A stretch of 64,000 nucleotides of DNA from Gammaproteobacteria bacterium (GTDB lineage Bacteria > Pseudomonadota > Gammaproteobacteria > Steroidobacterales > GCA-2729495), in NCBI GenBank assembly GCA_015709695.1, contig CP054183.1, forward strand, positions 2,034,992 through 2,098,991. Direction: 5' to 3'. Position numbers and translations under genes: made by a program. Position 1 is the first letter of the stretch, and every line of letters starts with the position of its first letter. Of the stretch, positions 1-64,000 are shown one piece after another. Under the pieces are notes generated by a model. That model saw only the letters and a program-made list of their open reading frames with translations, had not been told where the DNA came from and ran no database searches.

Positions 1-2232
1 GCCGCCACCGAGGCGGTCGGCTACGGCAAGACACTGATGGGCTTCCACATGCTGCGCCGCGCGCTGGGCGATGACCTGTTCCGCCAGGCGCTGGTGCGGT
101 TCTACAAGGACGACCGCGGCCGACGCGCCAGCTTCGCCGACGTGCGCAGCGCCTTCGAGGCGGTCAGCGGCCGCGACCTCGGCCGCTTCTTCGACGAATG
201 GGTGAACCGCACCGGCGCCGCCGACATCGCCGTCGAGGGCGTGAAGGTGGCGAAGGCCGGCAACGGCTTCGTCGTCACCGGCACGCTGCGCCAGCGCCAG
301 GCGGGGCCCTACGACCTCGCCGTGCCGCTGGTCGTCGCCACCACCGGCGAGCCGGTGATCACCCGCATCGCCAGCCACGAGGCCGCGACGCCGTTCCGCG
401 TGGAGACGACATCGAAGCCGCTCGGGGTCGAGGTCGATCCCGAGTTCGACGTCTTCCGCGTGCTCGATCCGCGCGAGACCGCGCCGAGCATCGGCCAGCT
501 GTTCGGCGCCAGCGAGGTCACCGCCGTGGTGCCCGAGGCCGAGCAGGACGCCTGGCGCGCCATGCTCAAGGGCTGGGAGAGCCCGGCGAGCCACGTCACC
601 ATCGTCAGCGACCGCGAGGCGAAGGCGCTGCCGCCCGATCGCAGCACCTGGATCCTCGGGCGCGGCAACCGCCTGGCCGCGAAGCTCTTCGGCAGCGATG
701 CCGCCCAGGGGCTGAAGGTCGGCGCCAGCGGCGTCACCATCGGCGGCCAGGACATCGCCTATGCCGGCCATTCGCTGGTGATCACGCGCCGGCATCCGGC
801 CGACCCGCGCCTGGCCATCGGCTGGATCACCGCGGATCCGCCGGCCGCCATCGCCGCGCTGGGCCGCAAGCTGCCCCACTACGGCAAGTACTCCTGGCTG
901 GCATTCAGCGGCGCCGATGCGGCGAGCCTCGCCAAGGGCGAGTGGCTGGCGACCGATTCCCCGCTGCTGGTCAACCTGCAGGGCGCGGGCACGCCGGTGG
1001 TGATGGCGCGGCTGCCGAAGCGCGCGCCGCTGGCCGAGCCGCCGCCGGCCTACTCGGCGCAGCGGCTGATGTCCCACGTCGACTGGCTGGCGGCACCGGA
1101 ACGCGAGGGCCGCGGCTTCGGCAGCGCCGGCCTCGCCGCCTCGGGCGACTACATCCGCGACCAGTTCGCCGCGGCGGGGCTGCAGCCGGGCGCCGGCGAT
1201 GGCGGCTGGTTCCAGACCTTCACCGCCGTCGGCGGCGTCGACAAGCAGGAGCGCACGCTGCGCAACGTGATCGGCGTGCTGCCCGGCTCGGACCCGCGCT
1301 TCGCGGGACAGGCCGCGCTGCTCACCGCGCACTACGACCACCTCGGCTTCGGCTGGCCGGATGCGCGCACCGGCGACATCGGCAAGATCCATCCCGGCGC
1401 CGACGACAACGCCAGCGGCGTGGCGGTGATGATCGAGGTGGCGCGCGCGCTGGCCGCCCGCCCGCCACCGCCGAGGAGCATCGTCTTCATCGCCTTCACC
1501 GGCGAGGAGTCGGGCCTGCTCGGCTCGCGCTACTACGTCAAGCACCCGACGCCGGTGCCGCTCGCCGGCATCATCGCCGACCTCAACCTCGACACCGTCG
1601 GCAGCCTCGGCGAGCATCCGGTGTCGATCCTCGCCACCGAGAGCGCGCGCGAGTGGCCGTTCGTCTTCAGCGGCATCACCGCGACCACCGGCATCCCCAC
1701 GCGCAGCGTGGTCGGCGCCAGCGTGTCCTCGGACCAGCAAGCGTTCATCGACCAGGGCATCCCGGGCGTGCAGGTGTTCGGCAACGCGACGCTGCACTAC
1801 CACCGGCCGAGCGACACGCCGGACACCGTCGACGCCGCCGGCATGGTGAAGGTGGCGTCGGTGGTGACCGAGGCGATCGAATACCTCGCCTCCACCGACA
1901 AGCGTCTCACGCTCACCGGCGCGGGCGTCGGCAGCGGCGTGCCGCCGCCCGTCGCCTCGGGCGACCGTCGCAAGGTCTCGCTCGGCGCCATGCCGGACTT
2001 CGCCTTCCAGGGCCCCGGCCTGCGCCTCGACAGCGTGGTGCCCGGCTCACCCGCCGAGAAGGCGGGCCTGAAGGCCGGCGACATCCTGCTGCGCTTCGGC
2101 GGTGAACCCGTCGCCGGTCTCGGCGGCTTCAACGAGCTGCTGCGCAAGCACCAGCCCGGCGACCGCGTCCACCTCGAGTGGACCCGCAACGGCACCCCCC
2201 AGCAAGGCGAAGCCGAGCTGACCGCACGCTAA
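1..2232 (+). CDS. M1-like / M28 zinc peptidase with C-terminal PDZ domain (5' partial)
   Basis: The reading frame is open from base 1, so the N-terminus lies outside the window; the ATG at 37 is internal. The first ~70 residues (GYGKTLMGFHML, then FFDEWVNRTGA) resemble the end of an M1 aminopeptidase catalytic domain. A linker domain of ~280 residues follows, then an M28 aminopeptidase domain with the expected zinc ligands: AHYDHLGFG near nt 1330, GADDNASG near nt 1400, GEESGLLGS near nt 1500, NLDTVG near nt 1590 and the late His in LHYHRPSD near nt 1795. The end (nt ~1980-2220) is a PDZ domain (SPAEKAGLKAGDILLRFGG). Such proteins are usually exported peptidases. The M1 part seen here lacks its HExxH motif, which would lie upstream. 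The gene converges on a separate M1 aminopeptidase. M28 assignment is firm; the M1 relation is inferred from short motifs. Confidence 0.85.
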   Translation, partial: AATEAVGYGKTLMGFHMLRRALGDDLFRQALVRFYKDDRGRRASFADVRSAFEAVSGRDLGRFFDEWVNRTGAADIAVEGVKVAKAGNGFVVTGTLRQRQAGPYDLAVPLVVATTGEPVITRIASHEAATPFRVETTSKPLGVEVDPEFDVFRVLDPRETAPSIGQLFGASEVTAVVPEAEQDAWRAMLKGWESPASHVTIVSDREAKALPPDRSTWILGRGNRLAAKLFGSDAAQGLKVGASGVTIGGQDIAYAGHSLVITRRHPADPRLAIGWITADPPAAIAALGRKLPHYGKYSWLAFSGADAASLAKGEWLATDSPLLVNLQGAGTPVVMARLPKRAPLAEPPPAYSAQRLMSHVDWLAAPEREGRGFGSAGLAASGDYIRDQFAAAGLQPGAGDGGWFQTFTAVGGVDKQERTLRNVIGVLPGSDPRFAGQAALLTAHYDHLGFGWPDARTGDIGKIHPGADDNASGVAVMIEVARALAARPPPPRSIVFIAFTGEESGLLGSRYYVKHPTPVPLAGIIADLNLDTVGSLGEHPVSILATESAREWPFVFSGITATTGIPTRSVVGASVSSDQQAFIDQGIPGVQVFGNATLHYHRPSDTPDTVDAAGMVKVASVVTEAIEYLASTDKRLTLTGAGVGSGVPPPVASGDRRKVSLGAMPDFAFQGPGLRLDSVVPGSPAEKAGLKAGDILLRFGGEPVAGLGGFNELLRKHQPGDRVHLEWTRNGTPQQGEAELTAR

Positions 2233-2243
2233 TACCGTAATAC

Positions 2244-2346
2244 GGTGCCAGGCCGGGCTTTTCGGGCTTTTCGGGCTTCCTGTTGGCCTGCGAACTCAGG
2301 CAACCACGCGAAAGCCCGAAAAGCCCGAAAAGCCCGGCCTGGCACC
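2244..2346. repeat. 35-bp perfect inverted repeat between convergent peptidase genes
   Basis: Bases 2244-2278 and 2312-2346 are exact reverse complements separated by 33 bp. Each arm begins GGTGCCAGGCCGGG and carries repeated GGGCTTTTC units. The right arm ends at the first base of the stop codon of the minus-strand gene. It could act as a bidirectional terminator, but the modular units and GGTGCC end resemble the other REP-like repeats of this window. Confidence 0.8.
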
Positions 2347-5063
2347 TAAAAATCAGGTTGTCTGGCGGCGCGGAGGGCGGCGCAGAGTTCGATGCCTTCG
2401 ACGGTTTCGGCGAGGCTGCGGGCGGCGCCGGGCCAGGTGGCGACCAGCGGCCTGAAGTAGCCTTCGACCTCCTCGGCCTCGGCCCTGGAGCAGAAGCCTT
2501 CCGCAAGGCGTGGCAGGTTGCGCAGCGCGAACGGCGAGAGCTGCGCGGTGAAGGCCGGCTGGTTGGCCTTGAACCAGTCGAAGGTGGCGCGCCGCTGGCT
2601 GGCACGGGCGGCGAGCGCGAAGAGCAGCGTCGTCGGCTCGCGGGCCCGCAGCCGCGGGTCGAGGACCAGCTGACGCACCCGCGCGCCGAGCGCCGGGTCG
2701 TCGGTGCTGGACAGCGCGGCCGCGGCCTCGGCGCGGAACTGCGCGTCGCTGGAGGCGAACAGGCGCGCCAGCAGCGCATCGACGAAGGGCGTGCCGTAGT
2801 CCTGCACCCCGGCGCGCAGCGCGGTCTCCACCAGTCCCGGCTGCAGCGCCGTTTCGTCCAGCCCGGCGGCCTCGCCCATGCGCAGGTACTGCCGCGCCTG
2901 CGCGGCCAGCCGGCCCCGCAGTGCTGTGTCGTTGGCCTCCAGCGCCAGCAGGCGGATGAGCCCGGTGCGCAGCAATGCGGCGTTGATGGCGTCCGCCGTC
3001 GCCGGCGGGGCGGTGTCGCGCACGGCGAATTCGGCCGCCTGCGGACCCAGCGCCTCGAACCGCGGGCGGTAGAACTCGCGCATCAGCGCCTCGATGCGCC
3101 CGCGGTCGGCGGCCGGCGCCAGCGCATCGCGCAGCCGGATCAGGTCCGCGCGCGGCGCCAGCGCCAGCGCCGCCTGGGGCGCAGCGGCGATGACGCGCAA
3201 CGCGGCCAGCAGCTCGTCCGTCTTCAGCTGCCCCGCCTGGTAGGCGGCGGACAGGCTGTCCGCAAGGACCAGCCCCTCGCGCTGGGTCAGCGCCGGAAAA
3301 TCGGCGAGCAGCGCCCGCCAGCCCGCGCCATCGAGCGCGAAGCGGTAGTAGCCGGCACCGCCGGCGTTGGGCATCACCACCGTCGGGCAGCCGCTGCCGG
3401 CCAGCGGAACGCGGGCCGAGGCGTCCTTGAGCAGCACGCATTGCTTCTCCAGCGCAGTGCCCTGGCCGTAGCGCAGGCACATCGGGATCTGCCAGGCCTG
3501 TTTGCGGTCACCGCGGGAGCCGAGCGGCAGGTAGCGTTCCTGCTTCAGCTCGAGGCTGGCACCCTTGCCGTCGCAATGAACGCCGACGCTGACCAGCGGC
3601 ACGCCGGGCTGGTCGATGAAGCTGCGGAAAGCCGGCACCACGTCCGCGCGTCCCGAGCCCTGCGCCAGCGATGCCATGAAGTCCTCGACATCGGCGACAC
3701 CGTAGGGGAAGCGGCGCATGTACGTGCGGATGCCGGCGCGGAAGGCGTCCTCGCCGAGGTAGCCCTCGAACATGGACAGCACGCCGCCACCCTTGAGGTA
3801 GGTGATGGCATCGAAGGAGCTGCCGATCTGCATGTTGCTGTCCACCGGCTGGCGGATACGCCGGGCGGCGATGCGGCTGTCGAGCTGCATGGCGGCCAGT
3901 GCCTCCTGCAGCGGCAGCACCTCGAGCTGCAGCTCCGGTCGCCAGGCGTTGGCGGCCTTGTTGCCCATCCAGTTGGCGAAGCTCTCGTTGAGCCAGATGT
4001 CATCCCACCACTTCGGCGTCACCAGGTTGCCGAACCAGTGGTGCGAGATCTCGTGGGCGTGGATGACGCCGAAGCCGCGCTGCTGCTCCAGCGAACTGCG
4101 CGCATCGAGCAGGATGCGCTGGTCGCCGTAGACGATGGCACCGGCGTTCTCCATGGCGTTGGTGCCGAACTCGGGCGAGGCGATGAGGTCGAGCTTGGCG
4201 TAGGGATACTCGCGGTCGAAATAGGCCTCGAGGTAGGAAAGGATCGCCGGCGTGTTGTCGAGCGCGTAGTGCAACCGCTCGCCCTTGCCGCGGGTGGCGA
4301 CGGCGCGCAGCGGCAGCGGTCTGTGGCGCACGGCATTCGCTGGCACGGGGCCGGCCGTCACCACGTCGAAGGGTCCGACGGCGACTTCCACCAGATAGGT
4401 CGGCAGCGGCGCGGTGCGCTCCAGCACCACGCGCTTCAGGCCCTCGCCCGCCGCTTCCTCGCGGGACACCGGCGCGTTGCCCACCACGGTGTTGTCCGCG
4501 CGGGTGGTCACCGTGATGTCGAAGGGCGTCTTGAACAGCGGCTCGTCGAAGCCGGGGAACATGCGCCGGGCGTCGATGGCCTCGAACTGCGTGAAGGCAT
4601 AGGACTGGCCGGCCACCGTGGAGCGGTAGGGGCCGTCGGCGCGCTCGCGCAACGGCGCCGTCCACGTGAACTCGAGCGTCGCCCCGCCGGCCGGGACGGG
4701 TGCGTCGAAGCCGAGACGCGCCACGCCCAGCGGGTCCACCTGCTCGTAGCGGGCCTCCAGCGGCTGTCCGCCGCCCGCGGGCACCAGCACCGCGCGGCTG
4801 ACGTCCAGCCCGTTGCCATGGATATAGATGACCCGCGTCGGCACCGCGATCCGCACGTCGATCTGGCCGTGCCCGGAGAAGGTCGGCTGATCCGGCAGCA
4901 GCGTGAAGTCCAGGCGATAGGCACTGGGGACGACCGCCGTGCCGAGCCGCCCGGTGGGCACCGGCGGGTTCGCGTCCGCGGTCTCCGCAGCGCTGGCAGG
5001 ACGTGCACCGCCAGGCAGGACCGAAAGCACGGCAAGGACGAGGATGGCAGGCAGCAGGCGCAT
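2346..5063 (-). CDS. M1 family aminopeptidase, exported
   Basis: A 905-residue zinc metallopeptidase that removes N-terminal residues from peptides. The ATG at 5063 is chosen over an upstream one because it follows a GGAGGAGA Shine-Dalgarno and begins a clear signal peptide (MRLLPAILVLAVLSVLPGG, cleavage likely near ASA-AE). The substrate-binding GAMEN variant NAMEN is near residue 303. The catalytic HEISH motif is near residues 336-340, with the third zinc ligand in NESFANW 18 residues after the motif, which is the canonical M1 spacing. The C-terminal ~400 residues form the helical ERAP1_C-like domain. Export suggests periplasmic peptide scavenging. It is divergent from the ChaN-like gene and convergent with the M28 gene. 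Confidence 0.93.
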   Translation of the reverse strand: MRLLPAILVLAVLSVLPGGARPASAAETADANPPVPTGRLGTAVVPSAYRLDFTLLPDQPTFSGHGQIDVRIAVPTRVIYIHGNGLDVSRAVLVPAGGGQPLEARYEQVDPLGVARLGFDAPVPAGGATLEFTWTAPLRERADGPYRSTVAGQSYAFTQFEAIDARRMFPGFDEPLFKTPFDITVTTRADNTVVGNAPVSREEAAGEGLKRVVLERTAPLPTYLVEVAVGPFDVVTAGPVPANAVRHRPLPLRAVATRGKGERLHYALDNTPAILSYLEAYFDREYPYAKLDLIASPEFGTNAMENAGAIVYGDQRILLDARSSLEQQRGFGVIHAHEISHHWFGNLVTPKWWDDIWLNESFANWMGNKAANAWRPELQLEVLPLQEALAAMQLDSRIAARRIRQPVDSNMQIGSSFDAITYLKGGGVLSMFEGYLGEDAFRAGIRTYMRRFPYGVADVEDFMASLAQGSGRADVVPAFRSFIDQPGVPLVSVGVHCDGKGASLELKQERYLPLGSRGDRKQAWQIPMCLRYGQGTALEKQCVLLKDASARVPLAGSGCPTVVMPNAGGAGYYRFALDGAGWRALLADFPALTQREGLVLADSLSAAYQAGQLKTDELLAALRVIAAAPQAALALAPRADLIRLRDALAPAADRGRIEALMREFYRPRFEALGPQAAEFAVRDTAPPATADAINAALLRTGLIRLLALEANDTALRGRLAAQARQYLRMGEAAGLDETALQPGLVETALRAGVQDYGTPFVDALLARLFASSDAQFRAEAAAALSSTDDPALGARVRQLVLDPRLRAREPTTLLFALAARASQRRATFDWFKANQPAFTAQLSPFALRNLPRLAEGFCSRAEAEEVEGYFRPLVATWPGAARSLAETVEGIELCAALRAARQPDF

Positions 5064-5175
5064 GGATCTTCTCCTCCGATGGCGGTGCAGCACGGCCCGG
5101 CCAGGAGGCCACCGTGCAGGCTCCGAAATCACCCGATCCGTGGCATGATCGCACGATTCTCAGGGAGACCCCTCA

Positions 5176-6393
5176 ATGAAGCCAATGCGCAACACCTTGC
5201 TGGCGGCGATCATCGCCACCCTGCCTGCCGCCGCCTGGGCCAACCAGGATTCGCTGCACCTGAAGATCGGCGACCCGGCCCGCAGCGGCCATGAACTGCC
5301 GCTGGTGCTCGACGGCATCCGCGACACCGCCAGGGGCGACCTGGTGACGCCGGACGAGATGGCGCGGCGCCTCGCCGGCACCGGCATCCTCTTCATCGGC
5401 GAGAACCACACCAACCTCGATTTCCACCACGTGCAGTTCCGCAGCATCAGGGCGCTGCACGAGGCCGGCCGCGAGGTCATGATCGGCCTGGAGATGTTCC
5501 CCTACACCGAGCAGGCGGTGCTCGACAACTGGGTCGCCGGCCGCTACACCGAGGAGGGCTTCCTCGCGCTGGGCCGCTGGTACGACAACTGGAGCTACAA
5601 CTGGAACTACTACCGCGACATCTTCCTCTACGCCCGTGACCACGGTCTGCGCATGGTGGCGCTCAACAGCCCGCGGCCGGCGGTGAACACCGTGCGCAGC
5701 AAGGGCTTCGACGCCCTCTCCCCCGAGGAGCGCGCGCACCTGCCGCCGCAGATCGCGCCGCAGACCGAGGCCTACGAGACCCTGTTCCGCAGCGTCTTCA
5801 GCAAGGACGACGCGCTGCACATGAAGGGCCCGATGCTCGAGGGCCTGTACCGCGCGCAGACGATGTGGGACGCCACCATGGGCTGGAACGCGCTGCAGGC
5901 GCTGAAGAACCAGGGCGGCAAGGACGCGATCATGGTGGTCATGATCGGCGCCGGGCACGTCACCTACGGCCTCGGCGCCGAGCGACAGATCGATCCCTAC
6001 TACGACGGGCGCATCAGCTCGCTGGTGCCGGTCACCGTGGTCGACGACGAAGGCAAGCCGGTGAAGCAGGTGCGGGCCTCCTACGCCAACTTCGTCTGGG
6101 GCCTGCCCGAGGAGCGCGACACCGTCTACCCGTCGCTCGGCGTCTCCCTCATGGGCTCCTTCGGCAAGGCCACGGGCCAGATCATCCAGGTCAGCAAGGA
6201 TTCCGTGGCCGATCGCGCCGGACTGAAGGTGGGCGACATCCTGCTCAGCCTCGACGGCACCGCCATCGACTCCAGCAATACCCTCAACCGTGTCTTCTCC
6301 AGCTACCGCTGGGGCGACAGCGCCAAGGCCCGCATCAGCCGCGGCGGTGTCGAGCAGGACATCGAGGTCCCCATCCGCCGCATCCGGCCCTGA
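5176..6393 (+). CDS. ChaN/Tiki-fold domain protein with C-terminal PDZ domain
   Basis: A 405-residue exported protein. After a signal peptide (cleavage likely after AWA, residue ~23) comes a ChaN-like domain (haem-binding uptake / TraB-Tiki clan, Pfam ChaN). Its conserved pieces are visible: FIGENHTNLDFHH near residue 75, GLEMFPY near 108, ALNSPR near 160 and MIGAGHVTYGLG near 256. Residues ~325-400 form a PDZ domain (DRAGLKVGDILLSLDG). Family members are proposed to bind haem or to be metalloproteases; the biochemical role is unsettled. GGGAGA precedes the ATG, and an ATG three codons downstream is also possible. No lipobox is seen, unlike the named ChaN lipoprotein. It lies divergent to the M1 peptidase. 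Confidence 0.8.
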   Translation: MKPMRNTLLAAIIATLPAAAWANQDSLHLKIGDPARSGHELPLVLDGIRDTARGDLVTPDEMARRLAGTGILFIGENHTNLDFHHVQFRSIRALHEAGREVMIGLEMFPYTEQAVLDNWVAGRYTEEGFLALGRWYDNWSYNWNYYRDIFLYARDHGLRMVALNSPRPAVNTVRSKGFDALSPEERAHLPPQIAPQTEAYETLFRSVFSKDDALHMKGPMLEGLYRAQTMWDATMGWNALQALKNQGGKDAIMVVMIGAGHVTYGLGAERQIDPYYDGRISSLVPVTVVDDEGKPVKQVRASYANFVWGLPEERDTVYPSLGVSLMGSFGKATGQIIQVSKDSVADRAGLKVGDILLSLDGTAIDSSNTLNRVFSSYRWGDSAKARISRGGVEQDIEVPIRRIRP

Positions 6394-6410
6394 GCGGAAA
6401 GAGGGGAAAA

Positions 6411-6610
6411 AGAGAAAAAGGTGTCAGACATATTTTCCGGAAAAAGGTGTCGGAAAAAGGTGTCACGGAAAAAGGTGTCAGACTTATTTTCTGCAGTGAA
6501 GATGGAAAATGACTCTGACACCTTCGTAGGAAAATAAGTCTGACACCTTTTTCCGTGACACCTTTTTCCGACACCTTTTTCCGGAAAATATGTCTGACAC
6601 CTTTTTCTCT
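6411..6610. repeat. 81-bp perfect inverted repeat built of REP-like GTGTCAGAC units
   Basis: Bases 6411-6491 and 6530-6610 are exact reverse complements around a 38-bp spacer. Each arm is made of smaller units: AAAAAGGTGTCAGAC with ATATTTTCC or TTATTTTC, and GGAAAAAGGTGTC. The spacer holds one more degenerate unit (CTCTGACACCTT), and another partial unit follows at 6609-6620. The same unit recurs beside the RAYT gene at 25.9-26.8 kb and at 38.8 kb. As RNA or cruciform it would form a very long hairpin. Confidence 0.9.
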
Positions 6611-6631
6611 GACACCTTTTCCTTTCCAAAA

Positions 6632-6657
6632 AAAACCCCGCCGGAGGGCGGGGTTTT
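6632..6657. terminator. Bidirectional intrinsic terminator
   Basis: AAAACCCCGCC at 6632-6642 pairs with GGCGGGGTTTT at 6647-6657 around a GGAG loop, with A and T runs on both sides. It can end transcription of the minus-strand surface gene stopping at 6688 and of plus-strand reads from the left. Confidence 0.85.
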
Positions 6658-6687
6658 CTTTTCCCGGAAGGGAAGCGTCGAGGTGCG

Positions 6688-7485
6688 TCAGGCGGCCTTG
6701 CGGCGGCGGCTGAAGCGACCCGCGGCGAGGACCGCAGGAGCGAGCAGCCAGGCTGCGGCCGGGACCGGGACTGCCGCGAACGTCAGGTAGCTGGTCCCCG
6801 AGGCATTGAGCGGGATGCCGTTGGAGATGATCAGCGTACCACCCGACCCGAGGTTGTCCTGCACGACCGTCCACATGTTGAAGGCGCCGTCGCCCGCTTC
6901 GCAGCCACCGCCGCCGGCGGTGTTCATCAGCGTGCGCACGTTGCCCGTGCTGCTGTCATCGCCGCCGATGGTGCGCTGCACGCAGTTGGCGTTGCCGCCG
7001 ACGTTGTAGACCACGGAGCTGTTGAGGACGCCGTCGGCGCCGAGGTCGAGATTGAGGCAACCGTTGGCGCCGACGCCGGCGAGGAAATTGCCCTCGAGGC
7101 ACTGGTAGGTCGCGGCTGTCGTGGTCTGGGTGCCGGTGTTGATGATCAGGTCGGTGACCTTGTCACCGTTGACCGCGCTGGCCACCGCCGAACCGCTGCT
7201 GCCGATGGTCGAGGCCGCATTGAACATGCCGGTCATCGACAGCACGCCGGTCGTCGGGTTCCAGTCCCATACGGCGGTCGAGGCCGTCAGGCCCATGTTG
7301 GACAGGTTGTTGTTGGCCGGGTTGATGCAGCCCGTGGCCGACGTGTAGGTCGTGCAGCCCGACCACTTCAGGGTGCTCAGCGTGCCGCTGCTGGCGCGCT
7401 GGTTGACCGCAGTCATTTTGACGGCGATCGCCCCCGCCTGGCTCGACAGGGCCAGCAGCGCGGCTCCGAAAATGATCTTCTTCAT
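6688..7485 (-). CDS. VPLPA-CTERM-type surface protein, copy A
   Basis: A 265-residue secreted protein of unknown function. The start at 7485 is preceded by AGGAGGAATC and begins a signal peptide (MKKIIFGAALLALSSQAGA). The middle, residues ~28-205, is a Cys-containing domain rich in Thr, Asn, Gly and Ala, shared with copies B and C. The C-terminus has the layout of an exosortase-type sorting tail: PVPAAAWLL, a hydrophobic stretch, then RRRK. Such tails normally lead to exosortase processing; no exosortase gene is visible here. It lies downstream of copy B, same strand, 96 bp apart, probably co-transcribed. Nothing in the sequence identifies a catalytic site, so function is not assigned. Confidence 0.85.
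   Translation of the reverse strand: MKKIIFGAALLALSSQAGAIAVKMTAVNQRASSGTLSTLKWSGCTTYTSATGCINPANNNLSNMGLTASTAVWDWNPTTGVLSMTGMFNAASTIGSSGSAVASAVNGDKVTDLIINTGTQTTTAATYQCLEGNFLAGVGANGCLNLDLGADGVLNSSVVYNVGGNANCVQRTIGGDDSSTGNVRTLMNTAGGGGCEAGDGAFNMWTVVQDNLGSGGTLIISNGIPLNASGTSYLTFAAVPVPAAAWLLAPAVLAAGRFSRRRKAA
6866..7403 (-). repeat. Shared coding segment, copy A
   Basis: Bases 6866-7338 read identically to 7760-8232 (offset 894, no gaps seen), and 6899-7403 reads as the exact reverse complement of 10311-10815. It covers most of the mature domain of copy A. Confidence 0.88.
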
Positions 7486-7581
7486 GATTCCTCCTGATGG
7501 AGATTCATTGCCGGTTCCGGGAGTCCCCCGGGCGCACAGGAGAACCTGCACGCCCGGGGTTCAGTACCCGGAGTCCGGGAA

Positions 7582-8379
7582 TCAGGCCGCGATGCGACGG
7601 CGCACCAGGCCCAGCAGGCCGATGGCCGAGCCGAGCAGCCACACGGCGCCCGGCACCGGCACGGCAGCGACGCTGAAGGTCAGGTAGCTGGTGCCAGCAC
7701 TGGCCAGCGGAATGCCGTTGGACACGATCAGCTGCCCACCGGGGCCGGTGTACGAGACCACCGTCCACATGTTGAAGGCGCCGTCGCCCGCTTCGCAGCC
7801 ACCGCCGCCGGCGGTGTTCATCAGCGTGCGCACGTTGCCCGTGCTGCTGTCATCGCCGCCGATGGTGCGCTGCACGCAGTTGGCGTTGCCGCCGACGTTG
7901 TAGACCACGGAGCTGTTGAGGACGCCGTCGGCGCCGAGGTCGAGATTGAGGCAACCGTTGGCGCCGACGCCGGCGAGGAAATTGCCCTCGAGGCACTGGT
8001 AGGTCGCGGCTGTCGTGGTCTGGGTGCCGGTGTTGATGATCAGGTCGGTGACCTTGTCACCGTTGACCGCGCTGGCCACCGCCGAACCGCTGCTGCCGAT
8101 GGTCGAGGCCGCATTGAACATGCCGGTCATCGACAGCACGCCGGTCGTCGGGTTCCAGTCCCATACGGCGGTCGAGGCCGTCAGGCCCATGTTGGACAGG
8201 TTGTTGTTGGCCGGGTTGATGCAGCCCGTGGCGCTGGTGTAGGTCGTGCAGCCGTCCCACTTCAGCGTGCTCAGCGAGCCGGAGCTGCTGCGCTGGTTGA
8301 CAGCGGTCATCGTCAGGGAGATGGCGCCGGCCTGGCTCGAAAGAGCCAGCAGCGCTGCTCCGATAATTACCTTCTTCAT
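7582..8379 (-). CDS. VPLPA-CTERM-type surface protein, copy B
   Basis: A 265-residue paralogue of copy A, in tandem on the same strand. Signal peptide MKKVIIGAALLALSSQAGA, then the shared domain, which appears identical to copies A and C over ~157 residues, then a divergent stretch and a sorting-type tail (VPVPGAVWLLGSAIG, hydrophobic, VRRRIAA). The ATG at 8379 follows GGAGGACTC. It is the first gene of a probable two-gene unit, with a promoter near 8563-8590 and a ~175-nt 5' untranslated region. Its signal peptide and tail differ from A while the middle does not, which suggests gene conversion or a very recent duplication. Function unknown. Confidence 0.85.
   Translation of the reverse strand: MKKVIIGAALLALSSQAGAISLTMTAVNQRSSSGSLSTLKWDGCTTYTSATGCINPANNNLSNMGLTASTAVWDWNPTTGVLSMTGMFNAASTIGSSGSAVASAVNGDKVTDLIINTGTQTTTAATYQCLEGNFLAGVGANGCLNLDLGADGVLNSSVVYNVGGNANCVQRTIGGDDSSTGNVRTLMNTAGGGGCEAGDGAFNMWTVVSYTGPGGQLIVSNGIPLASAGTSYLTFSVAAVPVPGAVWLLGSAIGLLGLVRRRIAA
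7760..8232 (-). repeat. Shared coding segment, copy B
   Basis: 473 bp that read identically to 6866-7338. Copies A and B form direct repeats with an 894-bp period, so recombination could delete or amplify one gene. Confidence 0.88.
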
Positions 8380-8562
8380 GAGTCCTCCAAACGAGAGTTA
8401 GCGATTGTTGAAAGTATCTTTCGTTCGCCGTCTGGAAAGGCGGTCTGGCTTGGCTTCCCCTCGCTCGCGTCGTGTCAGGCGTCTGCGAGCGTCTGTCCCA
8501 GACCTCTTGCCCCCTGCCGTATGTCGGTTATGAGCGTATTCCTTCTCACACGGTAGGCCGAC

Positions 8563-8613
8563 TCTATACCCCGTCGCCAAATCGCGTAAAGGGTTTCTTA
8601 ACATATTGTTAAG
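8563..8613 (-). promoter_or_regulatory. Promoter of the copy B-A unit with an adjacent palindrome
   Basis: On the minus strand, TTTACG (8585-8590) and TATAGA (8563-8568) are 16 bp apart, giving a plausible sigma-70 promoter with a start near 8556. Just upstream is a perfect 7-3-7 palindrome, CTTAACA-TAT-TGTTAAG (8597-8613), a likely regulator site. The transcript leader from ~8556 to 8380 shows no recognised riboswitch. Confidence 0.55.
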
Positions 8614-8741
8614 CTGCGTCGCGAAGGCAAAACGGGTGCGGCAAAAGGTCGCGGCATGCGTACGTCGCGCGCTGCCGACAGCAGCGGCTGCCGCGGCCCC
8701 GCGACGCACATCCCCGCTGCCACAGAGCATCCGGCTGCGGC

Positions 8742-8770
8742 TTGTCCCCCGCCGCTTATTGCGCTAAGTT
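8742..8770 (+). promoter_or_regulatory. Promoter of the shared OMP type, upstream of the OmpA gene
   Basis: TTGTCC (8742-8747), 17 bp, TAAGTT (8765-8770). The same -35/-10 pair with exactly 17 bp recurs at 12355 and 15653 upstream of two TonB receptor genes. The 21 bp at 8761-8781 are identical to 15672-15692. The -10 keeps the key T, A and final T of the consensus. Confidence 0.6.
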
Positions 8771-8782
8771 TCGCCCGGTGTA

Positions 8783-8818
8783 CCGGCGGGGGCGGGACGA
8801 GGGGTCCCGGGCCACCGG
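8783..8818 (+). promoter_or_regulatory. Conserved 5'-end RNA hairpin, copy 1
   Basis: Inner stem CGGGAC (8793-8798) with GTCCCG (8804-8809); outer stem CCGGCGG (8783-8789) with CCACCGG (8812-8818), one mismatch. It starts within ~6 nt of the predicted transcript start. The outer stem differs in sequence but stays paired in the copies at 12395 and 15695, while the inner stem is nearly constant. Confidence 0.55.
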
Positions 8819-8907
8819 CGCGACGCAGTCATCCATAGAGAAGCGGCAGGCCGGGGAAAGGCAGCGGAACCCCGGACCGGCCCGTCGGCCGAGGGGGGTA
8901 CGATTCC

Positions 8908-9009
8908 ATGAGCGGATTGCACAGCGTCAGGCCCATTCCCGGCCCTGCGCCCCGGCAGCCGTTCGCCCTCCCGGATGTTTCCGTCAACCCGCAGGTGCCG
9001 GCCTACTGA
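8908..9009 (+). CDS. Putative 33-residue leader peptide upstream of the OmpA gene
   Basis: ATG at 8908 follows a GAGGGGGG purine run. The peptide begins MSGLHSVRPIPGP and ends at TGA 9009, 65 nt before the OmpA start. A second ORF at 12522 upstream of a TonB receptor begins MSGPHSHRPIAGP, and the distance from the -10 box to the ATG is nearly the same (143 and 144 nt). Similarity also exists at DNA level, so the conserved element may be RNA rather than peptide. Translation is not proven. Confidence 0.4.
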   Translation: MSGLHSVRPIPGPAPRQPFALPDVSVNPQVPAY

Positions 9010-9074
9010 CGCGACCGCAGCCTCCACGGCGGCAGGCCCAGGTTCCACCCGTTTTTCCTGAGGAGAGTCTTGCA

Positions 9075-10187
9075 ATGAAGCGTACTGCAGTGTTGGGTCT
9101 GCTCGCCCTGGCGAGCCTCGCCGCCCAGGCGGCGGAGAGTGCCCTGGAACCCCGTATCGGCGCCGCGGCCGCCTTCGGCCGCTTCGAAGGCGAAGAGAAC
9201 CCGGCGGGCACCCTCGGCAACAAGTTCATCGATGACGACGCGGTCGGCTTCAAGATCTACGGCCAGTACCCGCTCAACGACTGGTTCGCCATCGAGGGCG
9301 CCTACCACTACACCAACAACTTCAAGGACAAGCAGAAGAGCTCCTCGCTGCCGCCCGGGCAGCTCAAGCTCAGCTTCGACGGCTGGTCCGCACAGGGCCT
9401 GGTCTACATCCCGACCACCATCGAGGACTTCCAGGCCTACCTGAAGGCCGGCTACTACGACTTCAGCGACGAGCTGGTGCTGAACGGCAGCAATATCTCC
9501 AACTCCTCCGAGCGCGGCCTGGTCGCCGGCGCCGGCATGCTGCTGAAGATCGCCGAGAACCTCGGCGTGCGGCTGGACTTCGACTGGTTCGACGCCGACG
9601 TGGGCGACCTCAGCAGCGTCAACATCGGCCTGGAGTACTTCTTCGGCCAGAAGGCCGCCCCGGTCGCCGCTGTCCCGGTGGCTGCCGCGGTTGCCGCCCC
9701 GCCCCCGCCGCCTCCTCCGCCGCCGCCTCCCCCGCCCGAGCCGGAGGACAGCGACCACGACGGCGTCGCCGACAGCGCGGATCTCTGCCCCGACACCGCC
9801 CGCGGCGACCGCGTCGACGCCCAGGGCTGCTCCTGCGACATCACCCGCCAGGTGGGCTTCGCATTCAATTCCGCCGAGCTCACCGATGAAGGCAAGGCCA
9901 CGCTGGACAAGGTCGCCGAGAACCTCGCCCGCCTGAAGTTCATCGAGGGCACGGTCACCGGCTACACCGACAGCGTCGGCGACGAAGCCTACAACCAGCG
10001 GCTCTCCGAGCGCCGTGCCCAGGCTGTCGCCGCCTACCTCGAGAGCCTTGGCATCGCCGCCGGCCGGCTGTCCGCCGTCGGCATGGGCGAAGCCGACCCG
10101 GTGGCCGACAACAGCACCGAGGCGGGCCGCGCCGAGAACCGCCGCGTCGTCCTGCGCCGCACGAACTGCGGCGCATCCGCCAACTGA
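9075..10187 (+). CDS. OmpA family outer-membrane protein with calcium-binding linker
   Basis: A 370-residue protein. Signal peptide (MKRTAVLGLLALASLAAQA), an OmpA-type eight-stranded barrel (residues ~22-195), a poly-proline hinge (~208-220), a thrombospondin type 3-like acidic repeat (DSDHDGVADSADLCPDT, ~224-242), then an OmpA C-terminal peptidoglycan-binding domain (~255-365) with the conserved YNQRLSERRAQAVAAYL helix. It ties the outer membrane to the cell wall. The ATG at 9075 follows GAGGAG; a longer upstream frame is rejected because the signal peptide starts here. It lies ~300 nt downstream of the shared promoter and hairpin and just before surface protein C on the same strand. Confidence 0.93.
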   Translation: MKRTAVLGLLALASLAAQAAESALEPRIGAAAAFGRFEGEENPAGTLGNKFIDDDAVGFKIYGQYPLNDWFAIEGAYHYTNNFKDKQKSSSLPPGQLKLSFDGWSAQGLVYIPTTIEDFQAYLKAGYYDFSDELVLNGSNISNSSERGLVAGAGMLLKIAENLGVRLDFDWFDADVGDLSSVNIGLEYFFGQKAAPVAAVPVAAAVAAPPPPPPPPPPPPPEPEDSDHDGVADSADLCPDTARGDRVDAQGCSCDITRQVGFAFNSAELTDEGKATLDKVAENLARLKFIEGTVTGYTDSVGDEAYNQRLSERRAQAVAAYLESLGIAAGRLSAVGMGEADPVADNSTEAGRAENRRVVLRRTNCGASAN

Positions 10188-10219
10188 TCCCCGTTTTCAC
10201 TTTTTCCGAGGGTAGTTTC

Positions 10220-12217
10220 GTGAGAAAGACAACATTTTCACTGATCGCGCTGGCCGCGCTGGCGCTCGTCGAGACGGCGCAGGCCTATCCGGTGCGGATG
10301 ACCGCAGTCCACCAGCGCGCCAGCAGCGGCACGCTGAGCACCCTGAAGTGGTCGGGCTGCACGACCTACACGTCGGCCACGGGCTGCATCAACCCGGCCA
10401 ACAACAACCTGTCCAACATGGGCCTGACGGCCTCGACCGCCGTATGGGACTGGAACCCGACGACCGGCGTGCTGTCGATGACCGGCATGTTCAATGCGGC
10501 CTCGACCATCGGCAGCAGCGGTTCGGCGGTGGCCAGCGCGGTCAACGGTGACAAGGTCACCGACCTGATCATCAACACCGGCACCCAGACCACGACAGCC
10601 GCGACCTACCAGTGCCTCGAGGGCAATTTCCTCGCCGGCGTCGGCGCCAACGGTTGCCTCAATCTCGACCTCGGCGCCGACGGCGTCCTCAACAGCTCCG
10701 TGGTCTACAACGTCGGCGGCAACGCCAACTGCGTGCAGCGCACCATCGGCGGCGATGACAGCAGCACGGGCAACGTGCGCACGCTGATGAACACCGCCGG
10801 CGGCGGTGGCTGCGACGCGGGCGACGGCGCCTTCAACCTCTGGACCATCGAGCAGGACGGCACCGGCGACGCTTCCGGCGACCTGGTCATCTCCAACGGG
10901 TCGATCGTCAACAGCGGCGCCTCCTGGCTGATCTTCACGCGCGCGCCGGATGCGGTGGACGACGCCGCCGATGCCATCGCGACGGTGCCGAAGTCCATCA
11001 GCGTGATGGCCAACGACCTGGCCTTCACCGACCCCGTCACCGTGGCCATCGGCACCGCGCCGACCAAGGGCACGGCCACGGTGGTCGGCAGCCCGGGTGC
11101 ACCGGGCAGCATCTCGATCAGCTACACCGGCAACAGCGGCGCGACCGGCACGGATACCTTCACCTACACCGCCACCGATGCCAACGGCAGCGACACCGCC
11201 ACGGTGACCATCACGCTGCTCGACGTCGGCGCCAACCCCGACACCGGCACCACCACCCGCAACAAGGGCATCACCATCAACGTCGGTGCCAACGACACGG
11301 GCTTCACCGCCGGCAACGTGACTGTCACCCAGGTCGGCTCCTGTGACCAGGGCGGCAGCTTCACGCCCGGCGCGGTGGGCCCGGTTGCCTCGGCGAGCAT
11401 CAACTACACGCCGGCCACCACGGCACCCGGTTCTGCCTCGTACACGGAAGTCTGCACCTACCAGATCACCGACGGCGTCCTGACCGACACCGCCACGGTG
11501 ACCGTGACGGTCAACAACAACGTGCCCGTGGCCAATGCCGGCGGCATCACCATCTCCACCGCGAATGCCAACCCGTCCTCGACCAGCGGCACGGTCAACG
11601 TGGGCAGCATCGCCGGCAACAGCCTAGGTGACACCCCGGCCACGGTGACCGCCGGCGCCGGCAGCAAGGGCAACACCAGCGTCGCCGGCAACGTCATCAC
11701 CTACACGCCGTCGGCGACGTTCTTCTCCGGCACGGATACGTTCAGCTACACCATCACGGACTCCGATCCCGGTACGCCCGACAGCGCCAGCGGCACCATC
11801 ACGGTGACCATCGCCAACGTGGCGCCGTCGCTCGCCAACACCACCGTCACCGCCACCTCCGGCAGCGCCTCCGCGCCCAAGGCGCTGACCATCACCGCCG
11901 GCAACGGCGCGGTGTCGCAGCACACGCTGGCGGTGACGACCCAGGCGACCAACGGCAACTGCGCGGTGAGCGGCACCTCGGTGACCTACACCTCCAGTGC
12001 CGGCTACGTGGGTGCCGACAGCTGCGTGATCACCGTCACCGACGGCGACGGCTCTACCGGCACCGGCACGGTCAGCGTGACGGTCAACGCGGCACCGCCC
12101 AGCGGTGGTGGCGGCACGACCGCCAACTTGCTGCCCGGTGGCGGCGGTTCGCTCGATGCCTGGGCCCTCTCGCTGCTGGCGAGCGGACTCTGGCTGCGCC
12201 GGCGCCGCGCAGGCTGA
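10220..12217 (+). CDS. Surface protein, copy C: shared domain, Ig-like repeats and GlyGly-CTERM-like tail
   Basis: A 665-residue secreted protein starting at GTG 10220 after CCGAGGG. Signal peptide MRKTTFSLIALAALALVE; residues ~30-200 are the domain shared with copies A and B; residues ~240-625 are about four Ig/cadherin-like repeats of ~95 residues with the typical GTDTFTYTATD pattern. The C-terminus is a Gly run followed by SLDAWALSLLASGLW and RRRR, matching the layout of GlyGly-CTERM tails cleaved by rhombosortases. A and B instead carry PVPA-type tails. It is therefore predicted to be presented at the surface by a different route. It is 32 bp after the OmpA gene and probably co-transcribed. 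Ligand unknown. Confidence 0.82.
   Translation: MRKTTFSLIALAALALVETAQAYPVRMTAVHQRASSGTLSTLKWSGCTTYTSATGCINPANNNLSNMGLTASTAVWDWNPTTGVLSMTGMFNAASTIGSSGSAVASAVNGDKVTDLIINTGTQTTTAATYQCLEGNFLAGVGANGCLNLDLGADGVLNSSVVYNVGGNANCVQRTIGGDDSSTGNVRTLMNTAGGGGCDAGDGAFNLWTIEQDGTGDASGDLVISNGSIVNSGASWLIFTRAPDAVDDAADAIATVPKSISVMANDLAFTDPVTVAIGTAPTKGTATVVGSPGAPGSISISYTGNSGATGTDTFTYTATDANGSDTATVTITLLDVGANPDTGTTTRNKGITINVGANDTGFTAGNVTVTQVGSCDQGGSFTPGAVGPVASASINYTPATTAPGSASYTEVCTYQITDGVLTDTATVTVTVNNNVPVANAGGITISTANANPSSTSGTVNVGSIAGNSLGDTPATVTAGAGSKGNTSVAGNVITYTPSATFFSGTDTFSYTITDSDPGTPDSASGTITVTIANVAPSLANTTVTATSGSASAPKALTITAGNGAVSQHTLAVTTQATNGNCAVSGTSVTYTSSAGYVGADSCVITVTDGDGSTGTGTVSVTVNAAPPSGGGGTTANLLPGGGGSLDAWALSLLASGLWLRRRRAG
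10311..10815 (+). repeat. Shared coding segment, copy C (inverted relative to A and B)
   Basis: 505 bp that read as the exact reverse complement of 6899-7403. The first difference at the 3' end is the third base of a Glu/Asp codon, after which the genes diverge within ~20 bp. Confidence 0.88.
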
Positions 12218-12240
12218 GGCCTGGCTGAAGCGTCCCAGGG

Positions 12241-12276
12241 GCGCCCGCGGCTTTCCGGCCGCGGGCGCTTTTTTTT
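12241..12276 (+). terminator. Intrinsic terminator after surface protein C
   Basis: GCGCCCGCGG (12241-12250) pairs with CCGCGGGCGC (12259-12268) around CTTTCCGG and is followed by an eight-T run. A strong rho-independent terminator 24 bp after the stop. Confidence 0.92.
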
Positions 12277-12354
12277 GGTTCATCGTCATCACGCCCCGCG
12301 AGGCGGCCGCCTGTGGCGCGGCCGCATCGGGCCGCGCTGCATCGGCGGTGCGGC

Positions 12355-12383
12355 TTGTTCCCTGATGTCGATTGGGATAAGTT
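12355..12383 (+). promoter_or_regulatory. Promoter of the shared OMP type, upstream of TonB receptor 1
   Basis: TTGTTC (12355-12360), 17 bp, TAAGTT (12378-12383), the same arrangement as at 8742 and 15653. It lies ~250 nt before the receptor start. Confidence 0.6.
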
Positions 12384-12394
12384 CCGTCGTGCAG

Positions 12395-12433
12395 GCTGGC
12401 AGGGGGCGGGACGGAAGGTCCCGGGTTGCCGGC
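12395..12433 (+). promoter_or_regulatory. Conserved 5'-end RNA hairpin, copy 2
   Basis: Inner stem CGGGAC (12407-12412) with GTCCCG (12418-12423); outer stem GCTGGCA (12395-12401) with TGCCGGC (12427-12433), seven pairs including one G-U. The outer arms differ from copies 1 and 3 yet still pair. Confidence 0.55.
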
Positions 12434-12521
12434 GTGAATCAGACAACATATGCATAGAGCAGGCCCGGCGGCCGTCGACACAGGCCGCGGGACCGCCCGC
12501 TGACCGGGGAGCAGCCGAACC

Positions 12522-12635
12522 ATGAGCGGACCGCACAGCCACAGGCCCATCGCCGGACCTGTGCGCGCGCGAGCACCCGCGTCACGGCAAATCCCCGTTT
12601 CCATTTCAGGTTTTTCCAGGGAGACCGGGCAATGA
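12522..12635 (+). CDS. Putative 37-residue leader peptide overlapping the TonB receptor start
   Basis: ATG at 12522 follows GGGGAG. The peptide begins MSGPHSHRPIAGP and its TGA overlaps the ATG of the receptor (ATGA, 4 bp), a layout that allows translational coupling. The N-terminus matches the leader at 8908 in 9 of 13 positions. A CATAGAG box ~70 nt upstream is shared by both leaders. Whether it is translated is not known. Confidence 0.45.
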   Translation: MSGPHSHRPIAGPVRARAPASRQIPVSISGFSRETGQ

Positions 12636-15484
12636 GGATCAAGAGGAATCTGGCGGCGGGGGCCCTGCTGGGCCTGGCGGTGGCAATGACCCTGCCGGCC
12701 GGCGCGCAGGAAATCGCCGAAATCGTCGTCACGGCGCGCCGCCAGGGCGAAGAGAAACTGATGGAGACCCCGCTCGCCATCACCGCCTTCGACGCCAATG
12801 CCATCGAATCCAAGGGCATCAGCAACCTCCAGGACGTGGCCAACCTCACCCCCGGCCTGTCCTTCTTCAATCCCCTGGGCGAGAACCTGCCGACCCCGGT
12901 GATCCGCGGTGTGGTGCCGCAGGACATCTTCGGCGAAAACGCTGCGGCCATCTTCGTCGACGGCGTCTATGTCGCCGGCCGCGAGGGCCTGAACTTCAGC
13001 CAGCTCGACATCGAGCGCATCGAGGTGCTGAAGGGCCCGCAGAGCTCCACCTATGGCCGCAACGCCTTCAGCGGCGCCATCAACTATGTCACCAAGGCGC
13101 CGAGCGACGTGTTCTCCTCCAAGGTCGAGGCCGAGGGCGGCAACCGCGGCAAGCAGAAGATCATGGGCGAGATCAGCGGCCCGATCTTCAGCGAGGCGCT
13201 CACCGGCCGCGTCTCCGCCATGTACGACGAATGGGACGGCTCCTACGACAACTCGCTCGCCCCGGAGAACGACATCGGCGGCTATCGCTACCGCAGCTTC
13301 CAGGGCAAGCTGCGCTGGCGGCCGGCCGACAGCCTGGACATCACGCTCGGCCTGTACCGCTCCAACGACGAGATCGACGAGGCCGGCGTCGCCGGCCTGC
13401 TGACCAACTGCGAGGACCAGGTCGAGCAGACGCAGGAGGACGTGAACGGCGGTGCCGGCGAGCGCCTGCAGAACTGGTGCGGCCGGATTCCCAAGCTCAA
13501 GGAACTGCCGGGCATGCTCGACGCCAGCCAGTTCCCCAACGGCGTGCAGGTCCCCGGCTCGATCTCCAAGGACACCATGCCGAAGAACGCGCTGGCCACC
13601 GGCGAGGACCGCAACCTGACCCGCGGCAACCTCAACATCGCCTGGGACACCGACGCCGGCACCCTGACCAGCATCACCGGCTATTCGAACCTGCGGCAGA
13701 ACAGCATCTCGGATTTCAACCGCAGCTCCGGCGACACCGCGCCGTTCGCCTACTGCTACCCGTCGACCAACGAGAATCCGCCGGCCTGCAACCCGCCCTA
13801 CACCTGGTCGCGCGTGCCCATGGGCTTCATCGACGAGGAGTTCGGCTCCACGGTCGAGGAATGGAGCCAGGAGCTGCGGTTCACCGGGCCGCGTGACCAG
13901 CGCCTGCGCTGGCAGGTGGGCGGTTACTACTTCCACTCCACCCTGGAGAGCCGTTCGGGCAACCCGATCGCCACGCGCCCGCTTCCCGGCGACATCGGCC
14001 CGGGCGGCAACATCGCCCTGGGACCGGTGGCAGCGCCCACCTGGCTCGCCATCGGCAGCTATATCTTTGCCACGTCCTTCACGCCCGACGGCGGCATGGA
14101 CCCGCTCAACCGCACCCTGTACGAGGACAAGGAGAAGTCCTGGTCGGTGTTCGGCTCCACGGACTTCGACATCACCGACAAGCTGGAAGCCCGCTTCGAA
14201 CTGCGCTACAACAAGGACCACAAGAAGAGCCTGGCCTTCAGCTACACGCCCTGCGCCACCGACGGCGACGGCGACGGCGACTACGGCGATGGCCTGGGCG
14301 ACAACGTCGCCCTGCCGATCGGCACGCCAGACCCGGGCTGCGGCGACGACGCCTGGGACCTGCGCGTGCGCGAAGCCACCGGCTACTACTACTACGACGG
14401 CAACGACAACCTGCAATTCCGCAAAGGCATCCAGGACGGCAGCGCCCGCTTCGACAACACCACCGGGCGCCTCGGCCTGAAGTACCAGATGGACAGCGGC
14501 TGGATGGCCTACGGCTCCATCGCCTATGGCGAGAAACCGGGTGGACTCAGCATCAGCCCCAATATCGACGTCGTCGACGGCTCGGGCACCCGGCCGATCA
14601 CGCTGACCAACAAGTTCGATCCGGAGAAGATCACGGCCTACGAGGTCGGCCTGAAGGGCTACACCCCCGACCGCCGCATCCGCGTCGACATCGCCGCCTT
14701 CTTCAACGACTGGCGCAACATCGTGCTGCGGCAGCTGACCGAGGTCGACCCGGCCACCGGCCTGCATTTCACCCAGCCTCGCGGCCTGAACGTCAACGCC
14801 GGCGACGCCCATGTGTTCGGCTGGGAGCTGACCGCCGACGTCGGCATCACCGACAGCCTGACCGGCAGGCTGACCACGGCCTATACCGACTCCAAGCTCC
14901 TCGATGCCCGGCAGGACACCTACGCGCTGTTCCCGAGCTTCTACACCACGGACCCGAGCTGCGCTCCCTCGGCCATCCAGTCCCTGCCGACGGCCGAGCA
15001 GGACGCCAGGGCCGGCGAGTGTCGCGCCATGTCGGGCGACGTCAGCGGCCATACCAACATGCGCCAGCCGGAGTGGACGGCCAGCGTATCGCTGGATTAC
15101 GTGCACCAGCTGTTCGGCGACTGGGACCTGAAGTCCAGCATCTCGGGCAACTACGTCGGCAAGATCTTCACCGCCAACGACAACCAGAACTGGGTGCCGG
15201 CGCACACCAACGTCAACTTCAACATCGGCCTGGAATCGCCGCGCTACACGCTGCAGTTCTGGGTGCGCAACCTGTTCGAGAATGACGAGCCGCTGTCCGC
15301 GTTCCGCGACATCTACTGGACCAACGACTCCGACATGCTGGCGAAGACCCCGGTCACGGGCACGACCATCCGCGACGCGTCCACGTTCGAGGACTTCCCG
15401 CCGCTGCGCATGTCGATCAGCTACCCCAGCCTGCGCACCTTCGGCCTCACCGCCCGGGTGCGCTTCGGCGGCGCCGAGAAGTAG
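12632..15484 (+). CDS. TonB-dependent receptor 1
   Basis: A 950-residue outer-membrane receptor that imports a large substrate using TonB energy. Signal peptide (residues 1-25, ending GAQ), a TonB box-like stretch EIVVTARR near residue 32, a plug domain (~45-165; VFVDGVYV-type FVDGVYVAGRE and IEVLKGPQSSTYGRNA), then a 22-strand-type barrel ending with ARVRFGGAEK. The family resembles the many receptors for plant or organic compounds in Sphingomonas-like and related bacteria; no substrate can be read from sequence. It has a tandem paralogue of the same length immediately downstream. The ATG overlaps a leader ORF and follows CAGGGAGACC. Confidence 0.93.
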   Translation: MRIKRNLAAGALLGLAVAMTLPAGAQEIAEIVVTARRQGEEKLMETPLAITAFDANAIESKGISNLQDVANLTPGLSFFNPLGENLPTPVIRGVVPQDIFGENAAAIFVDGVYVAGREGLNFSQLDIERIEVLKGPQSSTYGRNAFSGAINYVTKAPSDVFSSKVEAEGGNRGKQKIMGEISGPIFSEALTGRVSAMYDEWDGSYDNSLAPENDIGGYRYRSFQGKLRWRPADSLDITLGLYRSNDEIDEAGVAGLLTNCEDQVEQTQEDVNGGAGERLQNWCGRIPKLKELPGMLDASQFPNGVQVPGSISKDTMPKNALATGEDRNLTRGNLNIAWDTDAGTLTSITGYSNLRQNSISDFNRSSGDTAPFAYCYPSTNENPPACNPPYTWSRVPMGFIDEEFGSTVEEWSQELRFTGPRDQRLRWQVGGYYFHSTLESRSGNPIATRPLPGDIGPGGNIALGPVAAPTWLAIGSYIFATSFTPDGGMDPLNRTLYEDKEKSWSVFGSTDFDITDKLEARFELRYNKDHKKSLAFSYTPCATDGDGDGDYGDGLGDNVALPIGTPDPGCGDDAWDLRVREATGYYYYDGNDNLQFRKGIQDGSARFDNTTGRLGLKYQMDSGWMAYGSIAYGEKPGGLSISPNIDVVDGSGTRPITLTNKFDPEKITAYEVGLKGYTPDRRIRVDIAAFFNDWRNIVLRQLTEVDPATGLHFTQPRGLNVNAGDAHVFGWELTADVGITDSLTGRLTTAYTDSKLLDARQDTYALFPSFYTTDPSCAPSAIQSLPTAEQDARAGECRAMSGDVSGHTNMRQPEWTASVSLDYVHQLFGDWDLKSSISGNYVGKIFTANDNQNWVPAHTNVNFNIGLESPRYTLQFWVRNLFENDEPLSAFRDIYWTNDSDMLAKTPVTGTTIRDASTFEDFPPLRMSISYPSLRTFGLTARVRFGGAEK

Positions 15485-15495
15485 ACCCGCCTCGT

Positions 15496-15530
15496 GCCGG
15501 CACGGGCGGACCACGCCCGCCCGTGCCGGC
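15496..15530 (+). terminator. GC-rich hairpin after TonB receptor 1
   Basis: GCCGGCACGGGCGG (15496-15509) pairs perfectly with CCGCCCGTGCCGGC (15517-15530), 7-nt loop, 11 bp after the stop. No T run follows, so termination may be weak; it may instead protect the mRNA 3' end. Confidence 0.55.
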
Positions 15531-15652
15531 CTCCCTCACCGGACTTCCCCGCCCTTACGCACGCGGCCGCAGCAACGTTGCGGGCAACCGACAACGCGGC
15601 TGCCGTGCCCGGGCAACGCCGCGACTCGCTGCCACAGCACCGGCTCCCGCGC

Positions 15653-15681
15653 TTGTCGCCCGTCCGCTAATGCGCTAAGTT
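15653..15681 (+). promoter_or_regulatory. Promoter of the shared OMP type, upstream of TonB receptor 2
   Basis: TTGTCG (15653-15658), 17 bp, TAAGTT (15676-15681). The block GCGCTAAGTTTCGCCCGGTG at 15672-15691 is identical to 8761-8780. Confidence 0.6.
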
Positions 15682-15694
15682 TCGCCCGGTGTGC

Positions 15695-15731
15695 CCGCGG
15701 GGGAACGGGACGAGCGATCCCGAGCCCGCGG
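15695..15731 (+). promoter_or_regulatory. Conserved 5'-end RNA hairpin, copy 3
   Basis: Inner stem CGGGA (15706-15710) with TCCCG (15718-15722); outer stem CCGCGGG (15695-15701) with CCCGCGG (15725-15731), seven pairs. The downstream half of the leader seen in copies 1 and 2, including the MSG ORF, is absent; nothing else was recognised between here and the receptor start. Confidence 0.55.
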
Positions 15732-15885
15732 ACTTCAGCCACCACGTGATCAACGTCGCCCGCGGCGCTGGCGCAGACGGTGACGGCACCAACAGGATGA
15801 GCACGATTGCGGCAGGGGTCGCCGTCGTGCCGGGGCTTTTGGTTTCTTTCGGATGACTGTCCGACTTCCCGGGGGGATAGGGGTA

Positions 15886-18738
15886 ATGAGGATCCACAAG
15901 ATGCGCGCGGCCGGCACGCTGCTCGGCCTGTCGATCGCCATGGCGCTGCAGCCGGTCGTGGCCCAGGAAATCGCCGAGATCGTGGTCACGGCGCGCCGCC
16001 AGGGCGAAGAAAAACTGATGGACACCCCGCTGGCCATCACCGCCTTCGACTCCAATGCCATCGAATCCAAGGGCATCAGCAACCTCCAGGACGTGGCCAA
16101 CCTCACCCCCGGCCTGTCGTTCTTCAATCCCCTCGGCGAGACCCTGCCGACCCCGGTGATCCGCGGCGTCGTGCCGCAGGACATCTTCGGCGAGAACGCC
16201 GCGGCCATCTTCGTCGACGGCGTCTATGTCGCCGGCCGCGAGGGCCTGAACTTCAGCCAGCTCGACATCGCGCGCATCGAGGTGCTGAAGGGCCCGCAGA
16301 GCTCCACCTACGGCCGCAACGCCTTCAGCGGCGCCATCAACTATGTCACCAAGGCGCCGAGCGATGTCTTCGAGGCCAAGGCCGAGGCCACCGGCGGCAA
16401 CCGCGGCAAGCAGAAGATCATGGGCGAGGTCAGCGGCCCCATCTGGGGTGATGCCCTGACCGGCCGCTTCTCTGCGCTGTACGACGAGTGGGATGGCTCC
16501 TACGACAACACCCTGGCCCCGGACAACCACATCGGCGGTTACCGCTATCGCAGCTTCCAGGGCAAGCTGCGCTGGCAGCCGGCCGACAACCTGGACATCA
16601 CGCTCGGCCTCTACCGCTCCAACGACGAGATCGACGAGCCCGCCATCGGCGCCGTCCTCGCCAACTGCGAGGACGAGGTGGAGCAGACCTCGACGAATGC
16701 CAGCGAAGGTCCCGGCCAGCGCCTGCTGAACTATTGCGGGCGGATCCCCAAGCTCGACCAGCTGCCGAAGCCCCTCGACCCGGCGCAGTTCCCGCTGGGC
16801 GTGCCGCAGCCCCACATGCTCACCCGCGACTCCATGCCCAAGGACGCCCTGGGCACCGGCCAGGACCGCAACCTGACCCGCGGCAACCTCAACATCAACT
16901 GGGACACCGACTACGGCAGCCTGACCGCGCTCACCGGCTACTCCTTCATGAAGGAGAGCGCGATGTATGACTTCAACCGCATCACGGGGCATGCCACGCC
17001 GCTGGTCTACTGCTTCCCGGCCACGACCACCGAGCCGCCGACCTGCGACTCGCCGCTCTCCTGGTCGCGCATCCCGGTCGGCGTGCTGGACCCCGAGCCG
17101 GGTCCCCGCGTCGAGGAATGGAGCCAGGAGCTGCGCTTTACCAGCCCGCGTGACCAGCGCCTGCGCTGGCAGGTGGGTGGCTACTACTTCCACTCCACGC
17201 TGGAGGACCGCCAGGGCAACCCCGCCCTCTCGCCCTCGACGCCGCTGCCGCCCGGGTTCAACTACGGCCCCGGCGGCAACGTCGGCATCGGCCCGGTCGC
17301 GCTGCCGACCAACCTGTCGATCGGCACCTACATCTTCGGTGCCTCGCTGCTGCCGGACGGCGGCCTGGACCCGCTCAACCGGCCCTTCGTCGAGAACAAC
17401 GAGAAGTCCTGGTCGGTGTTCGGCTCGGCCGACTTCGACGTCACCGAGCAGCTGCAGGCCCGCGTGGAACTGCGCTACACCCAGGACCACAAGTACGCCT
17501 ACGGCTTCAATCACACCCGCTGCGTGTCGCCGACCCCTGGCAGCGCCTATCCGCTGGCCACGGACCTGCCGGCGGAGTGCGGTGACGAGCTGTTCGACCT
17601 GCGCGTCGTGGAGCCGGTCGGCTACGACACCTGGGTCAAGGACATCAACGGCGTCTACCAGCTGGTGCACATCCCCGGCGTGGAGAGCGGCAGCGCCCGC
17701 TTCGACAACGTCACCGGCCGGGTCGGCCTGAACTACAAGATGGACAGCGGCTGGATGGTCTACGGCTCCGTCGCCTACGGCGAGAAGCCCGGCGGCATCA
17801 ACGTGCTGGCCGCCAAGGAAGTCATCGACCCCAGCGGCGGTGTACGCCCCAGCACTATCTTCAACGACTTCGATCCGGAGAAGATCACCGCCTACGAGCT
17901 GGGCATCAAGGGCTACACCCCCGACCGGCGCATCCGCATGGACATGGCGGTGTTCTTCAACGACTGGCGCGACATCGTGCTGCGCCAGCTCACCATGACC
18001 GACCCGGTCAGCGGCCTGCAGTTCCGCCAGCCGCAGGGGCTGAACGTCAACTCCGGCGATGCCCATGTGTTCGGCTGGGAACTGACCACCGACGTCGGCC
18101 TGACCGAATCGCTCACCAGCCGCCTCACCGTCGGCTACACCAACTCGCAGGTGAAGAACGGACGGCTGGATACCCTGGCGCTGTTTCCGAGCTTCTACAC
18201 CACCGAGCCGAGCTGCGCCCCCGCGGCGATCCAGGCGCTGCCTGCCAACCAGCAGGACGCGAAGGCGGCGGCCTGCCGGCAGATCTCCGGCGATGTCTCG
18301 GGCAACACGCAGATGCGCCAGCCGGAGTGGACCGCCAGCCTGTCGCTGGATTACCGGCACCAGCTGGTCGGCGACTGGGACGTGAAGTCCAGCATCACCG
18401 GCAACTACACCGGCAAGATGTTCACCGGCAACGAGAACCAGGGCTGGGTGCCGTCGTACAGCAACGTGAACTTCAACATCGGCGTGGAATCACCGCGCTA
18501 TACGCTGCAGTTCTGGGTGCGCAACCTGTTCGACAACGACAAGCCGCTGTCGGCGTTCCGCGACATCTTCTGGTCCAACGACTCCGACATGTACGCCACC
18601 GTGCCGCCGGGTACCGGCACCATCCGCAACGTCTCCAACTTCGACGACTTCCCGCCGATGCGCATGACCATCAGCTACCCGAGCCTGCGCACCTTCGGCA
18701 TCGACGCCAAGATCCGCTTCGGCGGCGCCGAGAAGTAG
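15886..18738 (+). CDS. TonB-dependent receptor 2
   Basis: A 950-residue tandem paralogue of receptor 1, with nearly the same plug domain and a diverged barrel. Signal peptide MRIHKMRAAGTLLGLSIAMA ending near VVAQ, EIVVTARR TonB box-like stretch, plug with FVDGVYVAGRE and IEVLKGPQSSTYGRNA, and the same final IRFGGAEK. The ATG at 15886 is preferred over one at 15853 because it follows GGGGGATAGGGG and starts the signal peptide. The strongest differences lie in extracellular-loop stretches (protein residues ~215-330 and ~440-620), which suggests a different or broader ligand. Own promoter and hairpin upstream. Confidence 0.93.
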   Translation: MRIHKMRAAGTLLGLSIAMALQPVVAQEIAEIVVTARRQGEEKLMDTPLAITAFDSNAIESKGISNLQDVANLTPGLSFFNPLGETLPTPVIRGVVPQDIFGENAAAIFVDGVYVAGREGLNFSQLDIARIEVLKGPQSSTYGRNAFSGAINYVTKAPSDVFEAKAEATGGNRGKQKIMGEVSGPIWGDALTGRFSALYDEWDGSYDNTLAPDNHIGGYRYRSFQGKLRWQPADNLDITLGLYRSNDEIDEPAIGAVLANCEDEVEQTSTNASEGPGQRLLNYCGRIPKLDQLPKPLDPAQFPLGVPQPHMLTRDSMPKDALGTGQDRNLTRGNLNINWDTDYGSLTALTGYSFMKESAMYDFNRITGHATPLVYCFPATTTEPPTCDSPLSWSRIPVGVLDPEPGPRVEEWSQELRFTSPRDQRLRWQVGGYYFHSTLEDRQGNPALSPSTPLPPGFNYGPGGNVGIGPVALPTNLSIGTYIFGASLLPDGGLDPLNRPFVENNEKSWSVFGSADFDVTEQLQARVELRYTQDHKYAYGFNHTRCVSPTPGSAYPLATDLPAECGDELFDLRVVEPVGYDTWVKDINGVYQLVHIPGVESGSARFDNVTGRVGLNYKMDSGWMVYGSVAYGEKPGGINVLAAKEVIDPSGGVRPSTIFNDFDPEKITAYELGIKGYTPDRRIRMDMAVFFNDWRDIVLRQLTMTDPVSGLQFRQPQGLNVNSGDAHVFGWELTTDVGLTESLTSRLTVGYTNSQVKNGRLDTLALFPSFYTTEPSCAPAAIQALPANQQDAKAAACRQISGDVSGNTQMRQPEWTASLSLDYRHQLVGDWDVKSSITGNYTGKMFTGNENQGWVPSYSNVNFNIGVESPRYTLQFWVRNLFDNDKPLSAFRDIFWSNDSDMYATVPPGTGTIRNVSNFDDFPPMRMTISYPSLRTFGIDAKIRFGGAEK

Positions 18739-18753
18739 GCACGCGACCGGGGA

Positions 18754-18815
18754 GTGCCGGGCGGGGGGAGGGGCGGAAGGCAATCAGGATGCCTTCCGCC
18801 CCCCCCGCCCGGCAC
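18754..18815. terminator. Long hairpin between convergent TonB receptor 2 and nikR
   Basis: GTGCCGGGCGGGG at 18754 onward pairs with the segment ending CCCCGCCCGGCAC at 18815, and the inner GGCGGAAGGC pairs with GCCTTCCGCC, with a 9-nt loop. The stem exceeds 24 bp. It probably separates the two convergent genes although it lacks a T run. Confidence 0.7.
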
Positions 18816-18823
18816 CGTCGTTT

Positions 18824-19297
18824 CTAGCGGTTGCCGAGCCTGGTGTGCTCGTGGCTGTGCGACGGCCCCGCACCGTGGGTATGGCGCTCGCTGGTCACCT
18901 GCACCGGCAGGGTCACCAGGCGGCCATGGAACACGCCGCGCTCGGCGGCCACCTGCTGGCCGAAGGCCTGCACCGCGGCCGTCGGTCCCCGCAGCACCGC
19001 GATCTCCATGCAGCTCTCGTGGTCCAGGTGCACGTGCAGGGAGGCCAGCGCCAGGTCATGGTGCTCGTGGAAGCGGGCGGTGAGCCGGCTGGCGAGTTCC
19101 CGTGAGTGGTGGTCGAAGGCGTAGACCAGCGCCGCCACGCATTCGCGCTGGCCGTCGCCATCGGCCTTCAGCTGCTGCAGGCCACTGCGCACCAGGTCGC
19201 GCAGCGCTTCGGAACGGCCGGCATAGCCGCGCCCGCTGGCAAACTGGTCGAGCTCGGCGAGCAACTCGTCATCGAGGGAAATGGTCACGCGCTGCAT
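18824..19297 (-). CDS. nikR: Nickel-responsive regulator NikR
   Basis: A 157-residue ribbon-helix-helix repressor that binds DNA when loaded with nickel. Residues 1-45 form the RHH domain (MQRVTISLDDELLAELD). The C-terminal ACT-like domain keeps the square-planar nickel ligands: His77, His88, His90 and Cys96, one position off the E. coli numbering 76/87/89/95. Unusually for the family, the protein ends in a His-rich tail (residues ~138-151, ERHTHGAGPSHSHEHT), which may add metal binding. It is divergent from hupE, and a perfect NikR operator lies between them, so autoregulation is likely. Confidence 0.96.
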   Translation of the reverse strand: MQRVTISLDDELLAELDQFASGRGYAGRSEALRDLVRSGLQQLKADGDGQRECVAALVYAFDHHSRELASRLTARFHEHHDLALASLHVHLDHESCMEIAVLRGPTAAVQAFGQQVAAERGVFHGRLVTLPVQVTSERHTHGAGPSHSHEHTRLGNR

Positions 19298-19331
19298 GGG
19301 AACTCCTGCTCACCATTCGTTGACAGGAGCG

Positions 19332-19359
19332 GTATGAGGAATATATAAAGTCCTCATAC
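19332..19359. promoter_or_regulatory. NikR operator
   Basis: GTATGA (19332-19337), 16 bp, TCATAC (19354-19359): an exact match to the E. coli NikR operator GTATGA-N16-TCATAC. The palindrome extends inward (GTATGAGGA and TCCTCATAC). It lies between the divergent nikR and hupE starts and can control both. Confidence 0.93.
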
Positions 19360-19388
19360 CTCTCCCTGGAACCATACGGACAAGAACA

Positions 19389-19997
19389 ATGACCCATCTA
19401 AGCACGCGCCGCCTGTCCTCGTCAGCCCTCCGCCTGGTCCTGGCCCTGGCGGCCATCGCCAGCCCCGGCCTCGCCCTCGCGCACCCGGGACATGCGGAAC
19501 AGGCGGGGTTGCTCGCCGGCATCCTGCACCCGCTGACGGGCATCGACCACCTGCTCGCCATGCTGGCGGTGGGCCTGTGGGCGGCGCAGCTGCGCAGCCG
19601 CGCCGCGCTGATGCTGCCGGCGCTGTTCCCGGTCGCCATGGTGGCCGGTGCCGCGCTGGCCTTCGCCGGCATCGCGCTGCCGGCGGTGGAGCCGGTCATC
19701 GCGCTCTCGGTCATCGTGCTCGGCGCAGCCATCCTCGCGCGCCTGCAGCTGCCCCTGGCGGCGGGCGGCGCCATGGTCGCGCTGTTCGCCGTGGCCCACG
19801 GCTACGCGCACGGCGCCGAACTCCCGGCGGGCGGCAACGTCGCGGCCTATGCCGCCGGCTTCATCGGCTCGACCATCGCCCTGCACCTGCTCGGGCTGTT
19901 CCTCGGCCTGGCCGACCAGCGCCGCCGCGGCGGCACGCTGCTGCGCATCGGCGGCTCGGCCATCGCCGTGTCCGGGCTGGCGCTGCTGTTCGCCTGA
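19389..19997 (+). CDS. hupE: HupE/UreJ family nickel permease
   Basis: A 202-residue inner-membrane protein with about six transmembrane segments and an N-terminal signal-like segment. It carries the family motif HX5DH (HPLTGIDH, residues ~43-50) and the second His/Glu motif AHGYAHGAE (~137-145). Known members import nickel for hydrogenase or urease. The NikR operator just upstream supports nickel rather than cobalt. No hydrogenase or urease gene is visible in the window, so the receiving enzyme is elsewhere. The next gene, a TonB receptor, is ~95 bp downstream on the same strand. Confidence 0.93.
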   Translation: MTHLSTRRLSSSALRLVLALAAIASPGLALAHPGHAEQAGLLAGILHPLTGIDHLLAMLAVGLWAAQLRSRAALMLPALFPVAMVAGAALAFAGIALPAVEPVIALSVIVLGAAILARLQLPLAAGGAMVALFAVAHGYAHGAELPAGGNVAAYAAGFIGSTIALHLLGLFLGLADQRRRGGTLLRIGGSAIAVSGLALLFA

Positions 19998-20036
19998 GCC
20001 CCGACCTCACCTGACCCCAACCCATCCTGCCCGTAC

Positions 20037-20060
20037 GCCGCCAGGCCCGAACCTGGCGGC
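20037..20060 (+). terminator. Hairpin between hupE and the TonB receptor
   Basis: GCCGCCAGG (20037-20045) pairs with CCTGGCGGC (20052-20060), loop CCCGAA, no T run. Probably attenuates or stabilises rather than fully terminates. Confidence 0.4.
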
Positions 20061-20092
20061 GACGGGAGCGGCTTGCCCGGAGAATGCCCCTG

Positions 20093-22171
20093 GTGAACAC
20101 CCGCGCACGCGGCTTCCTGCCCGCGCTCGCCCTCGCCCTGGCTCTCGCCAGCCCCGCCACGGTACTGGCTGGTGGCGTGCCCACCGCACCCGGCAATGAA
20201 GTCGTCGTCATCGGCCGGCTCGATGTGCTGGAAGGCGCACCCCTGGCGGCCACCGAGGGCGTGGTCACGCAGGAACAGCTGGACGCGCGGCCGCTGGGCC
20301 GGACCGGCGAGATCCTCGAGGTGGTGCCCGGGCTGATCGTCACGCAGCACAGCGGCGACGGCAAGGCGAACCAGTATTTCCTCCGCGGCTTCAACCTCGA
20401 CCACGGCACCGACCTCGCCACCAGCGTGGATGACGTGCCGGTGAACATGCCGACCCACGGCCACGGCCAGGGCTATACGGACATCAACTTCGTCATCCCG
20501 GAGCTGGTGCAGGAAGTCGAGTACCGCAAGGGCACCTACTACGCCGATGCCGGCAACTTCGCGGCGGCCGGCACCGTCAACCTCGCCTGGCGCGACCGGC
20601 TCGACCAGCCCTTCGCCACGCTCGAAGGTGGCGAGTACGGTTACCGTCGCGCCCTGCTGGCCGGCAGCCTGGGGCTGGCCGGCGGCGACCTGCTGCTGGC
20701 CGCCGACTACACCGGCAACGACGGGCCCTGGGATCTCGACGAGAACCTGTCGCGCCTGAATGCGCTCGGCCGCTACAGCCGGGCCACGGACAGCGGCCGC
20801 CTCAGCCTCACGCTGCAGGCCTACGACGCGGACTGGGATGCCACCGACCAGATCCCCCGGCGCGCCGTGGACGCCGGCCTGATCGACCGCTTCGGCGCCA
20901 TCGACCGCAGCGACGGGGGCGCGAGCCACCGCTACAGCCTCGCCGCCCATGCGGACGGCGCGCTCGGTGCCGGGCACTACCGCGCCCTGGCCTATGCGGT
21001 CGATTACCGCATGGCGCTGTACTCCAACTTCACCTATGCCACCGATCCGGTCGACGGCGATCAGTTCGAGCAACTCGACGACCGCAGCATCTACGGCGGC
21101 AGCGCCAGCTGGAGCCTGCCGCTGCCTTCGCTCGGGCAATCGGGCGCCCTGCAACTCGGCACAGACCTGCGCTACGACGACATCGGCACCGTCGGCCTCT
21201 ACAACACCGTGGCGCGCCGGCGCACCGGCACCGTGCGCGAGGATGCCGTGAAGCACGGAAGCATCGCCGCCTTCGCCAGCCTCGACACGCGCTGGCTCGA
21301 CTGGCTGCGGACCAACCTCGGGCTGCGGGCCGATTACTTCCACTTCGACGTCGACAGCAACATCGCCGCCAACTCCGGCACCGAATCGGCCAGCGAGCTG
21401 AGCCCGAAGCTCTCCGTGGTGTTCGGGCCCTGGCGGCAGACCGAGTTCTTCGCCAACGCGGGCAAGGGCTTTCACAGCAACGATGCGCGCGGCACCACCA
21501 TCCGCGTGGACCCGACCGATCCGTCGGTGCCGGTCAGCAAGGTCGATCCGCTGGTCGACGCCTTCGGCAGCGAGGTCGGGCTGCGCACGGCACTGCTGCC
21601 GCGCACCCAGCTGAGCCTGGGGCTGTGGCAGCTGCGGCTGGATTCGGAGCTGCTGTTCGTCGGCGACGCCGGCATCACCGAGCCCAACCGCAAGAGCGAG
21701 CGCCGCGGCCTGGAGTTCTCCGTGATCCACTCGCCGCTCGACTGGCTGGTGCTCGACCTCGACCTCGCCTGGACCCACGCGCGCTTCGACGAGCCCGACC
21801 CGAACGACCCGGCCGCCGGCGACCGCATCCCCGGTGCGGTGGACAGCGTGGCGGCACTCGGCATCGCCATCGATCATCCCTCCGGCTGGACCGGCGGCCT
21901 GCGTATCCGCCACTTCGGCCCGGCACCGCTGGTCGAGGACAACTCCGTACGCTCGGAGGCCACCACGGTGGTCAACCTCGAGGCCGGCTACCGCCTCACG
22001 CCCCGTGTGAAGCTGACCGCCACGCTGCTCAACCTTTTCGATGCCGAGGACAACGACATTACCTACTACTACGAGTCGCAGCTGCCGGGCGAGCCGGCAC
22101 CGGTGGCGGACATCCATTTCCACCCGGTGGAGCCGCGCACGCTGCGGCTGGCGCTGACGGCGGGGTTCTGA
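20093..22171 (+). CDS. TonB-dependent receptor, probable nickel uptake
   Basis: A 692-residue outer-membrane receptor. Signal peptide ending near VLAGG; TonB box-like EVVVIGRL; plug with LRGFNLDHGTDLATSVDDVPVN; barrel ending LRLALTAGF. The His-rich plug stretch MPTHGHGQGYTDIN is compatible with metal binding. GTG at 20093 is preferred to ATG 20084 because the GGAGA at 20079-20083 is ideally spaced for it and too close for the ATG. Location behind a NikR-controlled permease suggests import of chelated nickel across the outer membrane, completing the pathway with HupE. Substrate is inferred from context only. Confidence 0.88.
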   Translation: MNTRARGFLPALALALALASPATVLAGGVPTAPGNEVVVIGRLDVLEGAPLAATEGVVTQEQLDARPLGRTGEILEVVPGLIVTQHSGDGKANQYFLRGFNLDHGTDLATSVDDVPVNMPTHGHGQGYTDINFVIPELVQEVEYRKGTYYADAGNFAAAGTVNLAWRDRLDQPFATLEGGEYGYRRALLAGSLGLAGGDLLLAADYTGNDGPWDLDENLSRLNALGRYSRATDSGRLSLTLQAYDADWDATDQIPRRAVDAGLIDRFGAIDRSDGGASHRYSLAAHADGALGAGHYRALAYAVDYRMALYSNFTYATDPVDGDQFEQLDDRSIYGGSASWSLPLPSLGQSGALQLGTDLRYDDIGTVGLYNTVARRRTGTVREDAVKHGSIAAFASLDTRWLDWLRTNLGLRADYFHFDVDSNIAANSGTESASELSPKLSVVFGPWRQTEFFANAGKGFHSNDARGTTIRVDPTDPSVPVSKVDPLVDAFGSEVGLRTALLPRTQLSLGLWQLRLDSELLFVGDAGITEPNRKSERRGLEFSVIHSPLDWLVLDLDLAWTHARFDEPDPNDPAAGDRIPGAVDSVAALGIAIDHPSGWTGGLRIRHFGPAPLVEDNSVRSEATTVVNLEAGYRLTPRVKLTATLLNLFDAEDNDITYYYESQLPGEPAPVADIHFHPVEPRTLRLALTAGF

Positions 22172-22201
22172 GCAGGGCGACCGCGAGGCGCGGGCCCCGG
22201 C

Positions 22202-22291
22202 GCCTGGGAACGCAACATCGACAGCCATGTGAAGAACCTGCGCGCCAGGCTGCGCCCGCACTTCCCCGGCGAATCACCGATCCAAAGCGTT
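22202..22291 (+). pseudogene. Remnant of an OmpR-family response regulator C-terminus
   Basis: The frame from 22202 reads AWERNIDSHVKNLRARLRP, then HFPGESPIQSV. This matches the winged-helix recognition segment (xRxIDSHxKNLRxKL) of OmpR/BaeR-type regulators. Neither the receiver domain nor the usual GxGYxF end is present, and the frame continues into unrelated sequence. It marks an old deletion at the left edge of the toxin-antitoxin island. Confidence 0.6.
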
Positions 22292-22437
22292 GATTCGTCA
22301 ACACGTAGCCGGCTGGCGCTCGTTGGCACTTCAAATGCGGTGATATGGGCTTGTGGGGATCCCCCACAAATCTCCACAGTCTCCAGTGCTGAGTCTCTGC
22401 TGCGAGCACCGTACCCGGCAATCCGAGGGCACTCGTC

Positions 22438-22743
22438 CTACATCGCAATTGGCAGGACCTCGCGCTCGATTTTCCTGGCATTTGCGATCTCGGCAACGCG
22501 CAGGTCATAGATCGCCTGCAGATTCAGCCAGGAATGGGCATCACCACCAAAATAGCGGGCGAGCCGCATGGCGGTGTCGGCGCTGATCCCGCGGCGGCCA
22601 AGCACCACATCATTGATCCGGGGTGGCGGCACCCGTAGCGCCTTGGCGAGCGCGTTCACACTCAGGCCCGAAGGAATCAGGAAATCCTCGCGCAACACCT
22701 CGCCGGGATGTACCGGCCGCATGCCATTCTTCCTGCCTGCCAT
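22438..22743 (-). CDS. higA: HigA-type antitoxin, module 1
   Basis: A 101-residue XRE-family DNA-binding antitoxin. The HigA/VapI signature is clear: HPGEVLREDFL near the N-terminus, the helix-turn-helix with NDVVLGRRGISADTAMRLA, and WLNLQAIYDLRVA. It neutralises the HigB-like toxin encoded 10 bp upstream and represses the operon. The ATG follows GGAGGCG. The order toxin then antitoxin is typical of higBA loci. Confidence 0.93.
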   Translation of the reverse strand: MAGRKNGMRPVHPGEVLREDFLIPSGLSVNALAKALRVPPPRINDVVLGRRGISADTAMRLARYFGGDAHSWLNLQAIYDLRVAEIANARKIEREVLPIAM

Positions 22744-22753
22744 AACGCCTCCT

Positions 22754-23032
22754 TCAGTGATAGTCGACGATTTCCACAGCCTCGGGCCCTGCCGCTGTCC
22801 AGTGAAAACAGATCCGCCACTGGTCGTTGATGCGAATACTGTGCTGCCCCTTCCTGTCGCCCTTGAGAGCTTCCAGCTTGTTGCCCGGCGGTGACGCCAG
22901 GAACTCGAGTGTTACAGCCGCCTCGAGCTGTGTCAGCTTTCGTGTCGCAATCTTCAGGATCGACCCGAAACGCTTTGACTTGCCGGTCTCGAACAGCGCC
23001 TGCGTGTCGGAACAGCGAAAGCTCTTGATCAC
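22754..23032 (-). CDS. higB: HigB-type RelE-superfamily toxin, module 1
   Basis: A 92-residue RelE/ParE-fold mRNA interferase. Typical parts: [16 protein letters not shown] at the start, [16 protein letters not shown]-like loop ([16 protein letters not shown]), and WRICFHW with EIVDYH at the end. It starts at GTG 23030-23032. No Shine-Dalgarno is visible, and the -10 box ends only a few nucleotides before the GTG, so the transcript may be leaderless. Partner antitoxin follows directly. Confidence 0.92.
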
Positions 23033-23040
23033 GTCAGGAG

Positions 23041-23089
23041 CTTATAACGGATAACGTTATACGTCAACTCCGGGAATTGCACGTGCAAT
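23041..23089 (-). promoter_or_regulatory. Promoter and operators of toxin-antitoxin module 1
   Basis: On the minus strand TTGACG (23062-23067) and TATAAG (23041-23046) are 15 bp apart. A palindrome TATAACG-N5-CGTTATA (23043-23061) covers the promoter, as expected for a HigA/HigBA operator. A second perfect palindrome, ATTGCACGTGCAAT (23076-23089), lies just upstream. Confidence 0.6.
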
Positions 23090-23162
23090 GCCCGGTTGGC
23101 GGGCATCTCCCACAGTTCCACGCTGGAGTACGCCCGCTCCAGATTCACTGAACCGCAGCTGG

Positions 23163-23585
23163 TCAGAGCTGGGGCAATGTGTGCCCGGGGCGCGCGACAG
23201 GCGGGGTGGCGGGCTGGCAGACTCGGCCGATGGCGTGGTTTGAATTTCCTATACGCATACGCCGACTTGTCATAACGCAACAAGAATCACCCATTTGGGT
23301 GATGTGGAGTCCGATGGCCTTCTTGTAGTCCGAGATAACTTTTTTCGCCTTGGCAACCGATATGTCCTGGTTCTTGATCATGTCAGGCCACAACCAGCGC
23401 GCGAGTGGCATTTTGTAGGGCCTGAGCACATCGTCGCCCAAACAGAACCGAGCGTGCAGAAAGGCCTGGTTCTCCTTGCTGGCGGCGTACAGGTCTTGCA
23501 CGACCTTGAGCAAATCGGCCCGGTCGAATTCGGCCAGTTTGGCTTTGATGTCGCTCCAGGTCCCAGTGGCTATCTTGGTTGCCAT
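23163..23585 (-). pseudogene. Truncated gene of a conserved hypothetical family in the TA island
   Basis: ATG at 23585 begins MATKIATGTWSDIKAKLAEF. The following ~95 residues (LYAASKENQAFLHARFCLGDD; DISVAKAKKVISDYKKAIG) resemble a conserved uncharacterised family that I recall from memory as continuing beyond the KKAIG segment. Here homology stops after KKAIG, exactly where a perfect palindrome ATCACCCA-TT-TGGGTGAT (23286-23303) begins, and ~45 unrelated residues complete the frame. It lies 7 bp after antitoxin 2 on the same strand. Most likely a C-terminally truncated gene; function unknown. Confidence 0.55.
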
Positions 23586-23592
23586 GCAGGGC

Positions 23593-23907
23593 TCAACGAA
23601 CCGCGGATCGATCAGAGCCTCGCGCGGCGGAATAGCGCTTGATCGACAGCCCGCGTGCGCGCTTGCGCGCCTGGGCCAGATCGTAAGCCGTCTGTAACGC
23701 GAGCCACGCCTCGGCACTCCCGCCAAAGGCCTTGTCGAGGCGGATGGCCATGTCCGATGAAATTCCTGCCTTGCCGTTCACGACGTTGTTGAGCGCCTGC
23801 CTTGTCACCCCAAGAACCTTGGCCGCCTCGGTGACCGACAGCGCCAGGGGCTCGAGGCAGTCGTAGCGAATCGACAGCCCCGGGTGCGGTGGTTCCTTCA
23901 TGGCCAT
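23593..23907 (-). CDS. higA: HigA-type antitoxin, module 2
   Basis: A 104-residue XRE-family antitoxin of the HigA/VapI family: [14 protein letters not shown], helix-turn-helix [20 protein letters not shown], then [23 protein letters not shown] and YDLAQARKR. The ATG at 23907 follows GGAGGGAA. It pairs with the toxin gene 21 bp upstream. It is clearly diverged from module 1, so the two modules are not a fresh duplication and cross-neutralisation is uncertain. Confidence 0.92.
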
Positions 23908-23928
23908 ACAGATTCCCTCCTCGAATAC

Positions 23929-24207
23929 TCAGTGATAGTCGATCAGGTCCACATCAACGACATCGGCGCCGTGGAACCTGAAAATAATCCGCCAATTGGC
24001 GGAGACCCAGACGGACCAGAAGCCCTTCAGTTCACCCTTCAACGGATGTAGCCGCCAGCCTGGGAGGTTTACCTGCTCCGGCACCTGTGCCACGTCGAGC
24101 CGCGCCAGAATTCGCAGGGCCTTCGGCACGAGCGACGCCGAAATACCCTTGGCATTTCCCTGCGCATAGAGCCGGGACAAGCCCTTGTGGCGGAAACTGC
24201 GGATCAA
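23929..24207 (-). CDS. higB: HigB-type RelE-superfamily toxin, module 2
   Basis: A RelE-fold mRNA interferase (IRSFRHKGLSRLYAQGN; WRLHPLKGELKGFWSVWVSANWRIIFRF; VDLIDYH). A TTG start at 24207 gives 92 residues beginning LIRSFRHKGL, matching toxin 1 in length and start. The ATG at 24258 would place the promoter and operator inside the gene and adds 17 residues that do not look like the family. The true start is therefore probably TTG, unproven. Confidence 0.85.
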   Translation of the reverse strand: MIRSFRHKGLSRLYAQGNAKGISASLVPKALRILARLDVAQVPEQVNLPGWRLHPLKGELKGFWSVWVSANWRIIFRFHGADVVDVDLIDYH

Positions 24208-24247
24208 CAGAAGGCTCGCCGGCCAGAGCAGCCAACACTTTATAGTG

Positions 24248-24262
24248 ACAAGTGTCACTTGT
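24248..24262. promoter_or_regulatory. Operator-like palindrome of toxin-antitoxin module 2
   Basis: ACAAGTGTCACTTGT is a perfect 15-bp palindrome (7-1-7) just upstream of a minus-strand TATAAA (24239-24244). It fits an antitoxin-bound operator over the promoter. A second inverted repeat, TGTGGG-N6-CCCACA, follows at about 24267-24285. Confidence 0.55.
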
Positions 24263-24361
24263 CCATTGTGGGACTATTCCCCACAGTGCTACGCCAGGGT
24301 ACGCCCGTGGCGAAAGCTGCAATAGAGAATAAGTATTTGTATTGGAAGAGATAAGTGGTGG

Positions 24362-24438
24362 TGGTGGTGATGGGTGGACTTGAACCACCGACCTCAGCAT
24401 TATGAGTGCCGCGCTCTAACCAGCTGAGCTACATCACC
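24362..24438 (-). tRNA. tRNA-Met (CAT), elongator type
   Basis: 77 nt including encoded CCA. On the minus strand the acceptor GGTGATG pairs with CATCACC; the D arm is GCTCAGCTGGTTAGAGC; the anticodon loop is CTCATAA (anticodon CAT) closed by CGGCA/TGCTG; the T arm holds GGTTCAAGTCC. The first acceptor base pair is a normal G-C, which argues against an initiator tRNA. Confidence 0.95.
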
Positions 24439-24499
24439 ACGCTGGCGACGCCCGGTTCTAGATGGGCCTGCGGGCAGGCCCTGGGCGAGCGTGGGGCGC

Positions 24500-24528
24500 A
24501 TTGTCTTTGCACCCCCCTCCGCTGTCAA
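24500..24528 (-). promoter_or_regulatory. Promoter of tRNA-Met
   Basis: On the minus strand a perfect TTGACA (24523-24528), 17 bp, GACAAT (24500-24505), ~60 bp before the tRNA 5' end. Confidence 0.75.
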
Positions 24529-24572
24529 GAAACCCTTTTAGAATCAGCAAATACCCGGGATGTGCCGGGCGC

Positions 24573-25241
24573 CTAGAGCTCCGCCGGCGCCAGCGGGGAG
24601 CCATCGATGTTGACCGCACGGGCACTGTCCACGGCGGCGAGTGCCTGGTGGATGGCCCTGGGGCTCTGCAGCGCGAGGAACAGCATCTCGCCGAGGTCGG
24701 TGAGCGAGATGTAGCCGCTGACGGTGTTGCTGGCGGTGAGGATGGCGGTGCCGGTGCCGGGGCGGCGCGTGGTGCCGCCGGCGCGGACGATGGTCCAGTC
24801 GAGATCGGTGCCGCGCAGGCGGTTCTCCGCCCACTCCTTGGCGCGCAATGCCCGGCCGGCGATGGCCTTGACGAAGGGATCCACGGCGGCCGCGCTGTCG
24901 CCGCAGCCGATGGAGCTGGTCAGCACGAAGCGGCGCACGCCGGCGGCGACCGCGGCGTCGATCACGTTGATGTTGCCCTGGGTGTTCATCTGCGGCGAGC
25001 CGCCGAGGATGGCGACCACCGCGCAGGCCGCGCCGTCGCGGCCGGCGAAGGCACGGGCCACGGCGGCGCGGTCGGTCATGTCGCAGAGCATCGATGTGGC
25101 ACCGGCACGGGTGATGTAGTCGAGCTCGCGCGGACCGCGCAGCAGCGAGAGCACCTTGTAGCCTGCGGCGACGGCCCGCTGCGTGAGGCGGAGGCCGGGG
25201 TCGGTGTCGCCACCGAAGACGAGGACGGTGTCGTAGCTCAT
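24573..25241 (-). CDS. NAD(P)-binding Rossmann protein, atypical SDR / NmrA-like
   Basis: A 222-residue cytoplasmic protein. The nucleotide-binding start is VLVFGGDTDPGLRLTQRAVAAG (a GGxxxxG-type variant of the Rossmann glycine motif), followed by CDMTDRAAVARAF, LTSSIGCGD and WTIVRAGG, the layout of NAD(P)H-binding SDR-a5-like proteins. The usual YxxxK catalytic pair is not evident, so redox sensing or a divergent reductase are both possible. ATG 25241 is chosen because homology begins there. It is divergent from the small barrel gene at 25352. Confidence 0.8.
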   Translation of the reverse strand: MSYDTVLVFGGDTDPGLRLTQRAVAAGYKVLSLLRGPRELDYITRAGATSMLCDMTDRAAVARAFAGRDGAACAVVAILGGSPQMNTQGNINVIDAAVAAGVRRFVLTSSIGCGDSAAAVDPFVKAIAGRALRAKEWAENRLRGTDLDWTIVRAGGTTRRPGTGTAILTASNTVSGYISLTDLGEMLFLALQSPRAIHQALAAVDSARAVNIDGSPLAPAEL

Positions 25242-25351
25242 CGCTGGGGCCGCATGCCGGGTCGTGGCCGGTCGTCGTCGACGATACCCCAGGCGCCGCG
25301 GATGCGCCATAATCCCCGGCACGCCGTTCCCGGCCGCGAAAGGACCTTCAC

Positions 25352-25912
25352 ATGCAGCGGAATGTTTCATGCCTCCTCGCCCTGCTCGCCGCGGCCATGC
25401 TGCCGGCCACCGGCCTGGCCGGTACCGACAGCGGCTTCTACATCGGCGGCGCCGCCGGCCAGGCCAAGGTGGGCGACATCGATGCCAGTGCCATCGGCAC
25501 GGGCAGCAACCTCAGCTTCGACGGCACGGACACCGGCTGGAAGGCCTTCGCCGGCTACAACTTCGGCTGGATCCCCTTCGTGGATCTCGCCATCGAGGGT
25601 GGCTACATCGACTTCGGCAAGCCCGATGACCACGGGCTCAGCATCGATGCCAACGGCTGGGATCTCTTCGGCCTGGTCGGCGTCAACCTCGGCCCGGTCG
25701 GGCTGTTCGGCAAGCTCGGCATGGTGCAGTGGGATGCCGACGCCTCGGGCGGCGGCTATTCCGGCAGCGACGACGGCACGGATCCGGGCTACGGCGTCGG
25801 CCTGCGCATGAAGTTCGGCTCCGTGGAAGTCCGTGCCGAGTACGAATACTTCGACATCAGCGCCGCCGACGACGTGTCGCTGGCCTCCATCGGCGCAGCC
25901 TGGACCTTCTGA
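25352..25912 (+). CDS. Small outer-membrane beta-barrel protein, OmpA-barrel type
   Basis: A 186-residue protein: signal peptide (MQRNVSCLLALLAAAML, cleavage near GLAG), then about eight amphipathic strands (GFYIGGAAGQAKV, GWKAFAGYNFGW, FVDLAIEGGYIDFG, and so on) and a final aromatic residue in IGAAWTF, the outer-membrane insertion signal. It matches stand-alone OmpA-like/OMP_b-brl barrels. No periplasmic domain. The stop at 25910-25912 runs directly into REP-like repeats. Confidence 0.85.
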   Translation: MQRNVSCLLALLAAAMLPATGLAGTDSGFYIGGAAGQAKVGDIDASAIGTGSNLSFDGTDTGWKAFAGYNFGWIPFVDLAIEGGYIDFGKPDDHGLSIDANGWDLFGLVGVNLGPVGLFGKLGMVQWDADASGGGYSGSDDGTDPGYGVGLRMKFGSVEVRAEYEYFDISAADDVSLASIGAAWTF

Positions 25913-25960
25913 AAAAGGTGCCGAAAAAGGTGCCCGAAAAAGGTGCCTGACATATTTTCC
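25913..25960. repeat. REP-like repeats upstream of the RAYT gene
   Basis: Three GAAAAAGGTGCC units in a row. The last continues as AAAGGTGCCTGACATATTTTCC (25939-25960), the exact reverse complement of 26735-26756 on the other side of the transposase. Confidence 0.85.
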
Positions 25961-26051
25961 GTTTCCGGCCACTCCTGACGGTTTCACGGCATGACGAGCG
26001 GCGGCCCGGGCGTTAGCGTGGTCCGGTCCACGCCACCGGGAGTGAAGCCCC

Positions 26052-26777
26052 ATGGGGCGGCCGCCGCGCGTCCTGCTGCCCGGATTCCCGCACCATGTGA
26101 TGCAGCGGGGCCATAACCGGAACGCCGTCTTCGTCGAACCGGCCGACTACGAGGTCTACCTCGCCAACCTCGCGCACTGGAAGCAGGTCTTCGACGTCGC
26201 GGTGCAGGCCTGGTGCCTGATGACCAACCACGTGCACCTGGTGCTGGTGCCCCGCCGGGAAGGCGCCGGCATCTCCGGGCTGATGCGCCGCCTCTCCGCC
26301 CGGCAGGGTCGCTACGTCAACCGCGTCGAGGGGCGCCTCGGCACACTGTGGTGCGGACGCTTCCACAGCAGCGTGCTGGATTCGGACGCCTACCTGCTGG
26401 CCTGCCTGCGCTACGTCGAGATGAACCCGGTGCGCGCAGGGATCGCCGCCCACCCGCGGGATTACCTCTGGAGCAGTTGCCGTGAGCGGATGGGCCTGGC
26501 GCCACCGGGCCTGCTCGATCCGGACGCGGGGATGGACGGCCTCGGCGACACACCAGAGGCCCGGCGGCAAGCCTACGCCCGCTATCTCGGCGCCGAGCCC
26601 GATATCACCGAGCTTGAGCTGATCCGCGGTGCCGTCCAGCGCAACCGGCTGACCGGCGGCGACCGGTTCGTCGCCGAGATCCAGCAGCGCACGGGGCTGC
26701 GGATCGAGAACCGCGGCAGGGGGCGGCCGCGGCGGGAAAATATGTCAGGCACCTTTAAGACGATACCGCGAAAATAA
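26052..26777 (+). CDS. REP-associated tyrosine transposase (IS200/IS605-like Y1 family)
   Basis: A 241-residue single-strand DNA transposase of the RAYT type. Conserved pieces: PGFPHHVMQRGHNRNAVF at the N-terminus, the metal-binding HUH motif as HVHLVL near residue 60, and the catalytic tyrosine region with ARQGRYVNR near residue 95 and LWCGRFHSSVL. Residues 115-145 (YLLACLRYVEMNPVRAGI) are family-typical. It is the only mobile-element gene in the window. Perfect 22-bp inverted repeats flank it, and the right one lies inside its last codons (ENMSGTF). Those repeats match the REP family scattered in the window, so it probably creates them. Confidence 0.92.
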   Translation: MGRPPRVLLPGFPHHVMQRGHNRNAVFVEPADYEVYLANLAHWKQVFDVAVQAWCLMTNHVHLVLVPRREGAGISGLMRRLSARQGRYVNRVEGRLGTLWCGRFHSSVLDSDAYLLACLRYVEMNPVRAGIAAHPRDYLWSSCRERMGLAPPGLLDPDAGMDGLGDTPEARRQAYARYLGAEPDITELELIRGAVQRNRLTGGDRFVAEIQQRTGLRIENRGRGRPRRENMSGTFKTIPRK

Positions 26778-26819
26778 GTCTGACACCTTTTTCAAAAATA
26801 AGTCTGACACCTTTTTCAG
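26735..26819. repeat. REP-like repeats downstream of the RAYT gene, reaching the ychF stop
   Basis: GGAAAATATGTCAGGCACCTTT (26735-26756) mirrors 25939-25960. Two direct copies of AAAATAAGTCTGACACCTTTTTC follow at 26771-26793 and 26795-26817. The last overlaps the stop codon of ychF. The unit is the same as in the 81-bp inverted repeat at 6.4 kb. Confidence 0.88.
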
Positions 26820-27907
26820 ACGTTGAAGCGGAAGTGCATGACGTCGCCTTCGCGGACGAGGTAGTCCTTGCCCTCGAGGCGCAGCCGGCCGGCTTCTTTC
26901 GCGCCCTGCTCGCCCCGGCCCTTGATGAAGTCGTCGAAGGCGATGACTTCGGCGCGGATGAAGCCTTTCTCGAAATCGGTGTGGATCTCGCCGGCGGCCT
27001 GCGGCGCGGTGGCGCCGCGGCGCACGGTCCAGGCGCGGACTTCCTTTTCACCGGCGGTGAAGAAGGTCTGCAGGCCGAGCAGCCGGTAGCCGGCGCGGAT
27101 GACGCGGTTCAGGCCGGGCTCCTCGAGGCCGAGGTCGTCGAGGAAGGCCTGCTTGTCGGCGTCGTCCAGCTGGGCGATCTCCGCCTCGATGGCGGCGCAG
27201 ACCACGACCACCTCCGAGCCGTCCGCAGCGGCCAGTGCCTGCACCCGCTCGACGTACCCGTTGCCGCCGAGGCCCTGCTCGTCGACGTTGGCGACATACA
27301 TGACCGGCTTGGCGGAGATCAGAAACAGCTCGCGCACCGCCTGGCTGTGGTCCTCCGGCACCTCGAAGCTGCGCGCCGGATGCCCGGCGCCGAGGTGGTC
27401 GCGCAGCCGCTCCAGGCACTCGCGCCGCGCGACGTCTTCCTTCTTTCCGGTCTTCGCCTGCTTGCCGGCACGCTCCACGGCCTTCTCCACCGCGGCGAGG
27501 TCGGCGAGCATCAGCTCGGTGTTGATGACCTCGATGTCATGCACCGGGTCGACGCGGCCGGCGACGTGCACCACGTCGGCGTTCTCGAAGCAGCGCACGA
27601 CATGGGCGATGGCATGGGTCTCGCGGATGTTGGCGAGGAACTGGTTGCCGAGCCCCTCGCCCTTCGAGGCGCCCTCCACCAACCCGGCGATGTCGACGAA
27701 CTCCACCGTGGTGGGCAGGATCTTCTGCGGCCGGACGATCTCGGCCAGCTGCGCCAGGCGCGGGTCCGGCACGGCCACCACGCCGACGTTGGGGTCGATG
27801 GTGCAGAACGGGTAGTTCTCGGCGGCGATGCCGGCCGCCGTCAGGGCGTTGAACAGGGTGGACTTGCCGACGTTGGGCAGGCCGACGATTCCGCAGCGGA
27901 TGGGCAT
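26816..27907 (-). CDS. ychF: Redox-regulated ATPase YchF (Obg-family P-loop protein)
   Basis: A 363-residue universal P-loop NTPase that prefers ATP, associates with ribosomes and affects stress responses. G1 loop [14 protein letters not shown] (residues ~8-21), G3 [20 protein letters not shown] region (~68-88), a coiled insertion ([18 protein letters not shown]), and the C-terminal TGS domain ([16 protein letters not shown]). Length matches the family exactly. The stop codon sits inside a REP-like unit. Confidence 0.97.
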
Positions 27908-27981
27908 GACAGCGAACGGCAGGCAGACTTCGGGGCGGCCATCCTAAACGGGGTGGCGCGGAATGCAAGGCCCGCCCGGGT

Positions 27982-30252
27982 TCAGCGGACCTCGTCGAGG
28001 ATCGAACCCTCCGGGATCGGGCGGCCGATGGCGAGCTGCAGCTGCCAGCTGCCGTTGTCGACGTAGCCCAGCGAGAGGATGAATGGACCGGCCGGCGAGC
28101 GGCCGCCCAGCGAGCCGGCGATGCCGTAGAGCGCGCCGTCATTCACGTTGTCGATGCGGTCCCCCATGCGGCCCGCCTGCAGGCGCAGCCCGGCATACAG
28201 GGCCTGGCTGAACAGCGACTGGATGTCGGCCAGCTTCCAGTTGTAGGAGGTGCCGGCATACCAGTAGCTGGTGCCGCGCAGCTCGCCCCGCTGCAGGCCG
28301 GGGAAGGTGCGGATGCCGCCGATGCGGAACTGGTCGGTGAGCGGCAGGTCGCCGGACAGCTCCTTGCCACCGCCGACCATGAGCTGCAGGGCGTCGCCGC
28401 GGAAAGGGATGACCCGGGTGATGACCCCCTCGGCGACATCGTAGTCTTCGTCGCCGCCGAGCCAGTTGCCGCCATGCGCATACTTGGCGTTGATGAAGGT
28501 GCCGCGGGTCGGCACCCCGACCGCATCGCGCGTATCCCAGACCATGCCCACCTGGATGGTCGAATCGCCGGTCCAGCCCTTCTCCGGCAGCACCGTCAGG
28601 CCGGTGTCGCGCTTGGCTTCGTACCAGCCGCTGCGCAAGCCGATACGGAACTGCGCGCGGGAATCCAGGTTCATGCCCAGGTCCAGCTGGCCGTAGCCTT
28701 CACGCTGGAAGTAGCGCGCGACACGCTCGCCGTCGCTGTAGATGTCCTCGATGTTCATCTCCACGCGCGCCAGCGGCTGCACGAAGAACCGCTGGCGCAC
28801 GTCCAGCGGCTGGTAGAAGTCGGTCTGCACCAGGCTCTGCGTGCCGATCTGCAGGGTGTTGTTCCACGCGCCTCCGTAGGCGTTCACCCAGGTGCGGCTG
28901 CCGTCGGCGCGCAGCAGCGCCTGCAACTGCCCGTCGCCATCGGCCGCCAGGCCGAGGTCGAAGCGGATGTAGTTCGGGCCCCAGCCCTTCTCCACCGCAC
29001 GGATTTCCAGCGTCGCGGCATCCGGCGGGCCGCTGATGTCGTACTCGACGCGCTCGAAGTCGCCCAGCGCGAAGACGCGACCGGTGTCCTCGGCGATCTG
29101 TGCATTGGTGACCTCGGCACCCGGCTTCACGAGCTTCAGCTGCGCGCGCACGTACCCCGGGTTGACCCGCCGCAGCCCCTCCAGCCGCACCTCGGCCAGG
29201 CGCGTGGTCGGCCGGGTGGCCCGGTCGATGCCATGGCGCCAGGCCAGGTACTGCTCTTCCGGCAGGGCGTAACGGCCGAGCTCGGCCTTCATTTTTTCTG
29301 CAGCTGCCCGGCCGAGCGGAATGGCGTCGGGTACCCGCTCGAAGGAGGCCGAGCCGATGTTCCCCATGGGCACCACGATGCTCACGTCCTGCGGGCCCAG
29401 TGTCGCGAGCTGCGCGTTCTGGTTGGCATCGATCATGACATCCAGCGAGCGGCCGGCCAGCGCCACCGCCGACAGCAGGTCCTCGGCCTTCGGCGGCGGC
29501 GATGCCAGCGACACCGCGATCACCACGTCGGCACAGAGGTGGCGCGCGATGTCCACCGGCAGGTTGCGCATCATGCCGCCGTCAGACAGCACGCGGCCAT
29601 CCAGCGTGACCGGCGCAAAGGCCCCCGGCACCGACATGCTGGCGCGCATGGCCACGGAGAGGTCGCCGCTGTCGAGGACCACCATCTGGCCGCCGAGCAT
29701 GTCCGTGGCCACGGCGCGGAACGGGATCGGCAGGTCATCGAAATCGCGGACCACGCGCGCATGGGCGACGAGGCCGCGGATGACGTCCTCGATGTCCTGC
29801 GTCTTCAGCAGTCCGCCCGGTGCCTGCAACCTGCCGCGCTTGATGCCGAACTCGATGTTGTTGGTGTAGTTCTCGCCGGCGAGCTTCTCGCGGATGGGCG
29901 TGCGGTCACGCAGGCCCTCGGTGCCCACCGTCTTCGCCCAGTTGATGGCGAGCACCTCGCGCTCGATTTCCGCCGCCGGCATGCCGGCCGCAAAGGTGCC
30001 ACCGACCAGCGCACCCATGCTGGTGCCGGTGACGCAGTCCACCGGCACGCGCAGTTCGTCGAGCACCTGCAGGACGCCGACGTGGGCCGCGCCCTTGGCA
30101 CCGCCGCCGCCGAGCACCAGGCCAATGCGCGGGCGAGGCGTCGCGGAGGCAGCGGCGGCAGGTGCGACCGCATCGGCAACGGCTGCGCCGGCCAGCGCCA
30201 GCAGGCCCGTCAGAAGTAAGGCCTGGCATCCCAGGCAGGCAGGCTTCCCCAT
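27982..30252 (-). CDS. Patatin-like phospholipase fused to an Omp85 barrel (PlpD-type, type Vd secretion)
   Basis: A 756-residue protein. Signal peptide, then a patatin domain (~40-300) with the oxyanion GGGGAKG, nucleophile Ser in GTSMG and catalytic Asp in SDGGMMRN; next a POTRA domain (~350-425) and a C-terminal 16-strand Omp85/BamA-type barrel (~450-756). This is the architecture of P. aeruginosa PlpD, where the barrel carries the lipase to the cell surface. Predicted phospholipase A activity at or outside the outer membrane. The initiating ATG at 30252 precedes MGKPACLGCQALLLTGLLAL; the Cys residues there do not form a clear lipobox. Confidence 0.93.
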   Translation of the reverse strand: MGKPACLGCQALLLTGLLALAGAAVADAVAPAAAASATPRPRIGLVLGGGGAKGAAHVGVLQVLDELRVPVDCVTGTSMGALVGGTFAAGMPAAEIEREVLAINWAKTVGTEGLRDRTPIREKLAGENYTNNIEFGIKRGRLQAPGGLLKTQDIEDVIRGLVAHARVVRDFDDLPIPFRAVATDMLGGQMVVLDSGDLSVAMRASMSVPGAFAPVTLDGRVLSDGGMMRNLPVDIARHLCADVVIAVSLASPPPKAEDLLSAVALAGRSLDVMIDANQNAQLATLGPQDVSIVVPMGNIGSASFERVPDAIPLGRAAAEKMKAELGRYALPEEQYLAWRHGIDRATRPTTRLAEVRLEGLRRVNPGYVRAQLKLVKPGAEVTNAQIAEDTGRVFALGDFERVEYDISGPPDAATLEIRAVEKGWGPNYIRFDLGLAADGDGQLQALLRADGSRTWVNAYGGAWNNTLQIGTQSLVQTDFYQPLDVRQRFFVQPLARVEMNIEDIYSDGERVARYFQREGYGQLDLGMNLDSRAQFRIGLRSGWYEAKRDTGLTVLPEKGWTGDSTIQVGMVWDTRDAVGVPTRGTFINAKYAHGGNWLGGDEDYDVAEGVITRVIPFRGDALQLMVGGGKELSGDLPLTDQFRIGGIRTFPGLQRGELRGTSYWYAGTSYNWKLADIQSLFSQALYAGLRLQAGRMGDRIDNVNDGALYGIAGSLGGRSPAGPFILSLGYVDNGSWQLQLAIGRPIPEGSILDEVR

Positions 30253-30362
30253 GATCGAGTCCTCCGTCCCTTGATTCTAGCCTGTGCCCGCCGGCCGCAT
30301 TGGCCCGGGTTCAGGTGCGGTATAGACTGCGGCCGTCGTTTCCCCACAGAGGATGAATCCCC

Positions 30363-30884
30363 ATGCGTTCCCGACTGTTCACCCTGGCCATGGTGGCCCT
30401 GGCGTTGCCCGCGCTGGCCCCGGCGCAGGTCAATCCCACGTTCTCCGACCTCACCGAGGCCACCGAGCAGGCGCGCACCATCGTGCAGACGGAGAGGAAG
30501 ATGATCATCAGCCAGGGCCTCGCCATGACCTCGGCCGAGAGCCAGGCGTTCTGGCCGCTCTATGACAAGTACGCCGCCGAGGCGAAGGCCATCGGCGACC
30601 TGCGCGTCAAGGTCATCACCGATTACGCTGCCCACTATGACAACCTCAGCGACGACGTGGCCAGGCAGCTGACCAAGGACGGGCTCAAGTACCAGGAGAA
30701 GCTGCTGGACCTTCGCAAGAGCTACCTGCGCAAGTTCCTCAAGGTGCTGCCCGAGACCAAGGTGGCGCGCTTCTACCAGCTCGAGAACAAGCTCGACGCC
30801 ATCACTGCCTTCGCCCTCGCCCGCAGCATCCCGCTGATCCCGCAGGCGCCGGCCGGGCAGCCCCTCTCCCAGCCGGGCGGCTAG
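30363..30884 (+). CDS. Exported helical protein, possibly Spy/CpxP-like
   Basis: A 173-residue protein with a signal peptide (MRSRLFTLAMVALALPALAPA) and an all-helical mature part with many charged residues (EKLLDLRKSYLRKFLKVLPETKVARFYQLENKLD). The pattern 'LPETKVARFYQLENKL' resembles LTPEQ-type segments of periplasmic helical chaperones or metal-resistance proteins, but identity is not certain. The stop overlaps the convergent MscS gene stop in a shared CTAG. Confidence 0.7.
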   Translation: MRSRLFTLAMVALALPALAPAQVNPTFSDLTEATEQARTIVQTERKMIISQGLAMTSAESQAFWPLYDKYAAEAKAIGDLRVKVITDYAAHYDNLSDDVARQLTKDGLKYQEKLLDLRKSYLRKFLKVLPETKVARFYQLENKLDAITAFALARSIPLIPQAPAGQPLSQPGG

Positions 30885-32551
30885 CTCCGCGGGGTCCGGT
30901 CGGTGGCACCGGCCGGACCCTCGCCCCGCGCCGCTGGCGGCTGTGCGGGCGCCGCGTACCACTGCTCGCGCGGCACGATCTTCGGCTCCGCCGGATCGCC
31001 CTCGTAGGCCGGCGTCATGATCTGCACGCCGTGCTCGTTGAAGACATCGAGGATGTTCTGGTGCAGCGCCGAATAGGCGTCCATCAGGCCCTCGGCCGAA
31101 TCCTTGTAGGCGTTGAGCTGGTAGACCACGGCGAAGTCGCCGAGCTGCTTCTGCCGCACGAAGGGTGCCGGCTCCTTCAGCACCACGGGCGTGCGTGCCG
31201 CCGCATCCACCAGCATGGCGTGCACCTGGCGCCAGGGCACCTCGTAGCCGATGCCGACCTCGGTCTGCAGGACCAGGCCCCGCGTCCGCGCCAGCACGCT
31301 GTAGTTGACCAGGCTGCTGGTGGTGATGGTGGCGTTGGGGATGGTGACCTCCTCGTTGCGGATGGTGCGCACCCGCGTGGTCAGCAGCCGCACCTCGGTG
31401 ACCACGCCCATGACCTCGCCGACCTTGATCAGGTCCCCTGCCTTGAACACACGGCCGAAGGTGGTCAGGTAGCCGGAGATCACTCCTGACACCGCGGAAC
31501 TCGCGCCGAGCGAGATCAGCAACCCCGCGAAGACCGACACGCCCTTCAGCGCCTCGGTACCCGAGCCGGGCAGGTACGGATAGGCCATCACCAGGGCCAG
31601 CGCCAGCACCACCGCGCGCACGATCTTGTAGGTGGGCCAGGACCACTCGCGGTCGAACCGGGGCAGCTCCGTGGCACCACGCTCCACGGCGCCGAAGTAG
31701 ACCTTGAGCAGCCGCAGGCTGTACCGGGTGATCGCGAACAGGACCAGCAGGAAGAACAGGCTCGGCAGGTAGGCCGCCAGCGATTCGCCGATGTGCACCA
31801 CCGGCTGCACCACGAACAGCCCGAGGTTGTCGGCGATCCAGCCGGTCCAGGGGAACTGCGCCAGCACCAGCTGCAACCAGACGAACACCAGCGCCAGCCG
31901 CAGCAGCAGGCGCGTGGCGCGCAGGCCGCTTGCCATCGGCCGCCAGAGCGACAGCTGGCTGCCGTGGCCCATGCCAATGGGCAGGGACTCGACGCGGGCA
32001 CGGAACAGGCGCTCGACCAGCCGCTCGAGACGCCTGAAGGCGATGTTCAGCAACCACAGCAGCGCGACGAAGCCGGCGCTGGCGGCCAGCGCCACCAGGG
32101 CGCCCCGCACCAGGTGCTCGTCCGAGCGGTTGGCGCGATAGCCATCGATGGCCCTGCGGACCCCTTCGGCGTACACCCCCGCCAGCGACTCGGGCGCCAC
32201 CGACTCGAAATCGCCGTCGGCCTGGAACACCGTCATGATGCGTTCGGCCCCGGCCATGATCTGCCAGGTGCCGGCCACGGGCAGCAGCGTGACGTCAGCC
32301 GGCGTGATGGCCGGATTGCGCGCCGCTTCGCGGATGCGCCCGGCAATGCGTTCGGCACGCTCGCTCGCCGGCACCGAGGGTGAGCCACGGACGGTGAACA
32401 CGGTGCGGCCGTCGACCTGCACCGCCGCCGAGGGGATGTCGTCGCCCGCCGCGGTCGCGGCAGGCGGCGCCGCCCATGCCGGCCCGGCGGCCGAGGCACC
32501 CACCAGGATCACCAGGACCGCTGCTGCCTTGCGCACCGTCCGCCTGACCAT
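30881..32551 (-). CDS. MscS-family mechanosensitive ion channel with extended N-terminus
   Basis: A 556-residue inner-membrane channel that opens under membrane tension. Signal peptide, ~130-residue periplasmic domain, then several transmembrane segments and the MscS pore-lining helix and beta domain (GVSVFAGLLISLGASSAVSGVISG; FKAGDLIKVGEVMGVVTEV; TIPNATITTSSLVNYS). Longer than E. coli MscS (286 residues) because of the N-terminal periplasmic and membrane extension. ATG 32551 is favoured since it starts the signal peptide; an upstream ATG adds only 23 non-hydrophobic residues. Confidence 0.92.
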   Translation of the reverse strand: MVRRTVRKAAAVLVILVGASAAGPAWAAPPAATAAGDDIPSAAVQVDGRTVFTVRGSPSVPASERAERIAGRIREAARNPAITPADVTLLPVAGTWQIMAGAERIMTVFQADGDFESVAPESLAGVYAEGVRRAIDGYRANRSDEHLVRGALVALAASAGFVALLWLLNIAFRRLERLVERLFRARVESLPIGMGHGSQLSLWRPMASGLRATRLLLRLALVFVWLQLVLAQFPWTGWIADNLGLFVVQPVVHIGESLAAYLPSLFFLLVLFAITRYSLRLLKVYFGAVERGATELPRFDREWSWPTYKIVRAVVLALALVMAYPYLPGSGTEALKGVSVFAGLLISLGASSAVSGVISGYLTTFGRVFKAGDLIKVGEVMGVVTEVRLLTTRVRTIRNEEVTIPNATITTSSLVNYSVLARTRGLVLQTEVGIGYEVPWRQVHAMLVDAAARTPVVLKEPAPFVRQKQLGDFAVVYQLNAYKDSAEGLMDAYSALHQNILDVFNEHGVQIMTPAYEGDPAEPKIVPREQWYAAPAQPPAARGEGPAGATDRTPRS

Positions 32552-32593
32552 CCGCGTGGCCCCCTCCCCGCGAAATCCCGCCGACGAAGGCAA

Positions 32594-32623
32594 ACCGTGC
32601 CGCGGCTGATGCCGCGGCACGGT
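32594..32623 (-). terminator. Intrinsic terminator after the OmpW-like gene
   Basis: ACCGTGCCGCGGC (32594-32606) and GCCGCGGCACGGT (32611-32623) form a perfect 13-bp stem with a 4-nt loop, followed on the minus strand by TTTG. It lies between the OmpW-like stop and the MscS start. Confidence 0.8.
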
Positions 32624-32628
32624 CTCGC

Positions 32629-33315
32629 TCAGAACTTGCTGCCGATATCGAGGAACACGCCGCCGAAGTTCGGCGTGCCGCTGGCTTCATCGAAATCCAG
32701 CCAGCGCTGGTTGTAGCTGGCGCGCAGGAAGCCACCACGGCTGAATTCCCAGCGCACGCCGGCACCCAGGCCGTAGGACAGCGATTCGGCGCTCTTGGTG
32801 TCCACCCAGGTGTCGCAGATGTAGCCCCACCACGGATCCCACCAGCAGCCGGTCTGCGGCGGACCATCGGCGATGTTGGAGTCCACCCAGGTGTAGCCCA
32901 GGTTGGCGCTGACATAGGGCGTCAGCGGACCGTCGATGAAGTGATACGTCAGGTTCGCCGACAGGGCGAAGGTCTCGTACTCGCCCGACAGCTTGCTGGT
33001 GGCCCCGGGAGAACTGGCCGATTTCAGCACGCCCTTGTAGTCGACATTGCTCCAGTTCAGCTCGCCGCCCACCAGCCAGTGGTCGTCGATGTTGTAGCCC
33101 ATGCCGAAGGCGAAGCCCAGGTCGTCGTCGCTGTCGATGGTGGAGCCACCCTTGAAATCGACGGTCTCGCTGAAAATGTAGCGGCCGCCGGCATAGGCCT
33201 CCCAGTGGTCGGCACGGTTGCCGGGCTTGCTGGCACCGAAGGACTGCGCGTCGGCAGTGGCGGCCGTGAAGCAGGCGGCGACGATCGCCAGGAACGGAAG
33301 CAGGTTGTGTTTCAC
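32629..33315 (-). CDS. Outer-membrane beta-barrel protein (opacity/OmpW-like)
   Basis: A 228-residue barrel: signal peptide (VKHNLLPFLAIVAACFTAATADA), strands such as AYAGGRYIFSETVDF, LGFAFGMGYNI, HWLVGGELNWS, TPYVSANLGYTWVDS, LRASYNQRWLDF, ending in FLDIGSKF. An unusual loop with a Cys pair and Trp cluster (GCWWDPWWGYICDTW) is probably disulfide bonded. The start is GTG 33315 after AGGAG; upstream ATGs lack a signal peptide. Terminal Phe fits outer-membrane assembly. Confidence 0.85.
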   Translation of the reverse strand: MKHNLLPFLAIVAACFTAATADAQSFGASKPGNRADHWEAYAGGRYIFSETVDFKGGSTIDSDDDLGFAFGMGYNIDDHWLVGGELNWSNVDYKGVLKSASSPGATSKLSGEYETFALSANLTYHFIDGPLTPYVSANLGYTWVDSNIADGPPQTGCWWDPWWGYICDTWVDTKSAESLSYGLGAGVRWEFSRGGFLRASYNQRWLDFDEASGTPNFGGVFLDIGSKF

Positions 33316-33371
33316 CGGTGTACTCCTGTTGTGTTGTGATGCTGCCGGCAGTGCAGAGGCTGCGGCGATGC

Positions 33372-34079
33372 TCAGGGCGTCGCCTTCGCCACCGCATGGG
33401 CCTCGTCCAGGCGCTTGCGCAGCGCGTCGGCCCAGCGCCGCAGGATGCGGTCCGCCTCGGCGCTGTTGGTCACGCTGGTCTGCCACTGGATCCGCCCCAT
33501 GCCGCGGCTGACACCGCGGTCGATGGCCCGGGCCAGGATCTGCCCGGTGACCGAATCATGCAGCTCCAGGTACAGCGTCATGGCGCCGGAGCCCTCGCTC
33601 AGCGTGTAGCTGCGCCCCGCGCTCATGGTGTCGGGCGCGGTGACATCGAGGTCGATGATGGCCGGGCGCAGCACCAGGACATCCTCCGCCGCGTCCTTGA
33701 CCACGGTGTAGCCACCCTTGTTCTGCAGCTCCTCGGTGAACACCTTGAGGAACTCGGCCGAGAGCCAGCTGCGGATGGCATCCATTTCCTTCGGTGTCAC
33801 GCGGTCGGGACCAAACCGATGGTCCTTGTCCCAGTTCTTGCGGAAGGCCACCGGGCAATCGAGGATGGCGACGCGCTTGTACTGGCTGAAATCCACACCC
33901 GGGCGGACGTAGAGTACGGCGGCCTCCTCCCCCTTCTGGAGTACCAGGCCGTCCTCGGTCTGCTTCGGCAGTTCTTCTTTCGCCAGCGCGGCGGTCGGCA
34001 GGGCAAGGGCGGCAAACGTGGCCATGGCAGCCAGGATGGCGGCGGAAACCACGGCGGACAGACGGCACTGACGGTTCAT
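33372..34079 (-). CDS. DUF3313-type exported protein
   Basis: A 235-residue exported protein with a signal peptide (ending near TAALA). VLYVRPGVDFSQYKRVAI, FTEELQNKGGYTVV and VLVLRPAIIDLDVTAP match the DUF3313 family of periplasmic proteins or lipoproteins of unknown function. No lipobox Cys is seen after the signal segment. It lies between MarC and the OmpW-like gene on the same strand. Confidence 0.8.
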   Translation of the reverse strand: MNRQCRLSAVVSAAILAAMATFAALALPTAALAKEELPKQTEDGLVLQKGEEAAVLYVRPGVDFSQYKRVAILDCPVAFRKNWDKDHRFGPDRVTPKEMDAIRSWLSAEFLKVFTEELQNKGGYTVVKDAAEDVLVLRPAIIDLDVTAPDTMSAGRSYTLSEGSGAMTLYLELHDSVTGQILARAIDRGVSRGMGRIQWQTSVTNSAEADRILRRWADALRKRLDEAHAVAKATP

Positions 34080-34131
34080 GGACTTCTCCCCCTCAGCTAC
34101 GGAATCCGCCGGTATCTTAGCGCGACTCCGG

Positions 34132-34803
34132 TCAGTGGGTCGTGGTCAGCCCGCGGACCAGCTCCTCGATCCCGCCCCACATCACCTGGATGCCGATGCA
34201 GAACAGGAGGAAGGCGGACAGCCGGGCGATGATGGTGGTGCCGGTCGGGCCCACGGCCCGCGCCAGCCGCCCCGAGGAGGCATAGAGCAGGTAGATCAGC
34301 AGGCTCATGGGCACGGCCGTGAGCAGCACCTGGAAGGCGAACAGCACCGGATTGCCTTCGGCGACCCCCCGGGTACCGAGCGCAACCGCGACGGAAATGG
34401 TGCCAGGCCCGGTGGTGATCGGCATGGTCAGCGGGTAGAAGGCCATGTTCTCCACGTCCCGCTCGGCCGAGGCCTGCAGCATCGATTCACGCCCGCTGTT
34501 GTCCTGCTCGGCATTGAGCATCTTCCACGCCGACAGCGCGATGACGATGCCGCCGGCCACGCCCAGCACCGGCATGGAAATGCCGAAGAAGCGCAGCACG
34601 AATATGCCCACCACCATGGACGCCACCAGCGTCGCGAAGCAGAAAATCGCCACCCTGCGAGCCAGGGCGCGGCGCGCACTGCGCGAAATGCCCTGCGTGG
34701 CGGACAGGAAGATGAAGGCGCCACCCAGGGGGTTGATGATGGAGAACAGGGCCGGAAAGGCCAGCAGCACGAAGGCGGCCGATTCGGTGACGAAACTCTT
34801 CAT
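34132..34803 (-). CDS. MarC family inner-membrane protein
   Basis: A 223-residue protein with about six transmembrane segments: FPALFSIINPLGGAFIFL at the start, MPITTGPGTISVAVALG in the middle, and FLLFCIGIQVMWGGIEEL at the end, which are hallmarks of MarC (UPF0056). Members were once linked to multiple antibiotic resistance, but that role was not upheld; the function is unknown. ATG 34803. Confidence 0.93.
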   Translation of the reverse strand: MKSFVTESAAFVLLAFPALFSIINPLGGAFIFLSATQGISRSARRALARRVAIFCFATLVASMVVGIFVLRFFGISMPVLGVAGGIVIALSAWKMLNAEQDNSGRESMLQASAERDVENMAFYPLTMPITTGPGTISVAVALGTRGVAEGNPVLFAFQVLLTAVPMSLLIYLLYASSGRLARAVGPTGTTIIARLSAFLLFCIGIQVMWGGIEELVRGLTTTH

Positions 34804-34869
34804 GGCGGTCCTGTCCGGTCCATCTCCGGATGGCGGAAGCCAAGCATTCTAGCCGTATACTGCCGGCCG

Positions 34870-36075
34870 GTGAGGAACGCCCCGTGGCAACCCGACCGGA
34901 CGCGCCATGTGCCAGGCAGGCGCACCTGCGGCGGTGCCGGGCTCTGCCTGGCAGTCATTTCCGCACTGGCGGCCACCATGGCCGCCCCGGCAGCAGAGCA
35001 GGCGCGGCAAGCCACCACGCCACGCGATGCTGGCGACGGCTGGTTCGACGCCAGCGATTTCCTCGACCATGCCCACGGCTTCCTGCCGCTGGTCACGCCC
35101 ATCACCGAACCCGCCGTGGGCTATGGCGCCCTGGGTGCCCTGGTCTTCATCGACCGCAATGCGCCGGGTGAAGCGACGGGCTATGCACGGCCAGATATCA
35201 CCGCTGTGGGTGGCCTCGCCACCGAGAACGGCACCGGCGGCGTGTTTGCGCTGCACCTGGGCAGCTGGCTCGACGACCGGCTGCACACCATCGCGGGCAT
35301 GGCCAGCACGCATGTCGACCTGGAGTTCTTCGGACTCGGCGGCGATCACGTCAGCGCGGACAACCCGCTGGACTACACCGTGGAAGCACGGGGCGGCCTC
35401 GCCGGCGGCAGCTACCGCTGGGGCACCCTGCCCCTGTGGGTCGGCCTGCGCTACGCGCTGGTGAACACCACGGTTTCGCCGGGCGAGCCGCCGGCGGGAT
35501 TCCCCGGCTTCACGCCCGAGGATCGTGACCTGCGGCTGGGCATGCTGACCCCCACCATCACGCTGGATACCCGCGACAATTTCTTCACGCCTACCCGGGG
35601 CTGGTACCTGGACCTGTCCCCGCAGGTCTTCCGCGACTGGCTCGGCGGCGACCGGGATTTCGAAAAGTGGACGCTGACAGGGTTGTACTACCGGCCGCTG
35701 GGCGCGAACCTGTTCCTCGCCGCCCGCGCAACCGGCAAGACCAGCAGCAGCGGCACGCCATTCTTCCTGCGTCCTTACGTGGCCCTGCGCGGCGTGCAGG
35801 CACTCGCCTACCAAGGCGAGAAGGCGGCGGAAGTCGAGGGTGAGCTGCGCTGGCAGTTTCATCCACGCTTCAGCCTGGCGGGATTTGCCGGTGGCGGCAT
35901 CGCCCGCGGTGGCGATGCCACGCCGGATCGCGAGTCCGAGGTCCTCGCAGGAGGCGCCGGCCTGCGATACCTGGTGGCGAGTCGCTACGGCCTGCACATG
36001 GGCCTGGACCTCGCCCTGGGACCCGACGACCCTGTAATCTACGTCGTCCTTGGCAGTGCGTGGCTGCGACCGTGA
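34870..36075 (+). CDS. Omp85/D15-type outer-membrane surface antigen barrel
   Basis: About 401 residues. Signal peptide (CLAVISALAATMAAPAAEQ), then LPLVTPITEPAVGYGALGALVF and repeated barrel strands, ending with the D15/BamA-like segments LTPTITLDTRDNFFTPTRGWYLDL and RGVQALAYQGEKAAEVEGELRW. It lacks POTRA domains, so it resembles the short 'Bac_surface_Ag' barrels. Start is uncertain: GTG 34870 or GTG 34909, both without a strong Shine-Dalgarno. The next gene overlaps by 4 bp, so both are translated together. Confidence 0.8.
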   Translation: MRNAPWQPDRTRHVPGRRTCGGAGLCLAVISALAATMAAPAAEQARQATTPRDAGDGWFDASDFLDHAHGFLPLVTPITEPAVGYGALGALVFIDRNAPGEATGYARPDITAVGGLATENGTGGVFALHLGSWLDDRLHTIAGMASTHVDLEFFGLGGDHVSADNPLDYTVEARGGLAGGSYRWGTLPLWVGLRYALVNTTVSPGEPPAGFPGFTPEDRDLRLGMLTPTITLDTRDNFFTPTRGWYLDLSPQVFRDWLGGDRDFEKWTLTGLYYRPLGANLFLAARATGKTSSSGTPFFLRPYVALRGVQALAYQGEKAAEVEGELRWQFHPRFSLAGFAGGGIARGGDATPDRESEVLAGGAGLRYLVASRYGLHMGLDLALGPDDPVIYVVLGSAWLRP

Positions 36076-36992
36076 CCGGAATACGACGCTTTGCGATGGC
36101 GGTCTGCGCCGCAGCCCTGCTGGCCGACATGCAGCGCGCAGACGCCGCGCCAGCCCGGGAATCCGCCCCGGCCGATCCGGCAGCGCCGGCCATGGCCAGC
36201 CCGGATGCGGGCGACGCTGAGCGCTGGTCATCCTTCCTTCCCCTGATGGCGGATGAAGCGCGCATGCGCGGTTACGACCTGCCGTTGCCTTTCGGCGCGT
36301 CTGCCATCTACAACTACCTCGAGCGGGACATCGAGGTCACCGACCTCGGCATCGGCATCGACGGTGCAGCCGTGCAAAGCGTGAGCAACTACGTCGAACT
36401 CGGTTCCACCAGCCGCGTCAACGTGGTGCTGGCCCGGTTCGACGTCTGGATCCTGCCTTTCCTCAACCTTTACGCGCTGCTCGGCGATATCGACAACACC
36501 TCGACCACCCATGCCCTGGTGACGATTCCCCTGCCCGGTCCCGGCCCGGGTATGCGCAGCTTCGAATTCGCCGGCAAGACCAGCCTCACCGGCATGGTGG
36601 GTGGCGGCGGGCTGACGGTGGCGGCAGGCTACAAGGAGTTCTTCCTGATGGCCGATGCCAACTACACGCAGACCGATATCGGCTTCGACGACAGCTTCCG
36701 CGCGCTGGTGGTATCGATGCGCTCCGGCTGGAACGGCCGGGTGCGCAACATGCCGGTACGGGCGTGGGCAGGGCTCATGTACTGGGACACGCGCAACATC
36801 GCCCGATCGACCGTGGAGGTTCCCGGCGTCGGCAGCATCACCTTCGAGGCCGACCAGGGGCCGAAAAATCCCTGGAATCCGTCGGTGGGCGCCTCCGTGG
36901 GCTTCACCCCGCACTGGGAAGGCATGGCCGAGTACGGCTTCAACTTCGACGACGTGAAGGTGTTCCTGGCCGGCGTGGCCTACCGGTTCTGA
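36072..36992 (+). CDS. Exported probable outer-membrane protein, coupled to the D15 barrel
   Basis: A 306-residue protein beginning at GTG 36072, which overlaps the upstream stop (GTGA); GTG 36060 is an alternative. Signal peptide (IRRFAMAVCAAALLADMQRADA), then long alternating strands (VNVVLARFDVWILPFLNLYALLGD; GGLTVAAGYKEFFLMADANYTQTD) and terminal YRF, suggesting a barrel. I do not recognise the family with confidence. The coupled position implies it works with the D15-type barrel. Confidence 0.7.
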   Translation: MTGIRRFAMAVCAAALLADMQRADAAPARESAPADPAAPAMASPDAGDAERWSSFLPLMADEARMRGYDLPLPFGASAIYNYLERDIEVTDLGIGIDGAAVQSVSNYVELGSTSRVNVVLARFDVWILPFLNLYALLGDIDNTSTTHALVTIPLPGPGPGMRSFEFAGKTSLTGMVGGGGLTVAAGYKEFFLMADANYTQTDIGFDDSFRALVVSMRSGWNGRVRNMPVRAWAGLMYWDTRNIARSTVEVPGVGSITFEADQGPKNPWNPSVGASVGFTPHWEGMAEYGFNFDDVKVFLAGVAYRF

Positions 36993-36994
36993 CC

Positions 36995-37030
36995 GCCAGG
37001 ACGCCTCCCCCGATGGGGAGGCGTCCTGGC
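36995..37030. terminator. Perfect 16-bp hairpin between convergent genes
   Basis: GCCAGGACGCCTCCCC (36995-37010) pairs with GGGGAGGCGTCCTGGC (37015-37030) around CGAT. It lies 2 bp after one stop and 6 bp before the other. Probably a shared terminator despite having no T run. Confidence 0.75.
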
Positions 37031-37035
37031 GCCAT

Positions 37036-37674
37036 TCAGGGCTGGCTACCGGCTGCCACCGGCTCCACGCTGATGGCCAGCGCTTCGGTGTAGGTGAGCT
37101 CGACCATGTCGCCTTCCTTCAGGCCGCGCGCGAAGGCCTGGCCTTCCGGCCGCTGGACCTCGATGACACGCTGCAGGCCATCGTCGCCGTAGAACGACAC
37201 GACCTTGCCGTCGTTGGCGACGCTGACGATGGTGACGGGCACGGTGACGCGCTGGCCAACCGCAGCGCCCGGCATGGCGCCTTCGGGCGCGCGCTCGGCG
37301 GCCAGGTCGATGGTCGGCGAGTCCGGCGTTTTCGCCGTGCTGATCCTGGCGCCGATGGCCTCGTAGTATCGGGCCACCACATGGTCGCCAACCTTGAGCT
37401 GGGGCAGGTTGCGCACCTGGTCGCCGACCTCGATGGTGACCACCTCGCCGTTGTCTGCCTTCAGCGTGACGAGGCGCTTCTCCAGGTTGATGGCCTCGAC
37501 CACGGCCCTTTTCTCGACGATGTTCTCGACCGTGACCGGCGCGGGCTGGGCCGGGGCGGGCGACGCGGCCTCGGGCGCCGGGGGCGGCGCCTGGGCTGAT
37601 TCGGCAGGCGGCTTGCCGCCGCAGGCGGCCAGCAGCACGACGGCAGCGGCCGACAAGGCAATGGATCTGTTCAT
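37036..37674 (-). CDS. Lipoprotein of unknown function
   Basis: A 212-residue lipoprotein: signal peptide MNRSIALSAAAVVLLAAC with lipobox LAAC, a Pro/Ala-rich linker (residues ~20-45), then a beta-rich domain (KRAVVEAINLEKRLVTLKADNGEVVTIEVGDQVRNL) that resembles small periplasmic proteins carrying an OB-like fold. The second half (VTIVSVANDGKVVSF) repeats that pattern. ATG 37674 is used because the lipobox follows it. It is 35 bp downstream of an AraC-type regulator on the same strand. Confidence 0.8.
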   Translation of the reverse strand: MNRSIALSAAAVVLLAACGGKPPAESAQAPPPAPEAASPAPAQPAPVTVENIVEKRAVVEAINLEKRLVTLKADNGEVVTIEVGDQVRNLPQLKVGDHVVARYYEAIGARISTAKTPDSPTIDLAAERAPEGAMPGAAVGQRVTVPVTIVSVANDGKVVSFYGDDGLQRVIEVQRPEGQAFARGLKEGDMVELTYTEALAISVEPVAAGSQP

Positions 37675-37709
37675 GGGGGTAATCTCCAGTGGCTGGTTGG
37701 GAGGTGCGA

Positions 37710-38759
37710 TCATCGGCCCCCGGCGGGTCCGGCGTGCAGGCCATCGCGGTAGCGCCGCGGGCTGGCACCGTACCACCGGCTGAAGGCCCGGGAGAAGCTG
37801 CTCTGGTCGGCGAAGCCCAGCAGGTAGGTGACCTCGCCCAGCGACAGGCGCCGATCGGCCAGGTAGCCCTCGGCCAGGGTGCGCCGCGTGGCTTCCAGCA
37901 ACTGCCGATAGCTCAGGCCCTCGTCCTGCAGCTGGCGTTGCACGGTGCTGACGCCACGATCGAGGCGCCGCGCGATCTCCTCCAGGGCGGCATCCCCCGA
38001 GGGCAGCAGCTGCACCAGCAGGTGGCGGACCTCGGTGGCCAGCGGGCTCAAGCGCATGCCCTGCAGGTAGCGCTCGGCCTCCAGCGTGGCGGTACGCACC
38101 ACCTCGCTCTCATGCCCGACCAGGATCGTGTCGAGCTGCGCGGCGCTGAAAGCCATGGCATCCGTGGTCTCGCCGAAGCTCACCGGGCAGGCGAACAGGC
38201 GCTGGTACGCGCCGCTGCGGGTGGTGTCGCCGTGGCGCAGACGCAGTGCCGCGGGCGCAAACGCCGGCCGCGTCACCATGCGGGCCAGGGTGACGACGGC
38301 CGCAAACAGCGCGTCCACGATCACCGCAGGCTCGAGCAGCAGCTTCGCCGGATACTCGAAGTGCAGCCAGGCCGGATCGGTGTCGGTATCGAGCCGCAGC
38401 TGGTGCGGCTGGGTGCTGATGACGTGACTGTAGCGGCACAGGCGCTGCAGGGCCTCGCGCAGGGTGCCGCTGGCCATCCAGGTGACGCCAAGCACGCTGA
38501 AAGTCACGGGACGGATGTGCTCGCCGGCGCGCAGCCCGAAGCCGGCGTCGCCCGTCGTCCGGACCGCCCCCTGCCAGAGGCGCTGCATGGCTGCCGCCAC
38601 CGAGCGACCCCGGGGCGCGTGCAGCCCTGCCTCGTCCAGACCCGCCGCCGCCAGCACCGGCGCCGGATCCTGGCCGTAGGCCTCACGCAAGGTGTCGGCG
38701 ACGACGCGCGCCACCGACGTCAGCGTCGTGGGTTCCGGCAATACGGGAGTCTGGCTCAT
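37710..38759 (-). CDS. AraC-family transcriptional regulator (arabinose-binding-like N-terminus)
   Basis: A 349-residue regulator. The N-terminal ~220 residues match the Arabinose_bd domain (LGVTWMASGTLREALQRLCRYSHVIST), the layout of OruR/ArgR-like AraC regulators. The C-terminal two-helix-turn-helix domain is clear: EEIARRLDRGVSTVQRQLQDEG and LGEVTYLLGFADQSSFSRAF, then YGASPRRYR. The ligand is unknown. ATG 38759 is chosen because upstream residues lack homology. It may control the following lipoprotein or the divergent aldolase gene. Confidence 0.93.
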   Translation of the reverse strand: MSQTPVLPEPTTLTSVARVVADTLREAYGQDPAPVLAAAGLDEAGLHAPRGRSVAAAMQRLWQGAVRTTGDAGFGLRAGEHIRPVTFSVLGVTWMASGTLREALQRLCRYSHVISTQPHQLRLDTDTDPAWLHFEYPAKLLLEPAVIVDALFAAVVTLARMVTRPAFAPAALRLRHGDTTRSGAYQRLFACPVSFGETTDAMAFSAAQLDTILVGHESEVVRTATLEAERYLQGMRLSPLATEVRHLLVQLLPSGDAALEEIARRLDRGVSTVQRQLQDEGLSYRQLLEATRRTLAEGYLADRRLSLGEVTYLLGFADQSSFSRAFSRWYGASPRRYRDGLHAGPAGGR

Positions 38760-38807
38760 GCAGGGCGAATTGACGCAAACCCGGGGTGAAACCACAAGTG
38801 GGACGTG

Positions 38808-38888
38808 CGTAAATGGTGCCTGCGTAAATCGTAAATGGTGCCTGACATATTTTTTCTGGCGTAAATGGTGCCTGACATATTTTTTCTG
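38808..38888. repeat. Tandem REP-like repeats between araC-type gene and aldolase
   Basis: Two identical 28-bp copies at 38831-38858 and 38861-38888 (GTAAATGGTGCCTGACATAT then TTTTTCTG), preceded by a shortened copy at 38809. The core GGTGCCTGACATATTTT is the same as in the left flank of the RAYT gene. Confidence 0.88.
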
Positions 38889-38941
38889 CCTGGATGGGCC
38901 ATGCTACGCTACGCCAGTCAGTGTCCCTGTAGCTCCGCCCG

Positions 38942-39745
38942 ATGACCGCAGTCCGCCGCCCGCCCAATGCCGTCAAGCGCCGCCTGAGTGCCGGCGAGGT
39001 GGCCGTCGTCACCGCCGGGCACTCCGGATCGGCCGATACCATCGACCTCATGGGCAGCCTCGGCCTCGACGGCTTCTGGATCGAGGGCGAACACGGGCCG
39101 CTCAGCTGGGAGCGCCTCGGTGACCAGTCCCGCGCCGCCGACCTCTGGGGCATGTCCGCGCTGGTGCGGGTGTCGCGGCTCGATGCCTCGCTGATCGTGC
39201 GCGCGCTCAGCCTCGGCGCCCACGGCATCGTCGTCCCTGGCGTGCGCACTGCGGACGAGGCCCGCGCGATCGTGCGGGCGGTGAAGTTCGCGCCGGTCGG
39301 CGAACGCGGCGTCACCCTCGGCCGGCGGTCCTACGGTCAGCCGCAGTTCCTCCACGAGGAAAACGCGCAGACGGTCGTGGTCGTGCAGCTCGAGGACCCC
39401 GAGGCGCTGGCGAATGCCGAGGCAATTGCCGCCGTCGAGCACCTCGACGTCGCCATGGTCGCGCAGAACGACCTCGCGCAGTCCATGGGTCATCTCGGCA
39501 ACCCCGGCCATCCGGAGGTACAGCGCGCCATGGCCTCGACGCTGTCGCGCATCGCCGCGCTCGGTCCCGGCCATGCCGTCGCCGGGGCGAACATCGCGCG
39601 GGCCGCCGATGTGGCCGCGACACTGGCGCTCGGCGTGCGTTTCCTCTACGCCAGCTACGACGCCTGGCTGGGCGCCGCCGCCCGCGACTACCTCGGCGCC
39701 GTCCGCAACGCGCCTGCTGCACGGAAGCCGGGCGACAAGGCCTGA
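38942..39745 (+). CDS. HpcH/HpaI aldolase family protein
   Basis: A 267-residue class II aldolase/citrate lyase-type TIM barrel. Family pieces: DGFWIEGEHGPLSWERL (metal-binding region), ALVRVSRLDASLIVRALSLGAHGIVVPGVRT (substrate loop and Pro), EDPEALANAEAIAAVEHLDVAMVAQNDLAQSMG and GAN near the end. It should cleave or form a 2-keto-3-hydroxy acid with a divalent metal, but the exact substrate is not readable. The start is ATG 38942. It lies just after the REP repeats. Confidence 0.9.
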   Translation: MTAVRRPPNAVKRRLSAGEVAVVTAGHSGSADTIDLMGSLGLDGFWIEGEHGPLSWERLGDQSRAADLWGMSALVRVSRLDASLIVRALSLGAHGIVVPGVRTADEARAIVRAVKFAPVGERGVTLGRRSYGQPQFLHEENAQTVVVVQLEDPEALANAEAIAAVEHLDVAMVAQNDLAQSMGHLGNPGHPEVQRAMASTLSRIAALGPGHAVAGANIARAADVAATLALGVRFLYASYDAWLGAAARDYLGAVRNAPAARKPGDKA

Positions 39746-39852
39746 CGCGAACGCCCGGTGCTCCGGCACCGGGGCAGGCCATGGATTCGCCACCGTCATG
39801 GCGTTGCCGACCAGTGGGCGGCAGGCAACCACAACATCAAGGGAGCATCCCC

Positions 39853-40431
39853 ATGCCGAGCACGACGACAACCCGGACCTTCCTGGGCCTTGCGCTGGCA
39901 TTGGCGTCCGTGGCCTGGATGCCGACGGCCCCGGCCGCGTCCAAAGAGGAGGAGCGCGCTGAGGTGCGCAAGATCTCCAACGAGACCCTGGACAAGCTCT
40001 ATGCAGCGCAACCGGCAGCACGGGCCGCCGTGAAGAAGTCCGCCGGCTACGCGGTCTTCAGCGCCTTCGGCACCAAGATATTCGTGGCCGGCGGCGGCGC
40101 TGGTGAAGGCATCGCAGTCAACAGCAAGACCAGGGCCATCACCTACATGAAGATGGTGGAAGTGCAGGCCGGTCTCGGCATCGGCGTGAAGAAGTTCCGG
40201 CTGGTGTGGGTCTTCGAGAAGAAGGCGGACCTCGATGCCTTCATCGACTCCGGCTGGGAGCTGGGCGCGCAGGCGACCGCCGCCGCGAAGGCCGCCGACA
40301 AGGGCGATGCCTTCGCCGGCGCCATGTCGGTGAAACCCGGCGTCTGGCTCTACCAGATCACCGACGACGGCCTGGCCCTGGAGCTGACCGCCAAGGGAAC
40401 CAGGTACTACAAGGACGACGACCTGAACTGA
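39853..40431 (+). CDS. SYLF/YSC84-domain exported protein
   Basis: A 192-residue protein with a signal peptide (residues ~8-28, ending PAAS), then a YSC84-like actin/lipid-binding SYLF domain (VKKSAGYAVFSAFGTKIFVAGGGAGEGIAV; YMKMVEVQAGLGIGVKKFRLVWVFE). Bacterial members are periplasmic or outer-membrane-associated lipid-binding proteins of unknown role. ATG 39853 follows AAGGGAG. It is 107 bp after the aldolase and convergent with the phosphoketolase gene. Confidence 0.88.
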   Translation: MPSTTTTRTFLGLALALASVAWMPTAPAASKEEERAEVRKISNETLDKLYAAQPAARAAVKKSAGYAVFSAFGTKIFVAGGGAGEGIAVNSKTRAITYMKMVEVQAGLGIGVKKFRLVWVFEKKADLDAFIDSGWELGAQATAAAKAADKGDAFAGAMSVKPGVWLYQITDDGLALELTAKGTRYYKDDDLN

Positions 40432-40502
40432 GCCGGGGCGGGCAAGCCGCCTGCACGATCCTCGTCGGCCAGTGCCTGGCGTCCGCCGTCCGCGCCACGG
40501 AC

Positions 40503-42869
40503 TCAGTACGGCCAGATCCAGTGCGCGAGTTCCGGCCGGTCTGTGCCGTGCTCGTGCGCGTAGCGCATGTTTTCGATGATGGCGTTCTTCATCTCCTCCT
40601 TGAGGTGAGCCGCCCTGGTGCGCAGTTTCGGCACGCGGTCGATCACGTCGATGACCAGGTGGAAGCGCGAGGTCTCGTTGAGCATCGCCAGCTCGAGCGG
40701 GGTGTTGATGTTGCCCTTCTCCTTGTAGCCGCGCACGTGCATGTTGTCGTGCCCCCTGAAGCGGTAGGCGAGCTTGTGGATCAGCCAGGGATAGCCATGG
40801 AAGTTGAAGATGATCGGCTTGTCGGTGGTGAACAGGCTGTCGAACTCCCGTTCCGTGGAACCGTGCGGGTGCTCGGAGACCGGTTGCAGCCTGAACAGAT
40901 CGATGACGTTGACGAAACGCAGCTTCAGGTCCGCTGCCCGTTCCCGGAGGATCGCCGCGGCCGCCAGCGCTTCCATGGTGGCGACATCACCGCAGGACGC
41001 CAGCACCACGTCGGGTTCCTCGCCGGCATCCGTGCTCGCACGCGCCCAGATGCCCAGCCCCTTGGCGACGTGGATGATCGCCTCGTCGATCGCCATGAAC
41101 TGCAGGTGCTTCTGCTTGTCGGCCACGATGACGTTGATGCAGTCGGTGCTGCGCAGGCAGCGATCGGCGACGGCGAGCAGCGTGTTGGCGTCGGGGGGCA
41201 GATACACCCGCGTCACGGACGGACCCTTGTTGGTGACGAGGTCGATGAAGCCGGGATCCTGGTGGGAGAATCCGTTGTGGTCCTGGCGCCAGACCGTCGA
41301 GGACAGCAGGATGGTTTCCGAGGAAACCGGCACCCGCCAGGGCACGTGGTTCTTGCAGATGTCGAGCCACTTGGCGTGCTGGTTGAACATCGAGTCGATG
41401 ACGTGGGCGAAGGCCTCGTAGGTATGGAAGAACCCGTGCCGGCCGGTGAGCAGGTAGCCCTCCAGCCAGCCGAGCAGCGTGTGTTCGGAGAGCATCTCCA
41501 TCACGCGCCCGTCGCGGGACAGTTCCCCGCCATCGGCATCTTCCGGCAGCAGGTCCGCCATCCAGGTCTTCTTGCTCGCCGCGTAGATGGCCTGAAGCCG
41601 GTTCGAGGCAGTTTCGTCCGGGCCGAAGACGCGGAAGCTCGTCATGTTGTCCTTCATGATGTCGCGCAGGAATTCGCCGAGCGGCCTGGTGTTCTCGTGC
41701 TCCACCGCGCCGCGTGACGGCACCTTGACCGCATACTTGCGGAAATCGGGCAACCTCAGCTCCTTGCGCAGCAAGCCGCCATTCGCATGCGGGTTGGCGC
41801 TCATGCGGCGCGTGCCCTTCGGCGAGAGGGCCCGGAGTTGCGGAACCAGCCGGCCTGCCGCATCGAACAGCTCCTTCGGCTTGTAGCTGCGCAGCCAGCT
41901 TTCCAGCAGCCTGAGGTTCGCCGGGTTGTCCCGCACGTCGGAGATCGGCACCTGGTGCGAACGCCAGGAGCCCTCGACCTTGTGCCCCTTGATGGACTTC
42001 GGCCCCGTCCAGCCCTTCGGGGTGCGCAGCACGATCATGGGCCAGCGCGGGCGGAATGCCTTTCCGGCCTTGCGGGCCTTCTGCTGCAGCGCGCGGATCT
42101 CGCCGATCGCCTGCTCGAGGGTGGCCGCCATTTTCTGGTGCATGCCGGCGTGATCGTCGCCCTCGACGAAAAAGGGCTTGTAGCCGTAGCCGATGAACAG
42201 CGCTTCCAGTTCCTCGTGGCTGATGCGCGCGAGAATGGTCGGATTGGCGATCTTGTAGCCGTTGAGGTTCAGGATCGGCAGGACCGCCCCGTCACGAACG
42301 GGATTGATGAACTTGTTGGAATGCCAGGCCGTGGCGAGCGGGCCGGTCTCCGCCTCGCCGTCACCGACGACGCAGGCAACGATGAGATCGGGATTGTCGA
42401 GGGCCATGCCGTAGGCATGCGAGAGGCTGTAGCCCAGTTCGCCGCCCTCGTGGATCGAGCCCGGGGTTTCCGGCGTGACGTGGCTGCCGATGTGGCCGGG
42501 AAACGAGAACTGCTTGAAGAACTTCTGCATGCCCTCCGCATCCTGGCTCTTGTCGGGATAGATCTCGGAATAGGTGCCCTCGAGATAGGCCGGTCCAAGC
42601 ACCCCGGGGGCGCCGTGGCCGGGCCCGGCGACGAAGAGCATGTCGAGGTCGTGCCTGACGATCATGCGATTGAGATGCGCCCAGACGAAGGACAGCGCGG
42701 GGCTCGCGCCCCAGTGACCGAGCAGTCGGTGCTTGACGTGCTCCGGCTTCAGCGGCTCCCTGAGCAGCGGGTTGTCCCTGAGATAGATCATGCCGACCGC
42801 CAGATAATTGCAGGCGCGCCACCAGGCATCGATCAGCTCGAGATCCTTCTTAGTCAATGGCTTCTCCAT
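40503..42869 (-). CDS. xfp: Phosphoketolase (XFP family)
   Basis: A 788-residue thiamine diphosphate enzyme that converts xylulose 5-phosphate (and often fructose 6-phosphate) with phosphate to acetyl phosphate. Signatures: [34 protein letters not shown], the ThDP-binding [19 protein letters not shown], and [16 protein letters not shown]. Length matches the family. ATG 42869 follows GGAGGAG. Acetyl phosphate would feed the acetate kinase encoded 8 kb away. Divergent from the MltF-like gene. Confidence 0.97.
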
Positions 42870-43021
42870 GGCTCCTCCTTCGCTGCAGGCCGTCGTGAGC
42901 GGACGGGCATTGCCGACGGCCCAACGATACTCCTGGAACCAGCCGTCCGAGGAGAAGCGGCCGGCCCTATACTGGACCCACCCGGCGCGCAGGCCGGGGA
43001 CGCGTCGGTCATTGGGAGCGC

Positions 43022-44567
43022 ATGTCGATGGCCCCGGCAATCCGGACTGCCTGTTGCATCGTCCTGGCGCTGCTGGCAGCGGCCGGCATCGCCGCCTGCG
43101 ACCGCGAGGCCGGGCCACCGCCGCCAACGGAGGCGCCGTCCGTCGCGACGGCACCGGCGGATGCGCCTGCGGTGACGCCTGCGGCAGACGGCGGTGTCAC
43201 GCCGCTGCTCGACCTCGACACCGAGCAATACCTCGATCTCCACCGGGCCTGGCACGGCGACTACGACGCCGTGGCCTCGGGCGAGCGCCGCTTCATCCGC
43301 GCCCTCGTTCCCTACAGCAGGACGCTCTACTTCCTGTCGCAGGCGGAACAGGCCGGCGTCGCCTTCGAGGCGCTGCGCGAATTCGAGCGCGCGCTCGCCG
43401 CGAAGGCGCCGAAGGGTGCCACACCACCCAGGATCGTCATCATTCCGACAAGCCGTGATCGCCTGCTGCCGGCCCTCGCAGAGGGACTGGGCGATATCGC
43501 CGTCGGCGGCCTGACCATCACGCCGGAACGGGCCCGTCTCGTGGCATTCTCCGTGCCCACCCTGGACGATGTCCGGGAGGTACTGGTCACCGGCAAGGCG
43601 GATCCGCGTCCGGTGACGCGCATCGAGGACCTCGCGGGTCGCGAGATCCACGTGCGCCGCTCGAGTTCCTACCACCACAGCCTCACGCAGCTGGCCGGGA
43701 GGCTGAAGGCTGCGGGCCTCGAGCCACCGCACATCGTCGGCGCCGACGAGCTGCTCGAAACCGAGGACCTGCTGCAGATGGTGGACGCGGGCGTCATCCC
43801 GGCCACCGTCGCCGACGCCCACATCGCCCGCGCCTGGGCCGGCGCCTATGACGGCATCGCCGTCCACGAGGACATCGTGCTCAGCTCGGGCGGCCACCTG
43901 GCCTGGGCAGTGCGGCAGGACGCGCCGCAACTGCTGGCGGCAGTCAACGACTTCGTGCGCAGGCATCGCGAGGGCACGCTGTTCGGCAACGTGCTGCTCA
44001 AGCGCTACCTCGACCCCGCTGCCCGCCTGCGCAATCCGGGGACCGCCGAGGAAGTGCGCAGGTTCCGCGCCATCGTCGATTACCTGAAGCGCTATGCGGG
44101 CCAGTACGACTTCGACTGGCTGCTGATCGGTGCCCAGGCCTACCAGGAGTCGCAGCTCGACAACGCCAGGCGCAGCGCGGCAGGCGCCGTGGGCGTCATG
44201 CAGATCAAGCCGGCGACGGCTGCCGATATGGGTATCCGCGACATCAGGCCCGTGGACCGCAACATCGAGGCCGGCGTGAAGTACCTGCGTTTCATGACCG
44301 ACCGCTATTTCGACGATCCAGGCATCGACCGCCTCAATCGCACCCTGCTGGCCATGGCGTCCTACAACGCAGGCCCGGCAAGGGTGGCGCAGCTGCGCCA
44401 GGAGGCCGGCGAGCGCGGCCTCGACCCGAACGTCTGGTTCCGCAACGTCGAAGTGGTGGCTGCGCGGCGCATCGGACGGGAGACGGTGGATTACGTGAGC
44501 AACATCTACAAGTACTATGTCGCCTACAAGGCCATCTCCGCCGCGGAGCAGGCGCGACAGGGCAGGG

Positions 44568-44581
<14 letters not shown>
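43022..44581 (+). CDS. MltF-like lytic transglycosylase lipoprotein
   Basis: A 519-residue membrane-bound murein hydrolase. Lipobox GIAAC (Cys near residue 26), a Pro/Ala-rich linker, an SBP_bac_3 solute-binding-like domain (~80-320), then an SLT domain with the catalytic Glu in YQESQLD (~377), [16 protein letters not shown] and [10 protein letters not shown]. This is the MltF architecture; the first domain is thought to sense muropeptides. Start ATG 43022. The last 14 bp overlap the next gene. Confidence 0.93.
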
Positions 44582-47087
<2,506 letters not shown>

Positions 47088-47218
47088 GTGCCAGCGGGGT
47101 AAAACCGCTTGCTCCAAGGTTTTTTCCGGAGCACCTTGGCGACGCAGTGGACGACAGCCGTCACGTTGCTGTTCGTACCCACTGACGGATGTGACAGGAA
47201 CCTCGAAGGAGCCGGACC

Positions 47219-48826
47219 ATGACCGCGAGCCGCGACCCCAACGCTGACGCCGTATTTGCCGACGCTGCCTATGACGCCGCCATCGTCCCCGAGGGCGTCG
47301 ACCGTCGCACGTTCCTGATGCGCAGCGCGGTGATCGGCGCCGCGGCCGTGATGACCGGGCGTGTGGTCTCCGCCGCCGAACAGAAGGCCGCGGCCACCGC
47401 CCCACCACCGACCGTAACCCTCTCACCCAGCCTCAACGTGGTAAAGCAGTCCAAGGGCCCGGTCATGACGGTGATCGACGAGTTCTACAAGGTGGGACCC
47501 GGCCCCTCCAGTTCCCACACCATCGGCCCCATGCGCATCACCTACGACTTCTACCAGCGTTGCAGCAAGCTGCCGCCCGGGCAGCTGGCCAAGGCGACGT
47601 CACTGAAAGTGCATCTCTTCGGCAGCCTCAGCGCCACGGGCAAGGGCCATGGCACCGAGCGCGCCGCGCTGGCCGGCATCGTCGGCAAGGAACCGGCCAC
47701 GGTGGAGCCGGCCTTTCTCGACGGCCTGGCAGAGAAGCCGGACCAGGTCTTTCCCGTCAAGCTCGGCGGCAAGACCATCGAGGCCTCGCTCAAGGACATC
47801 GTCTACGACGCCCCCAAGGGGGACTTCCCGCATCCGAACACCATGACCTGCAGGCTGATGGCCGGCGACCAGGTGCTGCTGGAGCAGGAGTACTACTCCG
47901 TGGGCGGCGGCTTCATCGAGTGGAAGGGCTATCAGCCGCCGAAGAAGGGCCAGCCGAAGTACCCCTACGCCACCATGGCCGAGCTGCAGGCACACGCCAC
48001 GAAGAACAAGCTGTCGATCGCCCAGGTGGCCATGGCCAACGAGGTCGCGGTATCCGGCAGGAGCGAGGCCGAGATCAACGCCTTCCTCGACAAGATTCTC
48101 AACGCGATGGTCAACATCGTGAAGTCGGGCCTCGATGCCCCGTCCGCAACGCTGCCGGGCCCCATCAAGCTCAAGACCAAGGCCGGCGAGGTCTACAAGC
48201 GCGCCATTTCCGACGACAAGTACGTGCGCGAGCAGGGCATCGGCGTCGTCGCCGCCTACGCCCTGGCCGGCTCCGAGGAGAATGCACGCGGCCACCTGGT
48301 CGTGACGGCACCCACGGGCGGCTCGGCCGGGGTCATCCCGGCGCTGGTCTATGCCCTGGGCGAGGGCGGCCGCAAGCTGCCGCGCGAGAAGCTGCGCGAG
48401 GGCATGCTGGCCGCCGCCTGCGTCGGCTACCTCTGCAAGCACAATGCCACGCTGGCCGGTGCCGAGGGCGGCTGCCAGGCCGAGATCGGGGTGGCTTCCG
48501 CCATGGGTGCGGCGCTGATCGCGCAGGCCCACGACCAGCCGCACCAGGTGGTGGCCAATGCCGCCGAGTCCGCGCTCGAACACCACCTCGGCATGACCTG
48601 CGATCCGGTCGCCGGGTTCGTGCAGGTGCCCTGCATCGAACGCTGCGCCTACGGCGCGGTGAAGTCATGGACCGGGTACATGATCGCGCGCAACGAAGTG
48701 CCGGCAAACCGCCGCCTCGATTTCGATACCACCGTGAACGCCATGGCGCTCACCGCGAAGGAAATGAACTCGAAGTACAAGGAGACCTCGGAAGGCGGGC
48801 TGGCCGTCTCCGTCGTGCTCTGCTGA
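47219..48826 (+). CDS. sdaA: Iron-sulfur L-serine ammonia-lyase with a Tat-like N-terminal leader
   Basis: A 535-residue single-chain L-serine dehydratase (serine to pyruvate plus ammonia). GPGPSSSHTIGPMR, ATGKGHGTERAALAG and TAPTGGSAGVIPAL mark the SdaA alpha and beta domains; Cys residues in VGYLCKHNA, AEGGCQAEIG, MTCDPVAG and VPCIERC can hold the 4Fe-4S cluster. Unusually, ~75 residues precede the enzyme, including DRRTFLMRSAVIGAAAVMTG, which looks like a twin-arginine export signal. Known enzymes are cytoplasmic. The following genes form a fermentation-type block. ATG 47219 follows GAAGGAGC. Confidence 0.93.
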   Translation: MTASRDPNADAVFADAAYDAAIVPEGVDRRTFLMRSAVIGAAAVMTGRVVSAAEQKAAATAPPPTVTLSPSLNVVKQSKGPVMTVIDEFYKVGPGPSSSHTIGPMRITYDFYQRCSKLPPGQLAKATSLKVHLFGSLSATGKGHGTERAALAGIVGKEPATVEPAFLDGLAEKPDQVFPVKLGGKTIEASLKDIVYDAPKGDFPHPNTMTCRLMAGDQVLLEQEYYSVGGGFIEWKGYQPPKKGQPKYPYATMAELQAHATKNKLSIAQVAMANEVAVSGRSEAEINAFLDKILNAMVNIVKSGLDAPSATLPGPIKLKTKAGEVYKRAISDDKYVREQGIGVVAAYALAGSEENARGHLVVTAPTGGSAGVIPALVYALGEGGRKLPREKLREGMLAAACVGYLCKHNATLAGAEGGCQAEIGVASAMGAALIAQAHDQPHQVVANAAESALEHHLGMTCDPVAGFVQVPCIERCAYGAVKSWTGYMIARNEVPANRRLDFDTTVNAMALTAKEMNSKYKETSEGGLAVSVVLC

Positions 48827-48880
48827 CGGCAGCAGCCGCCGGCCGAGTGTGCGGCGGTTGCCCGGGATCGGAGTTTTCAT

Positions 48881-50125
48881 CTGAAGACGGCTGCACGCAC
48901 GGCGGCGATCGCCTGGCTGATCGCTGCCGTCTATTACTTCTACCAGTACATGCTGCGCTCGGCGCCGGCGGTGATGATGCCGCAGCTGTCCGAGGCCTTC
49001 GGCATGAGCGCGATGGGCGTGGCCTCGCTCGTCGGGCTGTTCTACTACGGCTACTCGCCGTTCAGCCTGGTCGCCGGCGTCGCCATGGACCAGTTCGGGC
49101 CGCGCAAGGTGGTGCCCATCGGCGCGGCACTGGTCGGTATCGGCTCGCTGCTGTTCGCCACCGGGATCGTCGGACTGGCCGGGCCTGGCCGCCTGCTGCA
49201 GGGCGCAGGCGGTGTCTTCGCGCTGATCGGCGCGGCCTACATTGCCACCACCAATTTCCCGCCGTCGCGGGCCGCGACCCTCATTGGCGCCACGCAGATG
49301 TTCGGCATGGCGGGCGGCTCGGCCGGCCAGTTCGTCGTCGGCCCGGCCATGACCGCCGGCGCGCCCTGGAGCAGCTTCTGGTCGGCGATGGGCGTGATCG
49401 GGCTGGTCATCTCCGTGGTGCTCTACCTGCTGCTGCCGGTCCGGAGCGAGGCGCCGGCGCGCAGCGCCTGGTTGCGTGAGGCAGGTGGCGCGCTGGCCAC
49501 GGTGTTCCGCAACCCGCAATCCCTGTTGTGCGGCTTCATCGCCGGGCTGCTGTTCATTCCCACGACCATCTTCGACATGGTCTGGGGCGTGAGCTACCTG
49601 CAGGAGGGCATGGGCATGGACTTCGCCGATGCGGTACTGCGCTCGGCCACCGTGCCTTTCGGCTGGATCATCGGCTGCCCCCTGCTCGGCTTCATCTCGG
49701 ACCGCCTCGGGCGCCGCAAGCCGGTGATTCTCGCCGGCGCACTGGGCCTGCTCGGTTGCCTGGCCTGGATCCTCTACGGCCCAAGGGACCTGCTGCCGCC
49801 GTACCTGCTGGGCCTCGCCACGGGTGTGACCTCCGGCGCAGCCATGCTGCCCTATACGGTCATCAAGGAAGCCAATCCCGCGCCGTTGAGCGGGACCGCC
49901 ACCGGCGTGGTCAATTTCCTCAATTTCACGTTCAGCGCACTGCTCGGCCCGGTTTTTGCCAGTGCTCTGCACCGCGCAGCAGCCGGGGCGGGCAGCAGGG
50001 AAATCGGCCACTACCAGGCGGCCTTCACGCCGATGCTCTATGGCGTCGCCCTCGCCGTCGTGCTGACATTGCTCTTGAAGGAAACCGGTCCGGCCGCCAT
50101 CCGGACCAACAGGGAGAACCCATGA
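48881..50125 (+). CDS. MFS transporter, probable CTG start
   Basis: A 12-helix major facilitator carrier of ~414 residues. The first ATG in frame (48950) would cut the first helix (IAWLIAAVYYFYQYMLRSAP). The frame upstream has no ATG, GTG or TTG, but CTG 48881 sits 7 nt after GGAG and restores the helix, so CTG initiation is proposed. Motif A-like DQFGPRKVV follows helix 2, and DRLGRRKPV recurs mid-protein. The stop overlaps the next ATG. Context suggests a serine, formate or carboxylate carrier; substrate unproven. Confidence 0.85.
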   Translation: MKTAARTAAIAWLIAAVYYFYQYMLRSAPAVMMPQLSEAFGMSAMGVASLVGLFYYGYSPFSLVAGVAMDQFGPRKVVPIGAALVGIGSLLFATGIVGLAGPGRLLQGAGGVFALIGAAYIATTNFPPSRAATLIGATQMFGMAGGSAGQFVVGPAMTAGAPWSSFWSAMGVIGLVISVVLYLLLPVRSEAPARSAWLREAGGALATVFRNPQSLLCGFIAGLLFIPTTIFDMVWGVSYLQEGMGMDFADAVLRSATVPFGWIIGCPLLGFISDRLGRRKPVILAGALGLLGCLAWILYGPRDLLPPYLLGLATGVTSGAAMLPYTVIKEANPAPLSGTATGVVNFLNFTFSALLGPVFASALHRAAAGAGSREIGHYQAAFTPMLYGVALAVVLTLLLKETGPAAIRTNRENP

Positions 50126-51066
50126 CCGCCACGACCGGGACAGGCAAGTACGAGCGTCTGCTGGAGCGCTGCCAGGGACTGGAACCCGTGGCGACGGCGG
50201 TGGCCTATCCCTGCGAGGCCTCGGCGCTGGCCGGTGCCATCGAGGCCGGCCAGTCCGGCCTCATCCGCCCGCTGCTGGTCGGCCCCGCGGCGCGTATCCG
50301 GGAACTTGCCGCCGCACAGGGCCTGGGCCTCGACGGCGTGGAGATCATCGAATCCGCCGACGGCCCGGCAGCCGCCTCCCGCGCCGTGGCGCTGGTGCGC
50401 GAAGGCCGGGCGGAACTGCTCATGAAGGGCAGCCTGCACACCGACGAACTGCTGGGCGCGGTGGTGGCCCGGGAAACCGGCCTGCGCGCCGGCCGCCGGC
50501 TGACCCACGCCTTCATCATGGACATCCCGACCTACCACAAGGTGCTGGTGGTCACCGACGGCGCCATCAACATCGCGCCGACCCTGGAGGACAAGGTCGA
50601 CATCGTGCAGAACGCCATCGATCTCGCCGTGTCCATGGGCGTGGCCGTGCCCAAGGTCGCGGTGCTGGCCGCGGTGGAAACGGTGAACTCCCGCATGCCG
50701 GCCACAGTCGATGCCGCCTGCCTGTGCAAGATGGCCGAGCGCGGGCAGATCCGCGGCGGCATTCTCGACGGCCCGCTTGCCTTCGACAATGCCATCAGCC
50801 GCGAGGCGGCCGCGGTGAAGGGCATCCGCTCGGAGGTGGCCGGCGATCCCGATATCCTGCTGGCACCGGACCTCGAGGCGGCAAACATCCTTGCCAAGCA
50901 GCTGTCGTTCCTCGCCCGGGCAGACAGCGCGGGCATCGTGCTGGGCGCGCGCGTGCCGGTCATCCTCACCAGCCGTGCCGACAGCGTGCGCTCGCGCATT
51001 GCCAGCGCGGCCGTGGCGATGCTGGTAGCCCATGCCCGGCGGCGCAACCTCCAGGGTGCCGGGTAG
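50122..51066 (+). CDS. Phosphate acetyl/butyryl transferase family enzyme
   Basis: A 314-residue PTA_PTB-family enzyme that swaps CoA for phosphate on short acyl groups. Typical stretches: LIRPLLVGPAARIRELA, LMKGSLHTDELLGAVV, FIMDIPTYHKVLVVTDGAINIAPTLE, GPLAFDNAIS and RVPVILTSRADS. Length and pieces are closer to phosphate butyryltransferase than to long Pta, but the acetate kinase and pyruvate formate-lyase next to it suggest acetyl-CoA as the main substrate. The ATG overlaps the MFS stop (ATGA). Confidence 0.93.
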   Translation: MTATTGTGKYERLLERCQGLEPVATAVAYPCEASALAGAIEAGQSGLIRPLLVGPAARIRELAAAQGLGLDGVEIIESADGPAAASRAVALVREGRAELLMKGSLHTDELLGAVVARETGLRAGRRLTHAFIMDIPTYHKVLVVTDGAINIAPTLEDKVDIVQNAIDLAVSMGVAVPKVAVLAAVETVNSRMPATVDAACLCKMAERGQIRGGILDGPLAFDNAISREAAAVKGIRSEVAGDPDILLAPDLEAANILAKQLSFLARADSAGIVLGARVPVILTSRADSVRSRIASAAVAMLVAHARRRNLQGAG

Positions 51067-51073
51067 TGACACC

Positions 51074-52291
51074 ATGACCGACTGCCTGCTGGTGCTCAAC
51101 GCGGGCTCATCGAGCCTGAAGTTCTGCGTCTACGTGCTGCCGGCCTCCGGCGAGTGGCGGCTGGAAGCGCAGGGGCAGGTGGAAGGCATCGGCTCGCGGC
51201 CCCGCTTCAGAGCGAAGGATGGCAGCGGCCGGCCACTCGCCGGCGAGGACCTTGGCGCCAGGGTGCAGGATGCCGCCTCCGCGCTCGAGGCACTGGCGGC
51301 CTGGCTGCGGGGCCACTTCGGGCAGCCGCGACTGCTCGGCGTGGGCCATCGTGTCGTGCACGGTGGTGCGCAGCACGCCGGCCCGGCCCGGGTGACGCCG
51401 GCACTCATGGCGGAACTGCGGGCGCTGGTGCCGCTGGCACCGCTGCACCAGCCCCACAACCTCGCGGCCATCGACGCCATCGCCAGCCGCATGCCGGAGG
51501 TGCCCCAGGTGGCCTGCTTCGACACCAGCTTCCACCGCGGCCAGCCCGCGGTGGCCGAACTGGTGCCGCTGCCCGCGGAGCTGCGCAGCGAGGGCGTGCA
51601 GCGCTACGGGTTCCACGGGCTGTCCTATGAATTCATTGCCGGCGCGCTGCCGCAGGTCGCCCCCGACCTCGCCGCCGGCCGCGTCATCGTCGCCCACCTC
51701 GGCAGCGGCGCCAGCCTGTGTGCCCTGCGCGCCGGCCGCAGTATCGACAGCAGCTTCGGCTTCACGGCACTCGATGGCCTGTGCATGGGCACACGGCCAG
51801 GCGCCCTGGATCCCGGCGTGGTCCTCTACCTGTTCCAGCAGAAGGGCATGTCCGCCAGCGAGGTGGAAACCCTGCTGTACAGGCGCTCCGGCCTGCTCGG
51901 CATCTCGGGCATCAGCAACGACATGCGCGACCTGCTCGACAGCCCGGAGCCGGCCGCGAAGCTGGCCGTCGACTATTTCGTCTATCGCGCGGCACGGGAG
52001 ATCGGCGGCCTGGCCGCGGTGCTGGGCGGCCTGGACGGCCTGGTCTTCACCGCCGGCATCGGCGAGAACTCCGCCGCAATCCGTGCCCGCATCTGCCGGG
52101 CCTGTGCCTGGCTGGGCATCGACCTGGACGCCGCGGCCAACGATGCCGCCCAGCCGCGCATTTCCGGCACCTCGAGCCGGGTGTCCGCCTGGGTGATTCC
52201 CACCAACGAAGAACTGATGATCGCCCGCCACACCGGCGCCCTGCTCGGCCTCGCGCCGGGGACGGGCCGCCCGCCACGGAGTCAACCATGA
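51074..52291 (+). CDS. ackA: Acetate kinase
   Basis: A 405-residue ASKHA-fold kinase making acetate and ATP from acetyl phosphate. Family signatures: [16 protein letters not shown] at the N-terminus, [51 protein letters not shown] and [17 protein letters not shown]. Eight bp separate it from the phosphotransacetylase-type gene, and its stop overlaps the pflB start (ATGA). It closes the route acetyl-CoA to acetyl phosphate to acetate. Confidence 0.97.
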
Positions 52292-54558
52292 CCGATGACA
52301 GCGCCGCCGCGCATCACTCCGCCCGCCCTGCCGCCTGGACCGGCTTCGAGGGTGGCCTGTGGGAGCAGCAGATCAACGTCCGCGATTTCATCCAGCAGAA
52401 CTACGCACCCTACGAGGGTGACGCGACCTTCCTCGAAGGGGCCACGGACCGCACCCTGGCGATCTGGAAGAAGCTGCAGGACCTGTTCGTCGAGGAACGC
52501 CGCAAGGGCGTGCTCGATGTCTCGCAGGTACCGGCTTCGATAACGGCCCACGCACCCGGCTTTATCGACCGTGATCGCGAGATCATCGTCGGCCTGCAGA
52601 CCGACGCGCCGCTCAAGCGTGCCATCATGCCGAACGGCGGCTTCCGCATGGTGGAGAACGCGCTCAAGGCCTATGGCTACGTGCCGGATCCGCACGTGGT
52701 GGAGGCCTTCACCCGCTACCGCAAGACGCACAACGACGCCGTGTTCGATGCCTACACCGAGGACATCCGCCGCTGCCGCAGCTCCCATGTGCTCACCGGC
52801 CTGCCGGATGCCTACGGCCGCGGCCGCATCATCGGTGACTACCGCCGCGTTGCACTGTACGGCGTGGACCGGCTGCTGGCCCACAAGAAGGCGGAGAAGG
52901 CCGCGCTGGATCCGGCCATGTCCACGGACGCGATCATCCGCGACCGCGAAGAACTCGCCGAACAGGCCCGCGCCCTCGGCGAGCTGAAGCAGATGGCGGC
53001 CGCCTATGGCTTCGACATCTCCGTCCCGGCCACCACCGCCTGCGAGGCGGTGCAATGGCTGTACTTCGGCTACCTGGCCGGGGTGAAGGAGCAGAACGGC
53101 GCGGCCATGTCGCTCGGCCGCGTCTCGACCTTCCTCGACATCTACTTCCAGCGCGACCTGGCTGCCGGCCGCCTCACCGAGCAACAGGCCCAGGAGATCA
53201 TCGACGACTTCGTCATCAAGCTGCGCATCGTGCGCTTCCTGCGCACGCCCGAGTACGACGAGCTGTTCGCGGGTGATCCAACCTGGGTCACCGAGTCCCT
53301 GGCCGGCATGGGCGACGATGGCCGCACGCTCGTCACCCGCACCAGCTTCCGCCTGCTGCAGACCCTGTACAACCTCGGGCCGGCCCCCGAACCGAATCTC
53401 ACGGTCTGGTACTCGCCACGCTTGCCGGACGGCTTCCGGCGCTTCGCCTCGCAGGTGGCCATCGACACCAGCTCGCTGCAATTCGAGAGTGACGAGATCA
53501 TGCGCCGCGCCTGGGGCGACGACGGCGCCATCGCCTGCTGCGTCTCGCCCATGCTGCTCGGCAAGCAGATGCAGTTCTTCGGCGCGCGCGCCAACCTGGC
53601 GAAATGCCTGCTTTACGCCATCAACGGCGGCCGCGACGAGATCAGCGGCAAGCAGGTGGCGCCGCCCTGCCCTCCGGTGCAGGGCGAGGTGCTGGACTTC
53701 GACGATGTCCGCGCACGCTTCGAACAGACGATGGACTGGCTGGCGGGCGTGTACGTCAACGCCATGAACGTCATCCACTACATGCACGACAAGTACGCCT
53801 ACGAACGCCTGGAGATGGCGCTGCACGACTACGCACCGCTGCGTACCATGGCCTTCGGCATGGCGGGCCTGTCGGTGGTGGCCGACAGCCTCTCGGCCAT
53901 CAGGCATGCCAGGGTGAGGGTGGTGCGCGATGCCACCGGGCTGGTGACCGACTACACCATAGACGGCGAATTCCCGACCTTCGGCAATAACGACAACCGG
54001 GTGGACCAGCTGGCGGTATGGGCCGTCAGCACCTTCATGTCGAAGCTGCGCAAGTACCCCACCTACCGCAATGCGCTGCACACGCAGTCGATCCTCACCA
54101 TCACCTCCAACGTGGTCTATGGCAAGGCCACCGGCAACACGCCGGACGGCCGCCGCCGGGGCGAGCCCTTCGCGCCGGGCGCCAATCCCATGCACGGCCG
54201 CGACCGGCTGGGCATCCATGCCTCGGCGGCCTCGGTCGCCAAGATCCCCTACCGCGACGCCCAGGACGGCATCTCGCTGACGACCACCCTGGTGCCGACC
54301 GGGCTGGGGCGGGTGCCGGCGGAACGGGCGGGCAACCTCACGGCGATGCTCGATGCCTTCTTCGGCGCCACCGGCTTCCACATGAACGTGAACGTGCTGA
54401 ACCGCGAGATGCTGCTCGACGCCGTCGACCACCCGGAGAAGTATCCGAGCCTGACCATCCGCGTGTCCGGCTATGCGGTGAATTTCGTGCGCCTGACGCG
54501 GGAACAGCAGATGGATGTCATCAACCGGACCTTTCATGGAGCGGGCCGCCGTGAGTGA
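52288..54558 (+). CDS. pflB: Pyruvate formate-lyase
   Basis: A 756-residue glycyl-radical enzyme: pyruvate plus CoA to acetyl-CoA plus formate. The active-site pair Cys417-Cys418 lies in IACCVSPM, and the radical glycine Gly728 in RVSGYAVNF. Length equals that of E. coli PflB (760). These residues separate it from glycerol or choline lyases. Its start overlaps ackA and its end overlaps the activase gene, so it is in the same transcription unit. Oxygen-sensitive, so oxic growth would need other routes. Confidence 0.97.
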
Positions 54559-55393
54559 ACACGAACAGCCAACGCCCGGCCTCGAGGCGGCCAGCCCTTT
54601 CGACATGCGCGTCGACCTCGGCAAGGGCCTGCCCGAGACCGACCTGCGCTCGGCACTGGCCACCGGCGACATGGGCTTCCTGCATTCCTTCACCACGGGC
54701 TCGACGCTCGATGGCCCCGGCGTGCGCGTGGTCGCCTGGACCACCGGCTGCATGTGGCGCTGCCGCTACTGCCACAATCCCGACACCTGGACGATGCGCA
54801 ACGGCATCCCGGTGAGCGTCGATCGCGCGCTGCAACAGCTGGGCAAGTACCGGCAGGGCCTCAAGGTCATGGGCGGCGGCCTGACCGTCAGCGGCGGTGA
54901 GCCGCTCATGCAGCGGCGCTTCGTGGTCAAGCTGCTGCAGGGCGCCCGCGCCATGGGCATCCACACCACCATCGAGACCAACGGCTACCTCGGCGCCGAG
55001 CTGAGCGATGCCGATCTCGACTCCCTCGACCTCGTCATGCTCGGCATCAAGGCCTGGGGCGAGGAAAGGCACCGCGAGCTCACCGGCCGCGAGCCCGGGC
55101 CGACGCTGGAGTTCGCCCGGCGGCTGGCGGCCCTGGGCAAGCCGGCCTGGATCCGCTTCGTGCTGGTGCCGGGCCTCACCGATGACCCCGGCGAGATCGC
55201 CGCCATCGCCCGCTTCGCGGCGGGCCTCGGCAACGTCCAGCGGGTCGAGGTCCTGCCCTTCCACCAGATGGGCCGCTACAAGTGGCACAAGCTCGGCATG
55301 CGCTATGCACTGGAGGCGGTGGAGCCGCCCACGCCGGAGGCGGCGGAGCAGGCCTGCGCGATCTTCCGCGACGCGGGCCTGGTGGCAGCCTGA
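54551..55393 (+). CDS. pflA: Pyruvate formate-lyase activating enzyme (radical SAM)
   Basis: A 280-residue radical SAM enzyme that installs the glycyl radical on PflB. The cluster motif CX3CX2C reads [11 protein letters not shown]; other pieces are [24 protein letters not shown] and ETNGYLG. GTG 54551, 9 nt after GGAG, is chosen; ATG 54536 is an alternative. It overlaps the pflB stop by 8 bp. The N-terminal ~45 residues are longer than in E. coli PflA. Confidence 0.95.
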
Positions 55394-55415
55394 ACGGGCT
55401 GCGGCCCGGGAATCG

Positions 55416-56063
55416 CTAGCGCAGGGCGCCCACCAGGCGCGCCACCAGTGCGGCGAGGTAGAGCTGCCCACCGATGACCTCGATGACGGCCAGGCCGCGC
55501 GCGATGTCGCTCGCCGGCAGGACGTCGCCGTAGCCGAGGGAGGCCATCGTCACGAAACTGAAGTAGACCATGGTGGCCACGGAGGCCGTGCCGGGCGTGG
55601 TCCCGGCCCCGGCCAGCATCGAGCCCGGGGAGAAGTGGTCCAGTGCCCAGTAGAGCAGCGCGAAGCAGAAGCCGGCGAGGACGTAGGCGCTGAGCGCGGC
55701 GTAGACCTGCTCGCTGCCGACTTCCCGGCCACGCAGGGCGAAGGCCAGGGCACTGGCGGCCGCCAGCAGCGCCACCAGGCCCCAGGCCACGAGGCTCGCG
55801 GCAGCCACCGCTTCTTCCGCGGCCAGGAAGCGCGTCAGCGCGATGGCGAGCAGGATGGCTGCGGCCGGCCAGCGGGCCGATGCCCGGCGCAGCGCCAGTA
55901 CCGCTGCAAGCAGGTTCACCGCGATCAGCCCCTCGATGACGTCACCACCAAATCCGAGCGGGCGGACCAGCGGCGAAACCACGAGCGACGCCAGCAGCGT
56001 GTAGAACAGCACCGCATAGCGACGCGCCCCATAGGCGCCCAGCGCACGCTGCCAGGCCGTCAC
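55416..56063 (-). CDS. Two-helix-pore potassium channel family protein
   Basis: A 215-residue inner-membrane protein with about six hydrophobic segments. The pore filter TMASLGYGDVLP near residue 175 is the potassium selectivity signature (GYGD) of Ion_trans_2 channels. No cytoplasmic RCK domain is present, so gating is unclear. ATG 56063 overlaps the stop of the upstream lipoprotein gene. Confidence 0.9.
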   Translation of the reverse strand: MTAWQRALGAYGARRYAVLFYTLLASLVVSPLVRPLGFGGDVIEGLIAVNLLAAVLALRRASARWPAAAILLAIALTRFLAAEEAVAAASLVAWGLVALLAAASALAFALRGREVGSEQVYAALSAYVLAGFCFALLYWALDHFSPGSMLAGAGTTPGTASVATMVYFSFVTMASLGYGDVLPASDIARGLAVIEVIGGQLYLAALVARLVGALR

Positions 56064-56488
56064 CGCCTGCGGCCCCCGCCCCGCCCCCCCGTCGGCATGG
56101 AACGCCGCGCCGACGGCGAGGACATGCGCGGCTGGGCGGATGGCATGCGCGATGACGTCGAGGCAGTGGGCCGCTCGGCCGGCAACGGACGCGCAGCCGG
56201 CTGCTCGCCGCCGGGTGGCAAGGCAATGGGGTGCTCGGGCGACACCGGCCCGCCCGGCGCCGCGGGCCCGTTCGGCGGCCGGGTGACGCCACCCGGTGGC
56301 GGCACCACCACGTAGCCGGGCGGCCCGTACCAGTACGCCGGGTTGTCGTACCAGGCGTGGCCGTAATAGAAGGAGGTGCCCACGGATACGCTGGAGCTGC
56401 CGCCGTAGCCGCCATCCGACGCACAGCCGGATTGCAGCGCGGCCGCGATCACCAGCATCAGGGGCGAGCAGCGCCTAGCGAGCGACAT
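56060..56488 (-). CDS. Small Pro-rich lipoprotein
   Basis: A 142-residue protein with a signal peptide and lipobox-like QSGC (MSLARRCSPLMLVIAAALQSGC). The mature part starts Gly/Ser/Tyr-rich (YYGHAWYDNPAYWYGPPGY) and then becomes Pro/Arg-rich and probably disordered. ATG 56488 is used; it overlaps the end of the upstream VOC gene. Family not recognised; similar short lipoproteins are common in proteobacteria. Confidence 0.65.
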   Translation of the reverse strand: MSLARRCSPLMLVIAAALQSGCASDGGYGGSSSVSVGTSFYYGHAWYDNPAYWYGPPGYVVVPPPGGVTRPPNGPAAPGGPVSPEHPIALPPGGEQPAARPLPAERPTASTSSRMPSAQPRMSSPSARRSMPTGGRGGGRRR

Positions 56489-57383
56489 CGATGTTCCACT
56501 CCAGCAGGCCGAAGGCACCACCGGCGGGATCCGCCAGCACCGCGATGCGGCCGGCGGCGACGGCCGGATCGGCAGCGACGATCACCCGACCACCCAGGGC
56601 GACGGCGCGGCTGATCGCGGCCCCGACATCCGCCACCCGGACGAAGTACAGCCAGTCCGGCCGCAACGAACCCCGTGCCGCGGGAATCTCCACGACGCTG
56701 GCGCGCACGTAGCCGCCCGCCACCAGCAGGAAATCCGGCGTGCCGGGAAAACGGTCGTCCTGCAGCACTTCGTAGCCGGCGAGGTCCTGGTAGAAGGCCG
56801 CGGCGCGGCTGGCATCCGGGCTCTGGTAGAGCGCCCAGACCCAGTCACCGGTCCCGGCCAGGTAATCCGGGGGATCGCCTCCCTCGGCATGGATGAGGCC
56901 GAAGGGCGCGCCGTCGGGATCGGCCACCAGCGCCATGGTGCCGCGACCCGCAACCAGCCGTGCCGGTATCAGCGTCCTGCCACCTGCGGCCTCCACCCTG
57001 GCCACGGCATGCCCGACGTCGGCGACGGAGGCGTAGGCGATCCAGCGGGCGGCACGCGCCTGCGACGGCGCCGGTGCACGCTGTGCGAGGCCGGCCACCG
57101 GCGTCTCGCCGAGATATGCCAGGGAATACCCGGCCGGGCCACGCCGGGTCCCGGTCTCCCGGAACGTCCAGCCGAAGAGCCCGCCGTAGAAGCGCTGCGC
57201 CCCGGCGATGTCGGGGGTCACGAGGTCGATCCAGACGAACTTCCCCGGGTGGTATTCATGCGTCGGCGGATCGGCTACCGGGGGCAGCACGGCGCTGCCA
57301 CCCCAGGCCGGCGCCAGTGCCAGCCCCAGTGCCAGTGCCAGCCCCGGGATCGCGACCACCCGCATCCATGGCCTGCAGCGCAT
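56475..57383 (-). CDS. Exported protein with two VOC (glyoxalase-fold) domains
   Basis: A 302-residue protein. Signal peptide MRCRPWMRVVAIPGLALALG, then two VOC modules: ~50-165 (FVWIDLVTPDIAGAQRFYGGLFGW ... MALVADPDGAPFGLIH) and ~175-295 (DASRAAAFYQDLAGYEVLQ ... IAVLADPAGGAFGLLEW). VOC proteins are metal-dependent lyases, dioxygenases or binding proteins; export is unusual for them. ATG 57383 follows AGGAG; ATG 57404 is weaker. The substrate cannot be inferred. Confidence 0.85.
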   Translation of the reverse strand: MRCRPWMRVVAIPGLALALGLALAPAWGGSAVLPPVADPPTHEYHPGKFVWIDLVTPDIAGAQRFYGGLFGWTFRETGTRRGPAGYSLAYLGETPVAGLAQRAPAPSQARAARWIAYASVADVGHAVARVEAAGGRTLIPARLVAGRGTMALVADPDGAPFGLIHAEGGDPPDYLAGTGDWVWALYQSPDASRAAAFYQDLAGYEVLQDDRFPGTPDFLLVAGGYVRASVVEIPAARGSLRPDWLYFVRVADVGAAISRAVALGGRVIVAADPAVAAGRIAVLADPAGGAFGLLEWNIDVAR

Positions 57384-57403
57384 GCCCGGCTCCTTCCGGT
57401 CCA

Positions 57404-58468
57404 TCAGCCAGGCGCCAGGTACATCAGCAACGCGAGGACCAGGTAGACGGCCACGAGCTGCACGCCCTTGTACCAGTTCGAGCGGCCGTCCGCGCAGACC
57501 GCCGCGCCGATCAGCACGCTCAACAGCAGCGCGCCGACAGCCGTCTTGCCGAACTCGAGCCGCAGCGGCATGGGCGCCATGACGTAGCTCAGCAGCACCA
57601 GCACCGGTGCCACGAACAGCGAGATCTGCATGCAGCTGCCCAGCGCGATGCCGACGCTGAGGTCGAGGCGATCCCGGATGCCCATGGTCACCGCCGCACC
57701 GAGTTCGGCCGCACCGCCGATCACCGCCAGCAGCACCACGCCGATGAAGACCTGCGACATGCCGAGCGCCTTGCCGGTTTCTTCCGCGGCGCCGACCAGC
57801 ACCTCGCTCATGAAGGCAGCGCCCACCGATGCCGCCACCAGGGTGCCCACCGCGCGGGACACGCTCCATTGCGCCTCGTGCGCCTGCGCGCCGCCGCCGG
57901 CGCTGACGAAGAGCTCGGGGTGGGTCTTGAGCATGAAGACCAGGTACAGGCCGTAGAGGGCGAGCAGCAGCACGGCGAGCCCGAGATTCAGCACATCGGA
58001 CCGCAGCGCGGCGATTTCCGCCCCGAACAATCCCTCGAAGGCGCCGGGTGCCGCCAGGCACACCACGGTGATGAGCATGATGGTGCTGTAGACGCGTGCC
58101 GCACCGGCATTGAACACCTGGTCGTGCTTCTTCAGCCCGCCCAGGAAGAAGGCGAGGCCCAGTGCGAGCAGGAGGTTGGCCAGCACGGCGCCGATGATCG
58201 AGCCGAGCACCATGCCCATCAGGCCCGCCTTGAGCGCCACCGCGGCGATGATCAGCTCCGGCGCGTTGCCAAAGGTGGCGTTGAGCAGGCCACCGATGGC
58301 ATCACCGGTACGCACGGCGAGTTGCTCGGTCGCGTGGACCAGAATCGCCGCGATGGGGACGAGACCCAGCGCCGCAGCGAAGAACACCAGTGGCGCACCG
58401 GCATGGGTGGCCTCCAGGGCCAGCGCCGCGGGCACGAAGACCAGCAACCAGTTCAGCGAGAACCTCAT
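57404..58468 (-). CDS. Calcium/proton (or sodium/calcium) exchanger, Cax/ChaA family
   Basis: A 354-residue inner-membrane antiporter with ~11 helices. Both family repeats are visible: GGLLNATFGNAPELIIAAVAL (alpha-1) and VVLLAVIGGAAELGAAVTMG (alpha-2), each with the essential acidic residue. An acidic stretch between halves is short. Expected role: export of calcium or other cations against protons. ATG 58468 is the first after which hydrophobic helices begin. Confidence 0.93.
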   Translation of the reverse strand: MRFSLNWLLVFVPAALALEATHAGAPLVFFAAALGLVPIAAILVHATEQLAVRTGDAIGGLLNATFGNAPELIIAAVALKAGLMGMVLGSIIGAVLANLLLALGLAFFLGGLKKHDQVFNAGAARVYSTIMLITVVCLAAPGAFEGLFGAEIAALRSDVLNLGLAVLLLALYGLYLVFMLKTHPELFVSAGGGAQAHEAQWSVSRAVGTLVAASVGAAFMSEVLVGAAEETGKALGMSQVFIGVVLLAVIGGAAELGAAVTMGIRDRLDLSVGIALGSCMQISLFVAPVLVLLSYVMAPMPLRLEFGKTAVGALLLSVLIGAAVCADGRSNWYKGVQLVAVYLVLALLMYLAPG

Positions 58469-58502
58469 GGGGAACGGCCGCTGCAGTGCCGGGTTGCCAC
58501 GC

Positions 58503-59327
58503 TCAGAAAGCCCCGCTGAGGAACAGCTGCGGCCCGCTGTAACGCCACTCCAGTGACCCGCGGAACCGTTCCTTGTCGACATCCAGGTTCACACGGAAGG
58601 CGTTGTAGCCAAGCCCGATGCCGAGCCACTTCCTGGGTTGCCAGACGGCAGCCACGCGGAGGTCGTCGAGGTGGCCGTCATAGGCATCGTAGGACAGCGA
58701 GAAGATCTGGGCCGAGGCGTCGAGCCAGAAGTCGCCGCCGGGATTCCACAGGCCGCGCAGGCCGAAGACCGGCAGCGGGAGATCCAGGCGGGCCGAGTCG
58801 CTGGCCGAGCGGGTACCACCCGCGCCGGCACTGAGGTCAGCCGTCAGGCCAATCTTCAGGGAAGTCCAGTGCACGCCCGCTGATGCGGCAAGCTCCCAGG
58901 TATTGCGCTTGAGGAAAGCGTACTCGTAGGCCAGCTCGTAGATCGAGAAGTCGCGCTCCATGCTGACCGAGGCACCCACCGGGTACACCTCGTCGCCCCA
59001 GTGTATTTCCTCGCTCAGGCTGCGTGTGCGGTCCGCCGAGGCATTGAACACCATGGCCCTGAGCTTGTGCCTGGCGGCAAACCGCCAGTAGGCATCGAGG
59101 CGAATGCGCGTGGCCGTGTCATCGCCGAAGTTCTTCTCGATATCCACCACGCTGCCCTGGCCCGCCTGGCCATCCAGTTCCACCGTGGTGTCGGTATTGA
59201 CGATGAACGTGCCCAGCGACACGAAGAAAGGTTGTTCCAGCAGGTCGGCCTCCCCTGCCCGGGCGGTACCGGTCGCGGGCAGGGCGAGCGACAGCAGGAG
59301 TCCGAACAGGGCAGTGGGTGATCGCAT
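58503..59327 (-). CDS. Outer-membrane beta-barrel protein, unknown function
   Basis: A 274-residue protein with a signal peptide (MRSPTALFGLLLSLALPATGTARA) and strand-rich mature part (FFVSLGTFIVNTDTTVELDG; RIRLDAYWRFAARHKLRAMVF; WLGIGLGYNAFRVNLDVDKERFRGSLEWRYSGPQLFLSGAF). The final Phe supports outer-membrane insertion. The first segment resembles barrel proteins reported beside envelope-stress genes, but I cannot name a family. ATG 59327 follows GGAGGAA. Confidence 0.75.
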   Translation of the reverse strand: MRSPTALFGLLLSLALPATGTARAGEADLLEQPFFVSLGTFIVNTDTTVELDGQAGQGSVVDIEKNFGDDTATRIRLDAYWRFAARHKLRAMVFNASADRTRSLSEEIHWGDEVYPVGASVSMERDFSIYELAYEYAFLKRNTWELAASAGVHWTSLKIGLTADLSAGAGGTRSASDSARLDLPLPVFGLRGLWNPGGDFWLDASAQIFSLSYDAYDGHLDDLRVAAVWQPRKWLGIGLGYNAFRVNLDVDKERFRGSLEWRYSGPQLFLSGAF

Positions 59328-59370
59328 CGATTCCTCCGGTCGACAAGTGGGCCGCGGCTGCCAGGGTACT

Positions 59371-60438
59371 TCAGGCGGATACCCGGGGCGCCTCCTGCAC
59401 CCAGGCATCCACCAGCGTGTAGGTCACCGCCAGCACCACCGGGCCGACGAAGATGCCGATGAGGCCGAAGCTGAGCATGCCACCGATCACGCCGGCGAAA
59501 ATCAGCAGCAGCGGCAGGTCCGCTCCGCGCTTGATCAGCACCGGGCGCACGAAATTGTCCATCAGGCCGACCACCAGGGTCCACACCAGCAGGAAGCTGC
59601 CCCAGCCGGTCGAGCCGCTGATGAACAGCCAGGCGGTGCCACCGCCGAGGATGAGGATGGGGCCGAGCTGTGCCACGCAGAGCATGAACATCACGGCCGT
59701 GAGGGCGCCGGCGAACGGCACGCCGGCCAGGGCGAGGCCGATGCCGCCCAGCGCCGACTGCAGGATGGCGGTGACGATGACTCCGAGTGCGACGCCGCGG
59801 ATGGCCTGGCCCGCCAGCACGATGGCCTGTTCACCGCGAGCCTCGGCGAGCCGGCGACCGAAGGCGAGCATCCAGCGGCCCCAGCCCTCCCCGCCGGCGT
59901 AGAGCAGCGCCGAGAGGATGACGATCAGCAGGCCCTGGGCGAAGAGCAGGCCGACGGTCCCGGCCCCGCCGACGAACCAGCGGGCGATGTCGCGGATGTA
60001 AGGCTCCAGCAGCAGGGCCAGTTCGCTGAAGCCATCGCCCGCGAACTGGTTCCATGCTGCCGCGGCCCGTTCGCCCACCAGTGGCAGCCCGGCGAGCCAG
60101 GCCGGCGCCTCCCCCAGCTGCCGGGTCGTGAGCGTGGTGGCCCAGTGCGCCACATCGTCCGCGTAGCTCGCTACCGTCGCGATGGCCAGCACCAGCGGCA
60201 TCACCACGACCAGCAGCATGGCCAGGGTCATGACGATGACCGCCAGGCCGCGCCGCTGCCACAGCAACGACTGCACCCGGCGCATCAGCGGCCAGGTCGC
60301 CACCACGATCATGACCGCCCAGATGAAGGCAGCGAGGAAAGGCCGCAGGATCCAGAACGAGGCCAGTGCGAGGCCACCGATGAACAGCACGCCAAGCGTG
60401 TTGCGTGCCAGGTCGACGCGGTGCGTCTCCAAGCCCAT
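59371..60438 (-). CDS. AI-2E family transporter
   Basis: A 355-residue inner-membrane protein with ~8 helices. Typical stretches: FILRPFLAAFIWAVMIVVATWP, LMDNFVRPVLIKRGADLPLLLIFAGVIGGMLSFGLIGIFVGP. E. coli relatives include YdiK; few members are known to export autoinducer-2, and others act as Na+(Li+)/H+ antiporters. AGGAGG lies right before ATG 60438, closer than usual. Confidence 0.92.
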   Translation of the reverse strand: MGLETHRVDLARNTLGVLFIGGLALASFWILRPFLAAFIWAVMIVVATWPLMRRVQSLLWQRRGLAVIVMTLAMLLVVVMPLVLAIATVASYADDVAHWATTLTTRQLGEAPAWLAGLPLVGERAAAAWNQFAGDGFSELALLLEPYIRDIARWFVGGAGTVGLLFAQGLLIVILSALLYAGGEGWGRWMLAFGRRLAEARGEQAIVLAGQAIRGVALGVIVTAILQSALGGIGLALAGVPFAGALTAVMFMLCVAQLGPILILGGGTAWLFISGSTGWGSFLLVWTLVVGLMDNFVRPVLIKRGADLPLLLIFAGVIGGMLSFGLIGIFVGPVVLAVTYTLVDAWVQEAPRVSA

Positions 60439-60469
60439 CCTCCTTTCTGGAGCCTGCAGCCCTGGTGGA

Positions 60470-60691
60470 TCAGCGCTCCATGATCTGCTTGACGTTGTCC
60501 TTGGTGATGGTCGCCTTGCGCCCCTCGGCATCCTCGTAGCTGTACATGCCGGTCTTCTCGTCCAGCTTCGGCTTGCCGTGGGTGGTGATCATGGTGCCGT
60601 CATTGGTGCTGATGATGTACTCCGACGAGGCACAGGCCGTTGCCAGCGCCACCGCCACCACGATGAGCAATCCCCTGATGATGCGTCGCAT
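60470..60691 (-). CDS. YgdI/YgdR family lipoprotein
   Basis: A 73-residue lipoprotein: MRRIIRGLLIVVAVALATAC with lipobox Cys near residue 20, then the conserved YIISTNDGTMITTHGKPKLD and YSYEDAEGRKATITKDNVKQI. It is the small SH3-like fold of DUF903. Role unknown; usually outer-membrane anchored. ATG 60691 follows AGGAGGAC. Confidence 0.93.
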   Translation of the reverse strand: MRRIIRGLLIVVAVALATACASSEYIISTNDGTMITTHGKPKLDEKTGMYSYEDAEGRKATITKDNVKQIMER

Positions 60692-60786
60692 GTCGAAAGT
60701 CCTCCTGTCCTGGTTGCAGAAATCAGACTCGTCCGGGCGTTCCGGGAACGCCTGCCGCCCGAGGTCCCGTCGCCGGGCTGCGGCGA

Positions 60787-62478
60787 TCAGGCCATCAGCA
60801 TTACCACAATCACGCCCCAGACCGTGAGCAGAATCTGGCCCACCGCATAGGTCACCGTATAGCCGAGGGCCGGCACCTTGCTGCGCGCCTCCGCCTCGAT
60901 GGCGCCCAGGGCGGCAGTCGTCGTGCGGGCACCTGCCGCGGCGCCGAGCGCAATGGGTGCCGGCATGCGGAACAGGTGGCGGGCCACCAGCACCCCGACC
61001 ACCAGCGGGATGGTGGTCACGGCGATGCCTGCCAGGAACAGCGACAACCCCTGCTCCTGCAATCCGCGGATGAAGCCTGGCCCGGCGCTGATGCCGACCA
61101 CGGCGATGAAGGCATTGAGCCCGATGTTGTTGAACACCCAGAGCGCCGGGGCCGGAATGCGCCCGAAGGTGCGGTTGACCGAGCGCAGCCAGCCACAGAC
61201 GAGGCCGGCAACCAGCGCCCCTCCGCTGGTGCTGAGGGTGAGCGGCACGCCACCGACCTGCACGCTGAGGGCACCGGCCAGCGCACCGATCGTGATGCCG
61301 ATGCCCATGACGACCATGTCGGTCTCCTCGGTCGCGCGGTCGATGTAGCCGATCTGCGGTGCCACGCGCTCGACGTCGGCCTTGCTGCCGACCAGCGTCA
61401 TGGTATCGCCACGGGCGAGGCGCAGGTTGGCGGTCACCGGCATGTCGACACCGGTGCGCAGCAGGCGGCGCAGGAACACGCCGCGGCCGCTCTCGGCCAG
61501 CTGCCCGGCGACCAGCTCGGCCAGCGTGCTGCCGACCAGCTCCTTGCTGGTGACGACCACGTCGAGGAGCTGGACTTCCACATCCATGAGTTCGTGATCG
61601 TCCACCTCCGGCCCGATGCGCGAACCACCCTCGACCACCACCTCGCGCCGTCCGGCAATGGCGATCACGTCACCCTTGCGCAACTCGCCCACCGTGGCGG
61701 GATCGACGAGCTGCCCGTAGCGGCGCATGCGCTGCACGAAAGTCCGCATGCCGAAGCCCGCCTCCAGCTCGGCGACGCCGCGGCCGATCCACTCGGGGTT
61801 CTCCACCCGGTAGGCGCGCATGACGAACTGCGTGTAGGCCGACATGCGGTCGTGGTTTGCGGCCAGCTGCCCACCCATTTCCGCCTCGTACTTGCGGCAT
61901 TCCTCGGCGAGGTCCACGCGCAGGATGCGGGGTCCCAGCGAGGCGAGGATCCAGGCGGAACCCGCCGTGCCGAAGATGTAGGTCACCGCGTAGGCGATCG
62001 GCATCGCGTCGAGCATGGCCTGCTTCTGCCCGGGTGCGATGTCGAGCCGGCCGATGCTGTCGGCAGCCACGCCGAGCACCGCAGAAATCGTGCTGGCACC
62101 CGAAAGCAGGCCAGCCGTGCCGCCGGCGTCGTAGCCCAGCAGCCTGCCGACGACGATGGCGACGACGAGGACCACCACGCACTGCACGATGCTGAACAGC
62201 ACCTGCGGCAGGCCGTCGCCCTTGAGACTGCCGAAGAACTGCGGACCAACCCCGTAGCCCACGGCGAACAGGAACATCAGGAAGAAGGTGGACTTGACGT
62301 TGCCCGAGATGCTGATCTCCAGCTGGCCAACCAGGACACCCGCCAGCAGCGTGCTGGTCACCACGCCCAGGCTGAACTTGCCGAAGCGCAGCTTGCCGAG
62401 CCAGAAGCCCAGGCCGAGGGCGAGAAAGATGGCGATCTCGGGATAGCTGCGCAGAGTCTGGACCAGCCAGTTCCACAT
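60787..62478 (-). CDS. AspT-like (AAE family) amino-acid exchanger with RCK_C domains
   Basis: A 563-residue inner-membrane protein. It has the AspT/YidE/YbjL plan: ~5 helices, a cytoplasmic middle (~200-390) with two TrkA-C (RCK_C) modules (GVAELEAGFGMRTFVQRM; VVVTSKELVGSTLAELVAG), then ~5 helices including AGARTTTAALGAIEAEARSKVPALGYTV. Known AspT swaps aspartate for alanine to make proton motive force. It is 19 bp after a PLP decarboxylase on the same strand, which suggests exchange of an amino acid for its amine. Confidence 0.92.
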   Translation of the reverse strand: MWNWLVQTLRSYPEIAIFLALGLGFWLGKLRFGKFSLGVVTSTLLAGVLVGQLEISISGNVKSTFFLMFLFAVGYGVGPQFFGSLKGDGLPQVLFSIVQCVVVLVVAIVVGRLLGYDAGGTAGLLSGASTISAVLGVAADSIGRLDIAPGQKQAMLDAMPIAYAVTYIFGTAGSAWILASLGPRILRVDLAEECRKYEAEMGGQLAANHDRMSAYTQFVMRAYRVENPEWIGRGVAELEAGFGMRTFVQRMRRYGQLVDPATVGELRKGDVIAIAGRREVVVEGGSRIGPEVDDHELMDVEVQLLDVVVTSKELVGSTLAELVAGQLAESGRGVFLRRLLRTGVDMPVTANLRLARGDTMTLVGSKADVERVAPQIGYIDRATEETDMVVMGIGITIGALAGALSVQVGGVPLTLSTSGGALVAGLVCGWLRSVNRTFGRIPAPALWVFNNIGLNAFIAVVGISAGPGFIRGLQEQGLSLFLAGIAVTTIPLVVGVLVARHLFRMPAPIALGAAAGARTTTAALGAIEAEARSKVPALGYTVTYAVGQILLTVWGVIVVMLMA

Positions 62479-62497
62479 GGTGCGGCAGCTCCCTGGC

Positions 62498-64000
62498 TCA
62501 GGCCTTCCTGCGTCGGCCCGGCAGGGCGCCGGTCTTCAGCAGGCGCAGTCCCCGGGCCGCGTGGTAGCCGTGGATCTCCTTGACGTCGAGCTTGCGCATG
62601 AACTCGATGGTGTCCGGGGTGATCACCTGGCCCGGCACCATGATGGGAAATCCCGGCGGGTAGGGAATGACGAAATCGGCGGCCACCAGTTCGGGTCCCT
62701 TCTTCAGCCGCTGCTCCATGTCCTTCGAGTCGATGGGCAGGTGCTCGCAGTTCTCCATGCGGTATGCCATGAAGAACGCCTCGCGCATGTGGCCCTCGGC
62801 GGTGGCGCTCTTCGGATCCTCGCGGAACGCGCCCTGGAAGCGGCTGAAGTTCGGCAGCTCCGGCACGTCCTCCATGAGGGCCTTCACCCGTGTCGCGAAT
62901 CCGCTGCGGGCAGCCTCGCCGCCCTGGCGCAGCCGGTCGTCGATCTCCCTGGCGATGTCCCCCAGCACCTTGACGAGGTGGGCGACGTCGCTGCGGGTGT
63001 TGTTGATATTGGTCTGGACGAGGATGCTGTTGCGCGAGGTCTTGTTGATCTGGATGTCGTAGCGCTCGGCCAGCAGCCCCTTGAACGCCGTGCCATCGTA
63101 GCCGGCCGTCCCGCAAACCAGCGTGAGCCGCGTCGGGTCCAGGGCAAACTCGTCACGCGTCCAGGCATCGAGGAGGCGCGCGCGGCTGCCGCGACCAGCC
63201 TCGTAGTCCTCGATGCCCGATTCCCGGTATTGCGCCGGCACCATTTCCGCCGGCGTGAGGATACGGAAGTACCTGGAAATCAGCGGGTGGGTGTTGACCT
63301 CGCGGCGCAGGCGCAGCGCCAGGTCCGTGGCACGGATCACCAGCTCGTAGCCCTCCAGCTCCATCTGCCGGCGCGCCACGTCCAGCGAGGCGATGATCTG
63401 CAGGTTCGGCGAGGTCGAGGTATGGGTGAAGAAAGCCTCCTCGAACGCGCCCTCGATGTCGGCGAAATCCTCGTCGTGCACCAGGATCATGGAACCCTGG
63501 CGCAGCGCGGACATGGACTTGTGCGTGGATTGCGTCCCGTAGGCGCGAACCCGGGCCTTGTCCGGGTCCGGCAGCAGGCGCATGTCGAGGAGCCGCGGGT
63601 CGGCCGGGTCGAGGTCGCCGGCCTGCGCGCGGAAGGCGGCGTACTCCTCGCGGTAGGCGGGGCTCTGCAGCCGCTCCTTCAGGGCCGCCGCGGCGTGCAT
63701 GGCGGTACGCAGGCGATGGAAGGGCGAGAAGCGGGCAAAGCCGAACCAGGCTTCGTCCCAGAGGAACACCAGGTCCGGCTTGATCGCCAGGCATTCTTCC
63801 ATCACCCGCAGCGGGTTGTACATGTGCCCGTCGAAGGTGCAGTTGGTGAGATCCACCAGCCGTGCCCGGTCGAGCTTGCCCTCCGCCTTGAGGTCGAGCA
63901 GCGCCTTCTTGATCGAACGCAGGGGCACCGCACCGTACATCGAGTAGGCCGTCATCGGGTAGGCCTCGAGGTACAGCGGCTGGGCGCCGGAGAGCACCAT
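62498..64000 (-). CDS. Orn/Lys/Arg decarboxylase family enzyme (5' partial)
   Basis: The frame is open to the window edge; family members have ~700-780 residues, so ~250 N-terminal residues are missing. The PLP-binding Lys is in STHKSMSALRQ (~160 residues from the edge). LFLWDEAWFGFARFSPFH-like (VFLWDEAWFGFARF) and HTSTSPNLQIIASLDVA mark the large domain; the C-terminal domain ends with FVIPYPPGFPIMVPG. It decarboxylates a basic amino acid to the diamine with proton consumption, but lysine, ornithine or arginine cannot be told apart here. Confidence 0.93.
   Translation of the reverse strand: MVLSGAQPLYLEAYPMTAYSMYGAVPLRSIKKALLDLKAEGKLDRARLVDLTNCTFDGHMYNPLRVMEECLAIKPDLVFLWDEAWFGFARFSPFHRLRTAMHAAAALKERLQSPAYREEYAAFRAQAGDLDPADPRLLDMRLLPDPDKARVRAYGTQSTHKSMSALRQGSMILVHDEDFADIEGAFEEAFFTHTSTSPNLQIIASLDVARRQMELEGYELVIRATDLALRLRREVNTHPLISRYFRILTPAEMVPAQYRESGIEDYEAGRGSRARLLDAWTRDEFALDPTRLTLVCGTAGYDGTAFKGLLAERYDIQINKTSRNSILVQTNINNTRSDVAHLVKVLGDIAREIDDRLRQGGEAARSGFATRVKALMEDVPELPNFSRFQGAFREDPKSATAEGHMREAFFMAYRMENCEHLPIDSKDMEQRLKKGPELVAADFVIPYPPGFPIMVPGQVITPDTIEFMRKLDVKEIHGYHAARGLRLLKTGALPGRRRKA

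What the first reader, a model, noticed from the sequence alone, without database searches (positions are those of the whole stretch)
8742..15731. Shared promoter plus covarying 5' hairpin upstream of three outer-membrane protein genes
Three sites (8742, 12355, 15653) have TTGTYS, exactly 17 bp, TAAGTT, and then within ~6-12 nt a nested hairpin. The inner stem is nearly constant (CGGGAC/GTCCCG). The outer stem changes sequence at each site yet stays paired: CCGGCGG/CCACCGG with one mismatch, GCTGGCA/TGCCGGC with one G-U, and CCGCGGG/CCCGCGG. Such compensatory change argues for a functional RNA structure at the very 5' end of the transcript. The downstream genes are OmpA and two TonB receptors, so it may be a small outer-membrane regulon using a 5' stabiliser or regulator-binding element. 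The pairs are seen in sequence; the regulon is inference.
Basis: partly seen in the sequence, partly recalled or inferred. Interest (0 to 1): 0.85.

Follow-up and report, generated by a model that had tools for sequence, protein, structure and literature searches.

The report
Promoter-linked mRNA hairpin upstream of outer-membrane genes
A few related bacteria appear to start the messages of neighbouring outer-membrane protein genes with the same promoter followed at once by an RNA hairpin whose two sides have changed together in evolution, probably to protect or control those messages.

Summary
At 8742, 12355 and 15653 a promoter-like TTGTYS-N17-TAAGTT is followed by a nested hairpin, upstream of an OmpA gene and two TonB-dependent receptor (TBDT) genes. 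The exact promoter pattern occurs nowhere else in this 3.1 Mb genome. Six more copies lie in three of nine other genomes of the genus: two before TBDT genes, three before OmpA genes, one at a contig end. None was found in the other sampled genomes of the order (396 by pattern, 196 by model). With nine copies the outer arms co-vary: swapping arms between copies weakens pairing (P = 0.0003), and 35 control segment pairs show no such effect. One relative rebuilds its outer stem with a partner further downstream; another has a different outer stem. Loop length varies (4, 5, 7), which favours RNA over a DNA operator. The stem lies 12-13 nt after TAAGTT in eight copies. Best explanation: a 5'-terminal stem-loop leader, most likely a stabiliser like that of E. 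coli ompA, perhaps also a binding site. Function, transcript starts and half-lives are untested. The 'regulon' is one type of gene cluster. No Rfam family matches. The three window sites alone could not have shown covariation.

The parts
8742..8770 (+). site 1 promoter: TTGTCC (8742-8747), 17 bp, TAAGTT (8765-8770)
   Evidence: CTTGT and TAAGTT present in 9 of 9 copies
8777..8818 (+). site 1 leader start (+1 predicted near 8777) and nested hairpin: outer CCGGCGG 8783-8789 / CCACCGG 8812-8818 (one C.A), inner CGGGAC 8793-8798 / GTCCCG 8804-8809
   Evidence: +1 is inferred from the -10 position
8908..9009 (+). short leader ORF (33 aa, MSGLHSVRPIPGP...) with GAGGG upstream; second conserved box
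   Evidence: translation not shown
9075..10187 (+). OmpA-type gene (OMP_b-brl + OmpA domain)
10220..12217 (+). Ig-repeat protein gene between ompA and TBDT 1, same cluster, no element of its own
12355..12383 (+). site 2 promoter: TTGTTC, 17 bp, TAAGTT (12378-12383)
12390..12432 (+). site 2 leader start (predicted) and hairpin: outer CTGGCAG 12396-12402 / TTGCCGG 12426-12432, inner CGGGAC 12407-12412 / GTCCCG 12418-12423
12522..12635 (+). short leader ORF (37 aa, MSGPHSHRPIAGP...) whose TGA overlaps the ATG of the TBDT gene
   Evidence: translation not shown
12632..15484 (+). TonB-dependent receptor gene 1
15653..15681 (+). site 3 promoter: TTGTCG, 17 bp, TAAGTT (15676-15681)
15688..15731 (+). 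site 3 leader start (predicted) and hairpin: outer CCGCGGG 15695-15701 / CCCGCGG 15725-15731, inner CGGGAC 15706-15711 / ATCCCG 15717-15722 (last pair C.A)
15886..18738 (+). TonB-dependent receptor gene 2 (ORF opens at 15853; start at 15886 more likely from homology to TBDT 1)

Best explanation
Each site is one cis-regulatory module of about 80 bp: a sigma-70-like promoter (TTGTYS-N17-TAAGTT) whose transcript is predicted to begin about 7 nt after the -10 box and to fold at once into a nested stem-loop: an outer helix of about 7 bp or more, an internal loop with a G-run on its 5' side, and an inner CGGGA/TCCCG stem with a 4-7 nt loop. Shown: the sequence anatomy, its absence from the other genomes searched outside this genus, and the coupled change of the two outer arms. 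Inferred: the start site, that the RNA forms in the cell, and what it does. Most likely it is a 5'-terminal stem-loop that shields the 5' end of outer-membrane mRNAs from 5'-end-dependent decay (RppH/RNase E), as the 5' stem-loop of E. coli ompA does; the constancy of the inner stem and G-run suggests that a protein may also read it.
For: Nine copies with promoter and hairpin: 3 here, 2 in G002, 3 in G004, 1 diverged in G006. Arm-swap test, free of any alignment: sum of own-arm pairing energies -185.2 against -160.0 +/- 7.1 for random partners, P = 0.0003 (all 9); P = 0.007 for 6 after dropping G2o, G4o2 and G6o; z -2.8 to -3.5 for four 3' arm lengths, while 35 control segment pairs from 8 of the leaders (G6o too short) give z -1.85 to +1.97. 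On the structure-fitted alignment of all 9, 6 of 14 pairs have a change on both sides (0 of 500 shuffles as high; cells with such a change 1 of 500); slid structures give 0-3. Inner closing pair is C-G, U-G or U-A, once C.A, in the 7 copies laid out by hand, G2o and G6o left out. G006's copy has a different, longer outer stem (TGCCAT and CCGG pairing with CCGG and ATGGCA), and G002's ompA copy re-forms its outer helix, GGUA/UACC at the base, with a partner further downstream. TAAGTT-to-stem distance is 12-13 nt in 8 of 9 copies; loops of 4, 5 and 7 nt fit RNA better than two DNA half-sites. E. coli ompA mRNA is said to be stabilised by elements in its 5' UTR (passage of PMC2777011; related passages of PMC7509114).
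Against: No transcript start or half-life data. Pairing of the predicted first 6 nt is uneven (mean 0.29 at site 1 to 0.98 in G2t, and at site 1 below the shuffle mean of 0.53), so the 5' end is not always tucked in. Folding energy of the leader starts is not unusual for every copy (z from +0.6 to -3.5). Site 1 and both G004 ompA copies keep a C.A mismatch, G2t an A.G. A pure stabiliser would not need the constant inner stem and G-run. The 9-copy alignment was fitted to the structure, and the unfitted 6-sequence alignment showed no excess. The arm-swap test does not fully correct for relatedness.
Confidence: 0.5

Rival explanations
1. The hairpin is chiefly a docking site: an RNA-binding protein or small RNA recognises the constant inner stem and the G-run, and the outer helix only presents them. 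The OmpA and TBDT messages would then be co-regulated after transcription.
For: Inner stem CGGGA/TCCCG and the G-run are constant in the 8 closer copies while the outer helix varies; identity between orthologous leaders of G000 and G002 has a local peak there: 1.00 (ompA) and 0.85 (TBDT) in the 20-nt bin that holds it.
Against: No candidate binder: among 16 distinct ORFs of the neighbourhood scanned with Pfam there is a NikR-like regulator but no obvious RNA-binding regulator. G006's copy has a changed, shorter inner stem.
Confidence: 0.25
2. It is a DNA element: an inverted-repeat operator just downstream of the start site, bound by a dimeric regulator; pairing of the two arms merely reflects dyad symmetry.
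For: Symmetric changes (C..G to T..A) are also what a palindrome would show; sequence is strongly conserved.
Against: Loop of 4, 5 or 7 nt and 5' internal loop of 3-5 nt break fixed half-site spacing; G-U pairs occur (site 2, G4b, G4o2); outer arms change sequence while pairing is kept; G2o uses a different 3' arm.
Confidence: 0.12
3. The hairpin is a passenger: a promoter region spread by duplication in the cluster, with hairpins that GC-rich DNA makes easily.
For: The copies lie in one type of cluster; sites 1 and 3 share sequence beyond the element, such as GCTGCCACAG upstream; 98 loosely similar nested hairpins in 64 kb.
Against: The module sits before non-homologous genes (OmpA and TBDT), and the arms co-vary while control segments of the same leaders do not.
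Confidence: 0.13

Closest known systems
E. coli ompA 5'-terminal stem-loop (mRNA stabiliser; Emory 1992 and Arnold 1998 not read, known from reference lists and from recall)
   Same: Hairpin near the 5' end of an outer-membrane protein mRNA; upstream of an OmpA gene here too.
   Different: Same module also on non-homologous TBDT genes, tied to one promoter type, with a constant inner stem and G-run; stability not measured here.
Riboswitches upstream of TBDT genes (cobalamin, TPP)
   Same: Structured leader before TonB-dependent receptor genes (TPP and cobalamin examples in passages of PMC2659441).
   Different: No Rfam match to the leaders at gathering score, and only three weak unrelated matches at E <= 5 in 8400-16200.
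CruR-type upstream ORF before the TBDT gene bfrG of Bordetella pertussis (PMC9426467, abstract and outline seen)
   Same: A short ORF in the leader of a TBDT gene; here its stop overlaps the receptor start in two leaders.
   Different: No CXXC or RAPP motif in the peptides (site 2 has RAPA); no evidence of translation; ORF in this place in 5 of 8 full leaders, with an unrelated peptide in one.
Yersinia pseudotuberculosis ompA RNA thermometer (PMC8245352, start of abstract in the listing)
   Same: Structured ompA leader.
   Different: That structure is proposed to repress translation; this hairpin ends more than 100 nt before the start codon (leaders of 159-310 nt), so it does not directly cover the ribosome site.

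Membership tests
5'-terminal stem-loop mRNA stabiliser (ompA type) | stem-loop within a few nt of the mRNA 5' end | tested here: inconclusive
   12-13 nt from TAAGTT to stem in 8 of 9 copies; start site only predicted; mean pairing of +1..+6 ranges 0.29-0.98
5'-terminal stem-loop mRNA stabiliser (ompA type) | stem kept by base pairing while sequence changes | tested here: met
   arm-swap P = 0.0003, controls flat
5'-terminal stem-loop mRNA stabiliser (ompA type) | stem-loop lengthens mRNA half-life | not testable with these tools
   needs RNA measurements
Known Rfam family (riboswitch, leader, sRNA) | covariance-model match | tested here: not met
   only a tRNA at gathering threshold in the window; three weak unrelated matches at E <= 5 in 8400-16200
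Dispersed regulon | same element before unlinked genes | tested here: not met
   3 copies within 7 kb and no other found in the complete genome
DNA operator with dyad symmetry | constant spacing of half-sites | tested here: not met
   loop 4, 5, 7 nt; 5' internal loop 3-5 nt
Intrinsic terminator/attenuator | U-run after the stem | tested here: not met
   no T-run in the 26 nt after the inner stem in 9 of 9 copies

The most novel reading that the evidence does not exclude
A new, genus-restricted RNA family: a promoter-locked 5' hairpin with a G-run and constant inner stem read by an unknown protein, copied onto unrelated outer-membrane genes so that OmpA and TonB receptors are set to one mRNA lifetime, possibly acting together with a short leader ORF (MSGxHSxRPIAGP-like) coupled to the receptor start.
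Probability: 0.2. Interest if true: 0.65.

Novelty: new variant of a known kind. Interest (0 to 1): 0.45.

Why it matters
If the hairpin sets mRNA lifetime, a lineage has packaged promoter and stabiliser as one copyable unit and put it on unrelated outer-membrane genes, a natural case of post-transcriptional co-regulation by copied 5' ends. Nine natural variants with matched arm changes give ready-made material for break-and-restore tests.

Tried and rejected
Rfam families: none fits. DNA operator: not first choice, for spacing reasons. Terminator: no U-run.

Wider distribution: model R1 gave 11 matches in 6 of 40 family genomes at E <= 0.05. Two of these (G032, G060, E about 0.03) and the fourth own match (E 0.24) were read and dropped as chance: none has TTGT-N18-20-TAAGTT. 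Pattern scan of the GTDB contigs: 15 stretches, 5 of them (6 matches) from drafts whose contig lengths equal those of G002, G004 and G006, and 10 from other taxa; viral contigs: 12 stretches. Of these 22 others, 3 had any R2 match at E <= 1, best 23.8 bits, against 50.9-91.7 for the nine copies (these built the model), so they were taken as chance. The order-wide pattern search found 4 of 396 genomes, all of this genus; R2 found the same 4 of 196.

Homologues without the module: 18 stretches upstream of OmpA or TBDT matches were read; none holds TAAGTT. Of the 18, one (G3_C146_O) lies inside its gene, several matches begin some residues after the start, and the G007 and G009 rows are the same sequences. 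One (G3_C5_O) has a CTTGT...TTGG...TAGTGTT stretch that may be a decayed relative; left open. R1 over 22 loci found only known copies and two matches of 11.5-12.5 bits. By eye, several OmpA paralogues have TTGA..../TATACT-like promoters instead.

NikR gene nearby (18824-19297): a link to the three sites was not tested. Second box as a hairpin: by eye it pairs in site 2 and G2t, poorly in G4b; left open. Its pattern alone is not special: 17 matches in 40 family genomes against 31 of the reversed control. The search for a taxon name failed. An index slip left the G2o row empty; redone.

Full report
OBSERVATION. The three sites are as described. TTGTCC, TTGTTC and TTGTCG stand 17 bp before TAAGTT, and a nested hairpin follows; the outer arm begins 12-13 nt after TAAGTT. 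In the complete 3.1 Mb genome the pattern TTGT-N18-20-TAAGTT occurs three times, all here, against two hits of the reversed control. A longer box allowing two mismatches gives these three without mismatch and three others at two mismatches, against four for the control. Covariance model R1, built in part from them, finds the three at E 2.3e-16 or better and one chance match at 0.24; model R2 over the window without filters finds the three at 74.6-87.4 bits and nothing else above 13.6. Downstream lie an OmpA gene and two TonB-dependent receptor genes.

RELATIVES. Searches of the genus and family give six further copies: G002 (before an OmpA gene and before TBDT 1), G004 (before two OmpA genes and one TBDT) and G006 (one diverged copy 105 nt from a contig end; its divergent neighbour is a homologue, 49% identical, of the protein divergent from ompA at site 1, so the missing gene is probably OmpA). 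That is 4 of 10 genomes of the genus counting the own one, and 0 of the other 30 family genomes once two weak matches are dropped. In the order it is 4 of 396 sampled genomes by pattern and 4 of 196 by model R2. In the named GTDB collection the pattern meets drafts titled Gammaproteobacteria bacterium isolates SJ574, PRO3 and BROCD033, whose contig lengths equal those of G004, G002 and G006, and 10 stretches of other taxa, with R2 scores of at most 23.8 bits. Eighteen stretches upstream of other OmpA and TBDT matches, not all of them true 5' ends, lack TAAGTT.

COVARIATION. The three window sites alone prove nothing: own arms give the best of six arrangements, and six sequences in an unfitted alignment show no excess. 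With nine copies, the pairing energy of each 5' arm with its own 3' arm sums to -185.2 kcal/mol against -160.0 +/- 7.1 for random partners (P = 0.0003; without G6o 0.0008; without G2o 0.001; six after dropping G2o, G4o2 and G6o 0.007). The result holds for four 3' arm lengths (z -2.8 to -3.5), while 35 control pairs of segments from eight of the leaders give z -1.85 to +1.97. The test does not correct fully for relatedness, but the controls carry the same relatedness. On the structure-fitted alignment, 6 of 14 pairs change on both sides and 0 of 500 shuffles reach this; that alignment leans towards the structure. Two copies are telling: in G2o the usual 3' arm is altered, yet the 5' arm pairs with CCCGCCCGGATACC further down; in G6o the outer stem has another sequence and is longer.

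AGAINST A DNA OPERATOR. The loop is 4, 5 or 7 nt and the 5' internal loop 3-5 nt, which a dimeric DNA-binding protein would not normally tolerate. G-U pairs occur. The near-constant distance to TAAGTT ties the hairpin to the predicted start of the RNA.

WHAT IT DOES. Inference: a stem-loop at the extreme 5' end of outer-membrane mRNAs most simply acts as a stabiliser. Reviews state that E. coli ompA mRNA is stabilised by elements in its 5' UTR (passage of PMC2777011), that stem-loops are among features that protect mRNAs (passage of PMC7509114) and that Bacillus RppH needs at least two unpaired 5' nucleotides (passage of PMC3997798). The limit of a few unpaired nucleotides for ompA-type protection is recalled, not read. 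Uneven pairing of the first six nucleotides (0.29 to 0.98) is a weakness. The constant inner stem and G-run suggest a second, sequence-specific role.

SECOND FEATURE. Five of eight full leaders have a short ORF starting 132-193 nt after the predicted start, with a ribosome-site-like sequence found in four; the peptide begins M-S/N-x-x-H-S/G in four, and in site 2 and G4b its stop overlaps the receptor ATG. In G2t one extra base puts the ORF in another frame. A pattern for the underlying box hits only these leaders in G000 (2 of 2), G002 (2 of 2) and G004 (1 of 1), but over 40 genomes it has 17 matches against 31 of the reversed control, so the pattern alone is not special. In the G000-G002 comparison this stretch is a second conservation peak in the TBDT pair (0.95, 0.85) and a less distinct one in the ompA pair (0.90, 0.80). 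It may be coding or structural.

NOVELTY. Rfam has no match. Paper searches for TBDT or OmpA leaders (listings seen, passages as named) showed no such module; most subscription papers are not held. It is a new variant of a known kind: a 5'-terminal stem-loop leader, here fused to a promoter and copied within a gene cluster.

Noticed in passing
window 8908-9009 and 12522-12635: Short leader ORFs with shared start MSGxHSxRP; the second overlaps the TBDT start codon (ATGA). Related ORFs in the G002 ompA and G004 TBDT leaders; another frame in the G002 TBDT leader.
   Followed up: partly
window 6688-8379 (minus strand): Two tandem genes divergent from ompA, related to each other and to the start of the Ig protein; the G002 homologue ends in a VPVPGAVWLFGSAVGLLGLVRRR tail, which looks like a PEP-CTERM-type sorting signal (recalled motif). 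No Pfam match.
   Followed up: partly
window 8511-8613: Stretch between the divergent gene and site 1 that is 1.00 identical to G002 over 8511-8550, with an AT-rich TTCTTAACATATTNTTAAG at 8595-8613 also seen in the G004 TBDT locus; perhaps the promoter region of the divergent gene.
   Followed up: no
window 18824-19297 and 20084-22171: NikR-like regulator gene near a third TonB-dependent receptor gene, which lacks the hairpin module: possible nickel uptake locus.
   Followed up: no
L036, L037 upstream of the TBDT match: Repeated copies of GTAGGAGCGGCGCAAGCCGCGAC-like units precede the TBDT gene in two relatives with the same sequence here.
   Followed up: no
L069 upstream of the OmpA match at 1492: CTTGT-N20-TAGTGT-like stretch in the same place as the module in G003; possibly a decayed copy.
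   Followed up: partly
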